64,000 bases of DNA, from the NCBI RefSeq assembly GCF_013340305.1, contig NZ_BLVP01000008.1, positions 62,001-126,000 on the forward strand. Reading direction: 5' to 3'. Below, piece after piece: positions 1-64,000 of this stretch. Position 1 is the first letter of the stretch, and each line of letters starts with the position of its first letter. Origin of the DNA: Desulfovibrio psychrotolerans (GTDB lineage Bacteria > Desulfobacterota > Desulfovibrionia > Desulfovibrionales > Desulfovibrionaceae). Position numbers and translations under genes: made by a program. The notes under the pieces are model-generated. The model was not told the origin of the DNA. It did not search any database and saw only the letters and a list, made by a program, of their open reading frames with translations.

Positions 1-298
1 CGTCCCTCTCGTCCCCTCCGCCTGTGAAAGAGGAAGAGGGGGCGCAGCGCATCTGCTCCTTCCGGGGAGAGAGCGAGAGCACATCGCCTGCCTGCACGGT
101 TCTTCCTTTGGAGCCGGGTTTTCCGTTCACCAGCACGGTATGCGTCTCAAACAGCCTGCGCCTGTGGCGTACGCCCGTGTGGGGCAGCAGGAGAACTAGC
201 GCGGCATCCAGCCGCTGCCCGTGCATGGACGGCGGAACCGTTGCGCTGGCAAGGGCGTCCGGCGGGGGGCAATGGTCGGGGGGCGTGTCGGTGGGCAT
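1..298 (-). CDS. RluA-family pseudouridine synthase, N-terminal S4 part (3' end off window)
   Basis: Reading right to left from an ATG at 298 the frame stays open to the window edge. It encodes an S4-type RNA-binding domain: GQRLDAAL at residues 27-34, RHRRRLFE around 44-51, then VLVNGKP and a QAGDVLSLS segment. This is the standard N-terminal module of RluA/RluD-type 23S rRNA pseudouridine synthases, so the missing downstream part should hold the catalytic domain. That assignment is inference from the S4 module alone; another S4 protein is possible. The start is uncertain: there is no clear ribosome binding site before 298, and the frame stays open upstream through the 18-bp repeats at 323-436, where it would read repeated LPDAL units. 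The gene lies downstream of, and on the same strand as, the phosphatase gene at 580-1602. Confidence 0.7.
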   Translation of the reverse strand, partial: MPTDTPPDHCPPPDALASATVPPSMHGQRLDAALVLLLPHTGVRHRRRLFETHTVLVNGKPGSKGRTVQAGDVLSLSPRKEQMRCAPSSSFTGGGDERD

Positions 299-322
299 GG
301 CGTGGGTCCAATGTGTTTGGCC

Positions 323-436
323 GTCCGGTAAGATCAGCGCGTTCGGTAAGGGCAGCGCATCCGGTAAGAGCAGCGCATCCGGTAAGATCAGCGCGTCCGG
401 TAAGATCAAGATCAGAACGTCCGGCAAGATCGGTGC
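323..436. repeat. Degenerate 18-bp tandem repeat
   Basis: About six copies of an 18-bp unit, consensus gtccggtaagatcagcgc, begin at 323, 341, 359, 377, 395 and 419. The fifth copy is interrupted by a short insertion. The unit is a multiple of three and is open in the frame of the downstream minus-strand S4 protein, so it could be coding if that gene starts further upstream. Otherwise it is an intergenic minisatellite. Confidence 0.85.
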
Positions 437-579
437 GTCAGGTGATAAAAGGAAGCAGGCTGTCGCCTGCGGGGTGCTGCCGGGGCAGGGGAATTGCTTC
501 AGCACATCCCCGGTCGGGAATGTGCGCTATTTTGCCCAGACAATCAAGAAGGCGCAGTGTTGCAGAGCGTCCAGCACCT

Positions 580-1602
580 TCAGAACCGGCGTTCCAGAAT
601 GATAATGGACAGGTCGGTGCGGGCGGGGGTGCTGCCCATGAACCGCCGCAGGGCATCCATAACGTGGTGCAGCATGTGCTGCACATCCCCGGCTGCGAAC
701 CGTTGCATCCAGTCCATCCACAGGGCATGGGGCAGTTTGTCCCCGGCGGGGTTTTCTGCCTCCGTTACGCCGTCTGTATAAAGAACAAGCCTGTCGCCCG
801 GTTCCATATCCACTGTTGCCTCCCGGTAGTGCCCTGCTCCGAGGGGCAGCCCCAGCGGAATGCCCGAAGTGTTTATCTCGTGCACGGCGCCGTCCCGGAT
901 GTGCACGGGCAGGGGCAGCCCCGCGTTGGCAAAGGTTGCGCTGCCCTGCCGCAGCCCGGCACAGGCGGCGGTGACAAACCTGCCGGAAGAGGTGAGTCCG
1001 CTGATGTCATCATGCACAAGTTCAAGGAAGTCGCCGGGAGAGCCCACAGACGGCACCGTCTGCATAAGGGCGGCAATGCGTATGGAAAGCAGGGCGGCAG
1101 AAAGGCCGTGGCCTGCCGTATCCGCCAGCAGCAGCGAGACTGCGCCGTCTTCTTCTGTTCTGGAGCACAGAAAGTCGCTGCGGACAGGGTGCGGAGTATG
1201 GTGAAGAATGGCGGCCTCATAGCCGTGCGGGCCGAGCATGGCTTCCACCGCGTGGGCGGAGGTAAGGAAGCGTTCCTGCATGCGGGCACCGGAATCCAGG
1301 TCATCTGCCCGCTGCCTCTCCAGCCGGTGCAGGCGTACCAGCCCTTCCGCATACCGTTGGGCGTGCAGCGAGGGTGGCACGGTACGTTCCCCCGCAACGG
1401 CGGAAAGCAGGTGCGGCGCGTGTGGTGCATCGGGCGTAACGGGGCATCCGCATCCTGCATTGTGCGTTGCATGGCGTGCGTGCCTTCCGCTTGCTGCGCC
1501 GCCTGAAGCATCGGGCGGTGACGCGGCGCGGGTGGATTCGCCCTGTTGGCTGCCCGGGGCGCGCCCCGGTGCCGGTGAGCGGGATTGCAATAAAGACTTC
1601 AT
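580..1602 (-). CDS. SpoIIE/RsbU-type PP2C serine phosphatase
   Basis: A 340-aa protein whose C-terminal two thirds is a PPM phosphatase of the SpoIIE type, which dephosphorylates anti-sigma-factor antagonists or similar STAS proteins. Visible motifs are RSDF (141-144, where most family members have GGDF), DTAGHGLSAA (161-170) and GDRLVLYTDGVTEAEN near the C terminus. The Asp ligands in the first two motifs are kept. Residues 1-70 are low-complexity and rich in Ala, Gly, Pro and His, and a short coiled-coil-like stretch (80-112) precedes the catalytic domain. No receiver or PAS domain is present, so the input is unknown. The start at 1602 was chosen because AGGGG lies just upstream; longer frames add only arginine-rich low-complexity sequence. 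Confidence 0.88.
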   Translation of the reverse strand: MKSLLQSRSPAPGRAPGSQQGESTRAASPPDASGGAASGRHARHATHNAGCGCPVTPDAPHAPHLLSAVAGERTVPPSLHAQRYAEGLVRLHRLERQRADDLDSGARMQERFLTSAHAVEAMLGPHGYEAAILHHTPHPVRSDFLCSRTEEDGAVSLLLADTAGHGLSAALLSIRIAALMQTVPSVGSPGDFLELVHDDISGLTSSGRFVTAACAGLRQGSATFANAGLPLPVHIRDGAVHEINTSGIPLGLPLGAGHYREATVDMEPGDRLVLYTDGVTEAENPAGDKLPHALWMDWMQRFAAGDVQHMLHHVMDALRRFMGSTPARTDLSIIILERRF

Positions 1603-1795
1603 GTGCGTTCCCCTGTGGTGACGGACGGGAGGCGCAACGCCGAGGCTGCGGCTTGCGCGGCAGGGAACCAGCCCTGCGAAACAATGCCGCCACCGGAGCG
1701 TGCGGCACGCTTCCGGGGCGGCACTACGCTCCGGCAGGGCAGGGTTGCGCCGAACATTTCTGCGCAAAGGGGGTGTGCGCCCGCACTCTGGTCGG

Positions 1796-2065
1796 CTAAT
1801 CATCCCCCCGGCCGGATGCCCTGCGGGAATCCGAAGGGGTAAGGTTGTAGCCCAACTCGCGCGCCATGAACTCAAGGGCAGATATGTCCTTGGTCACGCG
1901 CATTATTTCAAGCAGCGTGTCGGCACCGAGTTTGGCGGATTGATCATAAGGGTTCAGTTCCCGCATCATGGTCGGGTAGGGCTTGCCTATCTGTTCAGCG
2001 ACCCATTTGGACTGACGGGCACCAAGGACCATGTTCTGAGTGACGCGCGTAACGGTTTCTCTCAT
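1796..2065 (-). CDS. Phage CII-type regulator (PF06892-like)
   Basis: An 89-aa small DNA-binding protein resembling the phage regulatory protein CII family (CP76 type). Family-like features are the QIGKPYPTMMRELNPYD segment (about 30-46), the following AKLGADTLLEIM helix and the LEFMARELGY segment near the C terminus. In phages such proteins act as transcriptional activators or repressors in lysogeny control. Here no phage structural or integrase gene is adjacent, so this is probably a domesticated or remnant regulator. The start at 2065 is supported by a strong GGAGGTGGAG ribosome binding site. It is divergent from the NarL-type response regulator at 2337, and the two share the 270-bp region between them, so mutual regulation is possible but not shown. 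Confidence 0.8.
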   Translation of the reverse strand: MRETVTRVTQNMVLGARQSKWVAEQIGKPYPTMMRELNPYDQSAKLGADTLLEIMRVTKDISALEFMARELGYNLTPSDSRRASGRGDD

Positions 2066-2159
2066 GTCTCCACCTCCATTCACGATACAGGTTGCACTCT
2101 TCACACCCTTGTGGTCGGAAAGAGAGCCTTTCCAGCTTGGACCAGAATAGACCATAAAG

Positions 2160-2186
2160 GGGGCAGAATCGTAAATCAGGGGCAGA
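2160..2186. repeat. Direct repeat GGGGCAGA in a divergent promoter region
   Basis: Two identical octamers at 2160-2167 and 2179-2186, 19 bp apart, lie between the divergent CII-like and NarL-type genes. Spacing of about two helical turns on the same face suits a pair of activator half-sites. No binding protein is demonstrated. Confidence 0.3.
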
Positions 2187-2336
2187 CTGTATTTTTGGAT
2201 TGAGACACACCGTATTTCTGTGGTAGGGTTTTTTCAGGACTCTGCATACAGTATGTAGCCACCGGGATTTGCCCGGAGGAACCGGAAAAGCAATGCAGTG
2301 GCGCAGTGTTGTAGCTGCCGCATGCGGAAGGAACAG

Positions 2337-3008
2337 ATGGCCGAAAAGTATTCCATTGTCATAGCCGAGGACCACACCCTGCTGCGCGAAGGATTGAAAT
2401 CCCTGTTGCAGTCGTTGCCGAATGTGCAGGTGGTGGGAGAGGCAAGTGACGGGCAGATGGCTGTGGATATCTGTGAGCGGTGCAAGCCGGACATGGTCAT
2501 CATGGACCTGTCCATGCCGCGCATGGACGGATTAAAGGCGACCAAGGCCATCAAACGGCGTAATCCCCATGTTCGGGTGCTGGTGCTGACCGTGCATGGT
2601 GCCAACGAATATGTCTATTCCGCCCTTTCCGCCGGGGCGGACGGATACATGCTCAAAGACGCCACCAATGAGGAATTTTCACTGGCCATACAAAGTGTGC
2701 TGGGGGGAAAAGCCTACCTTTCTCCGGGCATTGCGGCAGACGTGGTGCGCGGCTATCTGGTCGGAGGAGCCTCGTCGGAATCCGTGAACGAATGGTCGCA
2801 GCTCACCGCCCGGGAGCAGGAGATATTTCAGCTTATTTCTGAAGGATATAAGAACCGCGAAATAGCGGATATGCTTGTGGTGAGCGTAAAGACCGTGGAA
2901 AAGCACCGTTCCAACCTCATGCAGAAGCTGGGGCTGCATTCCGCAGCGGAATTGCGCGCCCTTGCGCTTGAGCGCGGCATGGAGATTAAACGTCACGCGG
3001 TGGGATAG
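2337..3008 (+). CDS. NarL/FixJ-family response regulator
   Basis: A 223-aa two-component response regulator. The N-terminal receiver has the acidic pair E11-D12, phosphoacceptor D57 in VIMDLSMPRMDG, and the conserved K107 in GYMLKD. The C-terminal LuxR-type helix-turn-helix runs from LTAREQEIFQLI (about 169) through EGYKNREIADML to VKTVEKHRSNLMQKLGL. Phosphorylation should promote dimerisation and DNA binding. No cognate histidine kinase lies within several kb, so the partner is unknown. The ATG at 2337 is preferred over upstream starts because GGAAGGA sits 6-7 bp before it and the product then begins right at the receiver fold. Confidence 0.93.
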   Translation: MAEKYSIVIAEDHTLLREGLKSLLQSLPNVQVVGEASDGQMAVDICERCKPDMVIMDLSMPRMDGLKATKAIKRRNPHVRVLVLTVHGANEYVYSALSAGADGYMLKDATNEEFSLAIQSVLGGKAYLSPGIAADVVRGYLVGGASSESVNEWSQLTAREQEIFQLISEGYKNREIADMLVVSVKTVEKHRSNLMQKLGLHSAAELRALALERGMEIKRHAVG

Positions 3009-3243
3009 CGGAATGTCTTAAACGGCACCTGCGTAACGCAGGCTGCCGTTGCGCATGTCTGCGCAGGACCCTTGCTCCGGCATCAGAATCCCGGCATTGG
3101 CCATGCCTTTGGCCGCAAGAAGCTTGCCGTATGAAGGTATGCCGCATGCAGACATGTCAGGTTGCAGGCGTGGCGGGCTGAAGCCATGCTGTGCCCCGGC
3201 TCCGGGGGGCATCTGGGGGGCATCCGGGGGGCATTACGGCCAG

Positions 3244-4317
3244 TTAGGATGACACCTGCTCAATGCCGTCCAGACGCCACATGCCGTCGTACTCTGCGCT
3301 TTTCAGGAAGTGCCATATCTCCCGCACCTGCTCCGTGCTCGCTCCGTCCACGTTTTCCCGCATCAGCACATCGAAGAAGACCGTTGCCAGCAGACCGTTC
3401 TCGTCCTGCTTCACTTCCATAAGCCGCGCATTGACCAGCAGCAGTTCCGAGCTTGAAGGAGCCGGGTCCTGTTCCGCCTGTATGCGGATTTCTTCGTGCA
3501 CTTCCGGGGTGGTGAACTGGGCGATATCGTCCATGTCACGGGCATCCCAGCTATGCTGCAGGCGGGCAAAAACCATTTTTGCCCCTTTAAGAAAGTCAGC
3601 CGCGTCAAAGTCCGGCGGCAGGTTAGCCTCTGATGGAGAGCGGTAGGCATCGCGAGCGGTGAGAGGGCGGTCTTCCTTTTGCGCGGGGGGAGCGTCCAGC
3701 ATTCCTTCGGACCGCTTTCTGGGGGCCTGCTGCGTGCGCCCCTGTTCATCGTTCCCTTTCAGGTGCGCCCACATGTCTGCCGCACGGGCGTGCAGGTGCG
3801 GATTGGGCTCGTCTTCAGGAATGTCCGGCGAAACGGGCGTGTGCCTGTCGCGGGGGCTGTCTTCCGACTGGCGGGGAAAGGGGGTAACGTTGTCCGGCCT
3901 GCCCTTTGCCCGCGGCTGTTCATTGTCGCGCGGCAGGGTGCGTATGCGCAGAAAACGACGCCCCAGCACAAACAGCAGCACGATGAGCAGAATATCTGCC
4001 ACCCCTACGCCTGTAAACGGCGAACCCGTGAGCAGGGAGCCGATGAGCGTGCCGGAGAGCAGACCGTCCACAAGGCCGCGCCGGGGGGCCGTGCCGCCTT
4101 CAGAGTCTGAGCGGCCGTCCATACTCGCCATACTCGCCGGCGTGCCGGCACTTTCTGCGGCCGAGTGTGCGCCTGCCTCCGTGCCCACGTGACCGGAGCG
4201 AACATCATAGGCAAAGGCTTGGGCAGAGGCGAGGCATAGTACGATGATGCCCGCCGCCACAAGGCACAGCGGGCAGCGGCCAGAGCCGGTACGAAAAGGG
4301 CTGGTTATAGACTGCAT
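3244..4317 (-). CDS. Tim44-like domain protein, membrane anchored
   Basis: A 357-aa protein with a cleavable-looking signal or anchor near its N terminus (hydrophobic VAAGIIVLCLASAQAFA), a linker rich in small residues, and a second hydrophobic segment (GVGVADILLIVLLFVLGRRF). Then comes a charged proline-rich linker and a C-terminal Tim44-like domain (from about DFDAADFLKGAKMVF to the end). Bacterial Tim44-like proteins have this layout and are thought to be membrane-associated, but their role is not established. The start is not certain: the ATG at 4317 gives the best signal peptide but has AAGGA very close to it, and a GTG at 4386 with AAAAGGG upstream is the main alternative. Confidence 0.82.
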   Translation of the reverse strand: MQSITSPFRTGSGRCPLCLVAAGIIVLCLASAQAFAYDVRSGHVGTEAGAHSAAESAGTPASMASMDGRSDSEGGTAPRRGLVDGLLSGTLIGSLLTGSPFTGVGVADILLIVLLFVLGRRFLRIRTLPRDNEQPRAKGRPDNVTPFPRQSEDSPRDRHTPVSPDIPEDEPNPHLHARAADMWAHLKGNDEQGRTQQAPRKRSEGMLDAPPAQKEDRPLTARDAYRSPSEANLPPDFDAADFLKGAKMVFARLQHSWDARDMDDIAQFTTPEVHEEIRIQAEQDPAPSSSELLLVNARLMEVKQDENGLLATVFFDVLMRENVDGASTEQVREIWHFLKSAEYDGMWRLDGIEQVSS

Positions 4318-4507
4318 GTCCTTTTGTGCACGCATATGCGGCACAGAGTCAAGCCCGTGTACGGGTAACTGCACGTGGCAGCCCACACGCGTGTGCCCTT
4401 TTCCGCAGTTGCCGCCCAGTTCCGCCCAGTTCCGCCCGGTTACACACGGCTTCGCCCGGTCCCGCCCGGTTCCACTCGGTTGCCGTGAGGAGTACCCCCC
4501 CCGGTGG

Positions 4508-4903
4508 TCATTTGAGAATGTTCAGGTTCTTGAGCAACTGAATGAACAACTGCCTGTCTATGGGTTTGGGCACATACGAGGTGGCCCCGCCCTTATAATA
4601 GGCCTCCACCACGCTCTTGGGGTCGTCCAGCGCGGTGGTCATAACAACCTTGACCTCGTCCGAGGAGCGCACGCCACGGTTTCTTTCAATCTCACGTATA
4701 CGCTTAAGGGCTTCCTGCCCGTCCATTTCCGGCATCATAATATCCAGACAGATGAGGTCGTAGCCCGCTCCCAGAAGCGATGCCTCGAATGCCTCCACGG
4801 CCTCCCTTCCGTTTACCGCGATGTCGCATTCCCCGTAAGGGGCAAGAATGCTCTGCATGAATTTTCTGCTGGTGAAATCATCCTCAACAATAAGAAAGCG
4901 CAT
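4508..4903 (-). CDS. Stand-alone CheY-like response regulator
   Basis: A 131-aa single receiver domain with no output domain. It has the acidic residues E7-D8-D9, phosphoacceptor D54 in LICLDIMMPEMDG, the switch Thr pair T89-T90 and K113 in YVPKP. Proteins of this layout act by protein-protein contact, for example on flagellar switch proteins, kinases or phosphatases. Start at 4903 is supported by GGAGAGGAGC. The gene lies about 190 bp downstream of nothing else on its strand, so it appears monocistronic. The partner is unknown. Confidence 0.92.
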   Translation of the reverse strand: MRFLIVEDDFTSRKFMQSILAPYGECDIAVNGREAVEAFEASLLGAGYDLICLDIMMPEMDGQEALKRIREIERNRGVRSSDEVKVVMTTALDDPKSVVEAYYKGGATSYVPKPIDRQLFIQLLKNLNILK

Positions 4904-5356
4904 GAGTTGCTCCTCTCCGGAAGGTATAGTTTGCATAATCCTACCATGTCGGAGGATTTTTTCAAGCAAATTCCGCAAGCTTGCAGTAAACACACACCAT
5001 TGCGTAGGGGCATGGCTATGATAATTGTAAGCTTGGCGCAATGCTCCGTTATCCTGCGCTGCTGCACAGAGAAATTAAAGGCGTGCTGCTGCAGTCTGCC
5101 TTATGCGCAAGAGCTGCCTGTGCCAGTGCCTTCTGTGCCAGAGCCTTGCGTGCGGTTGCGCTGCGGGATGCAATAGCGTCTTCGGTGCTTCATCGGTTCC
5201 GGGGGAAATTTCCCATGGGTGCGCGGGAAGAATGATTGTAAGGTGGGCGAAAAAGCCCGGACAGGCGGGAAGAATGAATGCGAGACGCCCCGCCATGTCG
5301 GGTGCTGACATGGCGGGGCGCGCAGAAAGTGTGGCAGATTCGGTAGGGGGATGAGC
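4904..5356. other. Intergenic region without a gene
   Basis: About 450 bp. It holds the upstream region of the CheY-like gene and, at its right end, a strong hairpin (5286-5320) that probably terminates the DUF4198 gene. Short overlapping frames here lack ribosome binding sites and family resemblance, and I see nothing else. Confidence 0.6.
5286..5320 (-). terminator. Terminator-like hairpin after DUF4198 gene
   Basis: A perfect 14-bp GC-rich stem (5286-5299 with 5307-5320) and a 7-nt loop lie 37 bp after the stop codon of the minus-strand gene at 5357. Downstream on the minus strand the sequence is T-rich but has no long T run. Confidence 0.65.
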
Positions 5357-6160
5357 CTACTGTTTCTTCCATCCATCAAAATAGAGCCAGAGAACCGCGC
5401 CAAGCTCCACGTCCTTCATGGTTCCGTCCGGTGCCTTGAGCTGATAGTCCGCCGTGTTCAGCGCGGCAAAGCCCCACCAGCCGGCAAGGGGGCAGGCAAA
5501 GGTGAACACGCCGTTATCGTCTGCCTTTACCACCTGCGTGATGTGGTAGTCGGTAGGTGCGGCGAACTGGTTGTCTCTGTTGTAAAATTCCACTTCCACC
5601 TCAGCACCGGGAACGGGCTTGCCGTTCAGCAGCACCTGTCCGGTGAAGCTGTTACCGGCGTAGTTACCGAAGGGGCGGGTAAGGGGCACTATTTCGGTTG
5701 CAATACCGGCAGGCTCATCCCACCCGGACTCTTCGCCAAAAGCGGCGACCATGGTCTTGGTGTAGTGGATGATAAAGCAGTCTTCTTCCGGTTCCCAGTA
5801 GGGGGTCGGTTCCATGGCAAAGGTGTATACGCCGGGGCGGGCGAACGTATAGGTCGTCTTCCATGCCTTGCTGTCCATGACAGTGGCAGGGGCGAGGGTG
5901 CCCATCAGATCGGTGCTCTTGCCGTCCGCGATAACGGAAAACGCCTTGGGTTTTTCAAGGTCCATGCCCTTCATTTCGAAGGGGTGCGAAAAAGAGAGGG
6001 TAAGCGCGGTGCTTTTTGCGTCTTCCGTGGCGACATTGGCGTCCGGAATGATCATGCCGAAGTGGGCGTTGGCAGCAGAAATTTGCAGGGCAAGTATTGC
6101 GGCGGCAACTACGCATGCGGACAGAAGTTTTCGGGCATTGGCACGGGTGGCAGAAAACAT
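5357..6160 (-). CDS. DUF4198 periplasmic protein (metal-uptake-associated family)
   Basis: A 267-aa exported protein. A signal peptide (residues 1-32, ending SAANA-HFG) precedes a beta-rich domain of the DUF4198 type, with the mature protein starting HFGMIIPD as is common in this family. Relatives are periplasmic components found with nickel or cobalt uptake systems. Here there is no adjacent permease, so transport function is only an inference. The aromatic and acidic pattern (PYWEPEEDCFIIHYTK) and the Ig-like segment GKPVPGAEVEVEFYN are visible. Start at 6160 is supported by AAGGAG. An inverted repeat ATGTA-N10-TACAT at 6208-6227, just upstream, could be an operator. Confidence 0.83.
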   Translation of the reverse strand: MFSATRANARKLLSACVVAAAILALQISAANAHFGMIIPDANVATEDAKSTALTLSFSHPFEMKGMDLEKPKAFSVIADGKSTDLMGTLAPATVMDSKAWKTTYTFARPGVYTFAMEPTPYWEPEEDCFIIHYTKTMVAAFGEESGWDEPAGIATEIVPLTRPFGNYAGNSFTGQVLLNGKPVPGAEVEVEFYNRDNQFAAPTDYHITQVVKADDNGVFTFACPLAGWWGFAALNTADYQLKAPDGTMKDVELGAVLWLYFDGWKKQ

Positions 6161-6207
6161 GGCTTCTCCTTTTGTTAGGCGGATGAGGAACGTGAGATTC
6201 GCAAAAA

Positions 6208-6227
6208 ATGTACAACGCTAATTACAT
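6208..6227. promoter_or_regulatory. Inverted repeat upstream of DUF4198 gene
   Basis: ATGTA (6208-6212) and TACAT (6223-6227) are separated by 10 bp, about 50 bp before the start codon in an AT-rich patch. It may be a repressor operator, for example for a metal regulator. The arms are only 5 bp, so chance cannot be excluded. Confidence 0.3.
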
Positions 6228-6296
6228 GAAATTAAAAATGGTGTCACGCAGAAAACATGATTGGCGGCGTGTGGTGCGTGGTGTGGCACAATAAAG

Positions 6297-6327
6297 AACG
6301 CCGCCCCGCGTGATGCGGGGCGGCGTT
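6297..6327 (-). terminator. Rho-independent terminator of bacterioferritin gene
   Basis: A perfect 13-bp stem (6297-6309 with 6315-6327) and 5-nt loop, followed on the minus strand by TTCTTTATTG, lie 45 bp after the bfr stop codon. Confidence 0.8.
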
Positions 6328-6371
6328 TGCGTTTGGCGTCGGTGGGTAGAGACGGTGTGTGCCTGATGAGG

Positions 6372-6911
6372 CTATGCGCCTCCGCCCTTGCCGGTAATGA
6401 CAAAGCCCTGCGGCTGCAGGCCCGTGGCGGAAGAAGTGCCTGCCATACGGGCAAGGTAGGTTGCCCCCAGGTCTTCAATGTGGTTGGCAATGGCGTCAAA
6501 GTAGTTGAAGTGCGCCTGCTCATCTTCGATGATCTGCTCGAATATCTTCATGCTCACGCTGTCGCCGTTTTCCCGACAGACCAGCAGGAACTGGTTGTAT
6601 ATGTCTATGGTGTCGTCTTCCAGTTCCGCGTCAAAGGGGAACATGGCTTCCACTTTCTGGCCCTTTTCGGGGCGTGCGGCGGGTTCTGTGGTGGGTTCGC
6701 CGCCCAGTTCCTTCACACGCTCGGCAAAGGCTTCCGCGTGGCGCATCTCATCAATGGCAATAAGTTTCATTTTGGCGGCCAGCTCGCCGTAGTCTTTGTC
6801 GTCCAGATTATAGTGCTGGTTCATGTACTGGTGAATGGCCTGCAGCTCCATGGCGCGGGCCTTGTTCAGTACTTCGATGACGTTTTTTCTGCGGCTTTCT
6901 TTGTCGGACAT
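6372..6911 (-). CDS. bfr: Bacterioferritin
   Basis: A 179-aa four-helix ferritin-like protein that oxidises Fe(II) and stores the iron in a 24-mer. Sequence and length closely match what I recall of Desulfovibrio desulfuricans bacterioferritin, including ARAMELQAIHQYMNQHY and KLIAIDEMRHAE. Candidate ferroxidase ligands are E22, E55, H58, E131 and H134. M56 occupies the position of the inter-subunit haem-ligating methionine. In helix C, where Glu is usual, Asp103 appears to stand in, which is an alignment-based inference. AGGAG precedes the ATG. The gene is monocistronic, with its own terminator, and would protect an anaerobe against iron and oxygen stress. Confidence 0.94.
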   Translation of the reverse strand: MSDKESRRKNVIEVLNKARAMELQAIHQYMNQHYNLDDKDYGELAAKMKLIAIDEMRHAEAFAERVKELGGEPTTEPAARPEKGQKVEAMFPFDAELEDDTIDIYNQFLLVCRENGDSVSMKIFEQIIEDEQAHFNYFDAIANHIEDLGATYLARMAGTSSATGLQPQGFVITGKGGGA

Positions 6912-7225
6912 GGTCTGCTCCTTGCTTGGTTGCCTGTTTACCTGCTTGCTTTTTTGCCTGTGCGCCTCTTCTCACCTGTTCACATGCTCACCTGTCGCCT
7001 GTCTTTAGGCGGCTGCGCGGCACGTGGGGGAAGGCTGCTCAAGAGCCCTCGCGCACCCGCACAGGAGTAATGGTTATGCAAAGGTGAAAAAGGCATAGCA
7101 CGGTTCGCCGGAAAAAGCATTGGTATGACCACACAAAGTGCAGAGAAAAAAGGCCGTACATGCGCAACCGACTGGATAACGGCGCTCCTGCTCCGGCGTG
7201 CATCCGCGCCTGAGGACAACGGCGT
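6912..7225. other. Intergenic region without a gene
   Basis: About 310 bp between the bacterioferritin start and the aminopeptidase stop codon. It includes the bfr promoter region and a short array of degenerate repeats of a ctcacctgtt-like unit near 6930-7000. No coding signal or structured RNA is evident. Confidence 0.5.
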
Positions 7226-8695
7226 TTACGCTCTGGCGTGCATCCGCGCTTCGATCCCTTCCGGGGTTTTGGGAATGGGTCTGCCCAATACCCGGCAACC
7301 GGAATCGGTGATGAGAATGTCGTCCTCAATGCGTATGCCGCCGAAGTCGCGGAAATGCTCCAGCGCATCAAAGTTGATAAAATCTTTGCATATTCCTTCC
7401 GCCTTCCACTTGTCCATGAGGGCGGGAATGAAGTAGCAGCCCGGCTCAACGGTGAGCGTGAACCCCGGCAACGGCGCACGGGCAAAGCGCAGTCCGCGCA
7501 GCCCGAATTTCGTGGAGCGGGAAACTGTTTCATCATACCCCACATGGTCTTCGCCCAGATGCTCCATGTCGTGCACATCCAGCCCCAGCATGTGCCCCAA
7601 CCCGTGCGGAAAGAACAGGGCGTGCGCTCCGCAGGAAACAATGTCGTCCACGCTGCCGCGCAGCAGGCCCATGCTCTGTAAGCCCTCGGCAATGCAGGCG
7701 GCTGCCGCAAGATGGCAGTGCAGAAAGGGCACACCCGGCGCGGCCATGTCTATGGCCTTTTGCTGCGCCCTGAGCACCAGCGTGTAGATATCCCTCTGCC
7801 GTGCGGAAAAAAGTCCCCCCACGGGCAGGGTGCGGGTAATGTCAGAGGCGTAGCCCATGTCGGATTCCGCGCCGGAGTCTATGAGCAGCAGGTCGCCCTG
7901 ATGCATGGTGTGGCTGTAATCGTGGTTGTGCAGCACTTCACCGCGAATGGTGCAGATGGTGGTAAAGCTGTTGTGCGTGCCCGCCAGCGCCACGGTGGCG
8001 TTCATGGCCGCCGCAATGCACCGTTCGCCCAGTCCGGGCCGGGCCAGTTCCATGGCCTTGGTGTACATGGCGTAGGATATGCCCAGCGCTTTTTCAATTT
8101 CCGCCACCTCTTCAATGCTCTTTACAGAGCGTTGCGCCACCACGGCGCGGATGAGCGGCAGCGATGCCTGCTGGCGCATGGAGCGGGTAAGGGAATCAAA
8201 CGCTTCTGCACCGCAAGCATGCTGCTCCAAAGCATCAGGCCCGGCGCACACGCGGGTGGCAAGGCAGTGGGCAAGCCACTGCACGCTGTCCATGCGGTAG
8301 GGCGGCAGATGGTGAATGGTCCTCCCCTTGCGGCCTGCGGCATGCAGCAGGGAGACAAGGGAATCGTTGGAACCGCCGGGGGCGCATCCGCAGCGCGCGG
8401 CGCGTTCCGCAAGGCCGGGGAGCGGGCCGGACCAGATGATGCCTTCCATGGAAGGGTCATCTCCCCACAGGCGGGATTCGCCGGAGTCCACATCCAGTGT
8501 TCCGTTCAGCCCCGCATGGTTGTGCCCGAAATAATAGAGAAAGGTTGAATCCTGCCGGAAGGGGTAGGTGTTGTCCTCATAGTTGCGGGCAGAATGTACG
8601 TTACCGGGCAGAAAGACGATGCCAGTTGCCCCTGCGGCTGCAAGATGCTCAAGCAGGGTTTTGCGGCGGGCGGCATAAGTTTCGGCGGAAAACAT
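7226..8695 (-). CDS. Xaa-Pro aminopeptidase, M24B family
   Basis: A 489-aa metallopeptidase of the aminopeptidase P type, which removes N-terminal residues preceding proline. The N-terminal creatinase-like domain (1-about 170) contains FLYYFGHNHAGLNG. The C-terminal pita-bread domain has DSGAESDMGYASDITRTLPVGG, with the two metal Asp, then HGLGHMLGLDVHD with the metal His, and LTVEPGCYF and GGIRIEDDILIT with the two Glu ligands. Start at 8695 was chosen for its GAGGAG ribosome binding site and because it begins FSAETYAARRK, a typical N terminus for this family. It is transcribed alone, and no terminator is obvious after its stop. Confidence 0.92.
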   Translation of the reverse strand: MFSAETYAARRKTLLEHLAAAGATGIVFLPGNVHSARNYEDNTYPFRQDSTFLYYFGHNHAGLNGTLDVDSGESRLWGDDPSMEGIIWSGPLPGLAERAARCGCAPGGSNDSLVSLLHAAGRKGRTIHHLPPYRMDSVQWLAHCLATRVCAGPDALEQHACGAEAFDSLTRSMRQQASLPLIRAVVAQRSVKSIEEVAEIEKALGISYAMYTKAMELARPGLGERCIAAAMNATVALAGTHNSFTTICTIRGEVLHNHDYSHTMHQGDLLLIDSGAESDMGYASDITRTLPVGGLFSARQRDIYTLVLRAQQKAIDMAAPGVPFLHCHLAAAACIAEGLQSMGLLRGSVDDIVSCGAHALFFPHGLGHMLGLDVHDMEHLGEDHVGYDETVSRSTKFGLRGLRFARAPLPGFTLTVEPGCYFIPALMDKWKAEGICKDFINFDALEHFRDFGGIRIEDDILITDSGCRVLGRPIPKTPEGIEARMHARA

Positions 8696-9009
8696 GGGCG
8701 GCTCCTCGGTTGCGGATGGTGAACGCGCAGAAGTATGGCACGAAGTGCGCGTTGCCGCAACGCATGGCAATGACCGTAAGCCGTCTGGCATGCTCCGTCT
8801 GGCATACGTCGTTTAGCATACTCTGTCGGCGCAATCTGTCGGTGAATTTGTCTGTGCAATCTGTCTGTGCAATCTGTCTGCGCAATTTGCCTGCGCAGTT
8901 AGTCTGCGCAATCTGTTGGCGCAATTTGTCAGGCGTCCACTGTCTGTGCAGGCTGTCGCCTTCAGGCAGTCGGCCAAAAGCTTTGGGCGGCAAGGTCCTA
9001 CACGCAACT
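8696..9009. other. Intergenic region with tandem array
   Basis: About 310 bp. It holds the upstream region of the aminopeptidase gene and a degenerate 13-bp tandem array (8831-8933). A plus-strand TGGCACG followed by GG-N10-GC spacing at 8736-8750 resembles half of a sigma-54 promoter, but its -12 element is poor. No coding sequence is seen. Confidence 0.5.
8831..8933. repeat. Degenerate 13-bp tandem repeat
   Basis: Eight units of about 13 bp with consensus gcaatctgtctgc begin at 8831, 8844, 8856, 8869, 8882, 8895, 8908 and 8921. The second unit is 12 bp. Units differ at one to four positions. There is no spacer of fixed length and diverse sequence, so this is not CRISPR. Confidence 0.85.
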
Positions 9010-9045
9010 AAAAAAGGCCGTATCGTAATCAGATACGGCCTTTTT
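9010..9045 (-). terminator. Strong terminator, bidirectional in form
   Basis: A perfect 14-bp stem (9011-9024 with 9032-9045) and 7-nt loop has runs of five or six A/T on both sides, so it could stop transcription from either direction. On the minus strand it ends the putative regulatory RNA. Confidence 0.85.
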
Positions 9046-9273
9046 GCGTGTGCAACCGGGAACGGGTGGTGCTGTGTGGGGTTTTTTCATAGCCAAGCGT
9101 GTATGGAGACTGGCTGAAAGTTCCCGGCCGACACGACGAAGGAGTATGGAGGAGTTCTCTGACACCTCTCGGTGTCGGGTCGCAGCAAGGTTGCCGTCTT
9201 GCTGTGACCAACGGACTGTCCCAAGGAGGTTCGGACATTCCGTCAGGTGCTACCTTTGTCCTGTCTGGTTGCG
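9010..9273 (-). ncRNA. Putative sigma-54-dependent regulatory RNA
   Basis: A candidate transcript of about 264 nt defined by a near-consensus sigma-54 promoter (9284-9300) and a strong terminator (9010-9045). It contains two further hairpins: CAGCAAG/CTTGCTG (9183-9189 with 9198-9204) and GACACC/GGTGTC closed by a GAGA tetraloop on the transcript strand (9161-9166 with 9171-9176). Between the hairpins the transcript carries unpaired-looking CU-rich stretches: CCTCCTT, CTCCTCC and CTCCTTC. These are complementary to Shine-Dalgarno sequences and are typical of RNAs that block ribosome binding sites. Three palindromes upstream look like sites for a LuxO-type activator. A 69-codon frame on this strand has no ribosome binding site and atypical codon use, so I treat the locus as noncoding. 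Everything here is inferred from sequence. Confidence 0.6.
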
Positions 9274-9283
9274 CTTGGGTATA

Positions 9284-9300
9284 TCCAAGAGTCGTGCCAA
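9284..9300 (-). promoter_or_regulatory. Sigma-54 (-24/-12) promoter
   Basis: On the minus strand the sequence reads TTGGCACGACTCTTGGA. It matches the 17-nt consensus YTGGCACGRNNNTTGCW at every position except the C of the -12 GC, which is G. The predicted start of transcription is near 9273. The mismatch falls in a conserved base, so activity needs testing. Confidence 0.6.
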
Positions 9301-9372
9301 AACAGTATGTCTACGCAACGTGCTGTTTATAAAGAGAAAAAATGTTGATCAAAAAAGTAGACAATACGGCGT

Positions 9373-9387
9373 GTTGCAAAAAGCAAC
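9373..9387. promoter_or_regulatory. Activator-type palindrome, site 1
   Basis: GTTGCAAAAAGCAAC is a perfect GTTGC-N5-GCAAC palindrome, centred about 107 bp upstream of the predicted RNA start. It differs by one base from the TTGCA-N3-TGCAA motif. Confidence 0.55.
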
Positions 9388-9441
9388 AGCATGATAACGA
9401 AAATCATTTGCGAGCCGCAGTATTGCTGGATTTCCCGGCTT

Positions 9442-9473
9442 GTTGCACAATGCAACGCATTGCATTGTGCAAC
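9442..9473. promoter_or_regulatory. Two adjacent LuxO-like palindromes, sites 2 and 3
   Basis: GTTGCACAATGCAAC (9442-9456) and ATTGCATTGTGCAAC (9459-9473) each contain a perfect TTGCA-N3-TGCAA palindrome. Their centres are 17 bp apart, and together they form a larger 14-bp inverted repeat. They lie about 176 and 193 bp upstream of the predicted RNA start, a normal enhancer distance. TTGCA-N3-TGCAA is the binding motif I recall for Vibrio LuxO. Confidence 0.65.
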
Positions 9474-9618
9474 GTTTTTTGGGCTGCTTATATAATAGGA
9501 TGGCAAGGAAGGTCTCTTGTCACGCAAAAAACATCAGAAGAGAGACGAAAACGGCAGGGAAGGCGGGAGACAGAAAGGGGGGAAACAGCGGGACGGGCTG
9601 CACCCGCAAAAGGCGGGG

Positions 9619-11001
9619 CTACGCTTCCAGTCCGTAGCGTTGCAGCTTGCGCCAAAGGGTGGCGCGGTCTATGCCCAAAATCCGCGCTGCCTGCCCCTTG
9701 TTGTCCTGCACGCTTGTGAGCACGGCAAGGATGTGGCGGCGCTCCACCTCCGCGAGCGGAAGCAGACCTTCATCGGTCTGGGCGGCATGGGGAGACATAA
9801 CGGGGGCGTTGTGAAATTCCTGCGGCAGATGGCGCAACTGAATGGTGGGGCCGTCGCACAATACCACGGCGCGCTCGATCAGGTTTTCCAGTTCGCGGAC
9901 GTTGCCGGGAAAGGGGTGTGCCATCAGTGCGCCCAGCACCTCGTCTTCCATGCCCGTGATGTCTTTTTTGAAGGACGTGGCAAATTTTTCCAGAAAATAG
10001 TGGCAGAAGAGGGGAATATCATCCACCCGCTCGCGCAGGGCGGGCAGATGCAGGGTAAAGACGTTAAGCCTGTAAAACAGGTCCTGCCGGAAGCGTCCCC
10101 GTTCCACCTCGCGTTCAATGTCACGGTGCGTGGCCGCCAGCAGCCTTACGTCCACAGGAATCTCCTCCGTGCCGCCCACGCGCACCACCGTGCGTTCCTG
10201 CAGCACGCGCAGCAACTGCACCTGCATTCCCAGCGGCATTTCGCCTATTTCATCCAGCAGCAGCGTGCCCTGATGGGTGGCCTCAAACACGCCCGCCTTG
10301 GTGCGCTGCGCTCCGGTATACGCCCCCTGTTCATGCCCGAACAGTTCGTTGGCCAGCAGCTCCGCGTTAAACGCCCCGGCGTTTACCGCCAGAAAACGCT
10401 TGCCGGACCGCAGGCTGAGCCGGTGCAGCATCTTGGCGACCATTTCCTTGCCGGTGCCTGTTTCGCCCTGTATGAGCACCGTGCAGTCCAGCGGAGCCAC
10501 GCGGGCAATCTCGCGCTTCAGCGCCTGCATCTTGGTGCTCTTTCCTATGAGCATGGGCATGGCCTGCTGCCCGCGCAGAACATGGCGCAGCTCCAGCAGT
10601 TCCTGTTGCAGCAGGCTCTTTTCCAGTGCCTTCTGGATGACAATGACAAGGTCCGCCGGATTCTCAGGCAAAGGCAGGTAATGAAAGGCCCCCATCTGCA
10701 TGGCGCGCACGGCGGCGTCCACGGTGGCGCTGCGCGAGACAAGCACCACCTCGGTTTCCGGCGTGTTGCTCTTTATGACTTTGAGCAGGGTCTGTTTCTG
10801 CGCATGGTGTTCTTCCAGCGCGGCGACCACAACAGAAAAGTCCATCTGCGAGAGCGTGGCGCGGGTTTCATCGTGGCTTTTCACATGCGTAACCTGCAGG
10901 CCGGCCTCCCGCAGCACGGCGGGCAGACCCGCAAGGGAATCCTTGTCCTTGTCCACCACGAGCACATCGCTCCGTGCGGCATTGTCCTTGTTGGGCTGCA
11001 T
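9619..11001 (-). CDS. Sigma-54-dependent activator with degenerate receiver
   Basis: A 460-aa NtrC/LuxO-class protein that remodels sigma-54 RNA polymerase. The N-terminal domain (about 12-125) has the receiver fold but lacks its chemistry: only D17 of the acidic pair remains (next residue Lys). The phosphoacceptor position in DFSVVVAAL is Val or Ala, and the conserved Lys of YLPKP is L111. The AAA+ domain has Walker A GETGTGKE (179-186), a GAYTGA variant of the GAFTGA sigma-54 loop (226-231), Walker B LLLDE (247-251) and FPGNVRELENL. The Fis-type helix-turn-helix is NKGQAARILGIDRATLWRKL (434-453). The ATG at 11001 is used; an upstream TTG is possible. Palindromic sites lie immediately downstream of its stop. 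Confidence 0.92.
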   Translation of the reverse strand: MQPNKDNAARSDVLVVDKDKDSLAGLPAVLREAGLQVTHVKSHDETRATLSQMDFSVVVAALEEHHAQKQTLLKVIKSNTPETEVVLVSRSATVDAAVRAMQMGAFHYLPLPENPADLVIVIQKALEKSLLQQELLELRHVLRGQQAMPMLIGKSTKMQALKREIARVAPLDCTVLIQGETGTGKEMVAKMLHRLSLRSGKRFLAVNAGAFNAELLANELFGHEQGAYTGAQRTKAGVFEATHQGTLLLDEIGEMPLGMQVQLLRVLQERTVVRVGGTEEIPVDVRLLAATHRDIEREVERGRFRQDLFYRLNVFTLHLPALRERVDDIPLFCHYFLEKFATSFKKDITGMEDEVLGALMAHPFPGNVRELENLIERAVVLCDGPTIQLRHLPQEFHNAPVMSPHAAQTDEGLLPLAEVERRHILAVLTSVQDNKGQAARILGIDRATLWRKLQRYGLEA

Positions 11002-11340
11002 GGGCAAAGACTACGGGCTGTTGCGGCTGCCTGTCAATGCGCTCTGCGGTTTGCCTGCTGTAATCGTTGCCCTGCGCGGCTCGCGGCACAGAACAGGCAA
11101 TTCTCCAGAACGAACGTCACTGTCCGTGGCGCTTTTTCCATGCTGCCAAAGGGTTGCGCCTTGCATTCTCCCGCCGGATTGAGCAAGGTTGCCGGACGAT
11201 TTGACACTGAGGAACAGATCACGCGGCACGTGCTGCGCGTGGAAATAACGCACCTGCGCCCCGGATGCGGCAAATCTGCCGGGCTTGGAGAGGTGGCGGC
11301 GACCACCGGATAAAGCAGGAACAGACGAAAGCGGTATGGC
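11002..11340. other. Divergent intergenic region
   Basis: About 340 bp between the divergent sigma-54 activator and moeA starts. It should contain promoters for both. No molybdenum-cofactor riboswitch or other conserved RNA structure is recognisable by eye, and the long frames crossing it are antisense shadows. Confidence 0.5.
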
Positions 11341-12609
11341 ATGAAAAACGGATTCTTCAATGTGCTGAGCGTGGCCGAGTTTATCGATCGCCTGCGCGAC
11401 TTTTCTCCCCTGCCCGTGGAAACGGCGCAGGGAACGGACATAGACGGGCGCGTGCTGGCGGAAGATGTCATCGCCCCGGAAGACCTGCCGCTGGCGCACC
11501 GGTCCTGCATGGACGGCTATGCCCTGCGCGCCCGCGATGTTTTTGGCGCGTCCGAGAGCAACCCCGCGTATCTTGAAAGCGTGGGTGCCGTGCGCATAGA
11601 AACCCCTGCCGGATTCTCCATCAGCCCGGGAGAGTGCGCGTCCATTGTCACCGGCGGTATTCTGCCGGAAGGGGCAGATGCCGTGATCATGGTGGAGCAT
11701 ACCGAGCCGCTGGGCGCGGGAACGATAGAGATGCGCAAGTCTCTGGCCCCGCATGACAACGTGATGCTGCGGGGCGAAGACGCCTCGTTGGGTAAGGTGG
11801 CCCTTGCCGCGGGCACCCTTATCCGTCCGCAGGAGGCGGGCCTGCTCGCCGCACTGGGCATGGAGCGTGTGCAGGTGCACGCCCGTCCGCGCGTGGGCAT
11901 CCTTTCCACAGGAGATGAACTTGTTCCCGTGTCGCACACGCCGCGCGTGGGGCAGGTGCGCGATGTAAACTCCACTACCCTTGGCTGCTGCGTGCGGCGC
12001 GCCGGGGCCGTGCCCACCCTGTACGGACTGGTGGAGGATGATGTGGACAGTCTGGAGGCCGCCCTGCGGGGCGCGCTGGAAGCGAACGACGTGGTGCTGC
12101 TCTCCGGCGGCAGTTCCGTGGGAACCAGCGACCTCACCGTCGCGGCCATGCAGCGGCTGGAAGGATTGAAGATCGTGAACCACGGCGTTGCCATAAGCCC
12201 CGGAAAACCGCTCATACTGGGGCGGCAGGGCAACAAGGCCGTGTGGGGCCTGCCGGGGCAGGTCGCTTCCGCGCAGGTGGTCATGTTTGTGCTGGGCGCG
12301 CCCTTCCTGCGGTATCTGGCGGGAGAGACAGCAGCCTTCGACCAGTCTCTGTGGCCCGCGCGCAGGGCAAGGCTGGGGCGCAATATCGCCTCCAAGCCGG
12401 GGCGGGAAGATTACGTGCGCGTGCACCTGCGCGCCGCATCCGGAGAGGGCGCAGGGCAGAAAGATCCTGCCTGCCTGCCGGTTGCCGAGCCTGTGCAGGG
12501 CAAATCCGGCCTGCTGAAAACCCTCATCCTGTCCCACGGCGTCATCCGCATTCCCTCTCACAGCGAAGGAGTGTATGAGGGAACGGATGTCGATGTGCTC
12601 CTGTTCTGA
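11341..12609 (+). CDS. moeA: Molybdopterin molybdenumtransferase MoeA
   Basis: A 422-aa cytoplasmic enzyme that inserts molybdate (or tungstate) into adenylylated molybdopterin in the last step of cofactor synthesis. Family features include the N-terminal RSCMDGYALRARD (54-66), SIVTGGILPEGADAVIMVE, and the MoCF-like domain with GILSTGDEL, RDVNSTTL, LLSGGSSVGTSDL and GVAISPGKPL. The C-terminal domain ends the protein as usual. Length is normal for MoeA. The ribosome binding site is weak. It is followed 14 bp later by the ymdB-like gene on the same strand, so the two are probably co-transcribed. Sulfate reducers use the cofactor in formate dehydrogenases and aldehyde oxidoreductases. Confidence 0.95.
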   Translation: MKNGFFNVLSVAEFIDRLRDFSPLPVETAQGTDIDGRVLAEDVIAPEDLPLAHRSCMDGYALRARDVFGASESNPAYLESVGAVRIETPAGFSISPGECASIVTGGILPEGADAVIMVEHTEPLGAGTIEMRKSLAPHDNVMLRGEDASLGKVALAAGTLIRPQEAGLLAALGMERVQVHARPRVGILSTGDELVPVSHTPRVGQVRDVNSTTLGCCVRRAGAVPTLYGLVEDDVDSLEAALRGALEANDVVLLSGGSSVGTSDLTVAAMQRLEGLKIVNHGVAISPGKPLILGRQGNKAVWGLPGQVASAQVVMFVLGAPFLRYLAGETAAFDQSLWPARRARLGRNIASKPGREDYVRVHLRAASGEGAGQKDPACLPVAEPVQGKSGLLKTLILSHGVIRIPSHSEGVYEGTDVDVLLF

Positions 12610-12623
12610 GGCGGCGAGGTACT

Positions 12624-13397
12624 ATGCGTATTCTTTTTTTCGGTGATGTAATGGGCAAGCCCGGCAGGCTGGCGCTGCGGCACAGGCTGCCCGCATTGCG
12701 CGCACGGCATGGCGCAGACATGGTCATTGCCAATGGCGAAAACGCCTCAGGCGGCGTGGGGCTGACCGCAGAGGTCATGCAGGAGCTTCTGGGCATGGGG
12801 GTGGATGTTATCACCACCGGCAACCATATCTGGAAGCACCGCGATATCTACGCGGGACTGGAGCGCGAACAGCGCATTGTCCGTCCCGCCAATTTCCCGC
12901 CCGGTGCTCCCGGCAGGGGCATGGTGGTGCACACCCTTTCTTCGGGCGTGCGGGTGGCTGTGCTGAATCTGCAGGGGCGTACCTTCATGGAAGAGGTGGA
13001 CTGTCCTTTTCGCGCGGCAGACGCGCTGCTTGCCACCCTGCCGGAAGACGTGGTGCTGCGGTTTGTCGATTTTCATGCAGAAGCCACCAGCGAGAAGAAG
13101 GCGCTTGGCTGGTATCTGGACGGCAGGGTCACCGCCATGGTGGGCACGCATACCCACGTGCAGACAGCCGACCCCGCACTGCTGCCCGGCGGCACGGCTT
13201 ACCTTACAGACGCCGGCATGTGCGGTGTGGAAGATTCATGCCTTGGCATGGACAAAGACATAATCATCCGTCGTTTTCTCACCCGCATGCCGCACCGCTT
13301 CGCGCTTGCCAAGGGCAATGCCGGGGTAAACGGCGTGCTGGTGGAGGCAGATGCCCACACCGGGCGCGCCACGCATGTGGAGCTGGTGCGGGAATAA
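12624..13397 (+). CDS. YmdB-family metallophosphoesterase
   Basis: A 257-aa protein of the TIGR00282/YmdB family. The Bacillus member is a dinuclear-metal phosphodiesterase able to hydrolyse 2',3'- and 3',5'-cyclic nucleotides. Ligand motifs are FGDVMGKPG (D8), NGENASGG (E39, N40), TTGNHIWKH (N66, H67), DFHAEATSEK and MVGTHTHVQTAD. Length matches the family. GGCGAGG upstream supports the ATG, 14 bp after the moeA stop. Its stop codon overlaps the first unit of an 18-bp tandem repeat. In Bacillus the gene is linked to biofilm and motility decisions; that role is not shown here. Confidence 0.92.
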   Translation: MRILFFGDVMGKPGRLALRHRLPALRARHGADMVIANGENASGGVGLTAEVMQELLGMGVDVITTGNHIWKHRDIYAGLEREQRIVRPANFPPGAPGRGMVVHTLSSGVRVAVLNLQGRTFMEEVDCPFRAADALLATLPEDVVLRFVDFHAEATSEKKALGWYLDGRVTAMVGTHTHVQTADPALLPGGTAYLTDAGMCGVEDSCLGMDKDIIIRRFLTRMPHRFALAKGNAGVNGVLVEADAHTGRATHVELVRE

Positions 13398-13447
13398 CGT
13401 ATCCTGTGAGCATAACGTATCCTGTGGGCATAACGTATCCTGCGGGC
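13394..13447. repeat. 18-bp tandem repeat, three copies
   Basis: Three near-identical units ataacgtatcctgtgggc at 13394, 13412 and 13430 differ by one or two bases. The first contains the TAA stop of the ymdB-like gene. The same tatcctg core recurs elsewhere in the window, for example near 21434. Confidence 0.9.
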
Positions 13448-13562
13448 ATGGCAGGTTTTTCTTCTGCCCATGCGCAGGGCGGCGGCCAGCCGTGATTGAC
13501 AGAACGGGCGTTCTCTGCAAGACCGCTCCTACACATATATCCTAACAGCGAACGAGAGAAGC

Positions 13563-14756
13563 ATGGACATCGACAAGCAGCTAGAGATCATCCAGCGCGG
13601 CTGCGCTGAACTCATCAATGCGGAGGAACTGCGCAAGAAACTGCAGCGCGGCAAACCCCTGCGGGTGAAGATGGGCTTCGACCCCACGGCGCCCGACCTG
13701 CATCTGGGCCACTGTGTCGCCATTCACAAGCTCCGGCATTTTCAGGAACTGGGGCACACGGTCATTTTTCTCATCGGTGACTTTACGGGCATGATCGGAG
13801 ACCCTTCCGGCCGGTCCGAGACCCGCCCGCCCCTGACCCGCGAAGACGTGCTGCGCAATGCCGAGACCTACAAGGAACAGGTGTTCCGGATTCTGGACCC
13901 GGCAAAGACCGAGGTGCGCTTCAACTCCGAATGGATGGACGCCTTCGGCGCGGCAGACTTCATCCGCCTTGCCTCGCGCTACACCGTGGCGCGCATGCTG
14001 GAACGCGACGATTTCGAAAAGCGCTACCGGAGCAATACGCCCATTTCCGTGCACGAATTTCTCTATCCCCTCGTGCAGGGGTACGACTCTGTCGCCCTTA
14101 AGGCAGACATAGAGCTGGGCGGCACCGACCAGAAGTTCAACCTGCTCATGGGCCGCCATCTGCAGGCGCAGGAAGGGCAGGAGCCGCAGTGCATCATGAC
14201 CATGCCCATCCTTGAAGGGCTGGACGGCGTGAAGAAGATGTCCAAGTCCTACGGAAACTACATCGGCATTACCGATGCGCCCGCCGACATGTTCGGCAAG
14301 GTTATGTCCGTTTCCGATGAACTGATGTGGCGCTACTACGAGCTTGTCTCGCGCAAAAGCCTTGAAGAGATTGCCGCGCTGAAGAAGGGCGTGGAAGAAG
14401 GCACCCTGCACCCCAAGGCCGCCAAGGAACAGCTGGCGGCAGATATCGTGGGGCAGTACCATGGTGAAGAGAGCGCGCAGGAGGCCCTGCAGGGCTTTAA
14501 TGCCGTGTTTGCCAAGGGCGGCGTGCCGGACGACATGGAAACCTTCACCTGCGCGCAGGGCGAATCGTCCGCCCCCGCTGTGTTTCTGACGGACGCAGGA
14601 CTGAGCAAGTCGCGCGGCGAGGCCCGCCGGCTGGTCAAGCAGGGCGCGCTGAGCGTGGACGGCGAGAAAAGCGACGACGCAGATACCCCGCTTGCCGCAG
14701 GGGACTATGTGGTCAAGCTGGGCAAGAAACGGTTCCTCAAGGTCATCGTGCGGTAG
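13563..14756 (+). CDS. tyrS: Tyrosyl-tRNA synthetase
   Basis: A 397-aa class I aminoacyl-tRNA synthetase charging tRNA-Tyr. The HIGH-type motif is HLGH (47-50) within [11 protein letters not shown], and the KMSKS loop is perfect (225-229). A C-terminal S4 RNA-binding domain begins around [28 protein letters not shown]. The length and KMSKS variant fit the TyrRS-2 type. GAGAGAAG precedes the ATG, and the hairpin after the stop is a likely terminator. Essential housekeeping gene. Confidence 0.97.
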
Positions 14757-14769
14757 AGGGAAGCAGGAT

Positions 14770-14800
14770 AAGGCCGCATGGGCGGCCTTTATCATGTTTG
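14770..14800 (+). terminator. Terminator after tyrS
   Basis: An 8-bp stem AAGGCCGC/GCGGCCTT (14770-14777 with 14782-14789) and 4-nt loop, followed by TATCATGTTTG, lie 13 bp after the tyrS stop. Confidence 0.65.
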
Positions 14801-14891
14801 CCGCACGGTGTTTTGCATGTTTTTTTTATGAAGTGACCTGTCGGCGGTGTCACAAAGCGACATCACGAGCAGTGTCACGAAGCGACGGCCT

Positions 14892-15800
14892 ATGAACGAG
14901 ACAAGAAAACCCGCACTCACCGTGCTCATGTCTGTACGGAACGGTGAGCCGTTCGTACGGGAGACAGTGCAGTCGGTGCTGGACCAGACCTATGGCGACT
15001 TCCGTTTTCTGATCATTGATAATGCCTCCACGGACGGAACGCGGGAGACCATCGCCTCCTTCAAGGACGAGCGCATAGAGCTGGTAGCTCTGCCGCAGGA
15101 TATGGGCCAGACCGGGGCGCTGAATCTGGGGCTCGCCCGGGCGGAGTCGGAATACGTGGCCCGGCTGGATGCGGACGATGTGTGCCTGCCTGAGCGGTTT
15201 GCGCGGCAGGTGGCGTTTCTGGAAGCGCATCCGGAAATAGCCCTTGTGGGTGCGCAGGCGCGGTTCATCGATCAGGCCGGAACTCCGCTGCATGCAACGG
15301 ATTTCCCCCTTGTACACGAAGATATTGTGGGCTTTATGCCCGTCACCAATCCGCTGGTGCATCCTTCCGTCATGTTCCGCCTTGCCGCCGTGCGGCAGGT
15401 GGGCGGGTACGACGGCACCATCAGCTACGCGCAGGACCTTGCCCTGTGGATAGCGCTGGCAGAACGCTACCGGCTGGCAAACCTGCCGGACGTGCTCCTG
15501 AAGCTGCGCATTCATCCGGGGCAGGAAACCCGCAACCCCGAACGGCGGGAGCGGCGCCTGCGCGACGGGCTTGCGCTTTCGCTGCGCATTTACGACATGC
15601 GCGGCGTAGATGCCAATACCCGCGTGCTCGCCATGCTGCGCCACCACTACATGCACTATATGCTGGGCGAGAGGCGTGAGGCGTTGAAGGGGCTTGGCCG
15701 CACCCTGCTCACGCAGCCGCACAGGGTGCTTTTCAACCGCCGGGTGTACGCCGCACTGCGTTATGCGGCAGACAAGGTGCTGGGCAGGCTGAAGGGCTAA
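14892..15800 (+). CDS. Family 2 glycosyltransferase
   Basis: A 302-aa GT-A-fold glycosyltransferase. The N terminus has PALTVLMSVRNGEPFVRETVQSVL and DNASTDGTRE, followed by YVARLDADDVCLPERF, which contains the metal-binding DxD-type motif, and then IALVGAQARFID. The acceptor and donor are unknown. It probably acts in the cytoplasm on a lipid-linked or surface glycan, together with the GT4 enzyme that follows 91 bp later on the same strand. The ATG at 14892 is used; an in-frame GTG at 14847 would add 15 residues from a region with two copies of gtgtcac(a/g)aagcgac. Confidence 0.88.
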   Translation: MNETRKPALTVLMSVRNGEPFVRETVQSVLDQTYGDFRFLIIDNASTDGTRETIASFKDERIELVALPQDMGQTGALNLGLARAESEYVARLDADDVCLPERFARQVAFLEAHPEIALVGAQARFIDQAGTPLHATDFPLVHEDIVGFMPVTNPLVHPSVMFRLAAVRQVGGYDGTISYAQDLALWIALAERYRLANLPDVLLKLRIHPGQETRNPERRERRLRDGLALSLRIYDMRGVDANTRVLAMLRHHYMHYMLGERREALKGLGRTLLTQPHRVLFNRRVYAALRYAADKVLGRLKG

Positions 15801-15891
15801 GGGCCAAGGGCCAAGGCAAGGGCAGGTGCAGTGCAGGTGCAGTGGCTGCCACAAGGGCGGCAGAATGGGTGGAACCGGAAGAACAGAGGCC

Positions 15892-17124
15892 ATGCGCATA
15901 CTCGTACTGGGCAGCTATGCCCCTTCGCTGGTGAATTTTCGCGGCCCCCTGCTGCGGGCCATGGTGGCAGAGGGACATACCGTCATTGCCGCCGCGCCGG
16001 ACCCGGATGCGCACACCGTGCAGACTCTGCGGGCCATGGGGGTGGAAACCGTGTCCGTTCCCCTGAGCCGCAAGGGATTGAATCCGCTGCGCGACCTTGC
16101 CGCCCTTGCCGGGCTGGTGCGTGCCGTGCGCCGCATCGGGCCTGATGTCATGCTCTCCTATACGATCAAGCCCGTTATCTACGGCTCGCTTGCGGCCCGC
16201 ATTGCCGGAGTGCGCCGCATATACGCCATGGTAGAAGGGCTGGGCTACGCCTTTAACGGCACCGGAATGCGGCGCACCCTGCTGGCCGTGGTGGCGGGGG
16301 TGTTGTACGCGGCGGGGCTCAGCGTATGCCGGTCAGTCTTTTTTCTTAATGAAGACAACCGGCGCTTTTTCCGTTCATGGCGCATCATTTCCCCTGCCCG
16401 CCGCACTTGCCTGCTGAACGGCACAGGCATTGATCTTGCCCATTACGCCTCTGCTCCTCTGCCCCCGGACCATGCGCAGGCCCCTGTGTTTCTGTGTATC
16501 GCCCGGCTGCTGCGCGAAAAAGGTGTTGCCGAATTCGCGCAGGCGGCGCGGCTGGTCAGAGAGCGGCATCCGCAGGCAGTGTTCCGGCTGGTCGGGCCGT
16601 TTGAAAGCGGCGTGGACAGCGTGAGCGCAGAAGAAGTGCAGGCATGGAAGGCGTGGATGGATATTCCCGGTTCCATGGCAGACGTGCGCCCCGCCATTGC
16701 GGGCTGCGCGGCCTATGTGTTGCCTTCGTACCATGAAGGGGTGCCCCGTACCACGCTGGAAGCCATGAGCATGGGCCGCGCCGTGGTAACAACGGATGCG
16801 GCGGGCTGCCGCGAAACGCTGCGCAACGTGGCTGGAAAGCCAGACACTGTGCCAAACACTGAGCCGGATACTGCGCTAAACACTGCGCCAAACACCGCGC
16901 CGGGCGTACAGCCGGATACCGTGTCGGTGCGCACGGGAGACAACGGGTTCATGGTGCCCGTGCGCAATGTGCCCGCGCTTGCCGAAGCGATGCTGCGCTT
17001 CATCCGCCAGCCGGAGCTGATGGAACGCATGGGCCGGGAGTCGCGCCGGTATGCAGAGGAGCGTTTCGACGTGCACAAGGTCAACGCGGCTATCCTGCAT
17101 GAGATGGACCTGCTCAAGCCGTGA
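15892..17124 (+). CDS. Family 4 glycosyltransferase (PglA/WbpT-like)
   Basis: A 410-aa GT-B retaining glycosyltransferase. The N-terminal half has ILVLGSYAPSLVNFRGPLL and SYTIKPVIYGSLAARIAGV followed by MVEGLGYAF, which resemble enzymes adding N-acetylhexosamine to undecaprenyl-linked sugars. The C-terminal half has FLCIARLLREKGV and the nucleotide-sugar motif EGVPRTTLEAMSMGRAVVTTDAAGCRE. Between this motif and its continuation TGDNGFMVPV is an insertion of about 35 residues made of degenerate PDT/PNT-A repeats (coded at about 16838-16935). The insertion sits in a surface loop of the fold and looks like an expanded DNA repeat. The ATG at 15892 begins the GT-B fold directly. Specificity is unproven. 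Confidence 0.88.
   Translation: MRILVLGSYAPSLVNFRGPLLRAMVAEGHTVIAAAPDPDAHTVQTLRAMGVETVSVPLSRKGLNPLRDLAALAGLVRAVRRIGPDVMLSYTIKPVIYGSLAARIAGVRRIYAMVEGLGYAFNGTGMRRTLLAVVAGVLYAAGLSVCRSVFFLNEDNRRFFRSWRIISPARRTCLLNGTGIDLAHYASAPLPPDHAQAPVFLCIARLLREKGVAEFAQAARLVRERHPQAVFRLVGPFESGVDSVSAEEVQAWKAWMDIPGSMADVRPAIAGCAAYVLPSYHEGVPRTTLEAMSMGRAVVTTDAAGCRETLRNVAGKPDTVPNTEPDTALNTAPNTAPGVQPDTVSVRTGDNGFMVPVRNVPALAEAMLRFIRQPELMERMGRESRRYAEERFDVHKVNAAILHEMDLLKP
16838..16935. repeat. In-frame degenerate repeat inside the GT4 gene
   Basis: A run of units related to cagacactgtgccaaacactgcgcc encodes Pro-Asp/Asn-Thr-rich sequence within the glycosyltransferase. It interrupts an otherwise conserved segment and keeps the frame. 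Confidence 0.75.
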
Positions 17125-17269
17125 AGGATGTGATCCGGTGCAGGCTGTCGGTGCAGGCAGTCATTTCTCCGGACATCAGGTCTTTCTGTACAGGCTGGGC
17201 ACATGGTTTTTCCCCATGCCCCCGCTGCCGGAAAACGGAACAACACAGGCATGCCCGATGGAGGAACGA

Positions 17270-17731
17270 ATGATTGATCTGCAAAAAGCCCGCGAGGCCG
17301 TGGACGCCATGCAGTCGTTGCTGGACGCAACCCCGCAGGCGGCGGCCCATGTGCGGATTGCCCCGGACGCATGGACTCTGGCCGAGATAGCAGGCCATCT
17401 CATCGACTCCGCATCCAACAACCATCAGCGGTTTGCGCGGCTGCGTTTCGGCGATCTGCACGGTTTCCCCGGATATGAGGCCGAACCGTGGGTTGCCGCA
17501 CAGCAATATGATGAATGTGATTTCAGTCTGCTGAAGGCGCTGTGGGCCTCGTATAACGCCATGCTGCTGCATCTGGCAGCCACCACGCCGGACCATGCCC
17601 GGACCAACGCGTGGCACAGGGAGTCCGGCCCGTTGACTCTGGAGTTTCTGGTCGCGGATTACTACGACCACCTCATGCTGCATGTGGAGCATTACGCCCG
17701 GCGGCTGCGGGAGATTTGCCCGGAGGAATAA
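17270..17731 (+). CDS. DinB-family protein
   Basis: A 153-aa four-helix DinB/YfiT-like protein. Members carry a three-His metal site and include thiol-dependent transferases, but most have no known function. Candidate ligands are in LAEIAGHLIDSASNNHQRF and DYYDHLMLHVEHYARRL. The ATG at 17270 follows GGAGGA with good spacing; an ATG at 17258 in the same frame has no such signal. It stands alone, about 145 bp after the glycosyltransferase. Confidence 0.85.
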   Translation: MIDLQKAREAVDAMQSLLDATPQAAAHVRIAPDAWTLAEIAGHLIDSASNNHQRFARLRFGDLHGFPGYEAEPWVAAQQYDECDFSLLKALWASYNAMLLHLAATTPDHARTNAWHRESGPLTLEFLVADYYDHLMLHVEHYARRLREICPEE

Positions 17732-17934
17732 CCCTGCGGGCATGGCAGACATACGGGATCATACACTCCTGAACCGGGTCCGATGCCCGGCATGGCAGAT
17801 GCAAGCCTATGGGCCGTAGGTGCCTGTGGCTTACGCGGCGGGCTTGGCCTGTGTTGCGTGCCCGGGGTGCTTTCCGGTGCGGTCCCGCATCCTCTCTCCT
17901 GCACCGCCTCCTTCCTCTTTCTTCTCCCTTCTGT

Positions 17935-19452
17935 TCAGCCGGACGTGACAGTTTCCACCATGTCAGCCACGGCAGATGCTCCTGCCGCACCGCCCACCAC
18001 ACCGGCTGCCGCGCCACCCGCCGCCTGCGATGCGCTAAGGCCGGGGGCCGCGCTATCCGCATCCCCCTGTCCGTCAGCTGACGACATGGCGGAGTCTGTA
18101 ATGCCGAATCCCTGCGGCGCCACCGTGGCGCAATACTCCCTCAGGGTCATGTTGGCTTCACTGTTCACCGCTCCGGCGTAGAGGGCGCGGAACGTGCGGT
18201 TGATGAAGCCGAAACGCGCCGTCATGGGCTGCTTGCCCCGCTGGGTGCGGTGCGATGCCAGAGCAAAGATGATGTCCGTGAAGCGTATCGATTCCGGCGG
18301 ACGGGCCAGCGTATACACCGGGGAATCTTCACAGGTCTGCACCGCCAGCCCTGCCTGCTGCATAATGTCCATCACGTTCTGGATGAGCCGTACGGGGGCG
18401 CGCAACGCCTCAGACAGGGCTGCCAGCGCCACACCGCCTTTGCCCGCATCAAAACTGCGGGTGAGCAGCAGCATGGAAAGGGCGGCCAGCTTGTCGCGTT
18501 CTTCACGGGTGGCGGTATCTGCCCGTATCTCGTTTTCAAAGGTGCGCACGTTTTGCAGGGCAAAGCTTATCTCCACCCCCAAAAGCACAATGACCCAGCA
18601 GATGTATACCCAGACCAGAAACAACGGCACCTGCGCAAAGCCGCCGTATATGGCGTTGTAGCGGGCCGCGCCTACCTGATAGGTGACATACAGCCCTTCC
18701 ACGGACTTCCACAGAACAGCGGCTATGAGTGCGCCCACCAGCGCGGCGGACAGGCGCACGCGGGTGTTGGGAATGAAGATGTACAGAAAGAGCAGCGTGA
18801 CCGCCACCATCAGAAAAGGAATAAGCTTGAGCAGCGACAGATAGGCGAAGTTGAAGGTGCTGTAGGTAAGCAGCTTTTGCAGCACGGCATCATTCTGCAT
18901 GGAAACGCTCACGCTGAAGGCCACCCCCAGAATGAGCGGGCAGATAAGGGCCACGGAAAAGAAATCCGTGAACTTGCGCCACAGGCTGCGGCCCTTGGTC
19001 ACGCCCCACACGGCGTTGAAGGCCCGCTCTATGGTTGCCATGACCGACCCCACCGTGAGCAGCAGCGCGGCCATGCCTATGGAGCCCAGGGTGCCCACAT
19101 TGGTGTTGTTCACGTAGGTGAGAATGTGGTCCACGGTCTGCTCGTTGCCAGCAGCAATGTTGAGCAGCAGGGTGCGCAGGCCTTCCGTGTTTTGCAGGCC
19201 CATGCCCTTGGAAATGGAGAACGCTACGGCGAGAAAAGGTACAATGGAAAGCACCGTGGTGTAGGTTAGGGCAGATGCCCGCAGCAGGCACTGGTCTTTC
19301 ACAAAGCCGTGCACCACAAGATACAGCCATTTGAGCAGCCCGGCGAGACTGCGCCGCTTTCTGTCATACTTGCCGGGGTCTTCCAGCCAGATATCGCGTG
19401 TGACAAACCGGACTATTTCTCCGGCCCGTTCCTTGAATAGCGTGTTGGACAT
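17935..19452 (-). CDS. YihY/BrkB-family inner-membrane protein
   Basis: A 505-aa membrane protein of the YihY (virulence factor BrkB) family, historically mislabelled ribonuclease BN. Several transmembrane helices are visible, including ALTYTTVLSIVPFLAVAF (where the family signature begins), IGMAALLLTVGSVMATIERAFN, LICPLILGVAFSVSV, LIPFLMVAVTLLFLYIFIP and VPLFLVWVYICWVIVLLGVEISF, with YGGFAQVPLFLVW as a family signature. A cytoplasmic C-terminal part (about 320-505) ends in an Ala/Gly-rich low-complexity tail. The function is unknown, perhaps transport or lipid related. GGAGC precedes the ATG. It is divergent from the transglycosylase gene, with 100 bp between. Confidence 0.9.
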   Translation of the reverse strand: MSNTLFKERAGEIVRFVTRDIWLEDPGKYDRKRRSLAGLLKWLYLVVHGFVKDQCLLRASALTYTTVLSIVPFLAVAFSISKGMGLQNTEGLRTLLLNIAAGNEQTVDHILTYVNNTNVGTLGSIGMAALLLTVGSVMATIERAFNAVWGVTKGRSLWRKFTDFFSVALICPLILGVAFSVSVSMQNDAVLQKLLTYSTFNFAYLSLLKLIPFLMVAVTLLFLYIFIPNTRVRLSAALVGALIAAVLWKSVEGLYVTYQVGAARYNAIYGGFAQVPLFLVWVYICWVIVLLGVEISFALQNVRTFENEIRADTATREERDKLAALSMLLLTRSFDAGKGGVALAALSEALRAPVRLIQNVMDIMQQAGLAVQTCEDSPVYTLARPPESIRFTDIIFALASHRTQRGKQPMTARFGFINRTFRALYAGAVNSEANMTLREYCATVAPQGFGITDSAMSSADGQGDADSAAPGLSASQAAGGAAAGVVGGAAGASAVADMVETVTSG

Positions 19453-19554
19453 GCGTGCTCCGTTTGTACGTTGGACCTTCAGGCACGGGCGGCGGGTATC
19501 GGGAGGGCGAGGATGCTCTTGCCGCCTGCCGTCAAAACGGGATAGAATGCCACT

Positions 19555-21111
19555 ATGTCAAAAAACTACAAAGATGCAAACCGCTGCGGGCAACAGAGTC
19601 TTCCGGGCATGTGCGGTCCGGGCGACTGCCCTGCGGTCTGCGAGATGCTTCTGGCAGAGAGAGCTGCAAACGTTTTTGTGAAGCCGATTGCAAAGACGTT
19701 CGCTGAGACGCTGGCGGAGCTTGGGACTGCGCGTTCAGCCGAGCTGGGGATGCTGCTTCGGGATATGGTGCCTGTAATATTTCGCCTGCCGAGCCTGACG
19801 AACCTGATGCGCCTGATGCGCCTGATGCGCCTGATAACACGTCCGGTGACACGTCCGGTGACGCGTCCGGTTGCTTGTCCGGTGCCGCGTACCCTACTGT
19901 TTCCAGTTCTGTTTCCGGTGATTCTTCTGGCCGTTCTGTTGCCGCATACATGCCTTGCGGTTTTGCCGGAGGCGGGTTCCGCCCCGGTGGAAGGGCAGGC
20001 TGATGATGCTGCTACTGTCGCTGCCGTGGCGTCACGGCTTGCAGAAGAGGGCGCGGATGCGGCGACCGTTCGTATGCCGGTCTCTTCCATATCCGCCCCG
20101 CAGGGTCATTCCGGCAGTGACAAAGGGCCTCAGTCCGGGCTTCAGTCCGGACCCCGGTTTCTGGTGGCGGGAACCAGCACGGCGGGCATTGTGTTCACGG
20201 AACCCGGAAGCGGGGCGGACCCTGCCAGCGGAGACGACACAGACGGCGTTGCCCGGCGGCTTGCGGCCATGCTTTCGTGGCAGCCGCTGGTGGATCGTCT
20301 GGTGGCGGACGGTTTTGACAGGGGCAGCCTGAACGACCTGTTCTATCGCATGGGGCACGCCTATTCTCCCCATGCCATGGGGCATAAGATGCGCGCGCTG
20401 TTCCGCCGCAAGTTTTATCCGCCCCCGCCCCTGCCGCCGGGTGAACCTGCCCCCGCCCCTGCCGTGTACGAATGGGTGCTGGAAGAAGCCACATTGCAGC
20501 GGGCGCGGGATTTCATGCAGGAGCACGATGCGCTGCTGCGCGGTGCCGAAGCCCGGTTCGGCGTGCCCAAAGAAGTGGCCGTGGGGCTGCTGCTGGTGGA
20601 AACCCGGCTGGGCACGTATCTGGGCAAGGAAATGGCACTGCGCAATCTTGCCAGCCTTGCCGCCACCGACTCCCTTGTCCTGCTGGCTCCGGAAATGGAG
20701 GGGCTGACCATGACCCCGGACCGCAGCCAGTGGCTGGAGGTGCGCATGGGGCAGAAGAGCCGGTGGGCATACGCCGAGCTTAAGGCGTTGCTCTCCCATG
20801 CTGCGGACAATGAGGTTGACCCTGTTTCCATGCCGGGTTCCGTGTACGGAGCCATAGGCATATGCCAGTTCATGCCGTCCAATATTCCGCATTACGGCGT
20901 GGATGGCGACGGCGACGGCAGGGTGGACCTGTTCAACCTGCACGATGCGGTGCACAGCCTGGCCCATTTTCTTAAGAGCCACGGCTGGAAAAAGGGCATG
21001 GACAGGGCAGGGCAGCACAGCGTGCTGAAGCGGTACAACAACAGCAATATCTACGCGAACAGCATTCTTGCCGTGGCGGACGCGCTGCGCCAGAAGGCAG
21101 CTAATCCCTGA
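19555..21111 (+). CDS. MltB-like lytic murein transglycosylase
   Basis: A 518-aa (longest frame) peptidoglycan-cleaving enzyme of the MltB/SLT_2 type that forms 1,6-anhydro-muropeptides in the periplasm. The likely catalytic Glu is E349 in EVAVGLLLVETRLG. GAIGICQFMPSNIPHYGVDGDGDGRVDLF and AVHSLAHFLKSHGWKKG are characteristic. A hydrophobic signal or anchor is at 113-136. The start is uncertain: no candidate ATG has a good ribosome binding site, and starts at 19765 or 19825 would give a more normal N terminus. The stretch just before the anchor is encoded by tandem repeats (19804-19890) and reads LMRLMRLMRL then RPVTRPVTRPV, so it seems recently expanded. Confidence 0.86.
   Translation: MSKNYKDANRCGQQSLPGMCGPGDCPAVCEMLLAERAANVFVKPIAKTFAETLAELGTARSAELGMLLRDMVPVIFRLPSLTNLMRLMRLMRLITRPVTRPVTRPVACPVPRTLLFPVLFPVILLAVLLPHTCLAVLPEAGSAPVEGQADDAATVAAVASRLAEEGADAATVRMPVSSISAPQGHSGSDKGPQSGLQSGPRFLVAGTSTAGIVFTEPGSGADPASGDDTDGVARRLAAMLSWQPLVDRLVADGFDRGSLNDLFYRMGHAYSPHAMGHKMRALFRRKFYPPPPLPPGEPAPAPAVYEWVLEEATLQRARDFMQEHDALLRGAEARFGVPKEVAVGLLLVETRLGTYLGKEMALRNLASLAATDSLVLLAPEMEGLTMTPDRSQWLEVRMGQKSRWAYAELKALLSHAADNEVDPVSMPGSVYGAIGICQFMPSNIPHYGVDGDGDGRVDLFNLHDAVHSLAHFLKSHGWKKGMDRAGQHSVLKRYNNSNIYANSILAVADALRQKAANP
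19804..19890. repeat. 9-bp and 12-bp tandem repeats
   Basis: ctgatgcgc is repeated three times from 19804, followed by a partial copy. A 12-bp unit acgtccggtgac is then repeated from 19839 with decaying copies to about 19890. Both are multiples of three and lie within the transglycosylase frame before its membrane anchor. Confidence 0.85.
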
Positions 21112-21537
21112 ATGCAGGCATCCCAAATGATGCAGGCATCCCTGAAGCTTGCTGCTCCTGACGGTATGGACGACAGGACGGCAGGGCGTTCCTGACGCGG
21201 CAGCACCGGAGCGTATTGCGCCTAGGCGGTGTACCAGCGACCGGAATGCGGTCGGAATACGGCCGGAATACGGCCGAAATTCTGCCAAGGGACTCTGCCA
21301 AGGGATTGGTCAAATACGGGCCAAATATACTGCCCGCATGCTGCCTCAATGCTGCCCCAATGCTGCCCGTATGCAGCCGGAATACCACCGGGCAGGGCGT
21401 GATAGGCAGTGTACGAAGAATGACAACCTTGACGTATCCTGCGGAAAACTATCATTGTCTGTTTTTCCTGCGGGGCTACCATGACGGCATGATCGGGAAA
21501 GTGGGAAGCGGGCGGTAAGACAAGGAGCGTGCCGAAT
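21112..21537. other. Intergenic region with degenerate repeats
   Basis: About 425 bp upstream of cheV. From 21243 to 21385 it is made of degenerate repeats: cggaatacgg units, ctgccaaggga units and atgctgcccc units. TTGACG with TATCAT 15 bp downstream (about 21429-21455) is a possible but short-spaced promoter. No gene is seen. Confidence 0.5.
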
Positions 21538-22482
21538 ATGAGTCCGGAACACAATATCCTGCTGGAAAGCGGGACCAACGAACTGGAAGTGCTGGAACTC
21601 TATATAGAGGAGCGGCTACCCGATGGTTCGGTCGTTCCATGTTACTTCGGGGTGAATGTCGCCAAGGTGATGCAGGTTATTGAAGCGCCTGCGTTCAATG
21701 CGCCGGAGTCGGCCTCCAATCCCTGTTTCATGGGCATGATAGACATCCGTAACATGATGGTGCCGGTGCTGGATCTCAGCCGCTGGCTGCGCATGGACAT
21801 GGTGCGGTCAGAGTACGATGTGATCATGGTCACGGAGTTCAGCAACGCTGTGACGGGCTTTCTGGTTTCCGGCGTCACGGAGATTCACCGCGTGGGCTGG
21901 CAGCAGGTGCAGCCGCCCAGCGGGTATATTTCGAAGATAGGCACCAACTGCATTGTGGGCATGGTGGACCTTGGCGACCACTTTGTTCAGCTGGTGGATC
22001 TCGAGAACGTGCTGGCGGATCTGGACCCCACCACCTTCGAGAAGGCTGTGCAGGAAGGACCGCGTGCAAACCGGACCTACCGTGCCCTTGTGGCGGACGA
22101 TTCCGCCACCATACGCCTGATGCTGCGCAAGAATCTGGAGGCGGCGAACTTTGACCCCCTGCTCGTCAATAACGGGCAGGAGGCGCTGAATCAGCTGCGC
22201 GCCTTCCGCAACCGCATGGAGCAGGAGGGCCGTCCTCTTTCCGATTACGTGGATATTGTCATTTCCGACATAGAGATGCCCCTGATGGACGGCTTCACCC
22301 TGACCAAGAATATCAAGGAAGACGCCGTGCTGGGCAGGCTGCCCGTCATTCTCTATTCATCGCTCATTACCAACGAGTTGCGCCATAAGGGGGATTCCGT
22401 GGGGGCGGATGACCAGATATCCAAACCCGACCTCGACACTATGGCGCAGCGCGCCCTGCAACTGCTGGAAGCACAGGCCTGA
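21538..22482 (+). CDS. cheV: CheV chemotaxis coupling protein
   Basis: A 314-aa CheW-receiver fusion that couples chemoreceptors to CheA and tunes adaptation. The CheW-like domain spans about 15-165 (ELEVLELYIEE, FGVNVAKVMQVIE, MGMIDIRNMMVPVLDLSRWL, VGMVDLGDHFVQLVDLENVL). The receiver spans about 182-312 with acidic D187-D188, phosphoacceptor D244 in VISDIEMPLMDG, and SKPD near the end supplying the Lys. The ATG at 21538 has AAGGAG at a 10-bp spacing; a GTG at 21529 is too close to it. It is followed 14 bp later by an Hpt gene. Signals for chemotaxis kinases are outside this window. Confidence 0.95.
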   Translation: MSPEHNILLESGTNELEVLELYIEERLPDGSVVPCYFGVNVAKVMQVIEAPAFNAPESASNPCFMGMIDIRNMMVPVLDLSRWLRMDMVRSEYDVIMVTEFSNAVTGFLVSGVTEIHRVGWQQVQPPSGYISKIGTNCIVGMVDLGDHFVQLVDLENVLADLDPTTFEKAVQEGPRANRTYRALVADDSATIRLMLRKNLEAANFDPLLVNNGQEALNQLRAFRNRMEQEGRPLSDYVDIVISDIEMPLMDGFTLTKNIKEDAVLGRLPVILYSSLITNELRHKGDSVGADDQISKPDLDTMAQRALQLLEAQA

Positions 22483-22496
22483 TACCGGAGCGACGC

Positions 22497-22886
22497 ATGC
22501 CGTACGAGGACGACAAAGAAGTGCTGGAGGCGTTTGAGGAGGAAACCCGCGAGCGCCTTGAGGATATCGAGACCGGCCTGCTGGATCTGGAGAGAAGCCC
22601 CGGGGCGGTGGACGGCGAGCGCGTGCACGCCATATTCCGGGCTGCGCACTCCATAAAGGCCGGGGCCGGGCTTCTTAAATTCAAGGATATAGAGATGATC
22701 GCCCACAGGGCCGAGAATATTCTCCAACGCGTGCGCAACGGCGAGCTCACGCCCGATGCACCTCTCATTACCGCGCTGCTGGAAGCCTTTGACAGTGTGC
22801 ACGATCTGCTGGGTGAGAGGCGCACCCATGCCGATGCATCAACCGTGCAACGCAGGCTCGCCGCGTTGGAACGCTACGTGCGCTAA
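22497..22886 (+). CDS. Stand-alone Hpt phosphotransfer protein
   Basis: A 129-aa histidine phosphotransfer domain. The phosphorylatable residue is H51 in FRAAHSIKAGAGLL, the CheA P1-like signature. The rest is a helical bundle with a charged N terminus. It probably shuttles phosphate between receivers; the adjacent CheV receiver is an obvious candidate partner. That pairing is inferred from the 14-bp spacing and shared strand. CGGAG precedes the ATG. Confidence 0.9.
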   Translation: MPYEDDKEVLEAFEEETRERLEDIETGLLDLERSPGAVDGERVHAIFRAAHSIKAGAGLLKFKDIEMIAHRAENILQRVRNGELTPDAPLITALLEAFDSVHDLLGERRTHADASTVQRRLAALERYVR

Positions 22887-23041
22887 GCGGTCGGGCTGGC
22901 CGCATCTTTCTGCATTTTGCCTCACTCTTCCGCTTTCTTCCAAAATCGTCCAAAATCGTCCAGATCTTCCACGGCCTTGTGCGTGCGTAACTGCGCGCAG
23001 GGCATGCCCGGTTCAGGCGGCACAGAAAAGGTTCCGGAGGC

Positions 23042-23929
23042 TCAGAACCGCCAGCGCAGGCGGCGTTCCAGCCGCCGGGCCAGCACGGCGCAGCCCAGCG
23101 TGAGGGCAAGGTAGAGGCAGGTGATGGTTATCCACACCTCAAAGGTCAGGTTTGTGGCCGCCATCAGTTCCAGCCCCTGAAAGGTAAGCTCAGGTATGGA
23201 AATAACTGAAACAATTGCGGAATCCTTGATGGTGGAGATGAACTGGCCCGCCAAGGGAGGGATGATGACCTTAAGTGCCTGCGGGAGAATAACCAGCCGA
23301 AGTTGGCTGAAACGCCCCAGTCCGAGCGAGCTTGCCGCCTCCCACTGTCCCCTGTCCACGCTGGCAATACCGCCGCGCACAATTTCTGCAATATAAGCAC
23401 CCTCGTACACCGCCAGCGTTATCACGCCGGAGATAAATCCGGGCAGCCGTGCAGGTTCGTCGCACAGAAAGGTCAGCAACGTCACCAGCCACGGGGGCCA
23501 TTGGCTGGCGTTGCGCAGTGCCGCTTCCAGTCCCGTGAGCGGGGCAAGCAGTGCGTAAATAAAAAAATAGAAGATGAACACCAGCACCAGCGGCGGCAGA
23601 TTGCGCATGGTTTCCACATAGGTGCGCGCCAGCAGGCGCAGGAACAGGCTGTGGCTTGCTCCCGCCAGACCCGCCAGAATCCCCACCAGCAAGGCAAGGG
23701 CCGTACTCCAGATGCTCAGGCGGATGGTGGTGAACAATCCGCGAAGGAGCACGTTGGGCATCCAGCCTGTTTCCGGGTCGTGCCGCAGCAGAAACTGCGG
23801 AACGGCGGCCCAGTTCCATGCGTAATCGAAACGCAGGTGCACCCGCCACAGGAAAAGGCCCAGAGCGGTGGCAAGGGCGCAGAGCAGGATGGCGTCCAGC
23901 GCGCAGAAGGTGCAGCGTTTCTTCGGCAT
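23042..23929 (-). CDS. Polar amino-acid ABC transporter permease (second)
   Basis: A 295-aa inner-membrane permease of the HisM/GlnP family. Several hydrophobic helices are visible, and the EAA-type loop that contacts the ATPase reads EGAYIAEIVRGGIASVDRGQWEAASSLGL. It is the last gene of a minus-strand cluster: permease, substrate-binding protein, permease. No ATP-binding subunit follows. It shares its architecture with the permease at 24871-25707, and the two probably form a heterodimer. The start at 23929 lacks a strong ribosome binding site. Confidence 0.92.
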   Translation of the reverse strand: MPKKRCTFCALDAILLCALATALGLFLWRVHLRFDYAWNWAAVPQFLLRHDPETGWMPNVLLRGLFTTIRLSIWSTALALLVGILAGLAGASHSLFLRLLARTYVETMRNLPPLVLVFIFYFFIYALLAPLTGLEAALRNASQWPPWLVTLLTFLCDEPARLPGFISGVITLAVYEGAYIAEIVRGGIASVDRGQWEAASSLGLGRFSQLRLVILPQALKVIIPPLAGQFISTIKDSAIVSVISIPELTFQGLELMAATNLTFEVWITITCLYLALTLGCAVLARRLERRLRWRF

Positions 23930-23994
23930 ACTCTGTTTCCGGCAGGGAGGCGGCGGCCGGCTTCTCCGGCCGTCGCATGGGAATTGTTATGAAT

Positions 23995-24828
23995 CTACTT
24001 GAGGCGCGCAGCCCATTCCACGGTTTCGAACCAGTAGTGCTTGCGTTCAGCCAGCCAGCCCTGTGCTTCCTTTTGGCGTATCCAGTTATCCAGCACGTTC
24101 AGGGTGTCCGGGTCGCCCTTGCGCACGGCAAAGGCCACGGGTTCGGAAGTGAAGGTGCCCTGCACGGGCATGAACAGTTTGTCTGGGTGCTCTGCCGCAC
24201 TGTGCGCGGGCAGAGGTGCGCTGGCCACAAATGCATGAACGCGGCCCGAGAGCAGTTCCTGCATGCACTGGGTCTCCTTGTCGAAGAGGCGCAGCGTGGC
24301 CTTGGGGAAGAACTGCTTGGCGGCGGTGGCAGGGGTGGAGCCTATGCGCGCCACGATGATCACGTCCTGGCTGTTGAAGTCATCCAGCGAATCGAATCCG
24401 GCAGCCGTGGTTTTGCTGGCCACCAGCGCCATGCCCGTGGTGTCGTAGGGGATGGTGAAGTTGACCTTCATGTTGCGCTCTGTGGTCACGCTCATGCCGC
24501 CGATGATGACATCGAACTTGTCAGACAGCAGGGCGGGGATGATGCCCGACCAGCTTGTGGGAACGAACTCCATGCGTACGCCGAGATCCTGTGCCAGCTG
24601 GGTCATGACATCCACCTCAAAACCGATGTATTCGCCGGTTTTGTCCGTCATGGCCCATGGCACGAAGGTGGAGAATCCCACGCGCAGGGTTCCGCGTTCC
24701 AGCACCTTGGAAATGACGCTGGCATCGCGCAGTGCGTGGGTGGCGTCTTTGGCGTGGGCCTGCGGAAGCAGGAGGCAGGCCAGCAGCAGGGCCGCAAATA
24801 ACAGGGTGGAGGCGATTCTAAGAGGCAT
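23995..24828 (-). CDS. Amino-acid ABC transporter substrate-binding protein
   Basis: A 277-aa periplasmic binding protein of family 3 (SBP_bac_3). A signal peptide ends around LLPQAHA-KDA. The mature part has VLERGTLRVGFSTFVPWAMTDKTGEYIGFEVDVMTQLA, FDVIIGGMSVTTERNMKVNFTIPY and IGSTPATAAKQFFP, all standard for polar amino-acid receptors. The conserved Arg of TTERNMKVNF would bind the alpha-carboxylate. AAGGAG precedes the ATG. It lies between the two permease genes. The substrate cannot be told from sequence; glutamine, glutamate, histidine or cystine are possible. Confidence 0.93.
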   Translation of the reverse strand: MPLRIASTLLFAALLLACLLLPQAHAKDATHALRDASVISKVLERGTLRVGFSTFVPWAMTDKTGEYIGFEVDVMTQLAQDLGVRMEFVPTSWSGIIPALLSDKFDVIIGGMSVTTERNMKVNFTIPYDTTGMALVASKTTAAGFDSLDDFNSQDVIIVARIGSTPATAAKQFFPKATLRLFDKETQCMQELLSGRVHAFVASAPLPAHSAAEHPDKLFMPVQGTFTSEPVAFAVRKGDPDTLNVLDNWIRQKEAQGWLAERKHYWFETVEWAARLK

Positions 24829-24870
24829 GGGCCTACTCCTTTGGGGTTTGCCGTTCCGGAGAGCGGATTT

Positions 24871-25707
24871 TCAGATCGCTTCTGATGGCTTGAGCCGTTT
24901 TTCCATGGCCCGCGCCGTAAAAGACAGGCCAAGATTGATTGCCAGATAGATGGCGGCAATGGTGAACCATATTTCAAAGGTGAGAAAGGTTTCCGCGATG
25001 ATGGCCTGCCCCTGCATGGTCATGTCGAAGATCGAAATGGTGGCCACAAGGGCGGAATCCTTCACCAATGAGATGGATTGTCCGGTCAGGGGCGGCAGCA
25101 CGTTGCGCACGGCCTGCGGCAGGATGACCTTCCGGTAGGTGGCTGCGGTGGTCATGCCCAGACTGTACGAGGCTTCCCATTGTCCTTTGGGTACGCTCTG
25201 CATGCCTGCACGGAATATTTCTGCCATGTAGGCCCCTTCGAACAGCGACAGGGCGAGCACGGCCGATGCGAACGCGCCCATGCCCAGCACCGGGGAAAAG
25301 ACGAAATAGAGCACGTATAATTGTATGAGCAGCGGCGTGTTGCGGATGCCGTGTATGTAGGTGACGGCCACGGCGCGGCCAACCATGGAGGGGGAGCGGG
25401 TCAGCAGCATGGCGGCAAGGCCGAACAGCAGGGCAAGGCCCATGGCGCAGGCGGTTATATGCAACGTGACGAGTAGGCCTGCCATGAGCGGCCCCCAGTG
25501 CAGGGTGCCTTCGCGTATGGTGAACAGGTAGCGGGGAACCCGGTACCATTGCCAGTCGTAACCCAGCCCTTCAGCCCCGGCGGCCATGCACCAGACGAGG
25601 CCCGCCATCACCAGCAGATACTGAAAAACATCCCATGCCGGCGAACGGTGCTCCGCGCTGGCAAGGGCGAGCGCCCTGCGCAGCCGTGTACGCGAAAATG
25701 AGGCCAT
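24871..25707 (-). CDS. Polar amino-acid ABC transporter permease (first)
   Basis: A 278-aa HisM/GlnP-type permease and the first gene of the minus-strand transporter cluster. The ATPase-contact loop is EGAYMAEIFRAGMQSVPKGQWEASYSLGM, and the helix VTYIHGIRNTPLLIQLYVLYFVF has the family RNTPLL signature. No Shine-Dalgarno is obvious before the ATG at 25707. The ATPase subunit should be encoded elsewhere. Confidence 0.92.
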   Translation of the reverse strand: MASFSRTRLRRALALASAEHRSPAWDVFQYLLVMAGLVWCMAAGAEGLGYDWQWYRVPRYLFTIREGTLHWGPLMAGLLVTLHITACAMGLALLFGLAAMLLTRSPSMVGRAVAVTYIHGIRNTPLLIQLYVLYFVFSPVLGMGAFASAVLALSLFEGAYMAEIFRAGMQSVPKGQWEASYSLGMTTAATYRKVILPQAVRNVLPPLTGQSISLVKDSALVATISIFDMTMQGQAIIAETFLTFEIWFTIAAIYLAINLGLSFTARAMEKRLKPSEAI

Positions 25708-25891
25708 TTGAAGGATGTACAGCTTTTGCCGGTGTTCGCCAAGCGGTTATTCCGTCATGCCCGCAGGATACAAAGAAAGACGGGAGTGAGATGCGTCTTG
25801 TTACGTCGGTCGGCGGCCTGCCGGGTCTGCCTGTGTGGCGAGGGCACGGGCGCGGAGGGGGGAACGGTTTCGTGCAGATGGCCCAACGGAG

Positions 25892-25920
25892 CAAGGGCGC
25901 TCCGCACTGGAGCGCCCTTG
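25892..25920 (-). terminator. Terminator-like hairpin after chemoreceptor gene
   Basis: A perfect 12-bp stem (25892-25903 with 25909-25920) and 5-nt loop lie about 30 bp after the stop of the minus-strand chemoreceptor. No clear T run follows on that strand. Confidence 0.6.
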
Positions 25921-25951
25921 TGATGGATTAAACCGGGATGAGCGGCTTTTC

Positions 25952-27541
25952 TCAGTTTTCTATGCGTTCGATGATTTCCCTGAGCTGCGCGGAACGTTTG
26001 GCCAGTTCGCGTATGCCCATGGTGGCGGCGTTCAGTTCCGCAGCCGCCTGCTGTGAGATGTTCTTCACCTCATCCACGGCCTGATTGATGTGCTCGCTGG
26101 TGGCGGACTGCTGTTCGGCTGCGGTGGCGATTGCCTGCACCTGATCGGAGGTGTCGTTCACCAGATGGACGATGGCCTTGAGGGCTTCGCCCGAGGCGGC
26201 AGAGAGCGAGCGGGAGCGCTCCACGGCTTTGACGGCGGAATCCACGCTCTGCGTGTTCTGGCGCGTACCTTCCTGAATGGCCTGAATGGCGCTGCCCACT
26301 TCCTTGGTGGCGGTCATGGTTTTTTCCGCCAGCTTGCGCACCTCGTCTGCGACCACGGCAAAGCCCCGGCCCGCCTCGCCTGCGCGGGCGGCTTCTATGG
26401 CCGCGTTCAGGGCAAGAAGGTTGGTCTGGTCCGCAATGTCGGTGATGACGTTCATGACCTGCCCGATGCCCTCGGCCCTGGTGCCCAGTTCACCCATGCT
26501 TGTGCGCAGCGCTTCGGACTGGCGGGCCACCTCCGCGATAGCGTTCATGGCCTCTGCCACAACGGACGAGCCTTCCTGCGCCTTGCTGCGCGCCTCGGTG
26601 GCCTGTTCTGCGGCGGTGGAGGCATTGCGCGCCACCTCGTACACGGCGGCATTCATTTCTTCCATGGCGGTGGCTGTGTCTATGGCGCGCTCTGTCTGGC
26701 GGTCCACCTCGTTGCTTGTGTGCTCCACCTGCGCGGAGATTTCCTGCGCAAGGCGGGCCACATCCGTGGATACGCCCTCAGATTCCTGTGCTGCCCGCGA
26801 AATGGCTTCGTTCTTGGCCAGAATTTCTGCCTCGCGGGTGCGCAGCTCTGTGAGATCCTGATAAATACACAGCGCGCCCATGAGTTCGCCGTTCAGGTCG
26901 AACAACGGCGAGGCGTGTATGAACAGAGTGCGTTTGCCGCCCTTGCGGCCTGTAAATTCTACTTCTCGCGCGGTGACGGTATGATTTTCCAGACTGTCGC
27001 GCAGCACGGTGCGGCGCGAGGCATCGCCGTAAAAGAAGTGGGCCACGTTCTGCCCGTAGTAATCCTCCGGCTTGCCGTCGTGCTGGAGAATTTTGATAAG
27101 CGAAGCGTTGGTGTAGGTGAGTTTTTCTTTGGTATCCACCACCACGAAGGGGGTGTCTATGCCTTTGAGTACGCCCTGCGCGAAGCCGAGGTTGTGCTTG
27201 AGGCGCGTGATGAGCGACTCAAGGGCGAGGCGCATTTCGGCAAGTTCATCCGAGCCGCCGCAGGCGAAACAGACGGTGTAATCGCCGTCCAGAACGCGTT
27301 CCACGCCCTGCCGGATTTCCCTGAGCGGGCCGGTTATCCGCTGCACAAGCAGGACGGAAAGTGGAAGAATAAGGAAGAGCAGCGCGGCAACAGCGCAACC
27401 CGCCACAACGGAAACCGTGGAAACAGCCACCACATCACCCGTTGCGGAAAGCCATAACCAACCGAACCCCCCGAAGACCATTGCCAGCACAACACCCACC
27501 AGCGTGAAAATGAGAGCTTTTACGGAAACCCCTTTCAGCAT
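25952..27541 (-). CDS. Methyl-accepting chemotaxis protein with PAS domain
   Basis: A 529-aa chemoreceptor. Two N-terminal transmembrane helices (about 7-27 and 36-58) are separated by only a short external loop, so sensing is probably cytoplasmic. A HAMP-like segment begins at [18 protein letters not shown] domain (about 105-220) contains [21 protein letters not shown] and a PAC-like [15 protein letters not shown]. The signalling domain has the hairpin tip [44 protein letters not shown]. Start at 27541 is supported by AAGGAG. A PAS sensor suggests redox, haem or small-ligand input. The neighbouring amino-acid transporter is on the same strand but separated by a hairpin. Confidence 0.94.
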
Positions 27542-28662
27542 GAGCAACTCCTTATACGTTACGACACGGTTGGTACGCTACACCCCTTCAACCATGATCG
27601 TCTCATCTCTCTATCGTCCGAACGCCCATTTGCTTAACAGGCTGTTGAAAAAAGGTTACCTGCTGCACTGCCGCGAACTGTGTCCTCCCCAGGGGCAGTT
27701 TCGAAGATGGCAGGTCTGTATTTTTTTAATGCGTTGCATTGTCCAAATGCTGCATGACTGCAGAAATGGAATGGCAGGCCGCGTTACATGATCCGTGTCC
27801 TCTCTTACGCCGGAGCGGACTCCCCACGCGCATAAGCAAGTTGCGGGCCATACTCCCGCTATCTGCCGCACGGTCCTTCTGAAAGGGTCGGAAGGGGGCC
27901 GCAGGGCTCCATAGGATTCCATAGGAAGCAGGCGATACCGGGAGAGGGTGTCCGTTCTCCGGGGCCGCGTCTCGTACTGCCGCGGTATTGGGGGAAAGCA
28001 GCCGTCCTTAGCAGCGGTTTGGCAGCGGTTTGGCAGCTACGGGCCGGAGGACGCTGCATGATGGTTGCCTTGCAGGAGAACGACTCCTGCTTTCGATTTC
28101 TCACAATATGCATACCGGGTACCGGTTTGTTGCAAAATTATGTCTGATTTACTGGAAATAGTACTCTGTTTCCACAAAAATGGACAGTCCTTTCCTGAGG
28201 CCGCGTGACGTTTCAGCGTCTTGTGCGTGACATGACCATTGCCGCCGGAGGCACGGAATACGCGGTGCGGAGAGGTGCGCGGCCTAATTGCAGGGCACGG
28301 TGGAGCGCGGACGTTTTTGGACGAAGAGGTATGAGAGATACGTTGGTTTGCGCAGTATCTAGACAATATCTTGAAAGCGCGCTACTGCTTGAAAAAGCAC
28401 GGTGTTTCCGGTTCGGGGTGCGGGAGATGCTTTCTTCAGGGGGGTGGGCGTTTAGAGGTTGGAACCTTTGGCGTAGAAGCTGCATCCCGGCGCGAGCCGG
28501 TATGGAACATTGCCTGCATCGGGCGGGGTGTTTCCGGCGAAAAGGAGCAATATGGCGGAAGCTCGGGGCAGAGAGACCGTGCCGCGGGGAACATCTTGTT
28601 CCCGCCCGGGAGGTGAACCCGCTCCGGGGGCTTTCGTATCTACGCCATCTGCAAGGAGTTCC
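27542..28662. other. 1.1-kb noncoding region
   Basis: No frame here has a ribosome binding site and a recognisable family. Visible elements are a caggctgttgaaaaa string (about 27640) of a kind often seen at IS ends, an imperfect hairpin GCGAACTG/CAGTTTCG (about 27673-27705), a TTGCA half-site sequence gttgcattgtccaa near 27733, a duplicated agcggtttggc unit (28012-28040) that creates GG-N10-GC spacing, and an interrupted inverted repeat ggaaata/tgtttcc near 28154. It is locally more AT-rich than its surroundings. It may hold an IS scar or an unrecognised RNA. Confidence 0.45.
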
Positions 28663-29658
28663 ATGGCCAGTACGGCAGAAATGTCAGCCCCTTCGGGAGA
28701 AGGTGGCTTTTTCAGTGTTTCCCCGCTCATGATTTTTCCCTCCGTCATGGGGTCTTTCAGTGTCTACCTGCGCCAAGGCAGCGAATACGTCCTGTACACG
28801 GGTGCTGAAGAGGTATTTACCGAGCGGCACAAGCGGGTGCTCTACGAGAACGGCGTACGCGAGGTATTTGTCCGGCAGAAGCACAAGGAGTCGTATACCC
28901 GTTATGTGGAAGAGAATCTGGGGCACATCCTGCTGGATGATTCCATTCCTCTGCGCGAGCGGGCAGGACTGTTTTACAAGGTTTCCGCCGAGGCACTGGA
29001 GGATGTTTTTGAGTCCCGCCTTCCCGGCAAGGTCGGCGAGGAACAGTACGACCGCATCCACAGCTTTGTGAATCAGGCCGTGCGGTTTCTGTGCCTTGAA
29101 AACTCGCTCAAAGCCGTGGGCGAGTTCATTGCCCACGACTACAAGACCTATACGCACTGCGTGAACGTGTTCGTTTATACCACCACCCTGCTGCAGACCT
29201 ATGGACTTGACGAGGAAATGCTGGTGCGCTGCGGCATAGGGGCCATGCTGCATGATGTGGGCAAGACCCGCATTCCCCGGCTGATTCTGAACAAGCCGGG
29301 CAAGCTGGACCCGGACGAGCGGCGTATCATCAGCAAGCATCCCACTCTGGGGCTTGCCTCGTGCACACGCATGCCTCTTGCGCAGGAGGCCATGAACATC
29401 ATCCTTTTCCATCATGAAAAGATGAACGGCAGCGGGTATCCCGCCGGACTCATGGCGGAGGAGATTCCGCTGCCCGTGCGTGTGGTGACCATTGCCGATA
29501 TATACGATGCCCTGACCTCAGACCGTCCGTATGCAGATGCCCGGCGTCCCTTTGAGGTGCTGGAGCTTATGCGGGCCACCATGGCACAGGATCTGGACAT
29601 GGAAGTGTTCAAACGGTTCATCATGATGCTTTCCGGCGCAAGGCTGGTGGGTCTGTGA
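28663..29658 (+). CDS. HD-GYP domain protein, first of a tandem pair
   Basis: A 331-aa predicted cyclic-di-GMP phosphodiesterase. An N-terminal region (about 15-90: FFSVSPLMIF, SVYLRQGSEYVLYTGAEE) resembles the DUF3391-like module that precedes many HD-GYP domains. The catalytic domain has H165, the HD pair at 197-198 in GAMLHDVGK and HHEKMNGSGYP (250-260), the HHE and GYP signature. All metal ligands appear intact. Output would lower c-di-GMP and favour motility over attachment. Start at 28663 is chosen for AAGGAG; longer frames add low-complexity sequence. The next gene, 49 bp on, is a close paralogue. Confidence 0.93.
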   Translation: MASTAEMSAPSGEGGFFSVSPLMIFPSVMGSFSVYLRQGSEYVLYTGAEEVFTERHKRVLYENGVREVFVRQKHKESYTRYVEENLGHILLDDSIPLRERAGLFYKVSAEALEDVFESRLPGKVGEEQYDRIHSFVNQAVRFLCLENSLKAVGEFIAHDYKTYTHCVNVFVYTTTLLQTYGLDEEMLVRCGIGAMLHDVGKTRIPRLILNKPGKLDPDERRIISKHPTLGLASCTRMPLAQEAMNIILFHHEKMNGSGYPAGLMAEEIPLPVRVVTIADIYDALTSDRPYADARRPFEVLELMRATMAQDLDMEVFKRFIMMLSGARLVGL

Positions 29659-29707
29659 GATCGGCGCAGCAGACAGGTGCGGGCTTCGGCTCCCAAGGCA
29701 GGCAGGT

Positions 29708-30700
29708 ATGACGCAGGCTGCATTTGTACAGCCGCGGGAAACCCGCGACGACGAATTCTTTGCCGTGCCGCCGGCCATGCTGCTGCGGGGGATGCGCGGA
29801 GCCTTCAGCCTGTATCTGAAGCAGGGGCGGGAGTATGTGCTGTATACGCACGCGGGTGAGGAATTTGACGAGCGGCACCAGCGGGTGCTTATGGCTTCCG
29901 GCGTGCAGTGCGTGTTTGTGCGGGAGCATGAAAGGCCCGAATACCGCCAGCACGTGGTGGACAATCTGGGCCGCGTGCTTGGTGACGAAAACATTCCGCT
30001 GCCGACGCGGGCGCAGATTTTCTACGAAGCCTCCCTCGAAGTGGTGGAGGATATCTTTGCCAACAAGCTGCCCCCCACCATACGGCGCGAGCAGTTTAAC
30101 CGGGTGTTCGAATTTGTGACCAAGGGCGTGAGTTTTCTGACACTGGAAAACTCCATCCGCACCATGGCTTCGCTTATCGCCCACGACTACCACACCTTTT
30201 CGCACTCCCTGCATGTGTTCATCTACTCGCAGGTCATTTTGCAGACCTATGGGTTTGATGACCGCAATCTGGTGCAGTTCGGCCTCGGAGCCATGCTGCA
30301 CGACATAGGCAAGACCTTCATCGACGAGAGTATTCTCAACAAGCCCGGTCCGCTTTCGTGGGAGGAGCGCGGCGTGGTGAACGAGCATCCCGTGCTCGGG
30401 GCGGGGGCATGCACCCTTATGCCTCTTTCGCAGGATGCGCTGAACTGCGTGCTTTTTCATCACGAAAAGATGGACGGCACGGGCTACCCCTGCGGGCTGA
30501 AAGGCGAGGAGATTCCTCTGCCCGTGCGCGCCGTGACCATTGCGGATATCTACGATGCCCTGTGCTCCGAACGGCCCTATGCCCGTGCGCGCAACGCGTT
30601 TCAGGTGCTGCGCATCATGCGGGATGAAATGGGGCATGGGCTGGATTTGGACGTTTTTGCCCGGTTTGTGCGTATTTTGAGCGGCGCGGGCATGGTCTGA
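29708..30700 (+). CDS. HD-GYP domain protein, second of a tandem pair
   Basis: A 330-aa paralogue of the preceding gene with the same layout: an N-terminal module (PPAMLLRGMRGAFSLYLKQGREYVLYTHAGEEF), then an HD-GYP domain with the HD pair at 198-199 (GAMLHDIGK) and HHEKMDGTGYP (251-261). The two align over their full length, so a tandem duplication is likely. AGGCAGG precedes the ATG. A terminator follows at 30732. Both copies look catalytically competent, so they may differ in N-terminal input or localisation. Confidence 0.93.
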   Translation: MTQAAFVQPRETRDDEFFAVPPAMLLRGMRGAFSLYLKQGREYVLYTHAGEEFDERHQRVLMASGVQCVFVREHERPEYRQHVVDNLGRVLGDENIPLPTRAQIFYEASLEVVEDIFANKLPPTIRREQFNRVFEFVTKGVSFLTLENSIRTMASLIAHDYHTFSHSLHVFIYSQVILQTYGFDDRNLVQFGLGAMLHDIGKTFIDESILNKPGPLSWEERGVVNEHPVLGAGACTLMPLSQDALNCVLFHHEKMDGTGYPCGLKGEEIPLPVRAVTIADIYDALCSERPYARARNAFQVLRIMRDEMGHGLDLDVFARFVRILSGAGMV

Positions 30701-30731
30701 GTGCTGAAACCGGAAACAGGACAGTGAATGC

Positions 30732-30753
30732 GGGCCGAAAGGGCCCTTTTTTT
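30732..30753 (+). terminator. Rho-independent terminator of the HD-GYP pair
   Basis: A 5-bp GC stem GGGCC/GGCCC with a GAAAG loop is followed by seven T residues (30747-30753), 31 bp after the second HD-GYP stop. Confidence 0.8.
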
Positions 30754-30968
30754 ACGCCTTGAAGAAGGCTTTTTCATGCAGTTACGCCAATCCGGACCGG
30801 ATTAGTCCAAAAAAACGAGCGATGCCCCTTCCCCCGTGGGGTCTGCGGTGTTATATGCCAAAGGTGCGCCGCAACACGCCGGAGAAAAGGTTTCTTCCGG
30901 CGTGTTGGACGCGCGGCGCGGCGGCGTATGATCGCCGGGCCTTACAAGCACTACCGGAGGGTCACCAT

Positions 30969-31814
30969 ATGTGGGAATACACCGACAAGGTCCGTGAACA
31001 TTTTCTGAACCCCAGAAACGTGGGGGAAATTGCAGACGCGGATGCCGTGGGAGAAGTGGGCAGCCTTGCGTGCGGAGACGCGCTCAAGCTGTTCCTTAAG
31101 ATAGACGAGCACGAACGCATTGTGGAAGCGAAGTTTCAGACCTTCGGCTGTGCAAGCGCCATCGCCTCATCCTCCGCGCTGACGGAGATGCTTATCGGCA
31201 AGACGGTTGCCGAGGCGGAGAAGATAACCAACAAGGATATCGCCGCGTTTCTGGGCGGACTGCCCAAGGAAAAGATGCACTGCTCCGTTATGGGACAGGA
31301 GGCACTGGAAGCCGCCATCAAAGGCTGGCGCGGCGAGGTGGTGGAGCAGCACGAGCACGAGGGCGAACTGGTCTGCAAATGTTTTGGCGTGACGGACGAA
31401 CAGATTTTGCGCGCCATACGCGAGAACAACCTGACCACGGTGGAGGAAGTGACCCACTTCACCAAGGCGGGCGGTGGCTGCGGCGACTGCATTCCCGACA
31501 TTCAGCGGCTGGTGGATCAGGCGCTTGGCAAGGTGGCTGCCTGCGAGGTGCCCGAAGCCAAGCCCAAGCCGCTTACCAATGTGCAGCGTATGCAACTGGT
31601 AGTGAAGACCCTTGAGGAAGAAGTGCGCCCCAGTTTGCAGAAGGACGGGGGCGACATTGAGCTTGTGGATATTGACGGGCACACCGTTACCGTGGCGCTG
31701 CGCGGCATGTGTACGCGGTGTCCTTCCAGCCAGCTGACGCTGAAGGGCTTTGTGGAGCGCACCTTGCGCGAGCATGTGGAGCCGGAAATAACCGTGGTGG
31801 AGGCAGGCGCATGA
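30969..31814 (+). CDS. nifU: NifU Fe-S cluster scaffold
   Basis: A 281-aa modular scaffold that assembles Fe-S clusters from sulfur delivered by NifS. Module 1 is IscU-like with C35, C61 and C105. Module 2 is a BFD-like ferredoxin with C136, C138, C171 and C174 (CKCFG and CGDC). Module 3 is the C-terminal NifU domain with C248 and C251 in CTRCPSS. The cysteine positions of the first two modules almost coincide with Azotobacter NifU. GGAGGG precedes the ATG at 30969. Its TGA overlaps the nifS ATG, so the two are translationally coupled. With no nitrogenase genes nearby it probably serves general Fe-S assembly, as in other sulfate reducers. Confidence 0.95.
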   Translation: MWEYTDKVREHFLNPRNVGEIADADAVGEVGSLACGDALKLFLKIDEHERIVEAKFQTFGCASAIASSSALTEMLIGKTVAEAEKITNKDIAAFLGGLPKEKMHCSVMGQEALEAAIKGWRGEVVEQHEHEGELVCKCFGVTDEQILRAIRENNLTTVEEVTHFTKAGGGCGDCIPDIQRLVDQALGKVAACEVPEAKPKPLTNVQRMQLVVKTLEEEVRPSLQKDGGDIELVDIDGHTVTVALRGMCTRCPSSQLTLKGFVERTLREHVEPEITVVEAGA

Positions 31815-33004
31815 GAACCGTATATCTGGACAACAACGCCACCACGCAGGTGGACCCGGAAGTTCTGGAAGCCATGATGCCCTTCCTGACGGACCTGTAC
31901 GGCAACCCTTCCAGCATGCACCGGTTCGGCGGACAGGTGGGGCGGCATATCGTGCAGGCAAGGGAACAGGTGGCGGCTGCCATAGGCGCACAGCCTGAAG
32001 AAATTCTCTTTACCGCCTGCGGCACAGAAAGCGACAACACCGCCATTTGGTCCGCCCTGCATTCCCAGAAGGAGAAGAAGCACATCATTACCACCCGTGT
32101 GGAGCATCCCGGCGTGCTTAATCTGGTGCAGCATCTTGAAAAGCGGGGCTACGAGGCCACCTATCTGGGTGTGGACGCCAAGGGGCGGCTGGACCTTGAC
32201 GAGTTGCGTGAGGCCATCCGCAAGGATACGGCGCTGGTTTCCGTGATGTATGCCAACAACGAAACGGGCGTGCTGTTCCCCATGGAAGAGATTGCCCGGA
32301 TAGTGAAGGAACGCGGCGTGCAACTGCACACCGACGCTGTGCAGGCTGTGGGCAAGGTGCCTGTGAATGTGGCGGAATTGCCCGTGGATTTTCTGGCGCT
32401 TTCCGGCCACAAGCTGCATGCCCCCAAGGGCGTGGGCGCGCTGTACGTGCGCAAGGGCACGCCGTTCCGTCCCTTCCTGCGGGGGGGGCATCAGGAACGC
32501 GGTCGCCGCGCCGGGACGGAAAACACCGCCTCCATTGTGGCGCTGGGCAAGGCGTGTGAATTGGCGGCCATGAATATGGCTGAGGAGCGCACCCGCGTGA
32601 AGGCCCTGCGCGACAGGCTGGAGGCAGGGCTGCTTGCCGCCATTCCTGATTCCATGGTGAACGGCGACACAGAGAACAGGTTGCCCAACACGACATCCGT
32701 TGCCTTTAAGTACGTGGAAGGGGAGGCCATTCTGCTGCTCATGGACGGCCACGGCATATGCGCCAGTTCCGGTTCCGCCTGCACATCGGGCAGTCTTGAA
32801 CCTTCGCACGTGCTGCGTGCCATGGGCGTGCCCTTTACGTACGCGCACGGCTCCATACGCTTCAGCCTGAGCCGTTTTAACACGGACGAAGATGTTGCTC
32901 TGGTGCTGCGGGAACTGCCGCCCATCATCAAGCGGCTGCGCGATATGTCGCCCTTCCGCGAGGGGCAGGAACCCAAGGGCGAAAAGCCTGCCTGCGGCTG
33001 CTGA
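31811..33004 (+). CDS. nifS: Cysteine desulfurase NifS
   Basis: A 397-aa PLP enzyme converting cysteine to alanine and enzyme-bound persulfide for NifU. The PLP lysine is K201 in LALSGHKLHAPKG, the PLP-stacking histidine is H99 in RVEHPG, and the catalytic cysteine is C324 in ASSGSACTSGS. The N terminus VYLDNNATTQVDPEV is diagnostic. The C terminus ends in a Cys-Gly-Cys motif. Its ATG overlaps the nifU stop (ATGA), and a terminator follows at 33031, so nifUS forms a two-gene operon. Confidence 0.96.
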   Translation: MRTVYLDNNATTQVDPEVLEAMMPFLTDLYGNPSSMHRFGGQVGRHIVQAREQVAAAIGAQPEEILFTACGTESDNTAIWSALHSQKEKKHIITTRVEHPGVLNLVQHLEKRGYEATYLGVDAKGRLDLDELREAIRKDTALVSVMYANNETGVLFPMEEIARIVKERGVQLHTDAVQAVGKVPVNVAELPVDFLALSGHKLHAPKGVGALYVRKGTPFRPFLRGGHQERGRRAGTENTASIVALGKACELAAMNMAEERTRVKALRDRLEAGLLAAIPDSMVNGDTENRLPNTTSVAFKYVEGEAILLLMDGHGICASSGSACTSGSLEPSHVLRAMGVPFTYAHGSIRFSLSRFNTDEDVALVLRELPPIIKRLRDMSPFREGQEPKGEKPACGC

Positions 33005-33030
33005 ACAGGCCCGCCTGAACAAGGATTTTG

Positions 33031-33068
33031 AAGGGGTCGGACAGAGGTGTCCGGCCCCTTTTCTTCTT
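33031..33068 (+). terminator. Rho-independent terminator of nifUS
   Basis: A 13-bp stem (33031-33043 with 33048-33060, one G-T pair) and 4-nt loop, followed by TTCTTCTTC, lie 27 bp after the nifS stop. Confidence 0.85.
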
Positions 33069-33226
33069 CATGGAAAGAGCTTACGGTGGCCGGTATCGCG
33101 CCACATGCCCGCGCCGTATCGTGCATACAGTACGCCCGGACAGCGTCCGCAGCGTGTCAGGCACCGCGAACAGCCACGCACAACCCCATCGCGGACCACG
33201 GTCCGCCACAGGAAAAGGAGCCAACG

Positions 33227-34165
33227 GTGAAGATAGCACAATCCATGCTCGATCTTATTGGACGGACCCCGCTGGTGCGGCTGAACCGCGTTTCTGAAGG
33301 GTGCGGCGCGGAACTTGTGGGCAAGCTGGAGTACTTTAATCCCTGCAGTTCCGTGAAGGACCGCATAGGGTACAACATGGTGCTGGCGGGTGAGCGCGAG
33401 GGGCGCATACACAAGGATACGCTCATTGTGGAACCCACCAGCGGCAATACGGGACTTGGGCTGGCGTTTGCCTGCGCTGTGCGGGGCTATCGGCTGGTGC
33501 TGACCATGCCTGAATCCATGAGCAATGAGCGCAAGGCGCTGCTGCGCGGGTTCGGGGCGCAGCTTGTGCTTACCCCGGCAGCCAAGGGAATGCGGGGAGC
33601 CATTGCCGAGGCGGAGCGCATTGTGGCGGAAACGCCCGGAGCCTTCATGCCCCAGCAGTTCTGCAACAGGGCCAACCCGGAAATTCACCGGCTGACCACG
33701 GCGGAAGAGATTTGGCAGGATACGGACGGGGCGGTGGATATTTTTGTCTCCGGCGTGGGGACCGGCGGCACCATCACGGGAGCAGGGGCGCGGCTCAAGG
33801 AGCTGAATCCGGCCCTGCGCTGCATTGCTGTGGAGCCTGACGCCTCGCCGGTGCTTTCCGGCGGAGAGGCTGGACCGCACGCCATACAGGGTATCGGCGC
33901 GGGCTTTGTGCCGGAGGTTCTGGACAGAAGCGTCATTGACGAGGTATTTCGCGTGACCAACGAGCAGGCATTGAGCATGGCACGCCGTCTGCTGCGCGAA
34001 GAGGGCATTTTGTGCGGCATATCCTCCGGAGCCATAGCCCATGCGGCCATTGAGGTTGCCAAGAGGCCGGAAAACAAGGGCAAGCGCATTGTGTTCATCG
34101 TCTGCGACACAGGGGAAAGGTATCTTTCCACTGCGCTGTTCGCAGATGCCCAGCAGACTGCGTAG
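33227..34165 (+). CDS. cysK: Cysteine synthase (O-acetylserine sulfhydrylase)
   Basis: A 312-aa PLP enzyme making cysteine from O-acetylserine and sulfide. The PLP lysine is K44 in [29 protein letters not shown] binds substrate, and [12 protein letters not shown] binds PLP phosphate. The start is a GTG at 33227 with AAAAGGAG 6 bp before it; the longer frame upstream lacks homology. It is followed 45 bp later by a serine acetyltransferase gene on the same strand, which supplies its substrate. It sits after the nifUS terminator, so it probably has its own promoter at 33069-33226. Confidence 0.95.
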
Positions 34166-34210
34166 TGCTTTTGGGGACGGCGCGCAGAGACGTTATTTAA
34201 GGACAGGTAT

Positions 34211-35167
34211 ATGAAGAAGAGTCAGTTCACACCGGAAGAATTGCAGGGTATGCCCCAACTGGAAGCGGTAGTGGATGAACTGTGCGCCCCGGAATCGTAT
34301 GAGGCTGTGTATCATCAGTCTCTGCACGGTGCGCCCATGCCCTCCACGGAGGCTCTCGCGGAAGTTGTGGAGCGCCTGAAGGCGGCTCTGTTCCCCGGAT
34401 ATTACGGGCCTGCGCGGGTGGTGCTGCAGTCCATGCGTTACCATCTTTCCGCCAATCTGGACTCCATTTACCGGCTGCTTTCCGAGCAGATACGCCGGGG
34501 CGGATGCTTTATCTGCGCGGAATTTGCCAACGACTGCACCTCGTGCGAGCGCTATTCGCACGAGACTGCCATGCGGTTTCTGCAACGGCTGCCGGAAATC
34601 CGCCGTGTTCTTGCCACGGACGTGCGTGCCGCCTTTGAAGGGGACCCGGCTGCCAAAAGTCCCGGCGAGACTATTTTCTGCTATCCTTCCATCACAGCCA
34701 TGATTCATCACCGTATCGCCCATGAGCTGTACCGGCTGGATGTGCCCATCATTCCGCGCATTATAAGCGAGATGGCCCATTCCAAGACCGGCATAGACAT
34801 TCATCCCGGTGCGCAGATAGGCGAAGAGTTTTTCATTGACCACGGAACCGGTGTGGTGGTGGGCGAAACCTGCATCATCGGCAGAGGCTGCCGACTGTAT
34901 CAGGGGGTGACGCTGGGCGCGCTTTCTTTCCCCAAGGACGGCGACGGAAAGCTGGTCAAGGGCACGCCGCGCCATCCCATTCTGGAGGACAACGTGACTG
35001 TGTACGCGGGAGCCACGGTGCTGGGACGCATTACCATAGGCACGGGTACCATCATAGGCGGCAACGTGTGGGTGACCCATGATGTGCCTGCCGGGTCCAA
35101 GCTGGCGCAGGCCCGCTCTTCCGTTGCCGAGAGCAGCGACAAGATGGTGGCCAACGGCAGACGCTGA
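34211..35167 (+). CDS. cysE: Serine O-acetyltransferase (EpsC type)
   Basis: A 318-aa acetyltransferase that makes O-acetylserine from serine and acetyl-CoA. The N-terminal helical region is long (about 1-185). The left-handed beta-helix follows from TGIDIHPGAQIGEEFFIDHGTGVVVGETCIIG to ILEDNVTVYAGATVLGRITIGTGTIIGGNVWVTHDVP. The catalytic His lies in IDHGTG. The N-terminal region contains C99, C102, C109 and C112 (C-x2-C-x6-C-x2-C), not typical of Escherichia coli CysE, which might bind a metal. AGGACAGG precedes the ATG. Feedback inhibition by cysteine is usual in the family but cannot be judged here. A terminator follows at 35194. Confidence 0.92.
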   Translation: MKKSQFTPEELQGMPQLEAVVDELCAPESYEAVYHQSLHGAPMPSTEALAEVVERLKAALFPGYYGPARVVLQSMRYHLSANLDSIYRLLSEQIRRGGCFICAEFANDCTSCERYSHETAMRFLQRLPEIRRVLATDVRAAFEGDPAAKSPGETIFCYPSITAMIHHRIAHELYRLDVPIIPRIISEMAHSKTGIDIHPGAQIGEEFFIDHGTGVVVGETCIIGRGCRLYQGVTLGALSFPKDGDGKLVKGTPRHPILEDNVTVYAGATVLGRITIGTGTIIGGNVWVTHDVPAGSKLAQARSSVAESSDKMVANGRR

Positions 35168-35193
35168 ACGTGCCGTAAACTGAACATGGAAAA

Positions 35194-35229
35194 GTCCCCC
35201 GTCCTGCATAAGGGCGGGGGACGTTTTTT
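35194..35229 (+). terminator. Rho-independent terminator of cysK-cysE
   Basis: A 12-bp stem (35194-35205 with 35211-35222, one G-T pair) and 5-nt loop is followed by six T residues, 27 bp after the cysE stop. Confidence 0.9.
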
Positions 35230-35285
35230 GGCAAAGAAGAGCAGCGCGATTACGCGTAGTTATTGATGCGGGAACGGCTATGCCC

Positions 35286-35891
35286 TTACAGCATGCTCCG
35301 CATACGCTGCATGCGTACTTCCCGCGCGGCAATATCCGCACTGTGCGGGTGGCCTTGGGGCAGGAGAACGTCCAGCCCGCGCCGGGTGTACACATCAAGC
35401 CTTTCCAGCGCGCCGTGCGTGAGCAGGAGGGCGTGGTCCGGATGGCACAGCATGGCATGCAGCGTGCCGGGATCGGGCACCGGGGAGGAGGTGAGGCGGC
35501 CTGCGTAATCGGGAATTCCTGCCATGGCGGGAGCGTTGCAGGCGAGCAGATCGCCCAGCATCTGTCGCAGCCAGCCCGGCTCCGCAAAGGCGATGCCGGA
35601 AGGAAGGATGAGCGAGTAGGGGGCCTCTACCGCCGCAAGCAGGTCCATGAGCGCGGCGGCGGGAGCCACCGGGGTATCTGCGGTCTGCAAATTATGGATG
35701 GTGCCCGCTGTATGCAGTTCGTGCAGATGCAGGGCGTATGCGGTATTGCCGGAATAGTCTGCCACAGACAGCGCGTGCGGATATCCTGCCGTGGGCAGGC
35801 AGCCCAGCGTGGCGCGCAGGTGCTCCGGGGGCCCTTCGTGGTGGATGGCCACGTGCATGGGGGCGGTGGTTTTGGTGATGATGGTATGCAT
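35286..35891 (-). CDS. Glycosyltransferase-like protein of unknown function
   Basis: A 201-aa protein I do not recognise with certainty. Its pattern resembles a truncated GT-A fold: HVAIHHEGPPEHLRATLGCL at the start, a central YSLILPSGIAFAEPGWLRQML and then a DHALLLTHGALERLDVYTRRGLDVLLPQGHP segment, as seen in GT2-like proteins. A clear DxD motif is missing, so it may be inactive or bind a ligand. CGGAG precedes the ATG at 35891. Longer frames cross the tandem repeats upstream. It converges with cysE and is transcribed alone. Confidence 0.65.
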   Translation of the reverse strand: MHTIITKTTAPMHVAIHHEGPPEHLRATLGCLPTAGYPHALSVADYSGNTAYALHLHELHTAGTIHNLQTADTPVAPAAALMDLLAAVEAPYSLILPSGIAFAEPGWLRQMLGDLLACNAPAMAGIPDYAGRLTSSPVPDPGTLHAMLCHPDHALLLTHGALERLDVYTRRGLDVLLPQGHPHSADIAAREVRMQRMRSML

Positions 35892-36335
35892 GGCTGGCTC
35901 CGGGAAAAAAGTGCGTGTGTCTTCCTGTATGGGAAGTGTATGCATGTTCCGGGCCATGCCGGGCCTCGTCAGGTCATGTGGGGTCATGTCAGGCTCTGCC
36001 GGGTCATGCCGGGCCATGCTGGGTCATGACGGATTCAGCACCGGAACGTACTGTCCATCGGGGTTCCGGGAGAGAGAACGGGCTGATGATACGTGCAGGC
36101 GCAGGTCTTGGGCCACAGACGTAGCCGGAAGCAGGGCGCAACGATGCGCGACGGCGGGCAACGGCAGGCAGCAGAAGGCAAAGAGCGGTCTATCCATACT
36201 GGCAATAATCCCCGGAATGATGTAGAGTTATGGATGATGTCGGCCTGTCTGTACGGGGCAGTCGGCCTCTTTACAGAATTCTGACCGCCGCCGCGGCACC
36301 TTGCAGGGGCCGGAGGCGCAGACAAGGGGATTGGC
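35892..36335. other. Divergent intergenic region with repeats
   Basis: About 445 bp between divergent genes. From about 35949 to 36032 it holds a degenerate repeat of gccgggtcatg-like units. The rest should contain promoters for both neighbours. No gene or conserved RNA is recognised. Confidence 0.5.
35949..36032. repeat. Degenerate 10-11-bp tandem repeat
   Basis: Successive units of the form (gc)cgggtcatg, with variants such as tcaggtcatg, ggggtcatg and gggccatgct, run for about 80 bp upstream of the glycosyltransferase-like gene. Confidence 0.75.
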
Positions 36336-39300
36336 ATGGTTACGTTTCACCAATGCAGGGAGTGGGTGCGCGCACGGCTGGGCAGGCGTTCGCGCATGGT
36401 CATCATCGTCTGCGCTGCGCTGTTCCTTGTGTATGTGGCGGCGGGTTTTCTTGCAGCAGGACCTGTGCTGCGATCTGTGCTTACTCAGGCTCTGACGGAG
36501 CATCTGCACCGCGAAACATCCATAGGGGCGGTGCGCGTGAATCCGCTGACCTACCGGGTGCAGGTGGAAGACCTTGCCGTGGCGCAGAAGGAAGGCGAAG
36601 GGGTCATGGTGGCGTTTGACCTTCTGGACATGCGTTTGCACGCCCTTTCGCTTTTTAAGCTGGCACCGGTGCTCAGCCATCTGCGGCTGGTGAATCCGCA
36701 GGTGGACGTGGCGTTTCTCGGGGAGAACGAGTTTTCTTTCTCCGATCTTATTGCGCCGGCGCAGGAGACGGAGAACCCGCACGAAGGGAACGCGACCAGG
36801 GAGAGCGGCGGCGTTTTTCCGTTCCGTGTGAACAATCTGGCTGTGCAGAACGGCACGGTCACCTTCCGCGATATGCCGCGCAAGGTGACGCATGTGGTTT
36901 CTGAACTGGATTTCAGCGTGCCGTTTACTTCCAGCCTGCGCGGTGACGCGGAGGAGTATGTGGAGCCTTCGCTGAAGGCGTTGGTGAACGGGCAGCCCGT
37001 GGCGGCGGTGGGAAGGACGAAGCCCTTTGACAGAACGCTGGTGACGGAATTTGTTTTTGAGACCGAGGCGCTGGATCTTGCGCGTTACTGGGAATATGTG
37101 CCGGTAAAGACGCCGCTGCGTCTGGTTTCCGGCACCTGTACGGCGGCGGTGACCATGCGGTTCAGCCGTCCGGATGAGGAACACACGCAGATGGATGTTT
37201 CCGGCATGGTCAAGCTTGCAGATGTGCAGGTGACGGCCAAGGGCAAGGAGCAGCCCGTGCTGGGTTTCTCGCTGTTCTCTGTGGATGTGGAGTCGTTCTC
37301 CCTGTATGAGGGGCTGCTCTCTGTCCGCGAAGTGCGGCTGGAATCGCCGGTGGTGCGTGCGGGCAGGGATGCGGCGGGAACGCTGGACTGGGCGGGCTAT
37401 CTGCCTTCCGGTACTGCGGGAGATGTGAAATCGGCCGGTCCTTCCCTGCAGGCAGATATAAAGCGGGTGGCTGTGCGTGCCGGACGAGTGGAGTGGCAGG
37501 ACCGTGCGGTGCCGGGGGGATTTTCTAAGCGGGTGCAGCCTGTTGTGCTTACCGCAACCAACCTGACCACCCGAAAGGGCGCAGCGGCGGGGCTGGACCT
37601 TGCCATTGGCGATAAGGAACGGGTGACGGTGAAGGGGTCTGTTTCGCTGGACCCTGTGCGGGCGGATGTGGATGTGGCGGTTTCCGGCGTGGACCTTGCC
37701 GCGTACGGTCCCTACTGGGCCGGATTGCTGCCGCTGAAGGTGGATTCCGGCGTGGCGGGAGTTGCGCTGCATGCTGTGTATGACGCCGGTCTCACATCAA
37801 AACAGACGTCTAATCCGGCTGCAGGCCAGAAAATTGATCAGGCATCGGGTAGCACCCCGGACGTGCGGATATCCAAGGCTTCGGCAACGCTGGAGAACCT
37901 TGCCCTGCGTAAGGAGGAGAATAAGTCGCCCTCCGTGTCGCTTGAGCGACTTGCCGTGACGGGCGGGCAGATGAATCTGCGGGAGCGCACTGCCTCTGTG
38001 GAGCAGGTGCTGCTGGGCAAGCCTGAAGTGCGGGTTGTTCTGTACCCTGCCGGGCTGGATTTGGTGGAGATGTTTGCCGGGCAGGATGCTGCTGCGGCGG
38101 GGGGCGGTGGCAAATCTGCAAACGGGGCCGATTCAGGGGCCGGTTCAGGGAGCGGTGAGGATGCAGCCGCATGGCAGGCGCGGGTGGACAGGTTTGTCGT
38201 GGAAGAGGGGCGTCTGGCTTTTGTGGACCGCACTCTGCCTTCTCCGGGCCGAATTTTCTTCAATAACCTGACGCTTGCCGTGGAGGGTGTTTCCACCGAT
38301 CTGGGGCAGCCGCTTCCGCTTTCTTTTTCCGCTGCCGTGGGTGGCGGTTCGGCAGAGCGGGGGAACCGGGGCATGATGCGGGTGGACGGAACCGTGCGTC
38401 CGCAGCCTATGGATATTCAGGTGCGGGTGCGGCATGAAAACCTGCCTCTGGCCATTCTGGACCCCTACGTGGGGGCGTATACGGACGTTATGCTGGCAGG
38501 GGGCGTGATAAACGCCGATTTGGAAAACCGCGTCTCGCAGGCGGGGGCCGAGGCTCCGCTGCAGTTTGCCTCCAAGGGAAATGCGCGGGTGAACGGGCTG
38601 CTGCTGCGCGACTCCGCCGATTCTTCCCACGTGGCGAGCTTTACGTCGCTGGAGGTGCAGAAGTATGCCGCATCCAGTGCGGAATCGAGCATGCGCATTG
38701 AGGAGGTGGCCCTGAACGGGCTGCAGGTGGATGCCCGCATGGACAAGGACGGAGTGCTGAATATTCTGCGTCTGCTGCGGATTTCCGGCGGCGCGGAACA
38801 GGCGGGCGGCTCCGGCAACGATACGAAGACGCAGGCACCGGAAGCAGCAGTTCAGGCCGGGCAGGTGGCTGCTGCGGAGCAGGCGCAGGAGGCCGGACAG
38901 GGGAGTGGACAGGCGGGACTGACACCGCTGTTCCGCTCCATAGGCATAGACAGGGTGCGCGTGAACAACGGTGCCCTGCGCTTCACCGACCGAACGCTCG
39001 CGCCACCCTTTACATCTGCCATGACCGAGCTGAACGTGCGTCTGGACGGGCTTTCGCTGGCGGATGATGCCCGCCCCGCCTTTGACCTGACGGCCAAGCT
39101 GGACAATCAGCCCCTGTCGCTCAAAGGGGTGGCCAATCCGCTGGTTGTGCCCATCTATTCCGACCTTGCGCTCAAATTGAACGGCATAGACCTTGTGTCT
39201 CTGTCTCCCTACGCCCTGCGCAGTCTGGGGTATCCCATTGAACGGGGGCGGCTGTATGCGGACGTGAGCTTTATGACGCAGGATTGGGTGCTCAAGGCAC

Positions 39301-40145
39301 ATAACAAGATATTTTTGCAACAGATGCGGCTGGGAGAGAGGGACAGAAGCCCGGGCGCGCCCAATATTCCGGTGCGGCTGGGCCTTGCCCTGCTGGGGGA
39401 TTCTGCTGGAAATGTGGAGATTGACCTGCCCATTTCCGGCAGGCTGGACGACCCGCAGTTTCTGACCGGAGGCATCATCTTCAAGGCGTTTGTCAACCTG
39501 ATCTTCAGGGCGGTGACATCGCCCTTTGCCCTGTTGGGTAACATTGTGGGCGGGGTAGGCGGAGACGGCGGGGGAGATGCGCAGTATTCCGTGTTCGACC
39601 CCGGTTCTGCCCGACTGAACGAGGAGCAGTTGACCAACTTGCAGACGGTGGCGGATTTTCTGATCAAGAAGCCTGCCATCCGGCTGGAGATTATTGGATA
39701 CGCAGACCCGCAGGCGGATGCGCGCGGCATGGTGGAACTCGGGTTGCTGCGGGCGGTGCAGGCGGCGCGGCATGACGACCTTTCCCGCCGTCAACGGACA
39801 GCCATAGCCGTGGAGGATGTGCAGATTGCGCCGGAAGAGTACGTGGAATATCTGACACAGGCCTACAAGGACGCACCGGAAACGGAAAACGACCCGCGTC
39901 CCAGAGGGATGTTCGGCTTCAAGGATGCCACGGTGGAGGAAATGGAGGCGTTTTTGCGCTCCCGCACCACCGTGAGCCCGGCCGATCTGGAAGAACTGGC
40001 ATCGGCCCGCGCCAAGGCTGTGCAGGAAGCCATTCTGCGTCTGAACCCGGAGCTTGCGCCGCGCGTTTCTCTGGCCGGTGGAAGCAGGAAGGCCCCGGAA
40101 AAGGCCGGTGTTCCGGCGCATCGTGCGGAACTGACCGTGCGCTGA
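36336..40145 (+). CDS. DUF748 (AsmA-like) giant envelope protein
   Basis: A 1269-aa protein of the DUF748 family, related to AsmA-like proteins that span the periplasm and move lipids or assist outer-membrane assembly. One N-terminal transmembrane helix (about 21-43) is followed by a long beta-rich periplasmic part with repeated patterns of the type FVDRTLPSPGRIFFNNLTLAVEG and FTDRTLAPPFTSAMTELNVRLDG. Near the C terminus lie LLGNIVGGVGG, DPGSARLNEEQLTNLQTVADFLIKKPAIRLEIIGYADP (an OmpA-like segment) and a tail. Low-complexity Ala/Gly/Gln stretches interrupt it near 590 and 830. AAGGGG precedes the ATG. It appears monocistronic. The exact cargo is unknown. Confidence 0.9.
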   Translation: MVTFHQCREWVRARLGRRSRMVIIVCAALFLVYVAAGFLAAGPVLRSVLTQALTEHLHRETSIGAVRVNPLTYRVQVEDLAVAQKEGEGVMVAFDLLDMRLHALSLFKLAPVLSHLRLVNPQVDVAFLGENEFSFSDLIAPAQETENPHEGNATRESGGVFPFRVNNLAVQNGTVTFRDMPRKVTHVVSELDFSVPFTSSLRGDAEEYVEPSLKALVNGQPVAAVGRTKPFDRTLVTEFVFETEALDLARYWEYVPVKTPLRLVSGTCTAAVTMRFSRPDEEHTQMDVSGMVKLADVQVTAKGKEQPVLGFSLFSVDVESFSLYEGLLSVREVRLESPVVRAGRDAAGTLDWAGYLPSGTAGDVKSAGPSLQADIKRVAVRAGRVEWQDRAVPGGFSKRVQPVVLTATNLTTRKGAAAGLDLAIGDKERVTVKGSVSLDPVRADVDVAVSGVDLAAYGPYWAGLLPLKVDSGVAGVALHAVYDAGLTSKQTSNPAAGQKIDQASGSTPDVRISKASATLENLALRKEENKSPSVSLERLAVTGGQMNLRERTASVEQVLLGKPEVRVVLYPAGLDLVEMFAGQDAAAAGGGGKSANGADSGAGSGSGEDAAAWQARVDRFVVEEGRLAFVDRTLPSPGRIFFNNLTLAVEGVSTDLGQPLPLSFSAAVGGGSAERGNRGMMRVDGTVRPQPMDIQVRVRHENLPLAILDPYVGAYTDVMLAGGVINADLENRVSQAGAEAPLQFASKGNARVNGLLLRDSADSSHVASFTSLEVQKYAASSAESSMRIEEVALNGLQVDARMDKDGVLNILRLLRISGGAEQAGGSGNDTKTQAPEAAVQAGQVAAAEQAQEAGQGSGQAGLTPLFRSIGIDRVRVNNGALRFTDRTLAPPFTSAMTELNVRLDGLSLADDARPAFDLTAKLDNQPLSLKGVANPLVVPIYSDLALKLNGIDLVSLSPYALRSLGYPIERGRLYADVSFMTQDWVLKAHNKIFLQQMRLGERDRSPGAPNIPVRLGLALLGDSAGNVEIDLPISGRLDDPQFLTGGIIFKAFVNLIFRAVTSPFALLGNIVGGVGGDGGGDAQYSVFDPGSARLNEEQLTNLQTVADFLIKKPAIRLEIIGYADPQADARGMVELGLLRAVQAARHDDLSRRQRTAIAVEDVQIAPEEYVEYLTQAYKDAPETENDPRPRGMFGFKDATVEEMEAFLRSRTTVSPADLEELASARAKAVQEAILRLNPELAPRVSLAGGSRKAPEKAGVPAHRAELTVR

Positions 40146-40218
40146 GGAGTGTTGTTTGCACAGCGGAAACGCCTGTTACGAATACGCCAGCCACGAATAT
40201 GTCTGTTGCAAGAAGCTT

Positions 40219-40258
40219 GAAAAAAATCCCCCCCTGTGCCGATGGGCGCAGGGGGGAT
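40219..40258 (-). terminator. Rho-independent terminator of the LonB-like gene
   Basis: A GC-rich stem (40226-40240 with 40245-40258, one bulged C and a wobble pair) is followed on the minus strand by seven T residues (40226-40220), 21 bp after the protease stop. Confidence 0.88.
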
Positions 40259-40279
40259 GTGCTGTTCTGCGGGGCAGGA

Positions 40280-42709
40280 CTACCGTTTGGACTTGTAGGC
40301 CCGTTCGGCCAGCTTGCCCAGTTCGGAGAGTCGCCTGTCCACCTTGTCGAAGATGGAGCCGCGCGTGAAGGTGCCGTCCTTGCGCTGTTTTCCGGCGGTG
40401 ACACCGGTGAGCAGTTCCATGGCTTCCGTGATGTGGCTGATGGGGTATATGGCGAAGGTTCCGGCCTCTACCGCCGCCACCACTTCCTTTTTGAGCATGA
40501 GCTGGTCCACGTTGTCGGCGGGCATGAGCACGCCCTGATCTCCCGTGAGCCCGCGGCGGTTGCAGATATCGTAGAATCCTTCAATCTTGCGGGTCACGCC
40601 GCCCACGGCCATGATCTGGCCGGTCTGCGAAACCGCGCCGGTGAAGGCCAGTGACTGGCGCAGCGGCACGGCGGACAGGGCCGAAAGCAGCGCGGCGAGC
40701 TCCGCACCGGAGGCGGAATCGCCCTCAATGCCCGCGTAGCTCTGTTCGAAATAGAGCGAGCCGGTCATGACCAGCGGCTTGTTCTGGGCGAACATGCCCA
40801 GAAGGTAGCTTTTCAGAATCATCATGGCCTTGGTATGGATGGGGCCGCCCAACTCCGCTTCGCGTTCGAGGTCGATGATGCCGCCGTGTCCCACACCCAC
40901 GGTGCAGGATATCTGGTGTGGCAGGCCGAATTCGAAATCGCCGTAGAAGCTGACAGCAAGGCCGTTCACCCGGCCCACGGCAACGCCGGAAGTCTGCACC
41001 TTGATGAGCTGGCGGTCATAATCCTCCATGAACATCTCTTCATACAGATTGTTGCGGTAGTAGCGGGCCACCAGCGCATCGTGCACGGTTTCCGCGTCTA
41101 CCACGAGGCGTTTTTTCATGCGCGCAAATGCCGAGGCTTCCAGCATGAGTTCCCGTATCTGCGGGAACCGCAGGGAGAGTTTTCTCTGGTCCTCGATGAG
41201 GCGTGAGCCGTAGTCCACCATGCTGGCAAGGCCGGTGCGGTCGAAGGGCAGAAGGTCGCAGTCGTCGATAATGCCCGCCAGACGGTTCAGGTATATGCGC
41301 ACCCCTTCCGCGTTGCGCGGCATGGATTCGCTCATGTGCGCCTTGATCTTGAAGAGCTTGTGGAAGCGGTCGTCATTCTGCAGCAGGTGTTCGTGGATGT
41401 CTTCCGGTCCGATGAGAATGACCTTGAGGTCCAGCATGAGCGGTTCCGGCTCTATGCCCTTGGCCTTGGTGGTATCCTGCCCGTCGCCCGCGTCTTCTAT
41501 GCGGGCGATGCCGGAGCGTAGGGCGCGCATAAGCCCTTCCCACGCGCCGGTTTGGGAAAGCAGGTCCTCTATGTGCATGACCAGAAAGCCGCCGTTGGCC
41601 TGATGGATGGAGCCGGATTTGACCAGCGTGTAGTCCGTGACCAGGGCGCCCATTTCCGATTCGCGCTCTATGCAGCCCAGCAGGTTGGACACGGTGGGGT
41701 GGTCGTCCACCACGATGGGCGCGCCTGTGGTTTCCGAGTGGTCCACGAAAAGGTTTATCTCGTACCGGGCGGTTATGTCTTCCGAAGGCAGGGAGGCGAA
41801 AATGCTTTCCGGCGTGCCCGCCGGGGCTGCGGGAGCCGCTTCCCGCTGGGCGAACTGTTCGATATTCTCCAGAATGTCGTTCTGCATGGCCGTGAAGAAG
41901 GCGGCAAGGTCTTCGCTTTCGCAGGCGGTGAGAAATTTGTCGGTCACGGGGGTCAGGATGTCTTGCAGCACCTCGCGCGCAAGGTCCTGGTCCAGCGAGC
42001 GTTCGTCCGTGCGCAGGGCCTGTTCCGCAGTGGACATTTTGCGCATGAGCGCAGACATGACCTGCAGGAGCTTGTCGCCCTTGGTCTTCAGGTTCTGCCG
42101 CAGGTCGGTATCCAGACGCTCGAACTCCTCTTCAGAGAGCCGTTTTCCTTCGATGAGCGGATAGAGTGTCATGGCACCGGAATCGTCAAGGTCCATGTTG
42201 AACCCTTCGCTCACGGCTACGTCATCCATTTCCTTGAACAGTCTGTCGCGCTCGTCCTGAAAGCGGTCCATGATATGGCTGCGTTTTTTCAGGTAGGCGT
42301 CGTTTTCAAACCGCACGGGCAGTTCCTTGCGTACCTTGGTGACAGCCTGCGCTAGTTCGGTCTTCAGCCTGCGTCCCTGACCGGCGGGCAGCGAGATGAG
42401 GTCGGGGCTGTCCGGGTCTTCGAAGTTGTTTACGTAGATGAGGTCCGGGGGCGTGGGCATCTTTTCGGCACGGGGGCGAAGAAATTCCTGCAGCATAAAA
42501 TTGCGGCCAAGGGTGGCACCGCCCGCAAGGTACACGTTGTAGCCGTTGTTATGAATGGAAAGGGCCAGTTCCAGCGCCTGCAAGGCTCTGGGCTGTGGCG
42601 TGCGACGGAGCGGCTTGCGGGGAATGCTTTTGCTGTCTTCGTAGGGAAGGCGGGAAGGGTCCAGCGTGGTGCGCAGTTTTTGTGCGGGAAGGGGACGAAC
42701 GGTACTCAT
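40280..42709 (-). CDS. LonB-like AAA protease (AAA_32 type)
   Basis: An 809-aa protein of the group of Lon-related proteases with an AAA_32 N-terminal part and a C-terminal Lon protease domain. The proteolytic Ser is in EGDSASGAELAALLSAL. The Lys of the Ser-Lys dyad should be the one in VGGVTRKIEGFYDIC. The middle includes HQANGGFLVMHIEDLL (Walker B-like position) and KVILIGPEDIHEHL. The P-loop region near residue 60 reads LAGGATLGRNFM and lacks the usual Lys, so ATP binding may be altered. AGGAG precedes the ATG at 42709. Such proteases degrade misfolded or regulatory proteins; specific targets are unknown. Transcribed alone with its own terminator. Confidence 0.92.
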   Translation of the reverse strand: MSTVRPLPAQKLRTTLDPSRLPYEDSKSIPRKPLRRTPQPRALQALELALSIHNNGYNVYLAGGATLGRNFMLQEFLRPRAEKMPTPPDLIYVNNFEDPDSPDLISLPAGQGRRLKTELAQAVTKVRKELPVRFENDAYLKKRSHIMDRFQDERDRLFKEMDDVAVSEGFNMDLDDSGAMTLYPLIEGKRLSEEEFERLDTDLRQNLKTKGDKLLQVMSALMRKMSTAEQALRTDERSLDQDLAREVLQDILTPVTDKFLTACESEDLAAFFTAMQNDILENIEQFAQREAAPAAPAGTPESIFASLPSEDITARYEINLFVDHSETTGAPIVVDDHPTVSNLLGCIERESEMGALVTDYTLVKSGSIHQANGGFLVMHIEDLLSQTGAWEGLMRALRSGIARIEDAGDGQDTTKAKGIEPEPLMLDLKVILIGPEDIHEHLLQNDDRFHKLFKIKAHMSESMPRNAEGVRIYLNRLAGIIDDCDLLPFDRTGLASMVDYGSRLIEDQRKLSLRFPQIRELMLEASAFARMKKRLVVDAETVHDALVARYYRNNLYEEMFMEDYDRQLIKVQTSGVAVGRVNGLAVSFYGDFEFGLPHQISCTVGVGHGGIIDLEREAELGGPIHTKAMMILKSYLLGMFAQNKPLVMTGSLYFEQSYAGIEGDSASGAELAALLSALSAVPLRQSLAFTGAVSQTGQIMAVGGVTRKIEGFYDICNRRGLTGDQGVLMPADNVDQLMLKKEVVAAVEAGTFAIYPISHITEAMELLTGVTAGKQRKDGTFTRGSIFDKVDRRLSELGKLAERAYKSKR

Positions 42710-43008
42710 GATGCTCCTGCATGGGAAATGATGATGGCGAATCCGCAGCATAGCGTTTTGGCATCCGCTTGTCACGCGGGGTATGCGGGCATGCCGCGGG
42801 CGCACCGGAAATGGCGGGAGTGGGCGCATTGTCCGTTTGTCAGGCGTGGGACTTGGGCGTATGGTATACGCTGTGCCCCTGTTCCGCGTGTTTTCCATGT
42901 TCCGCATGTTCCACGTGTTCCGGTACGCGGGGAGGGGGCGGTAAGGGCCAAGTTGCGGCTGCACCAGTATGCGGTGGCTGCGGGATATGCAGCCGGAAAG
43001 GGGATAGG

Positions 43009-43755
43009 ATGAGCGCGGCACAAGGATGCTGCCCCGGCAGTGAAGAAGCCCCGGAATTTTCCGTGATTATTCCGGTGTGGCACGAGGCGGAAGGTATAAA
43101 CGGGCTTGTGGCCCATGTGCGTGCAGCAGCCTGTGGCGAACGGTTGGAGATAGTTGTCTGCGACGGCGCGCCGCAGGCGGATACGCTGGCTGCCCTGCGG
43201 GACGGTGAAGTGGTGCGGGTGCGCGCTGCGCAGGGGCGGGCAGCGCAGATGAACGCAGGAGCCCATGCGGCATCGGGCCGGATTCTGCTGTTTCTGCATG
43301 CGGACACGCGGCTGCCGCACGGGGCCTTTGCCGCCGTACGGCAGGGGCTGCAGCAGCTTGAAGCCACCGGCAAAGGTGGTGCGGGAGCGTTCCGGCTTGG
43401 CATTGAAGGAGCGAGCGGTTTCCTGTATGCCGTTCAGGTGGCCGCGAACCTGCGTAACCGATGGACGCGGACGCCCTATGGTGATCAGGTCCAGTTTTTC
43501 CGGGCGGCGTATTTCAGGCTGCTGGGCGGCTATTCCGCCCTGCCGCTCATGGAAGATGTGGACATGATGCGCCGCATCCGCAACAGGGGAGATGCCATTG
43601 CCCTGCTGCCGTTATCCGTGAGTACATCCGCGCGGCGCTGGCGGGCGGAAGGAGCGGTGTATTGTTCGCTGCGTAACGTGTGTCTGCGGCTGCTCTATGC
43701 GCTGGGGGTTCCGGCGCGGACGCTTTCCCGGTGGTATCTCGCAAGCAAGAGGTAA
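43009..43755 (+). CDS. TIGR04283-type glycosyltransferase
   Basis: A 248-aa family 2 glycosyltransferase of the TIGR04283 type. It has EFSVIIPVWHEAEGINGLVAHV, VVCDGAPQADT, the motif GRAAQMNAGAHAASGRILLFLHADTRLP with its DTR, and PYGDQVQFFRAAYFRLLGGYSALPLMEDVDMMRRI. Members often sit beside a TIGR04282 protein, as here, and the pair may act in sequence on an unknown glycan or metabolite. The TAA stop overlaps the next ATG (TAATG), so translation is coupled. The ATG at 43009 is preceded by AAAGGGG; upstream codons are cysteine-rich low-complexity sequence. Confidence 0.9.
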   Translation: MSAAQGCCPGSEEAPEFSVIIPVWHEAEGINGLVAHVRAAACGERLEIVVCDGAPQADTLAALRDGEVVRVRAAQGRAAQMNAGAHAASGRILLFLHADTRLPHGAFAAVRQGLQQLEATGKGGAGAFRLGIEGASGFLYAVQVAANLRNRWTRTPYGDQVQFFRAAYFRLLGGYSALPLMEDVDMMRRIRNRGDAIALLPLSVSTSARRWRAEGAVYCSLRNVCLRLLYALGVPARTLSRWYLASKR

Positions 43756-44486
43756 TGATGACCGATACCTGTATACTCTTTTTCGTCAAGTATCCGCAGC
43801 CGGGCAAGGTTAAGACCCGCCTTGGGGAAGCCATAGGGCCGGAGGCCGCAGCGCAGCTCTATGGACTGTTTGTCGAGGACATGCTGCGCGGGCTGGATGC
43901 ACTGCCCTCTGACCTGCGGGTGTGCTACCTGCCGCAGCCGGATACGGATGATGGCGAGATGCGGGCGCGCTTTGCGCAGTGGCTTGGGGAGGGGCGTGCC
44001 TACTATCCCCAGCGGGGCAGCAATTTGGGAGAGCGCATGAGCGATGCCATGGAAGCCGCCTTTGCAGACGGCTATGCCCGTGTGGTGCTTATGGGCAGCG
44101 ATATCCCCGATTTTCCGCCGGAACTGGTGCACAAGACGTTGCTTGATCTGGACAGGAAGGATGCAGCCATCGGTCCTGCGTATGACGGCGGTTACTATCT
44201 TATAGGCTTCCGGAGGGAGACGTTTTTCCCGGAGGTGTTTCAGGGCATAGTATGGGGCGAGGCGGACGTGTTCCGGCCCACCATGGAGCGGCTCAGGCAG
44301 CGCAGGCTGGATGTGCTGCGCCTGCCCGACTGGAACGATGTGGACACCATATGGGACCTGAACATCCTGTACCGGACCAACCGCAACAGCTCCTTCCGCA
44401 AGTCGGGCACGTATGCCCTGCTGCGCGAACGCGATGCGTTGATCCGCCAGTATGACATAGACCTGCCCAAGATGCCGGGACGCTGA
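43755..44486 (+). CDS. TIGR04282 (DUF2064) glycosyltransferase-family protein
   Basis: A 243-aa protein of the TIGR04282/DUF2064 family, which has a nucleotidyltransferase-like GT-A fold. Signatures are CILFFVKYPQPGKVKTRLGEAIG (the KxR loop), RGSNLGERMSDAMEAAF, VVLMGSDIPDFPPELV and AIGPAYDGGYYLIGF. The biochemical role is not established in the family. It overlaps the preceding gene by one base and ends 3 bp before the LpxR-like gene, so the three form one operon. A second ATG directly follows the first (43758) and may be the real start, because AAGAGG is better spaced for it. Confidence 0.9.
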   Translation: MMTDTCILFFVKYPQPGKVKTRLGEAIGPEAAAQLYGLFVEDMLRGLDALPSDLRVCYLPQPDTDDGEMRARFAQWLGEGRAYYPQRGSNLGERMSDAMEAAFADGYARVVLMGSDIPDFPPELVHKTLLDLDRKDAAIGPAYDGGYYLIGFRRETFFPEVFQGIVWGEADVFRPTMERLRQRRLDVLRLPDWNDVDTIWDLNILYRTNRNSSFRKSGTYALLRERDALIRQYDIDLPKMPGR

Positions 44487-44489
44487 ACC

Positions 44490-45692
44490 ATGCACACCGC
44501 GTTATGCCCATGCGCCGCGCTGAGTCGCTTCCGGGGCCGGATGGCCCTTTCCGCTCTGTTTGTCCTGCTGTTGCTGAGCGTATGGTCGCTGCCAGGCCAT
44601 GCGGAGGAAGGCGCGTTTTCTGCGGCTACCCGAACTGCCGATGCGGACCCTGCGGATACAGAGACGGCGGATACGGAAACGGCGGATACAGCTGTGCCGA
44701 CCCCGGATGCTGAAGAAAAGGTGGTGCACCTCTCGGCGCGTGAGACAGGGACGCTTATCGTCTACTTTGAGAACGACCTTTTTGGCGGGACTGACCAGTA
44801 CTATACCAACGCGGTGCGCGTGACCGCCATATCGCCGGATCTGGTGAACTGGGCGGAAACCGGAAACCTGCCGGACGCGCTGGACGATGTGATCATGTCG
44901 CTGCCGTTTGCCGGGGATAAGGACGCCCTGTACAACGTGAGCCTGAGCATGGGGCAGGCCATATTCACCCCCACGGACACGCAGGCACGGGGACTGCAAG
45001 AGGATGACAGGCCCTATGCCGGATTCTTGTACGGAGCCGTGGGACTGCATGCCAAAAAGGGAAACAGGCTGGATACGCTGGAATTTACCCTTGGCATGGT
45101 GGGGCCGTGGGCACTGGGCGAGACAGCGCAGAACGAGGTGCACAGCCTGCGCAAGATAAAGACCGCCAAGGGCTGGGACAACCAGCTGCACAACGAGCCG
45201 GGCGTGATGGTGACATGGGAGCGCACATGGAGGCTCAATGACGAGTTGCGGAGCCGGGGCTGGGAGTGGGACGTGCTGCCCCATGCAGGGGTGACGGCAG
45301 GCAACGTGATGACTCTGGCCAACACAGGCGTGGAGCTGCGCTACGGCTGGAACCTGCCGACCGACTTCGGCACATCGCTAATCCGCACGGGAGCAGGAGT
45401 GGGGGCACCCACCAACGATGACGACCCGCGCGTGAACCAAGACTGGGGGGCCTATGTCTTTCTGGGCGGGGCCGGGCGCGCTGTTGCGCGCAATATTTTT
45501 CTGGACGGCAACACCTTCCGGCACAGCCACCATGTGGAAAAGCATCCCTTTGTGGGCGACCTGAGCGGCGGCATTGCCTTTTTGATCAACGGATGGCGCA
45601 TTGCGTATACCCATGTGTACAGGTCTGAGGAGTTTGTGGGGCAGGAGCGCGGGCAGCACTTCGGGTCTGTGCAGGTTTCCTACTCCTTTTAG
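44490..45692 (+). CDS. LpxR-like outer-membrane protein (DUF2219)
   Basis: A 400-aa protein of the LpxR/DUF2219 family. Salmonella LpxR is an outer-membrane beta-barrel that removes the 3'-acyloxyacyl group from lipid A. Here a signal peptide (about 18-38, ending PGHA-EEG) is followed by a Thr/Ala/Asp repeat linker (ADTETADTETADTA). The barrel begins at GTLIVYFENDLFGGTDQYYTNAVRV, which holds the family Asn-Asp pair and a Tyr-Thr-Asn motif. It continues with DRPYAGFLYGAVGL and ends in YSF, a typical terminal aromatic. Lipid A editing is inferred from the family. It is the third gene of the operon with the two glycosyltransferase-like genes. Confidence 0.9.
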   Translation: MHTALCPCAALSRFRGRMALSALFVLLLLSVWSLPGHAEEGAFSAATRTADADPADTETADTETADTAVPTPDAEEKVVHLSARETGTLIVYFENDLFGGTDQYYTNAVRVTAISPDLVNWAETGNLPDALDDVIMSLPFAGDKDALYNVSLSMGQAIFTPTDTQARGLQEDDRPYAGFLYGAVGLHAKKGNRLDTLEFTLGMVGPWALGETAQNEVHSLRKIKTAKGWDNQLHNEPGVMVTWERTWRLNDELRSRGWEWDVLPHAGVTAGNVMTLANTGVELRYGWNLPTDFGTSLIRTGAGVGAPTNDDDPRVNQDWGAYVFLGGAGRAVARNIFLDGNTFRHSHHVEKHPFVGDLSGGIAFLINGWRIAYTHVYRSEEFVGQERGQHFGSVQVSYSF

Positions 45693-45880
45693 GCTTTTCA
45701 GGCGGGCGTGACGCTTCTTTTTCATTCCTCTGCCGATTATATCTTCATATCCTCTGTTATTCTGCCGTATTATTTTTGGTTATGTCTGGCTCTATCGGAT
45801 CGGGAATATTTCTAACGCTGCGGATATTGCCATTTGGTACGACTCGGATATGATGGCGCATCTCTTTCCGGGAGGGAGAG

Positions 45881-46867
45881 TTGCGTAAATTTGTAAGGTT
45901 TTTTTGCGCGATATTGCTGATTTTCTTCCCTGCCACGCAGGCATGGGCGGAAAAGGTGCTTGTGGTGCAAAGTTATTCTTCGTGTTTCGGCTGGGATGCC
46001 GGATACTTACGTGGCCTTTTTTCCGTGCTTGGGCCGGAAAAGGAACTGCGCACCTTTGAGATGGACACCAAGCGTATTCCCCCGGAGCTGTTCGCGGAGA
46101 AGGCCGCAGAAGCCTTGCGGATGGTAGAGGAATACGCCCCCGATCTTGTGGTTCTGGGCGATGACAACGCCAACCGCCTGCTTGCCCCCACCCTTGTGCC
46201 GCGAGGCATTCCACTGGTTTATCTGGGGCTGAACGCCAACCCCCGCGAGTACGGGCTGTATGGGCACGCCCATGTGGCCGGAATAATGGAACGCCCGCTG
46301 CTGCTGCAATCGCTGCATGTTGCAAAGAGCATTCTGCCGACTTCCGTGCGGCGGGTGCTTTTTTTGTTTGACGGAAGCGTCACGTCCAGCCTGATAGCGG
46401 AGGACGTGTTCCGCCGTGGGCACAGCATGGAACTGGCCGGAATACGGGCCGATATGGTGCTGGCTTCCACCGAGGAAGACTGGATGCACGCTGTGCGTGG
46501 TGCGGCGGAAAACGGGTATGATGTAGTGTTCATAGGGTTGTACCAGCGGTTGAAAGATGCCGGGGGCAACTCTGCAGACGGGGATGCCGTGCTTGCGAAG
46601 ACTATGCGGGAGCTGCGCGTGCCGGCCATGGGGTTGTGGGATTTTAGCATCGGTGCCGGCAAGGCCGCCGCAGGGCTGGTGCATGTGGGGGAACATCAGG
46701 GACGTGCCGCAGGGGAACTGGCGCTGCGGTTTCTTGCAGGGGAGCGGTCTGTGCAGATTCCCGTTACCGCAGAGAGCGGGGTATTCATGTTCAGCCGCTC
46801 CGAGGCACTACGGCAGGGCTTTGTCATTCCCGAAGCCATGGTGGCGGACGCCATAGTGGTGGAATAG
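45881..46867 (+). CDS. ABC-type substrate-binding protein, orphan
   Basis: A 328-aa exported protein with a signal peptide (residues 1-23, ending TQAWA-EKV). It has the fold of ABC_sub_bind/periplasmic-binding proteins: VLVVQSYSSCFGWDAGYLRGL, DLVVLGDDNANRLLAP, PLVYLGLNANP, VLFLFDGSVTSS and GLVHVGEHQGRAAGELALRFLAGE. No permease or ATPase is adjacent, so it may serve as a receptor for a sensor rather than a transporter. The start is TTG at 45881 with GGAGGG upstream. It ends facing the double-Cache chemoreceptor gene across a bidirectional terminator. Confidence 0.82.
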   Translation: MRKFVRFFCAILLIFFPATQAWAEKVLVVQSYSSCFGWDAGYLRGLFSVLGPEKELRTFEMDTKRIPPELFAEKAAEALRMVEEYAPDLVVLGDDNANRLLAPTLVPRGIPLVYLGLNANPREYGLYGHAHVAGIMERPLLLQSLHVAKSILPTSVRRVLFLFDGSVTSSLIAEDVFRRGHSMELAGIRADMVLASTEEDWMHAVRGAAENGYDVVFIGLYQRLKDAGGNSADGDAVLAKTMRELRVPAMGLWDFSIGAGKAAAGLVHVGEHQGRAAGELALRFLAGERSVQIPVTAESGVFMFSRSEALRQGFVIPEAMVADAIVVE

Positions 46868-46934
46868 AGCAAAGCGATGGGTGGAGGGGGTTCCGGGAAG
46901 GGGCGAACTCTGGCAATCTTACTATAGAATAATT

Positions 46935-46970
46935 AAACGGGCCGTCCGGCAGATGCCGGGCGGCCCGTTT
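46935..46970. terminator. Bidirectional terminator between convergent genes
   Basis: A 16-bp stem (46935-46950 with 46955-46970, one wobble pair) and AGAT loop has A and T runs on the two sides. It lies between the binding-protein stop and the chemoreceptor stop and can serve both. Confidence 0.88.
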
Positions 46971-47004
46971 TGTTTGGAGCACTTTGAGAGGGGCGGCTAC
47001 ATGC

Positions 47005-49284
47005 TCAGCGTTTGCCGCTCTTTGCCGCCGCTTCCATCTGGTTTTCACGCTTGATGGTGTCTATGAGGTCTTTCAGGCGTGCAGACTGCGAGGCAAGCTC
47101 GCTTTGGGCCAGCGTGCTTTGCTGGATACCTTCCGCGATGTGCCCGGAAAGGGTGTTCACCTCTTCCAGCGTCTGCGTTATTTCCTCGCTGGCGGCGGAC
47201 TGCTGCTCCGCTGCGGTGGCGATGCCGCGTATCTGGTCTGCGGAGGATTCCGAGAGCCGCACTATTTCCTCAAGGGCCTTGCCGGAGGCAACCACAAGGC
47301 TTGTGGCCTCGTCAATGGCCGAGGCTGCGTTATCCACGCTGCGGTTGTTTTCGCTGGCCGCCTGCTGGATGGCGTGAATGGCCTGACCGACTTCCTTGGT
47401 GGCAGTCATGGTCTTTTCCGCCAGTTTGCGCACCTCGTCCGCCACCACGGCAAATCCGCGTCCCGCCTCGCCCGCCCGGGCGGCTTCTATGGCGGCGTTC
47501 AGAGCCAGCAGGTTGGTCTGGTCGGCTATGTCGGTGATAACGGTCATGATCTGGCCGATGGATTCTGCCCGCTGATCCAGTGCCTTCATGTTTTCCTTAA
47601 GGGCCATGGCGAGCCGCTGCACGTTTTCAATGGCGGCCACGGACTTGCCCGCTGTTTCCGCTCCCTGTTCCGCGAACTGGCGGGCAGTGTCTGCGTTTTC
47701 TGCCGCGCTGCTGGAGCTGCCTGCCACTTCAAGGATGGTGGCGTTCATTTCTTCCATGGAGGTGGCTGTTTCCGCTATGCGGCCCCGCTGGGTGTCGGAA
47801 CTCTGGTTTATCTCCACAGCCTGTGCGGAAAGTTGTTCCGATGCGGCGGAAATGGAGTAAACGATCTCGTTCAGTATCTCGGCGGCGGAAAGCATGCCTT
47901 CCGCCTTGGCGGTTTCTGCCTTTTTACGGGCTTCTTCCGCTTCTGCCGTGGCCTTGCGCGCCCTGTCGGCTTCTTCTGCCGCCTCGCGGCTCTTTTGTTC
48001 CGCTTCGGCCATCTTGGCTTTGAGGCTTTCTACCATGGAACGGATGCTGTCTTTGAGCTTAAGGATTTCTCCCTTGAATTTGCCTTCGATTGTTGCGTTC
48101 AGCTTTCCGCCCGCCACGGAGTCCGCATAATCCACGAGCCTGTTCATGGGGCTGCGCAGGGTGTTGCGGATAAACAGCACCAGAGCCGTGATGACCACAA
48201 GGAAGATACCGCTGCCGATGAGCAGGGTGCGGTTCATGACGCCGAAGATGGAATCGGAAAATGCCTGCTGCTGGCGCAGTATGCTTGCGTCCACTTCATC
48301 CATGTACACGCCCATGCCGATGACCCAGCCCCACGGCTCGAACAGCTTGACGTAGGAAAGCTTGGGGAAGTCGCCCTGCTGACCCGGCTTGGACCAGTGG
48401 TAGTCCACGGTGCCCTCGCCCTGTGTGCGCGCGACCTGCGCCATTTCTGCAAAGAGCTTTTTGCCCTTGGTATCTGTGTTGTCCGCAAGGTTTTTGCCTA
48501 TCAGGTCCTTCGCGATGGGGTGCATGACCATGACGGGCGTAAGGTCGTTTATCCAGAAGTAGTTGCCGTCCGAAAGGCGGATATTGGCTATCTGGTCCAG
48601 TGCTTCCGCCTTGAGCGTGGCGGTGATGTCTTCAATCCATTCGCCGGTGCCGATTATCCAGCCCAGTTCGGGAATGAGGCGCACGAAGGACACCTTGAGT
48701 TTGGGGTCCTTTTCCCCCGGTTTGGCCCACATATAGTCGACCATGCCCTCGCCGTTTTCTTTGCAGACGCGGACCATTTCCATGAACAGCCGCTTGCCGG
48801 TGGGGTCTGCGTTGTTGGTAAGATCTTGTCCGTCAAGGTCCGGGAATATGGGGTGCATGACCATGGTGGGGTGCATGTCGTTTATCCACACGTAGTTGCC
48901 GTTTGAAAAGCGCATGGTCCGGACCAGTTCCTTCACGCCCTCTTCGCGCATTTCGCGGGGCATGTAGTCGTTGGCGGCAAGGTAGGCGCGGATCTGGCTT
49001 TCCAGCCCGTCGATGACCACACGGAGTTCTTTGGCTTTGAGTGCCTTGAGGTTTTCCGTATCCTGCGAGCGTGCATGGTATTCACCAACGATGCTGTATG
49101 CCATCTGCACCATGTCGCGCAGGGAGTACTGCTGTTCGTCATACACGTTTGTCCTGGTCTGCTCGGCCTGCTTTTTGGAAAACTGCATCAGGTCGTAGGA
49201 GACGTAGGAATAAAAGAAGCCGCCTTGAAACATGAGGCCGAGAACGACGAAGAGGAGCAGTTGGATGATGACGGATCGTTTCAT
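47005..49284 (-). CDS. Methyl-accepting chemotaxis protein with two Cache domains
   Basis: A 759-aa chemoreceptor. An N-terminal transmembrane helix (5-27) precedes a periplasmic part with two tandem Cache_2 units. They share the pattern [21 protein letters not shown] ... [21 protein letters not shown] and [21 protein letters not shown] ... [21 protein letters not shown], an internal duplication. The second transmembrane helix is about [21 protein letters not shown], a long coiled coil ([25 protein letters not shown]) and the signalling domain with the conserved hairpin tip follow. Cache_2 receptors of this form often bind organic acids or amines, but the ligand here is unknown. GGAGGAAAG precedes the ATG. 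It is transcribed alone. Confidence 0.95.
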
Positions 49285-49424
49285 GGGCTTTCCTCCGGCT
49301 TGATTCGAGCTTGGTTCGGGTCTGGTTACCGTTTGTGCGGGCTTTTATTGGCTATGGTAGCACTTTCGGGAAAAATGGACAGAGCTTTAGGGAGGATGTC
49401 GGTAAAGTTCTGGCCGGAGAAATA

Positions 49425-49452
49425 ATAAAGGCCCGCGCAGGCGGGCCTTTAT
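49425..49452 (-). terminator. Terminator after small regulator gene
   Basis: A 12-bp stem (49425-49436 with 49441-49452) and 4-nt loop lie about 20 bp after the minus-strand stop at 49471. The minus strand continues with TATTTCTCC. Confidence 0.8.
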
Positions 49453-49470
49453 GGGCAGGGAGCGGAAAAG

Positions 49471-49644
49471 CTATTCCGAAACGGCGTAGAAGCAACGCTT
49501 GGGAGAATGTATTTTTCCTGAATCTTTCAGGGTTTTTATAGCCTTGGAGATTTCCTTGCTGTCCACGCCGAGGACGGTGGCTATGTCTCCGGGCCGGACG
49601 GGCTTTGCCGCTTCTTTCATGGCTTTGAGAACTCTGTCTTCCAT
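49471..49644 (-). CDS. 57-aa winged-helix transcriptional regulator
   Basis: A very small protein (57 aa) that reads MEDRVLKAMKEAAK, then VRPGDIATVLGVDSKEISKAIKTLKDSGKI, and ends KRCFYAVSE. This is a minimal winged-helix pattern: helix 1, a helix-turn-helix over about 18-43 and a wing. AAGGAGG with good spacing precedes the ATG, and a terminator follows. Just upstream are a TTGACA -35 element and an inverted repeat TTATTAG-N9-CTAATAA overlapping the -10, so autoregulation is likely. Similar tiny regulators occur in Desulfovibrio genomes, but I cannot name this one. The target genes other than itself are unknown. Confidence 0.82.
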   Translation of the reverse strand: MEDRVLKAMKEAAKPVRPGDIATVLGVDSKEISKAIKTLKDSGKIHSPKRCFYAVSE

Positions 49645-49661
49645 GGGTGCCTCCTTGTTTG

Positions 49662-49684
49662 TTATTAGGAATACATACTAATAA
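49662..49684 (-). promoter_or_regulatory. Operator-like inverted repeat of the small regulator
   Basis: TTATTAG (49662-49668) and CTAATAA (49678-49684) form a perfect 7-bp inverted repeat with a 9-bp spacer. It covers the predicted -10 region and lies 18 bp before the start codon. Confidence 0.65.
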
Positions 49685-49700
49685 GACGAGGGGCTGTCAA
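49672..49700 (-). promoter_or_regulatory. Sigma-70-type promoter of the small regulator
   Basis: On the minus strand TTGACA (49700-49695), a 17-bp spacer and TATGTA (49677-49672). The -35 is perfect and the -10 is weak. It begins 16 bp after the histidine-kinase stop codon, so this is a separate promoter. Confidence 0.6.
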
Positions 49701-49715
49701 CAGAAAACCGGCAGG

Positions 49716-52112
49716 TTACGTGGCGGCGGCACCGTTCAGGGCGTGCAGTGCGGCCCGAAGGTCATCGCGCAGCACGGGCTTGAGCAGGTACTGGCGGATA
49801 CCCATGGACTTGGCTTCTTCCGGCGAAAGCTGCTCGCTGAATCCTGTGCACAGGATGACCTGCATGTCCGGGCGATGTTTGAGCACGATGCGGGCAAGTT
49901 CGCCACCCGTGAGGCCGGGCATGGTCTGGTCTGTGATAAGCAGGTGGAAGGCGTGGGGCTGAGCGAGGAAGTGCTGCAGCGCGTTGCCGCTGTCTGAAAA
50001 GACCACGGCTTCATATCCCATGCGTTCCACCATTTCGCCCATGACCTCGGCGAGGGGGGCTTCGTCATCCACGATGAGTGCTTTTCCCATGCCCTGCATG
50101 GCAGCCGGGGCGGGATGCACGCGCCGCTGCGGTGTTTCCTGCGCCACGGGGAAGAGGATGTCGAACCGGGTTCCCTCTTCCGGTTTGCTGCGTACGGTTA
50201 TGCCGCCGTTATGTGCCTGGACGATGCCGTGCACAAGGGCGAGGCCCATACCCGTGCCTTCGTCCGGTTTTTTGGTGGTGAAGAAGGGGTCGAAGATGTT
50301 CTCCATAATTTCCGGGCGGATGCCGTAGCCGGAGTCGGTGACGGAAAGCATGACGTATTCGCCGGGAGCAAGAGTGCTGAAGCCCTCTGCCGCCGGGTCC
50401 GCCACGCGGCGGCGGTCCAGATGGACAAGCATGGCGCCGCCCTTGTCGCGCATGGCATGTGCCGCGTTGGTGCACAGGTTCATGAGCACCTGCTGCATCT
50501 GGCTCACATTCGCCTGAATGGTGGAGGATTCGTCACGGACCTCAAGCCGGATGCGGATGTTCGACGGCAGCGAGGCGCGCATGAGTTTGACTGTTTCCTT
50601 GACGATGGAGGCCAACTGCAGCGGTTGCAGGTCCAGTTCTTCCTGACGGCTGAAGGTGAGAATCTGGTGCACGAGGTCGCGGGCGCGCCTGCCTGCGGTG
50701 AGCACCTCGCCCAGCCTGCGGTAGAGGCGCGTATCCCTTTCCGCCTCGTCCAGACTCATTTCCGTATAGCCCATCATGACGCCCAGAATGTTGTTGAAGT
50801 CGTGCGCGATGCCGCCTGCAAGGGTGCCTATGGCTTCCATCTTGTGGGCTTGACGCAGTTGCGCTTCCAACTGCTTTCTGCGGGTTATCTCGTGGGCGAC
50901 CAGAACTATGCCCGTGCCGCCTGCCGAGCCGTGCACGCTGTCGGCGTTCTGGCTGCCGGGGGTGGCATTATCATCCATGGAAAAGGGGGAGAGGCTGACA
51001 AGAAAGGTGCCGTTTAGGGCGGGAATGCTGATTTCTTCCGACTGGCGGTGTGTGGCGGGTTCTGCTTCCGCGTCTGCGGGGGCGGCGTTCTGCTCGCTGA
51101 GAGCAGTAAGGGCCGAGCGTGCCGCCAGTTCAGGAAGCAGGGAGAGTCTGGGAAGGCCCAGCACATCTGCACAGTGGCGGCCGATAATGTCGCGCGGGTG
51201 CACTCCAAGCCTGTCGGAAAGGGCCCTGTTGGCCCTGCGCAGATTGAGGTCGCCGTCCAGAATGGCGATGATGTCCGGCACGTTGTCGAAGGTTTTTTCC
51301 CATTCCTGCTTGGCGCGGATAATGCGGGCTTCCATGCCCTTGCGCTCTGAAATGTCTTCCACCGTGCCTTCTATGGCGGCAACCTCGCCTGATTCGCCCA
51401 GAATGGGACGCGCGCTCACGGATACCCAGAAGGTGGAGCCATCCTTGCGGAAGGCCTGGGTTTCAAAACCGGAAACCAGCCCTGCGGTGCGTATGGTCGT
51501 GAGCATATGTTCCCTGTGCTCGGGAACGATATCGAGCCGCGTGCTGTTGCGGGTGTAGTGGCGGAGCATCTGAGCCGTATCCTGAAAACCGAAGATGCGG
51601 GCGAAAGACGGGTTTGCGCTGATGATCTCGCCCCACGGGCGGCACTGGAAGATGCCGAGCACGGAGTTGTCTATCATGCCCCTGTATTTGCGTTCCTCGC
51701 CACGCAGCCTGTCCCACAGGCGGGACAGTTCCTTACGGCGCACCCCTTCGCGCAGGATGCGCACAAAGGCGGCGGACGTGCGCCAGTCGTCCTGCACCAG
51801 CACATCGTCCACGCCTGCGGCTACGGCCTCGCGCGCCAGTTCGGGCGCGGCATCGGGCAGCAGCAGAACCACGGGCATGGTCTCGCGTACGGAGCGGGCA
51901 AGGGCGAGGATGTCTTCCCACGGCAGGCCGGGGCAGTCTGCCGCCGCTGCAACAATATCCCACGGCTCCTCGGCCAGCACCATGCTCAGGTCCATGGGGT
52001 TGTCCACCAGCGTGTAGGCCGGATCGTACCCCGCCGTGGACAGCGTGGAGGAGAGGGCGCGGGCAAGGTCTTCCGAATCGGATACCACCAGCAGGCTGAA
52101 GCGCGTGCCCAT
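49716..52112 (-). CDS. Hybrid histidine kinase: REC-like, PAS-PAS, HisKA, HATPase, REC
   Basis: A 798-aa cytoplasmic sensor kinase. Domains in order: an N-terminal receiver-like domain (LLVVSDSEDLARALSSTL; aspartate context IVAAAADCPG is atypical), PAS 1 (MIDNSVLGIFQCRPWGEI) with a PAC motif, PAS 2 (VPDIIAILDGDLNLRRANRAL), HisKA with the phospho-His in GTLAGGIAHDFNNILGVMMGYTE, HATPase with NLCTNAAHAM (N box), DSGYGI (G1) and GTGMGLALVHGIV (G2), and a C-terminal receiver with LLITDQTMPGLTGG and KPVLRDDL. The layout fits CckA-like hybrids. The start at 52112 is favoured because AAGGAA precedes it and the upstream 79 codons are Pro/Ala-rich; a longer product from 52322 is possible. No response regulator partner is adjacent. 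Confidence 0.9.
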   Translation of the reverse strand: MGTRFSLLVVSDSEDLARALSSTLSTAGYDPAYTLVDNPMDLSMVLAEEPWDIVAAAADCPGLPWEDILALARSVRETMPVVLLLPDAAPELAREAVAAGVDDVLVQDDWRTSAAFVRILREGVRRKELSRLWDRLRGEERKYRGMIDNSVLGIFQCRPWGEIISANPSFARIFGFQDTAQMLRHYTRNSTRLDIVPEHREHMLTTIRTAGLVSGFETQAFRKDGSTFWVSVSARPILGESGEVAAIEGTVEDISERKGMEARIIRAKQEWEKTFDNVPDIIAILDGDLNLRRANRALSDRLGVHPRDIIGRHCADVLGLPRLSLLPELAARSALTALSEQNAAPADAEAEPATHRQSEEISIPALNGTFLVSLSPFSMDDNATPGSQNADSVHGSAGGTGIVLVAHEITRRKQLEAQLRQAHKMEAIGTLAGGIAHDFNNILGVMMGYTEMSLDEAERDTRLYRRLGEVLTAGRRARDLVHQILTFSRQEELDLQPLQLASIVKETVKLMRASLPSNIRIRLEVRDESSTIQANVSQMQQVLMNLCTNAAHAMRDKGGAMLVHLDRRRVADPAAEGFSTLAPGEYVMLSVTDSGYGIRPEIMENIFDPFFTTKKPDEGTGMGLALVHGIVQAHNGGITVRSKPEEGTRFDILFPVAQETPQRRVHPAPAAMQGMGKALIVDDEAPLAEVMGEMVERMGYEAVVFSDSGNALQHFLAQPHAFHLLITDQTMPGLTGGELARIVLKHRPDMQVILCTGFSEQLSPEEAKSMGIRQYLLKPVLRDDLRAALHALNGAAAT

Positions 52113-52364
52113 AAGGCGTTCCTTGGGGATGCGGAGCCGTTCGTCCGTATCCGGCAGGGTGGACAGCAGAAGCCGCAGGGCTGCCTCCGCTCCGCCCGGA
52201 GGCGGGAAGATGGCGGAGCCGCCATGCGTGTTCCGCAGCGGAGAATCCGCCGCCGGGGCCGATGTGCGACGCATGCCCGGTTTATGTGCGGGCAGGAGAG
52301 GGGCATCAGGTACGAATGTCATAGTAGCAACTCGCGCTCCGGGAAACAAGCTGGATGAAACGGG

Positions 52365-52895
52365 CTATTCGCAGACCTTCCACGGTTCGTTGACCATTCT
52401 GTCCACCCCGCGCACGGTGATGGACGGGCCGATGAGCGTGCCCACCACGGGCGTGAGCGGGGGGTAGGTGTATTGCACGGCAACCTGCACGATATCGCAC
52501 GGACCGCCCGCGCCGCCGCTCATGGCGGAAGGGTTGCTCTGCGGGAAGCTGGAGATTTCCAGCCCCACGGCCCCCTTGCCCGTGAAGGCGTCTATGGTGG
52601 CGAGCACCTTGTTTTCGATAAGGTTTTCGCGCGAACCGTCATCGTACCCGGCACCGGTAACGGCCACGCGGGCACCGGCCTGTGCCGCCTTGTCCATGGT
52701 GGCAGAGGCAAAGTACATGTAGCCCACCTCAACCAGCCCGAAGGCCAGCATCAGAAGAATGGGCAGGGCAAGGGCGAATTCCGCCGTGCTTATGCCGCGT
52801 GTGCCGGGCAGCAGGCGCAGGACCCGCCGGGAGAGGGCGGACAGGCTCCGGTATACGGCGGGACGCAAAGAGTGCATGGAGGCAACGGGTTGCAT
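52365..52895 (-). CDS. TadE-like pseudopilin-type protein (distal)
   Basis: A 176-aa minor pilus protein of the TadE/TadF type. After a basic cytoplasmic segment comes GTRGISTAEFALALPILLMLAFGLVEVGYMYF, where the Gly-Ile-Ser/Glu pattern and following transmembrane helix match TadE-like signals cut by the prepilin peptidase. The periplasmic part has a disulfide-capable Cys pair (PCDIV and KVCE). AGGAGGT precedes the ATG. It is the last recognisable member of the Tad cluster on this strand. Confidence 0.88.
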   Translation of the reverse strand: MQPVASMHSLRPAVYRSLSALSRRVLRLLPGTRGISTAEFALALPILLMLAFGLVEVGYMYFASATMDKAAQAGARVAVTGAGYDDGSRENLIENKVLATIDAFTGKGAVGLEISSFPQSNPSAMSGGAGGPCDIVQVAVQYTYPPLTPVVGTLIGPSITVRGVDRMVNEPWKVCE

Positions 52896-52908
52896 GGGGC
52901 ACCTCCTG

Positions 52909-54192
52909 TCAGTTTATGAGCCGCCAGCCGAGCTGACGACCGATTTTCTTGAACACGCCGTCGATATCATAGGCGGAGGGGGCGTCGAAGTAATGGTCTT
53001 CCGTCCCCGGAGTGGAGGAGGCGATGGCCTTCATAAGACCCACGTCCACGGCGTCCGAGTCGCCGAAGCGGATGGAGAAGATTTCTATGCCCGCTTCCTT
53101 GGCAAGCTTGGCTTCATCCAGCATGTACTGGTTGAGCTTGCCGCCGTTTTCGCAGTGGGAATTCATGTCCAGCATGCCGTAGTAGGCGTTGGTCCAGTAG
53201 TTGTTGGGCGTGTAGTTGAGCGCAAAGTTGCCGCCGCATTTGCCGTCTTCGGTATCGCCGTCGGTAAGGACGATCATAATCTTGCGCATATCTTTATCGG
53301 CAGAGGATTCTGTGTACGGAGCCTGCGGGGTGAGCATGTGCCGCGCCCACTTCATGCCCTCGGAGATGAGCGTGCCGGACCCGCTGCCCAGCCCGTTCTG
53401 CTTGGAGATGGCGCTCAGGATGACGGACTTGTCATCGGTAAGGCCCTGCGCATAGGGCATGGCCTCGCAGGTGTTCATGTCTACACGCAACTGGGAGCCG
53501 GAAGGGGTGCGGTATTTGGTCTTGTAGTATTCTTCGTGCAGGGTGGGATTCAGGGTGCCGTCCGCGTTGCGGCAGCCTGCGGGCAGGCCGTCCACGCCTG
53601 CGGGGATGCGCACCTTGCCCCGGAAGGGAACAAGACCGGCCTTGATCGAGGTTTTCAGGCCGTCCGGCATGACCAGGTTGACGAGGCGGGTGGCAGCGTT
53701 GTTGGTCTCGTTGATGGGCGCACCCTTCATGGAGCCGGAGTTGTCTATGACCAGCACGATCTCCAGCTTGTTGAAGCCCGCCGTGGCCCGCGCCGTGACA
53801 AGCTTGTTGTGCACGCCCAGCACAGGCATGAGCAGCAGCGGCACCGTGGCCTGTGTTTCCACATGCACGGAACGGGCAAGGCCGCCGGGAGCGACGGAAA
53901 CTATCTGCGCATCCGGGTAATTCTGCGTGAGATAATCCTCTGCTGCCGCAGCCACCTGACCGTTCGTTATGTCCGGGTCGTAGGGGAGCTGGAGGCTGCC
54001 CGCCAGTGCGGCTGCATCCGTCGCTGCCTGAAGGCGTGAGTGCGAGGTATAGAGCAGAGACGAATCCAGTGCCAGCGCGGCAGCGCCGATAACCACGGGA
54101 ATGATGACCGCAATAAGGGCCGCAGCCGCGCCCCGTTCGTCTGCATACAGGCGGCGCAGCCACCGGGGAATGATGTTGGATGCTGATTGCAT
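52909..54192 (-). CDS. TadG-like protein with von Willebrand A domain
   Basis: A 427-aa Tad-associated protein. The N terminus (DERGAAAALIAVIIPVVIGAAALALDSSLLY) is the Tad_G/TadE-like transmembrane signal. A vWA domain begins at NKLEIVLVIDNSGSMKG, a complete MIDAS DxSxS motif with D150, and includes KIMIVLTDGDTEDGKCGG. Such proteins are thought to anchor or time pilus assembly or mediate adhesion at the surface. GGAGG precedes the ATG. It lies 17 bp downstream of the tadE-like gene at 54210. Confidence 0.92.
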   Translation of the reverse strand: MQSASNIIPRWLRRLYADERGAAAALIAVIIPVVIGAAALALDSSLLYTSHSRLQAATDAAALAGSLQLPYDPDITNGQVAAAAEDYLTQNYPDAQIVSVAPGGLARSVHVETQATVPLLLMPVLGVHNKLVTARATAGFNKLEIVLVIDNSGSMKGAPINETNNAATRLVNLVMPDGLKTSIKAGLVPFRGKVRIPAGVDGLPAGCRNADGTLNPTLHEEYYKTKYRTPSGSQLRVDMNTCEAMPYAQGLTDDKSVILSAISKQNGLGSGSGTLISEGMKWARHMLTPQAPYTESSADKDMRKIMIVLTDGDTEDGKCGGNFALNYTPNNYWTNAYYGMLDMNSHCENGGKLNQYMLDEAKLAKEAGIEIFSIRFGDSDAVDVGLMKAIASSTPGTEDHYFDAPSAYDIDGVFKKIGRQLGWRLIN

Positions 54193-54209
54193 GGGTGCCT
54201 CCTGCCTGC

Positions 54210-54599
54210 CTATGGGACGGGCATGGTTGTCTTGGCCGAAAGGGTGTACAGGGACGGAAGGGGGCCATCCGCCTGCCTGTTTGCCAGAAACACGGACTGG
54301 TAGGCGTAGCGCACTTCCACGGTGACGGACGAGGCGCCCGCGTCCATGCTCACGGTGGTGGTCAGGGCGGCCACGGGCAGTTCGGTGACCACCGCTTCCA
54401 CGATGGGCCGTGCGGTGGACGGGTCGCCTGAAATGACTACCTGCCGCGCTGCAGAGCGGCTTGCCTCTGAAATGGTGGCATAGTTGTGCAGGGTGTTTGC
54501 CCCTTCCACCACCACGTACAGGACAAGGGCCAGCACGGGCAGGAGCAGGGCGATTTCCACGGCGGCCATGCCGTTTTCCGATGTGCGGAAGTTTTTCAT
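54210..54599 (-). CDS. tadE: TadE-like pseudopilin
   Basis: A 129-aa minor pilin. SENGMAAVEIALLLPVLALVLYVVVEGANTL is a classic TadE signal: a Gly-Met at the cleavage site, Glu at +5 and a hydrophobic helix. AAGGAG precedes the ATG. It lies 12 bp after the tadD-like gene. Confidence 0.9.
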   Translation of the reverse strand: MKNFRTSENGMAAVEIALLLPVLALVLYVVVEGANTLHNYATISEASRSAARQVVISGDPSTARPIVEAVVTELPVAALTTTVSMDAGASSVTVEVRYAYQSVFLANRQADGPLPSLYTLSAKTTMPVP

Positions 54600-54611
54600 G
54601 GGCGTTCTCCT

Positions 54612-56369
54612 TTAAGGCTGGTGCGCAAACGAGGTGCTTACGTGCAGCGCGGTAATGCCTGTGCCGGGGTGTGCCGGGACGGTGTTATCTTCCAGGGCGC
54701 GGGAATTGCGGGGGGCCGGGTTGGCGGTAGCGGCATCGCGCACGATGCGCACGCCCGTTTCCTTGTTGCCGTTTTGTTCCACATGTTCCGCCAGCGCGCG
54801 GCGGGCTTCTTCCAGCGTGGCGTAGCGGCCTGTAACCACCCGGTGCCAGTTGCCCTTGTCGGGCAAAGAGACGCTCAGCACGCGTGCATCCGCGCCGTGC
54901 TCTCTCAGCAGGTGTGCCTGTTGTTCCGCAATGTCATGCTGGCGGAAGGAGCTGACATGCAGCGTGTATGCGGCGTTGCCGGATGCGGCTGCCGGGGTTG
55001 CGGGGGATTCGGCATTGCCCGTTGCCTGGGTGGCAACCTGATCATTATGGCTGACCTGTCCGGAACGGGTGTTAGGTCCGGTTGTGTCGGGCAGGTCTTT
55101 TTCGCGCAGGGGAGATGCTGCCGTTGCGGTGGCACTGTCGGCAGCGGATTCCGCACGGGTAGGCTCAGGCTGTCGGGCCGTCCGTACAGACGTATATGCG
55201 GCGGTCTGCACAGGCGGTTGCAGGGCAAAGGCATGAACCGGCTGTACGGCGGAAGAAACGGGGCTGTACACGGCGGGCACGGGAGTAAAATCCTGTTCGC
55301 CTCCCATGTCGGGCAGCGTGCCGTGAGAAGGCGCAACCACGCCGGGAGTACGCGGGCCGAGCACATCGCCATGCGGGTCTGCCGTGCCGTAGCGGGCGGG
55401 GGCACTTTCGGTTCCCTGCGCGAACTGGGCGGCGAGGCGGGCGCGCTTCAGGTTTTCCGCAGCGCGTTGGTAGTAGGTGGGTTCGAGTTCGATGGCCTTT
55501 TCAAAGCTGGTGATGGCACGGGGGTATTGTCCGTCCAGAAAGAAGAAGTAGCCGAGGTTGTTCCATGCGGCGGCTTCGCCCCCGGCGGCGCGGAAGGCTT
55601 CCAGCGCCTCGCGGTAGCGGCCCATGCGGCACAGGGCAAGGCCCATGTTGTTGTATGCCTTGGAAGAGGGCGCGCCCAGCATGATGGCCTTGCGGAAGGC
55701 TTCCACGGCTTCGGCATCCTGCCCGAGCATGGAGTGGGCCAGACCTACGTTGTTGAACAGGTAGACGGCGTCCGGATGCTTCTCCAGCGCGTTGCGGAAG
55801 GTGGCGAGGGCGTTCTGGTATTCCTTGTTGTAATTGTGGATGGCACCCAGATGGTCGTATGCTTCCAGCAGCGAGGCATCCAGCACCAGCGCCTTCTCAA
55901 ACAGCTTGCGTGCCTCCGGGTACAGGCCGTTCATGAAGTAGACCTTGCCGGCGGCGGCGAAGCCCGGAGCATAGTCCGGGTTCTGTTCCATGACCGCCGT
56001 GAACTCTTCCAGCGCAGGGGCGGGCAACTGCTTTTCCAGCAGCACCATGCCGCGGCGGAAGCGGGCCTGCGTGAGGCCGGGGTCAAGCGCGGCGGCGCGG
56101 GAGTATTGTTCGAAGGCGAGTTCCTGCCGCCCCTGAGCCGCGTAGGAAAGGCCGCGCATGAGGCACTGGCGTGCTTCTGCCTGCTCCTTGGTGAGGTTGC
56201 GGTCTTCCTGTTTGCCGGTGAGTTCCTTGTCTTCCCCGATGAGGGAATGGCCGCTGTGGAAGCGCTCCATGAGCGACATGGACGCGGCCTTGTCCTTGCC
56301 GGTGGCGGTGCAGCCGCCCGCCAGTGCGGCGGTAAGGGCTATAAGGGCGATGATGGTGATGCGCTTCAT
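54612..56369 (-). CDS. TPR lipoprotein with C-terminal SPOR domain (TadD position)
   Basis: A 585-aa lipoprotein. The lipobox LAGG-C20 is clear. About seven TPR units follow from residue 45 to 300 (for example GLSYAAQGRQELAFEQYSRAAALDP and NNVGLAHSMLGQDAEAVEAFRKAI). A 150-residue low-complexity linker precedes a SPOR-type peptidoglycan-binding domain (YTLHVSSFRQHDIAEQQAHLLREHG ... WHRVVTGRYATLEEARRAL). TadD proteins normally have TPRs only. This fusion would tether the pilus machine to septal or denuded peptidoglycan. GGGAGGA precedes the ATG. Confidence 0.9.
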   Translation of the reverse strand: MKRITIIALIALTAALAGGCTATGKDKAASMSLMERFHSGHSLIGEDKELTGKQEDRNLTKEQAEARQCLMRGLSYAAQGRQELAFEQYSRAAALDPGLTQARFRRGMVLLEKQLPAPALEEFTAVMEQNPDYAPGFAAAGKVYFMNGLYPEARKLFEKALVLDASLLEAYDHLGAIHNYNKEYQNALATFRNALEKHPDAVYLFNNVGLAHSMLGQDAEAVEAFRKAIMLGAPSSKAYNNMGLALCRMGRYREALEAFRAAGGEAAAWNNLGYFFFLDGQYPRAITSFEKAIELEPTYYQRAAENLKRARLAAQFAQGTESAPARYGTADPHGDVLGPRTPGVVAPSHGTLPDMGGEQDFTPVPAVYSPVSSAVQPVHAFALQPPVQTAAYTSVRTARQPEPTRAESAADSATATAASPLREKDLPDTTGPNTRSGQVSHNDQVATQATGNAESPATPAAASGNAAYTLHVSSFRQHDIAEQQAHLLREHGADARVLSVSLPDKGNWHRVVTGRYATLEEARRALAEHVEQNGNKETGVRIVRDAATANPAPRNSRALEDNTVPAHPGTGITALHVSTSFAHQP

Positions 56370-56431
56370 GGTTCCTCCCGGCGGACGGTCCGCCTTGTAT
56401 GTTCTGCCTGCCCCGTGCCGGGGCGTATGGT

Positions 56432-57472
56432 CTACAGTTTGGAAAACACGTTCATAAGCTGTATGCCCGCCGGGCCCATGATGGCCACGAACAGCGCGGG
56501 CAGGATGAAGAAAATGAGCGGAAACAGCATCTTCACCGGCAGCTTGGCGGCTATTTCCTCCGCCCGTTGGTAGCGCGTGGTGCGCATGTGGTCCGAATAG
56601 ACGCGCAGGGTGGCGGCGATGCTGGTGCCGAAGGTGTCTGCCTGCACGATAAGGGTGACAAGGCTGTTCATATCATCCAGACCAACGCGGCGGGCGAGAT
56701 TCTTCAGCGCGTCTGTGCGGCTTTTGCCCGCCCGCAGTTCAAGGATGACGGTGTTCAGTTCGCCGGAAAGTTCCGGATTGGTGGCGCGCATCTCACGCGC
56801 TATGCGGTTGATGGCCTGATCAATACCCATGCCGGATTCCACGCAGACCACCAGCAGGTCCAGTGCATCGGGCAGGGCGTTGGTTATGGCGCGGCGGCGG
56901 CGGGTGGTGCGCATGCGCAGCCAGATATTGGGAATGTACATGCCCAGCACGGCGGGAAAGATGAAAATGAGGGCCATGAGTGCCGGGGGAATCTGCTCCC
57001 GCATGGTCAGGCACACTGCCGAGGCGCTGAGCAGACCCAGCAGCACAAGGCCGCCCTTGACGCCCCAGAAGATGCGGTTGGCGCGGGCGGGATTGGCAAA
57101 GCCCGCGCGGACCATGGAGAGGTTGGCTTCCGTAAGCTCATCCTGCTTGGTAGGGCTGAGATGTTCGCCCATGCGGTCTGCCGCCGAGGCAAAGCGTGCG
57201 AGCAGGAGGCGCAGCGAGGAAGGCTGTGCCTGCTCTGCCACTCCCGCGCCGTTTGCAAGGGCAGCTCCCCCGTTGCGGAACAGGGCGTTTGCATGCAGTC
57301 CCCTGCCGGAGGAACGGGCCGGATTGGTTGCGTTATCCACCCGCCGCTTCATGCTGTGCAGGCGGTTGCGGTTGCCCAGCAGCCGCGCAAGGGCGGAGAC
57401 GATGAGCAGTATGGCGGCGGATGCCAGCCCGGCGGCGATGATGGGGGCGTAAGTGTGCATATCCATACTCAT
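56432..57472 (-). CDS. tadC: TadC inner-membrane platform protein
   Basis: A 346-aa type II secretion F-domain protein forming half of the Tad inner-membrane platform. The T2SSF region has LPDALDLLVVCVESGMGIDQAINRIARE and LVTLIVQADTFGTSIAATLRVYSDHMRTTRYQRAEE, followed by a terminal hydrophobic helix. CGGAGC precedes the ATG. It starts 8 bp after the tadB stop, so the two are probably co-translated. Confidence 0.94.
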   Translation of the reverse strand: MSMDMHTYAPIIAAGLASAAILLIVSALARLLGNRNRLHSMKRRVDNATNPARSSGRGLHANALFRNGGAALANGAGVAEQAQPSSLRLLLARFASAADRMGEHLSPTKQDELTEANLSMVRAGFANPARANRIFWGVKGGLVLLGLLSASAVCLTMREQIPPALMALIFIFPAVLGMYIPNIWLRMRTTRRRRAITNALPDALDLLVVCVESGMGIDQAINRIAREMRATNPELSGELNTVILELRAGKSRTDALKNLARRVGLDDMNSLVTLIVQADTFGTSIAATLRVYSDHMRTTRYQRAEEIAAKLPVKMLFPLIFFILPALFVAIMGPAGIQLMNVFSKL

Positions 57473-57480
57473 GTGCTCCG

Positions 57481-58452
57481 TCAGACCCTGATGGTGATGA
57501 GACGCTTGAGCGCCACAGCGCCCACTGCCATCTGGATGAAGGCGTTGGTGAGCAGGAACCTGCCTTCTTCCGTGGAGTAGAGCAGGCCCATGTAATCCGG
57601 GTTAATGAAGTGGATGATGGTGCCTATGCCGAACGGCAGCGCCATGAGTACATAGGCGGTGAGCTTGCCTTCTGCCGAGAGGGTGCGGACCCTGCCGTCG
57701 AACTTGAACCGCTCGCGCACCAGACGGCCTATGTTGCCTACTATTTCCGCAAGGTTGCCGCCGGTTTCGCGCTGGATGTTCACGGAGACCACGAAGAATT
57801 TGAGGTCCGGGCAGTCCACACGGTGCAGCAGGTTAGCCAGCGCCGCATCCATGGCTATGCCGAAATTCAGCTCATCAAGGGTCTTGGAAAATTCCGGTCC
57901 GATGGGGTCGGGCATTTCTTCCGCCACCATGCGCAATCCCTGCGTAAAGGCGTGTCCTGCCTTGAGCGCACGGGCGATGAGGTCCAGGGCATCGGGCAAC
58001 TGCCGCTGGAACTGGGCCATGCGCTTGTCCTTACGGCGCAGCAGCCACGCAAAGGGGGCATAGGCGGCAAGGAGCGAAGGCACGGGGCGCAGATAGGGGC
58101 TGACCGTGGCAAACTGCATGAGGAACCACGCCAGCACCGCCCCGACACCGCCCAGCAGCATGAGGGTGCCGATATTCACGTCCACCTGAGCCTGCTCGCG
58201 GATGCGTTCCCACTTGCCCGCCCAGCGCAGTTGGTTGAGCAGGGTGTGCAGCCACGGCACGGAAGAGAAGCTGTGGTGCCGTTCTATGGACACGCTTTCC
58301 GCCTGCTCCAGCGTGGCGCGCAGGCGTCCAAGGCGTTTGCTCACCTGCTCCTGACGTCTGCGCCTGCGGGAAAGCAGCAGATTGACCACGCCCAGATACA
58401 GGACGAAGAGGCCAATGACGGCGAGGGCGGCTATGAGGGTTGCGGCGGTCAT
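57481..58452 (-). CDS. tadB: TadB inner-membrane platform protein
   Basis: A 323-aa T2SSF protein that pairs with TadC. An N-terminal helix (5-27) is followed by a basic region. LPDALDLIARALKAGHAFTQGLRMVAEEMPDPIG and FFVVSVNIQRETGGNLAEIVGNIGRLVRERFKF form the conserved F domain. AAGGAG precedes the ATG. Confidence 0.94.
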   Translation of the reverse strand: MTAATLIAALAVIGLFVLYLGVVNLLLSRRRRRQEQVSKRLGRLRATLEQAESVSIERHHSFSSVPWLHTLLNQLRWAGKWERIREQAQVDVNIGTLMLLGGVGAVLAWFLMQFATVSPYLRPVPSLLAAYAPFAWLLRRKDKRMAQFQRQLPDALDLIARALKAGHAFTQGLRMVAEEMPDPIGPEFSKTLDELNFGIAMDAALANLLHRVDCPDLKFFVVSVNIQRETGGNLAEIVGNIGRLVRERFKFDGRVRTLSAEGKLTAYVLMALPFGIGTIIHFINPDYMGLLYSTEEGRFLLTNAFIQMAVGAVALKRLITIRV

Positions 58453-58489
58453 GTGATGCTCCTTGGAAGTGGCCTTGCCATGCCAACGG

Positions 58490-60511
58490 TTACTGGCGGG
58501 CTTCCCGCAGGGTGGGGTCGAACAGCGAGGGCGGCAGGTCTATGCCCTGTGCCTGCAGGCGTGCCGAGAACTTGGGCCGGATGCCTGTGCAGACGAATTG
58601 ACCGATAACTTTACGGTTTTCGTCTATGCCGGTCTGCTTGAATGAGAAAATTTCCTGCAGGGTTATGGCATCGCCTTCCATGCCGGTTATTTCTTGCAGG
58701 CTGAGCAGTTTGCGCGAGCCGTCCGAGAGCCGGTTCACCTGAATGATCACGTCCACGGCAGAGGCTATGTAGCGCTTGAGCGACTTGTCCGCGATATTCA
58801 GCCCCGCCATGGCGACCATGGTTTCAAGGCGCATCAGGCAGTCACGCGGATTGTTGGCGTGAATGGTGGTGAGGGAGCCGTCGTGCCCCGTGTTCATGGC
58901 TTGCAGCATGTCCAGCACTTCACTGGAGCGTACTTCGCCCACGATGATGCGGTCCGGGCGCATGCGCAGGCAGTTCTTGACCAGATCGCGGGCGTTTACC
59001 TCGCCGTTGCCTTCTATGTTGGCGGGGCGGGTTTCCAGCCGAACCACGTGATCCTGCTTCATCTGCAGTTCCGCCGCATCCTCTATGGTGACGATGCGTT
59101 CGTCATGGGGGATGAAGCGCGACAGGCAGTTGAGCATGGTTGTCTTGCCCGATCCCGTGCCGCCGGAGACGATGCAGTTAAGCCGCGCCCGCACGATGCC
59201 CTTGAGCACCTCGCCTATCTCGGGCGTGAGGGCGTTGAAGCGGATGAGGTCGTCCAGTTCCAGCGGGTCCTTGGAGAACCGGCGGATGGAAAGGCTGGGA
59301 CCGTCCAGCGCCAGCGGCGGGATAATGGCGTTCACGCGGGAGCCGTCCAGAAGGCGGGCGTCCACCATGGGAGAGGCTTCATCCACGCGGCGTCCCACCT
59401 GTGCTACGATGCGGTCTATGATCTTGCGCAGGTGCGTGTCGTCCTTGAAGCGGGTGGGCACCCTCTGCAGCTTGCCGTGACGCTCCACATATACCTGCCG
59501 GTAGTTATTCACCAGAATATCGGACACGGTGGGATCTTGCAGGAGCGGTTCCAGCGGTCCCAGACCCAGCACCTCATCCTGCACCTCGCGCAGGATGTCG
59601 CGGCGTTCGCGGGAGTTCAGGGGAGCCTGCCGGAATTCCTCGCGCAGCAGCCGTTCCACAAGGCGGCTTATCTCTTCGCGCAGACGGGCAGGGGGCAGGG
59701 CTTCCACGGCGGTGAGGTCCAGCATTTCTATGAGCCGCTCGTGGATCTGAGATTTGACCAGATAATAACTTTCGTCCCGCGCGGGCTGTTCCGGAGATTG
59801 GGGGTCTGTGTGCGCACCAGCCTTGGACATTCCGGTTACAGCCGGGGCGACTGTTACGGCCGGGGCGGCCAGGGTGGCAGAAACTGGGGACACAGGGGCT
59901 TCAGGTTGCGCAAAAGATAGCGGGGGCAGGTCGCCCGGAGTAGCCTGCTGGGCGGCTGCGGCTGCCGTAGCTCTGTGTGGACGGGAGGCCGCGTCTGTTG
60001 CCGCAGCCGGTTCGGAACCGGCTGGTTCCGGGTCCAGCTCAAGCAGGTCCAGCAGGGTATGGGCCGATGCCTGTTCCGCAGGTGCGCCGGGAGTGGCAGA
60101 ACCTGTCCGGGCGTCCGGTCCGATGTGGTCGATATGGCCGATGTGGCCGATGTGGTCAGTCGGGGCTCTATGCATGGCATTCTGCTGGAGCAGCGTGCCC
60201 CGGCGGAGTGTCGCGTCAGGATAAGCCGTAACGGGCTGCGCCTCGCCGCGGGCGGCGTGTGCTTCTTCCTGCGAAAAGGATAACGGGGGCATGGATTCCG
60301 ACAGGTGAAGCGGGTGAAGCGGGTGAAGCGGCTGGCGCGCGGTGTGTTGTTCCAGCGTATCCGTGGTGTTCGGCGTACCCGTAATTTCCGGCGTCAGTGG
60401 CTGCGCTGTTGCGGCTGCGCGGGCGGGCGCAGGAACTGCGATGACCTGAGCGACTTCCGTCGGTTCCGGGGTGCGGCGTGTGCTGCGGTTCAGTCTGGCA
60501 AGCAGTGACAT
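58490..60511 (-). CDS. tadA: TadA/CpaF secretion ATPase with long N-terminal extension
   Basis: A 673-aa ATPase that powers Tad pilus assembly. The conserved CpaF part begins near residue 250. Walker A is GGTGSGKTT (450-458), Walker B is near [11 protein letters not shown], and the Asp box is [11 protein letters not shown]. Typical CpaF proteins are about 450-500 aa. Here residues 1-245 are a low-complexity Pro/Ala/Thr-rich extension with HPLHPLHL and [12 protein letters not shown] repeats and two copies of PPLSF(S/A)Q at about 75 and 196. GGGAGGC precedes the ATG, so the extension is probably translated. It starts 3 bp after the tadZ stop. Confidence 0.93.
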
Positions 60512-60514
60512 GGG

Positions 60515-61735
60515 TTAGCCTCCCGCGCCCTGCAAGACGTGCAGGGGTGTTTCTGCCATATCGTCCGCGCCGTTGCGGAACAGTCTTCCGAACAGGCCGG
60601 ACGCCTTGCGCTGCGCTTCCGTGCGCACGAACGTGGTGGCCAGTTTGCCGATGTTGCGGGTAAGGGGCGATTTGGGGGCGGAGTCCCGCAGGGGCGTGCC
60701 CTGATTGATGGCGCTTACCGCTGCCACGTAATCTTCATCCACCTTCCATGCGATGGGGCGGCCCAGCAGTTCTTCCGCTTCGGCAAGGGCAACGCCTGCC
60801 TTGGGCGTGTAGCGGTTGGCAATGATGCGTATCTTGTCCGCCACGTCCGGTTCCACGTTATCCAGCGTTTCCAGCAGACGGCGGGTGTTGGCGAGGCAGG
60901 GCAGGGAAAGTTCCGTGACCATGAGTACAGCGTCTGCCTCACGCATGGAGGCGAGGCTCAGTTCGTCCACCAGCGGGCTGCCGTCCACGAAGACGGTGGA
61001 ATACAGCGAACGCAGGATGCGCAGCATGGTGCCTATGGCCTGCGGAGCTGCGGAGCCGGTGTCTTCCGAGCGGTCCGGGGCAGCGAGGATGTCCAGCCCG
61101 GAGGCATGGCGGACCATGAGGCTCTGCATGAACGCATCGTCCAGCCGGTGGGCGTTGTGCGTGGCAGCCGCCCATGTGTGGGTGTAGTGCATATCCAGAA
61201 AAAGGGGCACCTCGCCCTGCGGCTGGCGCATATCTACCAGTGCGGCGGGGCGCGCGCCGTCCAGGGCAGAGGCTTCCACTCCCAGATTGACGGCAAGGGT
61301 GGTCACGCCCGTGCCGGGCTTGCCGCCCAGCAGGTGAATGACCCTGCCCTGCCGCTGCGGATGGGGGGCTGCTGCCTGCGCTGAATGGGCGGTGCGGACG
61401 GTGAAGCGGTCCAGCGCGGCGCGGAATTCTCCCACCTTGAGGGGGAAGGGCAGGTATTCCGTGGCACCGGCACGCATGCTGGCAAGGATGAGGTCCGCAT
61501 CCTGCGCAGGGCCGAGCACGAACACTTCCCGTACTTCCGGCAGGGCGAGCAGGTCCGAAATGACGGATACGTTCTGCGCGGTGCGTACTTCTGCCACCAC
61601 CAAACCGGACGCGGCTGCATCTTCCGGCGTGCCGGGCAGCACGGCGGAAAAACGCGCGTCATCCGCCACCAGCCGTGCGAACGAGGCGGCGGCTTCCGGG
61701 TGGTGCAGTCTGAAGTGGATGGATACGGCGGTCAT
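60515..61735 (-). CDS. tadZ: TadZ/CpaE pilus-positioning ATPase-like protein
   Basis: A 406-aa protein that localises the Tad machine. An N-terminal receiver-like domain (about 1-115) without a phosphoacceptor is followed by a MinD/ParA-like domain starting HLLGGKPGTGVTTLAVNLG. The deviant Walker A keeps the signature Lys (K139) but has V144 where the second Lys would be, as in many CpaE proteins. ALVDMRQPQGEVPLFLD is the Walker A-prime region. The 5' end lies 26 bp downstream of the lipoprotein gene. Confidence 0.9.
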   Translation of the reverse strand: MTAVSIHFRLHHPEAAASFARLVADDARFSAVLPGTPEDAAASGLVVAEVRTAQNVSVISDLLALPEVREVFVLGPAQDADLILASMRAGATEYLPFPLKVGEFRAALDRFTVRTAHSAQAAAPHPQRQGRVIHLLGGKPGTGVTTLAVNLGVEASALDGARPAALVDMRQPQGEVPLFLDMHYTHTWAAATHNAHRLDDAFMQSLMVRHASGLDILAAPDRSEDTGSAAPQAIGTMLRILRSLYSTVFVDGSPLVDELSLASMREADAVLMVTELSLPCLANTRRLLETLDNVEPDVADKIRIIANRYTPKAGVALAEAEELLGRPIAWKVDEDYVAAVSAINQGTPLRDSAPKSPLTRNIGKLATTFVRTEAQRKASGLFGRLFRNGADDMAETPLHVLQGAGG

Positions 61736-61761
61736 GATGATTCTCCGTTTCTGCGGACGCG

Positions 61762-62064
61762 CTACTGCTTATCCTGCATGAGGAAGCGCATGACTTCGTT
61801 GAAGGTGGGGCCTTTGTCTTCCGGCGTGGGCTGCTGGTAGGCTTGGATGGCGCGCTGAGAGAGCTTGCCGTCCATGCCGGTGACGGGGTCGGACCCGGCG
61901 GGAATGGGATCGAACTTCTGTGCCTGTAACTGCTGGCGGTAGGAGGCGCCGAGGGGATCGTTGAACCCCTGCTGCCCCACGGGCTTGTCCAGGTCGCGCA
62001 CGGCAGCGCATCCGCCCAGAAAGGTGGCGGCGGCGAGAAGAATGATGGTTGCGCGGTGAGTCAT
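61762..62064 (-). CDS. Small lipoprotein in the Tad operon
   Basis: A 100-aa lipoprotein with lipobox LGGC (C19), then a short polar sequence without a recognised domain. It occupies the place of CpaD/RcpB between secretin and TadZ. It is much shorter than CpaD and may be a secretin pilotin or partner. AGGAG precedes the ATG. Confidence 0.8.
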   Translation of the reverse strand: MTHRATIILLAAATFLGGCAAVRDLDKPVGQQGFNDPLGASYRQQLQAQKFDPIPAGSDPVTGMDGKLSQRAIQAYQQPTPEDKGPTFNEVMRFLMQDKQ

Positions 62065-62089
62065 GGTTCTGCTCCTGTATCCTGTACCG

Positions 62090-63583
62090 TTATTGCGGGA
62101 TAATGTGGCCGAATTCGCCTTCCATGCCTGTGGAACGCTGGTTGGCGTCTTCCGCCCTGCCGGTGCTGACAGGCTGGATGCGGGCTACGTTCACCCGTTT
62201 TTCGCCCTCCATCTTGCCGTGGAAGAAGAATTCCATTTCCGTGGGTTCGGTATAGTTGTCTGTGGGCAGAACCTGCTGCGCCACGTCCAGCGGCTTGGTG
62301 AGGTGCGGGGTGACGATGATGACCAGCTCCGTCTCGTTCTTGCGGAACTCGCTGGAGCGGAACAGGGTGCCCAGCACGGGAATGTCTCCCAGACCGGGAT
62401 AGCGCTTGATGTTCTCGCGCACCTCGTTGTGCAGGAGCCCGGCAATGGCGAAGCTCTGCCCGTTGCCCAGTTCCACCACGGTGGAGGCGCGGCGGGTGGT
62501 GAGCGCGGGAATGACCATGCCGGAAATCTGGATGGCGTTGGCGTAGTCCAGTTCAGAGACTTCGGGAAACACGCGCAGGCTTATGCGGTCGCCGGAGATG
62601 ACAGAGGGGCTGAAGACCAGCTGGACGCCGTATTCTTTGTATTCTATGGCCACGGTGCCCAGACCCTGCGGCACGGGAACGGGAATTTCGCCGCCCGCGA
62701 GGAACTGTGCATCTTCACCGCTGCGGCAGATGAGGGTGGGCTCTGCAAGCACCTTGACCAGTCCGTTCTGCTTGAGCACGTCCAGAAACCCGGTAAGGGT
62801 TACGCCGCCGGAGGTGGCGCGGAACAGCCCGTTGCGGGAAGGATTGATGACGGCGGCGGTCTCGCCCATGGAAATGGCCCCGTTCTTGGGGTCCAGATTG
62901 AACAGGTTGTTAAGCAGTGAGTAGGCGAAATCGCCCTTCCATGCGTAGGCGAGGTCTATACCCAGCCGTTCCAGCAAGGAGCGGTGCATTTCTGCAATCT
63001 TTACTTCCAGCATGATCTGGTGCACGCCGCCCACGCTCATGAGATTGGTCACCTTTTCCGGCGCGAACATTTCCGCCACTTCCAGAGCGGTGGAGAGGCT
63101 GGTGGCGCTGGTGACGGTGCCTGAGAGGGTGATGTGTTCGCCCGTGCCGATGACCCGGATATCCTGTTCACCGGGCAGCACGCGGTGGATCATCTCCTTC
63201 AGGTGGGCAAGGTCGGCGGTGACGCGGATATCGTACACACCGGCGAGTTCGCCCGTGCCCGACCACAGCGTGAGGTTGGTGACGCCGGGCTTCTTGCCCG
63301 TAACATACGCCTGCACCGGAGACAGCAGGATGATGTCTGCCGTGTCCGTATCCGCAAGGGAGACGCGTGCGGCGGGGGCGTCCAGCCGGATGACAATGGA
63401 CTTGCCCTTGACCACTTCCACTGTCTGCGGCGTGATGCCGTATGGCTGCGCGTGGGCTGTTGAGGCAAAGGCGGCAGTGAGCAGCAGGGCGCACAGAAGA
63501 ATGGCGGCTGTCAGCGGACGGGAGGAACCACTCTGCCGGGGACGGGGTTCAAGCATAACGCGGTATGCGCGGGTGATTTTCAT
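62090..63583 (-). CDS. cpaC: CpaC/RcpA outer-membrane secretin
   Basis: A 497-aa secretin that forms the outer-membrane channel for the Tad pilus. The signal peptide ends near AFASTAHA (about 45). An N-terminal pilus-assembly domain (VEVVKGKSIVIRLDAPAARVSLADTDTADI) and a BON-like section (RVIGTGEHITLSGTV) precede the secretin core: VLAEPTLICRSGEDAQFLAGGEIPVPVPQ and FAIAGLLHNEVRENIKRYPGLGDIPVLGTLFRSSEFRKNETELVIIVTPHLTKPL. ATGAGG precedes the ATG, and its start overlaps the cpaB stop (ATGA), so the pair is coupled. Confidence 0.95.
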   Translation of the reverse strand: MKITRAYRVMLEPRPRQSGSSRPLTAAILLCALLLTAAFASTAHAQPYGITPQTVEVVKGKSIVIRLDAPAARVSLADTDTADIILLSPVQAYVTGKKPGVTNLTLWSGTGELAGVYDIRVTADLAHLKEMIHRVLPGEQDIRVIGTGEHITLSGTVTSATSLSTALEVAEMFAPEKVTNLMSVGGVHQIMLEVKIAEMHRSLLERLGIDLAYAWKGDFAYSLLNNLFNLDPKNGAISMGETAAVINPSRNGLFRATSGGVTLTGFLDVLKQNGLVKVLAEPTLICRSGEDAQFLAGGEIPVPVPQGLGTVAIEYKEYGVQLVFSPSVISGDRISLRVFPEVSELDYANAIQISGMVIPALTTRRASTVVELGNGQSFAIAGLLHNEVRENIKRYPGLGDIPVLGTLFRSSEFRKNETELVIIVTPHLTKPLDVAQQVLPTDNYTEPTEMEFFFHGKMEGEKRVNVARIQPVSTGRAEDANQRSTGMEGEFGHIIPQ

Positions 63584-64000
63584 TGTGCGAACCTCATGGT
63601 CTGGCGGCTGGTGCCGGTGATCAGCTCCACGGTTACGGCAGGGGGCGCGCTGCTGCGGGGCTTCTTGGCGGGCGGCGGGGTGAGTGATGCCAGCGTATCC
63701 GGCACGTTGGTGCCGCCGGTGCGGACGGTGCTTGCGTCCGCCGGATTGCGCAGGGCAAAGTGCAGGGTGCCGCGTGTGGCGGCCAGTGCCAGCTTTTCTG
63801 CGTCGACGGGGGTCATTTCCAGCGTGTAGACGTCCACGGAAGAGGTTTCGGTATCATCGCCCTTCTTTTCCAGCTCAGTGCCTGTGGCGATGACGCGGAT
63901 GTTTTCCAGCACGGTCTTGGTGACGGCCTTGTCCTTGTCGCGCCGTTCGTCGTCTATGGTCACCAGCACGTCCACGCTGTTACCTGGACGGATGAACCCG
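63580..64000 (-). CDS. cpaB: CpaB/RcpC pilus assembly protein (5' end off window)
   Basis: The frame stays open to the right edge. The visible 139 residues begin GFIRPGNSVDVLVTIDDE, a CpaB hallmark at the end of its SAF-like region, and continue with VLENIRVIATGTELE and LEMTPVDAEKLALAATRGTLHFALRNP, the RcpC/CpaB C-terminal domain. The start, signal peptide and remaining SAF part lie outside. The stop overlaps the cpaC start. Confidence 0.92.
   Translation of the reverse strand, partial: GFIRPGNSVDVLVTIDDERRDKDKAVTKTVLENIRVIATGTELEKKGDDTETSSVDVYTLEMTPVDAEKLALAATRGTLHFALRNPADASTVRTGGTNVPDTLASLTPPPAKKPRSSAPPAVTVELITGTSRQTMRFAQ

Follow-up and report, generated by a model that had tools for sequence, protein, structure and literature searches.

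A sigma-54-dependent small RNA gene is predicted at positions 9010-9473 of the window (the 64-kb stretch of DNA that was analysed as a whole), directly behind the gene of an NtrC-type sigma-54 activator on the same strand (9619-11007). In the order of transcription on the minus strand, three palindromes come first; behind them lie a sigma-54 promoter, the RNA itself (about 264 nt) and its terminator. This reading of the sequence was confirmed as an observation (Table 1). The RNA looks like a new family that extends across the genus and is noncoding as judged by comparison of its members. Together with the activator gene it is interpreted here, with moderate confidence, as a two-gene unit in which an orphan activator would drive a trans-acting RNA that masks ribosome-binding sites independently of Hfq. 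The locus provides a defined, genus-wide small RNA family in sulfate-reducing bacteria, for which the promoter, the activator, and the candidate sites and pairing segments are mapped.

Conservation was assessed in a genus sample of ten Halodesulfovibrio-type genomes (G000-G009), where G000 is the genome of the window and the named relatives L001-L003 are Halodesulfovibrio. The original prediction had proposed a sigma-54 promoter with a start near 9273, a perfect 14-bp-stem terminator, three activator palindromes upstream and a sigma-54 activator as the neighbouring gene. These held: the promoter, from which the start at 9273 is predicted, by a mismatch-free pattern match and by conservation in 10/10 genus genomes, the terminator (9010-9045) by its presence in 10/10, the palindromes as two exact copies and a third with one mismatch, and the activator by its receiver, AAA+ (GAYTGA) and Fis-type HTH domains.

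Table 1. Features of the predicted small RNA gene and the adjoining activator gene, with positions in the window.
Feature	Positions	Strand	Remarks
NtrC-type sigma-54 activator: receiver without phospho-acceptor Asp, AAA+ with GAYTGA, Fis-type HTH	9619-11007	-	Pfam; exact start codon uncertain
Upstream palindrome 1, TTGCATTGTGCAA	9460-9472	.	Exact TTGCA-N3-TGCAA
Upstream palindrome 2, TTGCACAATGCAA	9443-9455	.	Exact TTGCA-N3-TGCAA
Upstream palindrome 3, TTGCAAAAAGCAA	9374-9386	.	One mismatch
Predicted -24/-12 promoter TGGCACGACTCTTGGA, TGGCACG-N4-TTGGA	9284-9299	-	Present in 10/10 genus loci
Small RNA, predicted 264 nt	9010-9273	-	Start inferred 12 nt after the -12 element
Hairpin SL1, ACCUCCUU in loop at 9223-9230	9210-9244	-	ACCUCCU in 10/10
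Hairpin SL2, 8-nt loop ACGGCAAC at 9190-9197	9178-9209	-	Stem differs between RNA types
Hairpin SL3, tetraloop, type a only	9161-9176	-	
CU-rich stretch CUCCUCCAUACUCCUU	9139-9154	-	Invariant in 4/4 type-a sequences
Long hairpin SL4, approximate limits	9046-9134	-	Fold
Intrinsic terminator, ~14-bp stem and T run	9010-9045	-	

The putative promoter TGGCACGACTCTTGGA was the sole mismatch-free match in the 64-kb window to the pattern TGGCACG-N4-TTGSW, which admits C or G at -12; its -12 element has one mismatch to the consensus, retained in 10/10 genus loci. With one mismatch allowed, the pattern was found three times in the window where 2.26 matches were expected, so the promoter sequence alone is not strong evidence. 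The 3.79 Mb genome contains seven exact copies of TTGCA-N3-TGCAA, and two of them lie at the locus, 17 bp apart; the reversed control pattern gave no match in the same 3.79 Mb. The pattern GTTGC-N5-GCAAC was present three times in the window (0.19 expected), twice at the locus. Around the remaining five genomic TTGCA-N3-TGCAA places, the best promoter-like matches at a distance of up to 700 nt carried two to three mismatches. A plus-strand terminator-like site reported by the pattern scan at 9441-9474 corresponds to the two exact palindromes. Imperfect 13-bp tandem repeats (unit approximately TCTGTCTGCGCAA, 8.5 copies) were observed at 8822-8957 of the window, between the terminator and an M24 peptidase gene.

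The activator is present in the nine other genus genomes at 67-89% identity. In all ten genus members the receiver has Ala or Gly at the position of the phospho-acceptor Asp and Leu at that of the conserved Lys, so that conventional control of the activator by phosphorylation is not expected. Among nine related activators outside the genus, six keep both residues, two (L100 and L102) keep the Lys and have Asn for Asp, and one (L082) has lost both. PMC3333781 describes DVU1063 as a sigma-54 regulator with an atypical receiver that possibly needs no phosphorylation. A second activator, 48-49% identical and with an intact receiver, was observed in sister genomes (L104-L108, in G003, G006, G005, G008 and G009, respectively); in G000 it gave no match at E 1e-100.

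Activator, three palindromes (each with at most one mismatch), TGGCACG-N4-TTGGA, RNA and terminator were found together in 10/10 genus genomes, and the conservation of promoter and hairpins expected in relatives was thus borne out. The start-to-start spacing of the palindromes is 17 bp and then 68-70 bp, followed by 87-92 bp to the promoter, in all ten loci. The RNAs fall into two types: type a (G000, G003, G005 and G006) measures 263-265 nt with 93% mean column identity, and type b (the remaining six genomes) 210-214 nt with 95%. The stems differ between the types, and both ACCUCCU and the SL2 loop (A/U)CGGCAAC are retained in 10/10. Folding of the 264-nt stretch, terminator stem included, gave -105 kcal/mol, with a z-score of -6.8 relative to 200 shuffles; one type-b member gave a z-score of -6.3. 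Two hairpins in addition to the terminator had been described at first; the count was corrected to three before position 113 plus a long fourth.

Comparison between the types rests on alignments of SL1-SL2, since alignment of the whole RNA misaligned the two types. For SL2, the share of paired cells is 91.2%, the covariation score 0.589 vs 0.290 and the number of cells with changes on both sides 25; none of 500 shuffles reached any of these values. Changes on both sides affect 8 of the 12 SL2 pairs (44/500 shuffles as high), and further pair types showed no excess over shuffles (459/500 as high). Because most of the SL2 covariation reflects a single split between the types, few independent events support the hairpin. 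For type a on its own, 95.7% of cells keep the 29 pairs, of which four change on both sides, with modest pairing measures (11, 17, 21, 21 and 81 of 500 shuffles as high); within type b, RNAalifold gave no two-sided changes.

RNA models of type a (R1) and type b (R2) were scored with stricter filters against 348 genomes of the order, where R1 matched 4/4 type-a and R2 6/6 type-b genomes and neither had a convincing match outside the genus. Five weak R1 matches (E 0.03-0.075, in G097, G111, G189, G302 and G307) were not counted as homologues, and R1 gave weak hits on the opposite strand at its own four loci as well. Type b escapes R1, and R2 recovers a single type-a locus (E 0.011); distantly related RNAs would therefore go unnoticed with these models. 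The paired-palindrome pattern, which is stricter than the array and misses 5/10 genus members, was present in 5 of 288 family genomes, all five in the genus.

In the mechanism we favour, the orphan NtrC-type activator would bind the three palindromes and open the sigma-54 promoter beside its own gene, which would yield a structured noncoding RNA. Several segments of this RNA (of the ACCUCCU and CUCCUC types) copy the anti-Shine-Dalgarno end of 16S rRNA, ACCUCCU being the sequence of the 16S rRNA 3' end. By base-pairing over the Shine-Dalgarno region of several mRNAs, the RNA would block their translation without Hfq. With the phosphorylation site of the receiver lost, RNA output should follow the amount of activator, a ligand or a partner protein and not a phosphorelay. 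The architecture, its conservation, the lack of a common ORF, the fixed segments with changing stems and the loss of the receiver residues are computed features; activator binding, transcription and the pairing mechanism are inferred. The Hfq model TIGR02383 found nothing in G000, a genome that is 99.86% complete; a control search gave matches in 5/14 genomes, four of them over the cut-off. This result and the analogy with NfeR1, discussed below, favour Hfq-independent masking of ribosome-binding sites, and the locus offers a test of RNA silencing in a genome where the Hfq model found nothing.

Candidate targets were sought among 42 genes of the window. The best was the mRNA of an HD-domain protein called at 28552 (-25.9 kcal/mol), a score equalled by 10/3000 random windows and by 3/34 AAGGAG-centred windows, one of which is the complement of the RNA itself. 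The frame can start at 28552, and the start conserved in three type-a relatives lies near 28663, 37 codons on. At this conserved start the duplex with the full-length RNA reaches -41.0, a value attained by 362/1000 random windows, and the candidate was rejected; the other type-a genomes gave -32.6 to -35.0 at the same start. The 21-nt complement of the invariant CU-rich stretch matched only itself with up to three mismatches. Complementarity to Shine-Dalgarno sequences comes cheap in any CU-rich sequence.

That the searches made found no mRNA target would also fit a sponge or protein-binding RNA, in which the (A/U)CGGCAAC loop and the CU-rich segments bind a protein or another RNA instead of ribosome-binding sites. 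The constancy of the SL2 loop in both types, although the stem differs, points in the same direction. However, the anti-Shine-Dalgarno copies are equally constant and match a well-known pairing partner, and no candidate protein is known; we consider this role unlikely compared with the masking of ribosome-binding sites.

The relatives of the activator outside the genus were used to compare what lies behind the promoter. In a tree of 37 activators, the ten genus members form a clade with nine others (support 100/99). At six of the nine outside loci (L080, L082, L083, L087, L093 and L101), an ORF of 33-38 codons stands behind a sigma-54-like promoter, and these mini-proteins of about 35 aa carry an AQA motif (FAQA in five of the six). 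At L100 and L102, what follows the sigma-54-like promoter looks by eye like the beginning of a cytidylate-kinase-like protein, and no such promoter was found downstream of the activator at L081. A profile built from the other five led to the mini-protein locus of G030 (39.4 bits), which lies behind its activator and whose promoter and start were read by eye. This profile gave matches at E 0.01 or better in 46/348 genomes, many of them inside long frames, with short-frame matches in G045, G053 and G345. Five of the mini-proteins had no Pfam match above the cut-off and one weak TPR-like match. Exact palindrome-like sites occur at L080, L087 and L093 (L093 judged by eye), whereas those at L082, L083, L101 and L102 carry one to two mismatches; L100 has no palindrome within one mismatch. 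None of 20 activator-like loci in ten other family genomes had a matching promoter downstream of the gene.

Each output can be explained by a single change on the tree, for the mini-protein with weak support (79/87; 82% of bootstrap trees), and the deep branches give no order of outputs. A possible, still tentative scenario is that the activator clade kept the enhancer-promoter cassette and swapped its output, which would be a mini-protein of about 35 aa, a cytidylate-kinase-like enzyme or, in the genus, a noncoding RNA that imitates the 16S rRNA 3' end and represses many mRNAs without Hfq or activator phosphorylation. If true, the exchange would be a documented switch between protein and RNA effector under one regulator, and the locus lends itself to testing how a dedicated sigma-54 cassette can swap its product between mini-protein and RNA.

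The mini-protein loci raise the question of whether the genus transcript is itself an mRNA for a short peptide, as at the related activators where the promoter precedes an ORF of about 35 aa. No ORF is common to RNA types a and b at the genus loci, however, and the mini-protein profile gave one weak match in the genus, inside a 183-aa frame of G009. The absence of a convincing ORF, claimed from the single sequence, is corroborated by this comparison. A 69-codon ORF of the window RNA is not retained: its ATG is absent in G003, and G005 and G006 have in common a different frame over about 45 codons, so it was rejected as a coding sequence. A GTG-initiated frame of 29 codons (33 in G007) is present in 6/6 type-b genomes, but no Shine-Dalgarno-like sequence precedes it, and its retention may be due to nothing more than the 95% DNA conservation. 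Even with the GTG frame and the 45-codon frame on its side, we regard a peptide-coding role as very improbable.

A further reading is a leader RNA, with the terminator governing read-through into the M24 peptidase gene, which lies downstream on the same strand in 7/10 genus loci. This role is highly unlikely, and two informative genomes led to its rejection as the main one: G005 and G006 keep the RNA with no peptidase in 882 and 757 nt of downstream sequence (the 308 nt of G003 are too short to judge). The terminator, in addition, is present in 10/10.

The locus had been likened to the Qrr RNAs of Vibrio. Qrr is an Rfam family of RNAs of about 100 nt; the RNA here measures 210-265 nt, and the window gave no Rfam match at gathering scores. 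The resemblance stands for the promoter class, the TTGCA-N3-TGCAA sites, the activator gene adjoining the RNA gene and the CU-rich segments, but not for LuxO, the phosphorelay receiver, Hfq or an Rfam match. The LuxO model NF041946 reached 289.5 bits, where its cut-off is 800, and was outscored by the AtoC, NtrC and ZraR models; among the 25 of 46 models listed, none attains its own cut-off, and the solved LuxO ranks behind NtrC-family regulators, ZraR and FleQ. The LuxO motif, given as TTGCA-N3-TGCAA in the original prediction, agrees with TTGCAWWWTGCAA as quoted in PMC10162802; the centre of the palindromes here is not always A/T as it is in that motif. A genuine quorum-sensing RNA of the Qrr kind, driven by a LuxO orthologue that receives its signal from a phosphorelay and working together with Hfq, has very little probability given these scores, the loss of Asp and Lys in 10/10 receivers and an Hfq model that found nothing, and membership in the Qrr/LuxO system was rejected. 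The locus is Qrr-like in wiring only.

For the pairing segments favoured here, the closest likeness is with the alphaproteobacterial alpha-r14 'cuckoo' RNAs, to which NfeR1 belongs, the nearest analogue whose mechanism has been tested. According to PMC10746234, NfeR1 of Sinorhizobium has three hairpins with a fixed anti-Shine-Dalgarno motif and variable stems, silences at ribosome-binding sites independently of Hfq, and is activated by LsrB and repressed by NtrC. As in that description, several hairpins of the RNA here show anti-Shine-Dalgarno motifs, and the stems vary, in this case between the two types, while the motifs are fixed. The exact 'cuckoo' sequence CCUCCUCCC, which those RNAs carry identically in three hairpin loops, is absent in 10/10 genus RNAs, where type b has CCUCCUCC in 6/6 and type a ACCUCCUU in 4/4. 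In place of the LsrB/NtrC control described for NfeR1, a neighbouring sigma-54 activator is predicted here, and the RNA has no Rfam match.

In a search that covered few subscription papers, no paper combining Halodesulfovibrio and sRNA and no report of this RNA was found, and a single paper mentioned Dv_sRNA2. The statement in the original prediction that no equivalent is described in this group was wrong, as cases from Desulfovibrio vulgaris are reported in two papers. In Rajeev 2011 (PMC3333781), DVU0679 targets the small RNA Dv_sRNA2 directly downstream, with expression confirmed by tiling data, and similar arrangements are suggested in two relatives. In Kazakov 2015 (PMC4641369), the D. 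vulgaris sigma-54 regulome includes four ncRNAs, among them those downstream of DVU0653 and DVU0679. Compared with these descriptions, the locus has the same order as read from its sequence, with a sigma-54 regulator gene followed directly by a putative promoter and a noncoding RNA. A sigma-54 regulator with a downstream noncoding RNA is already known in the group, and the RNA described here looks, by sequence and conservation, like a new family of that kind.
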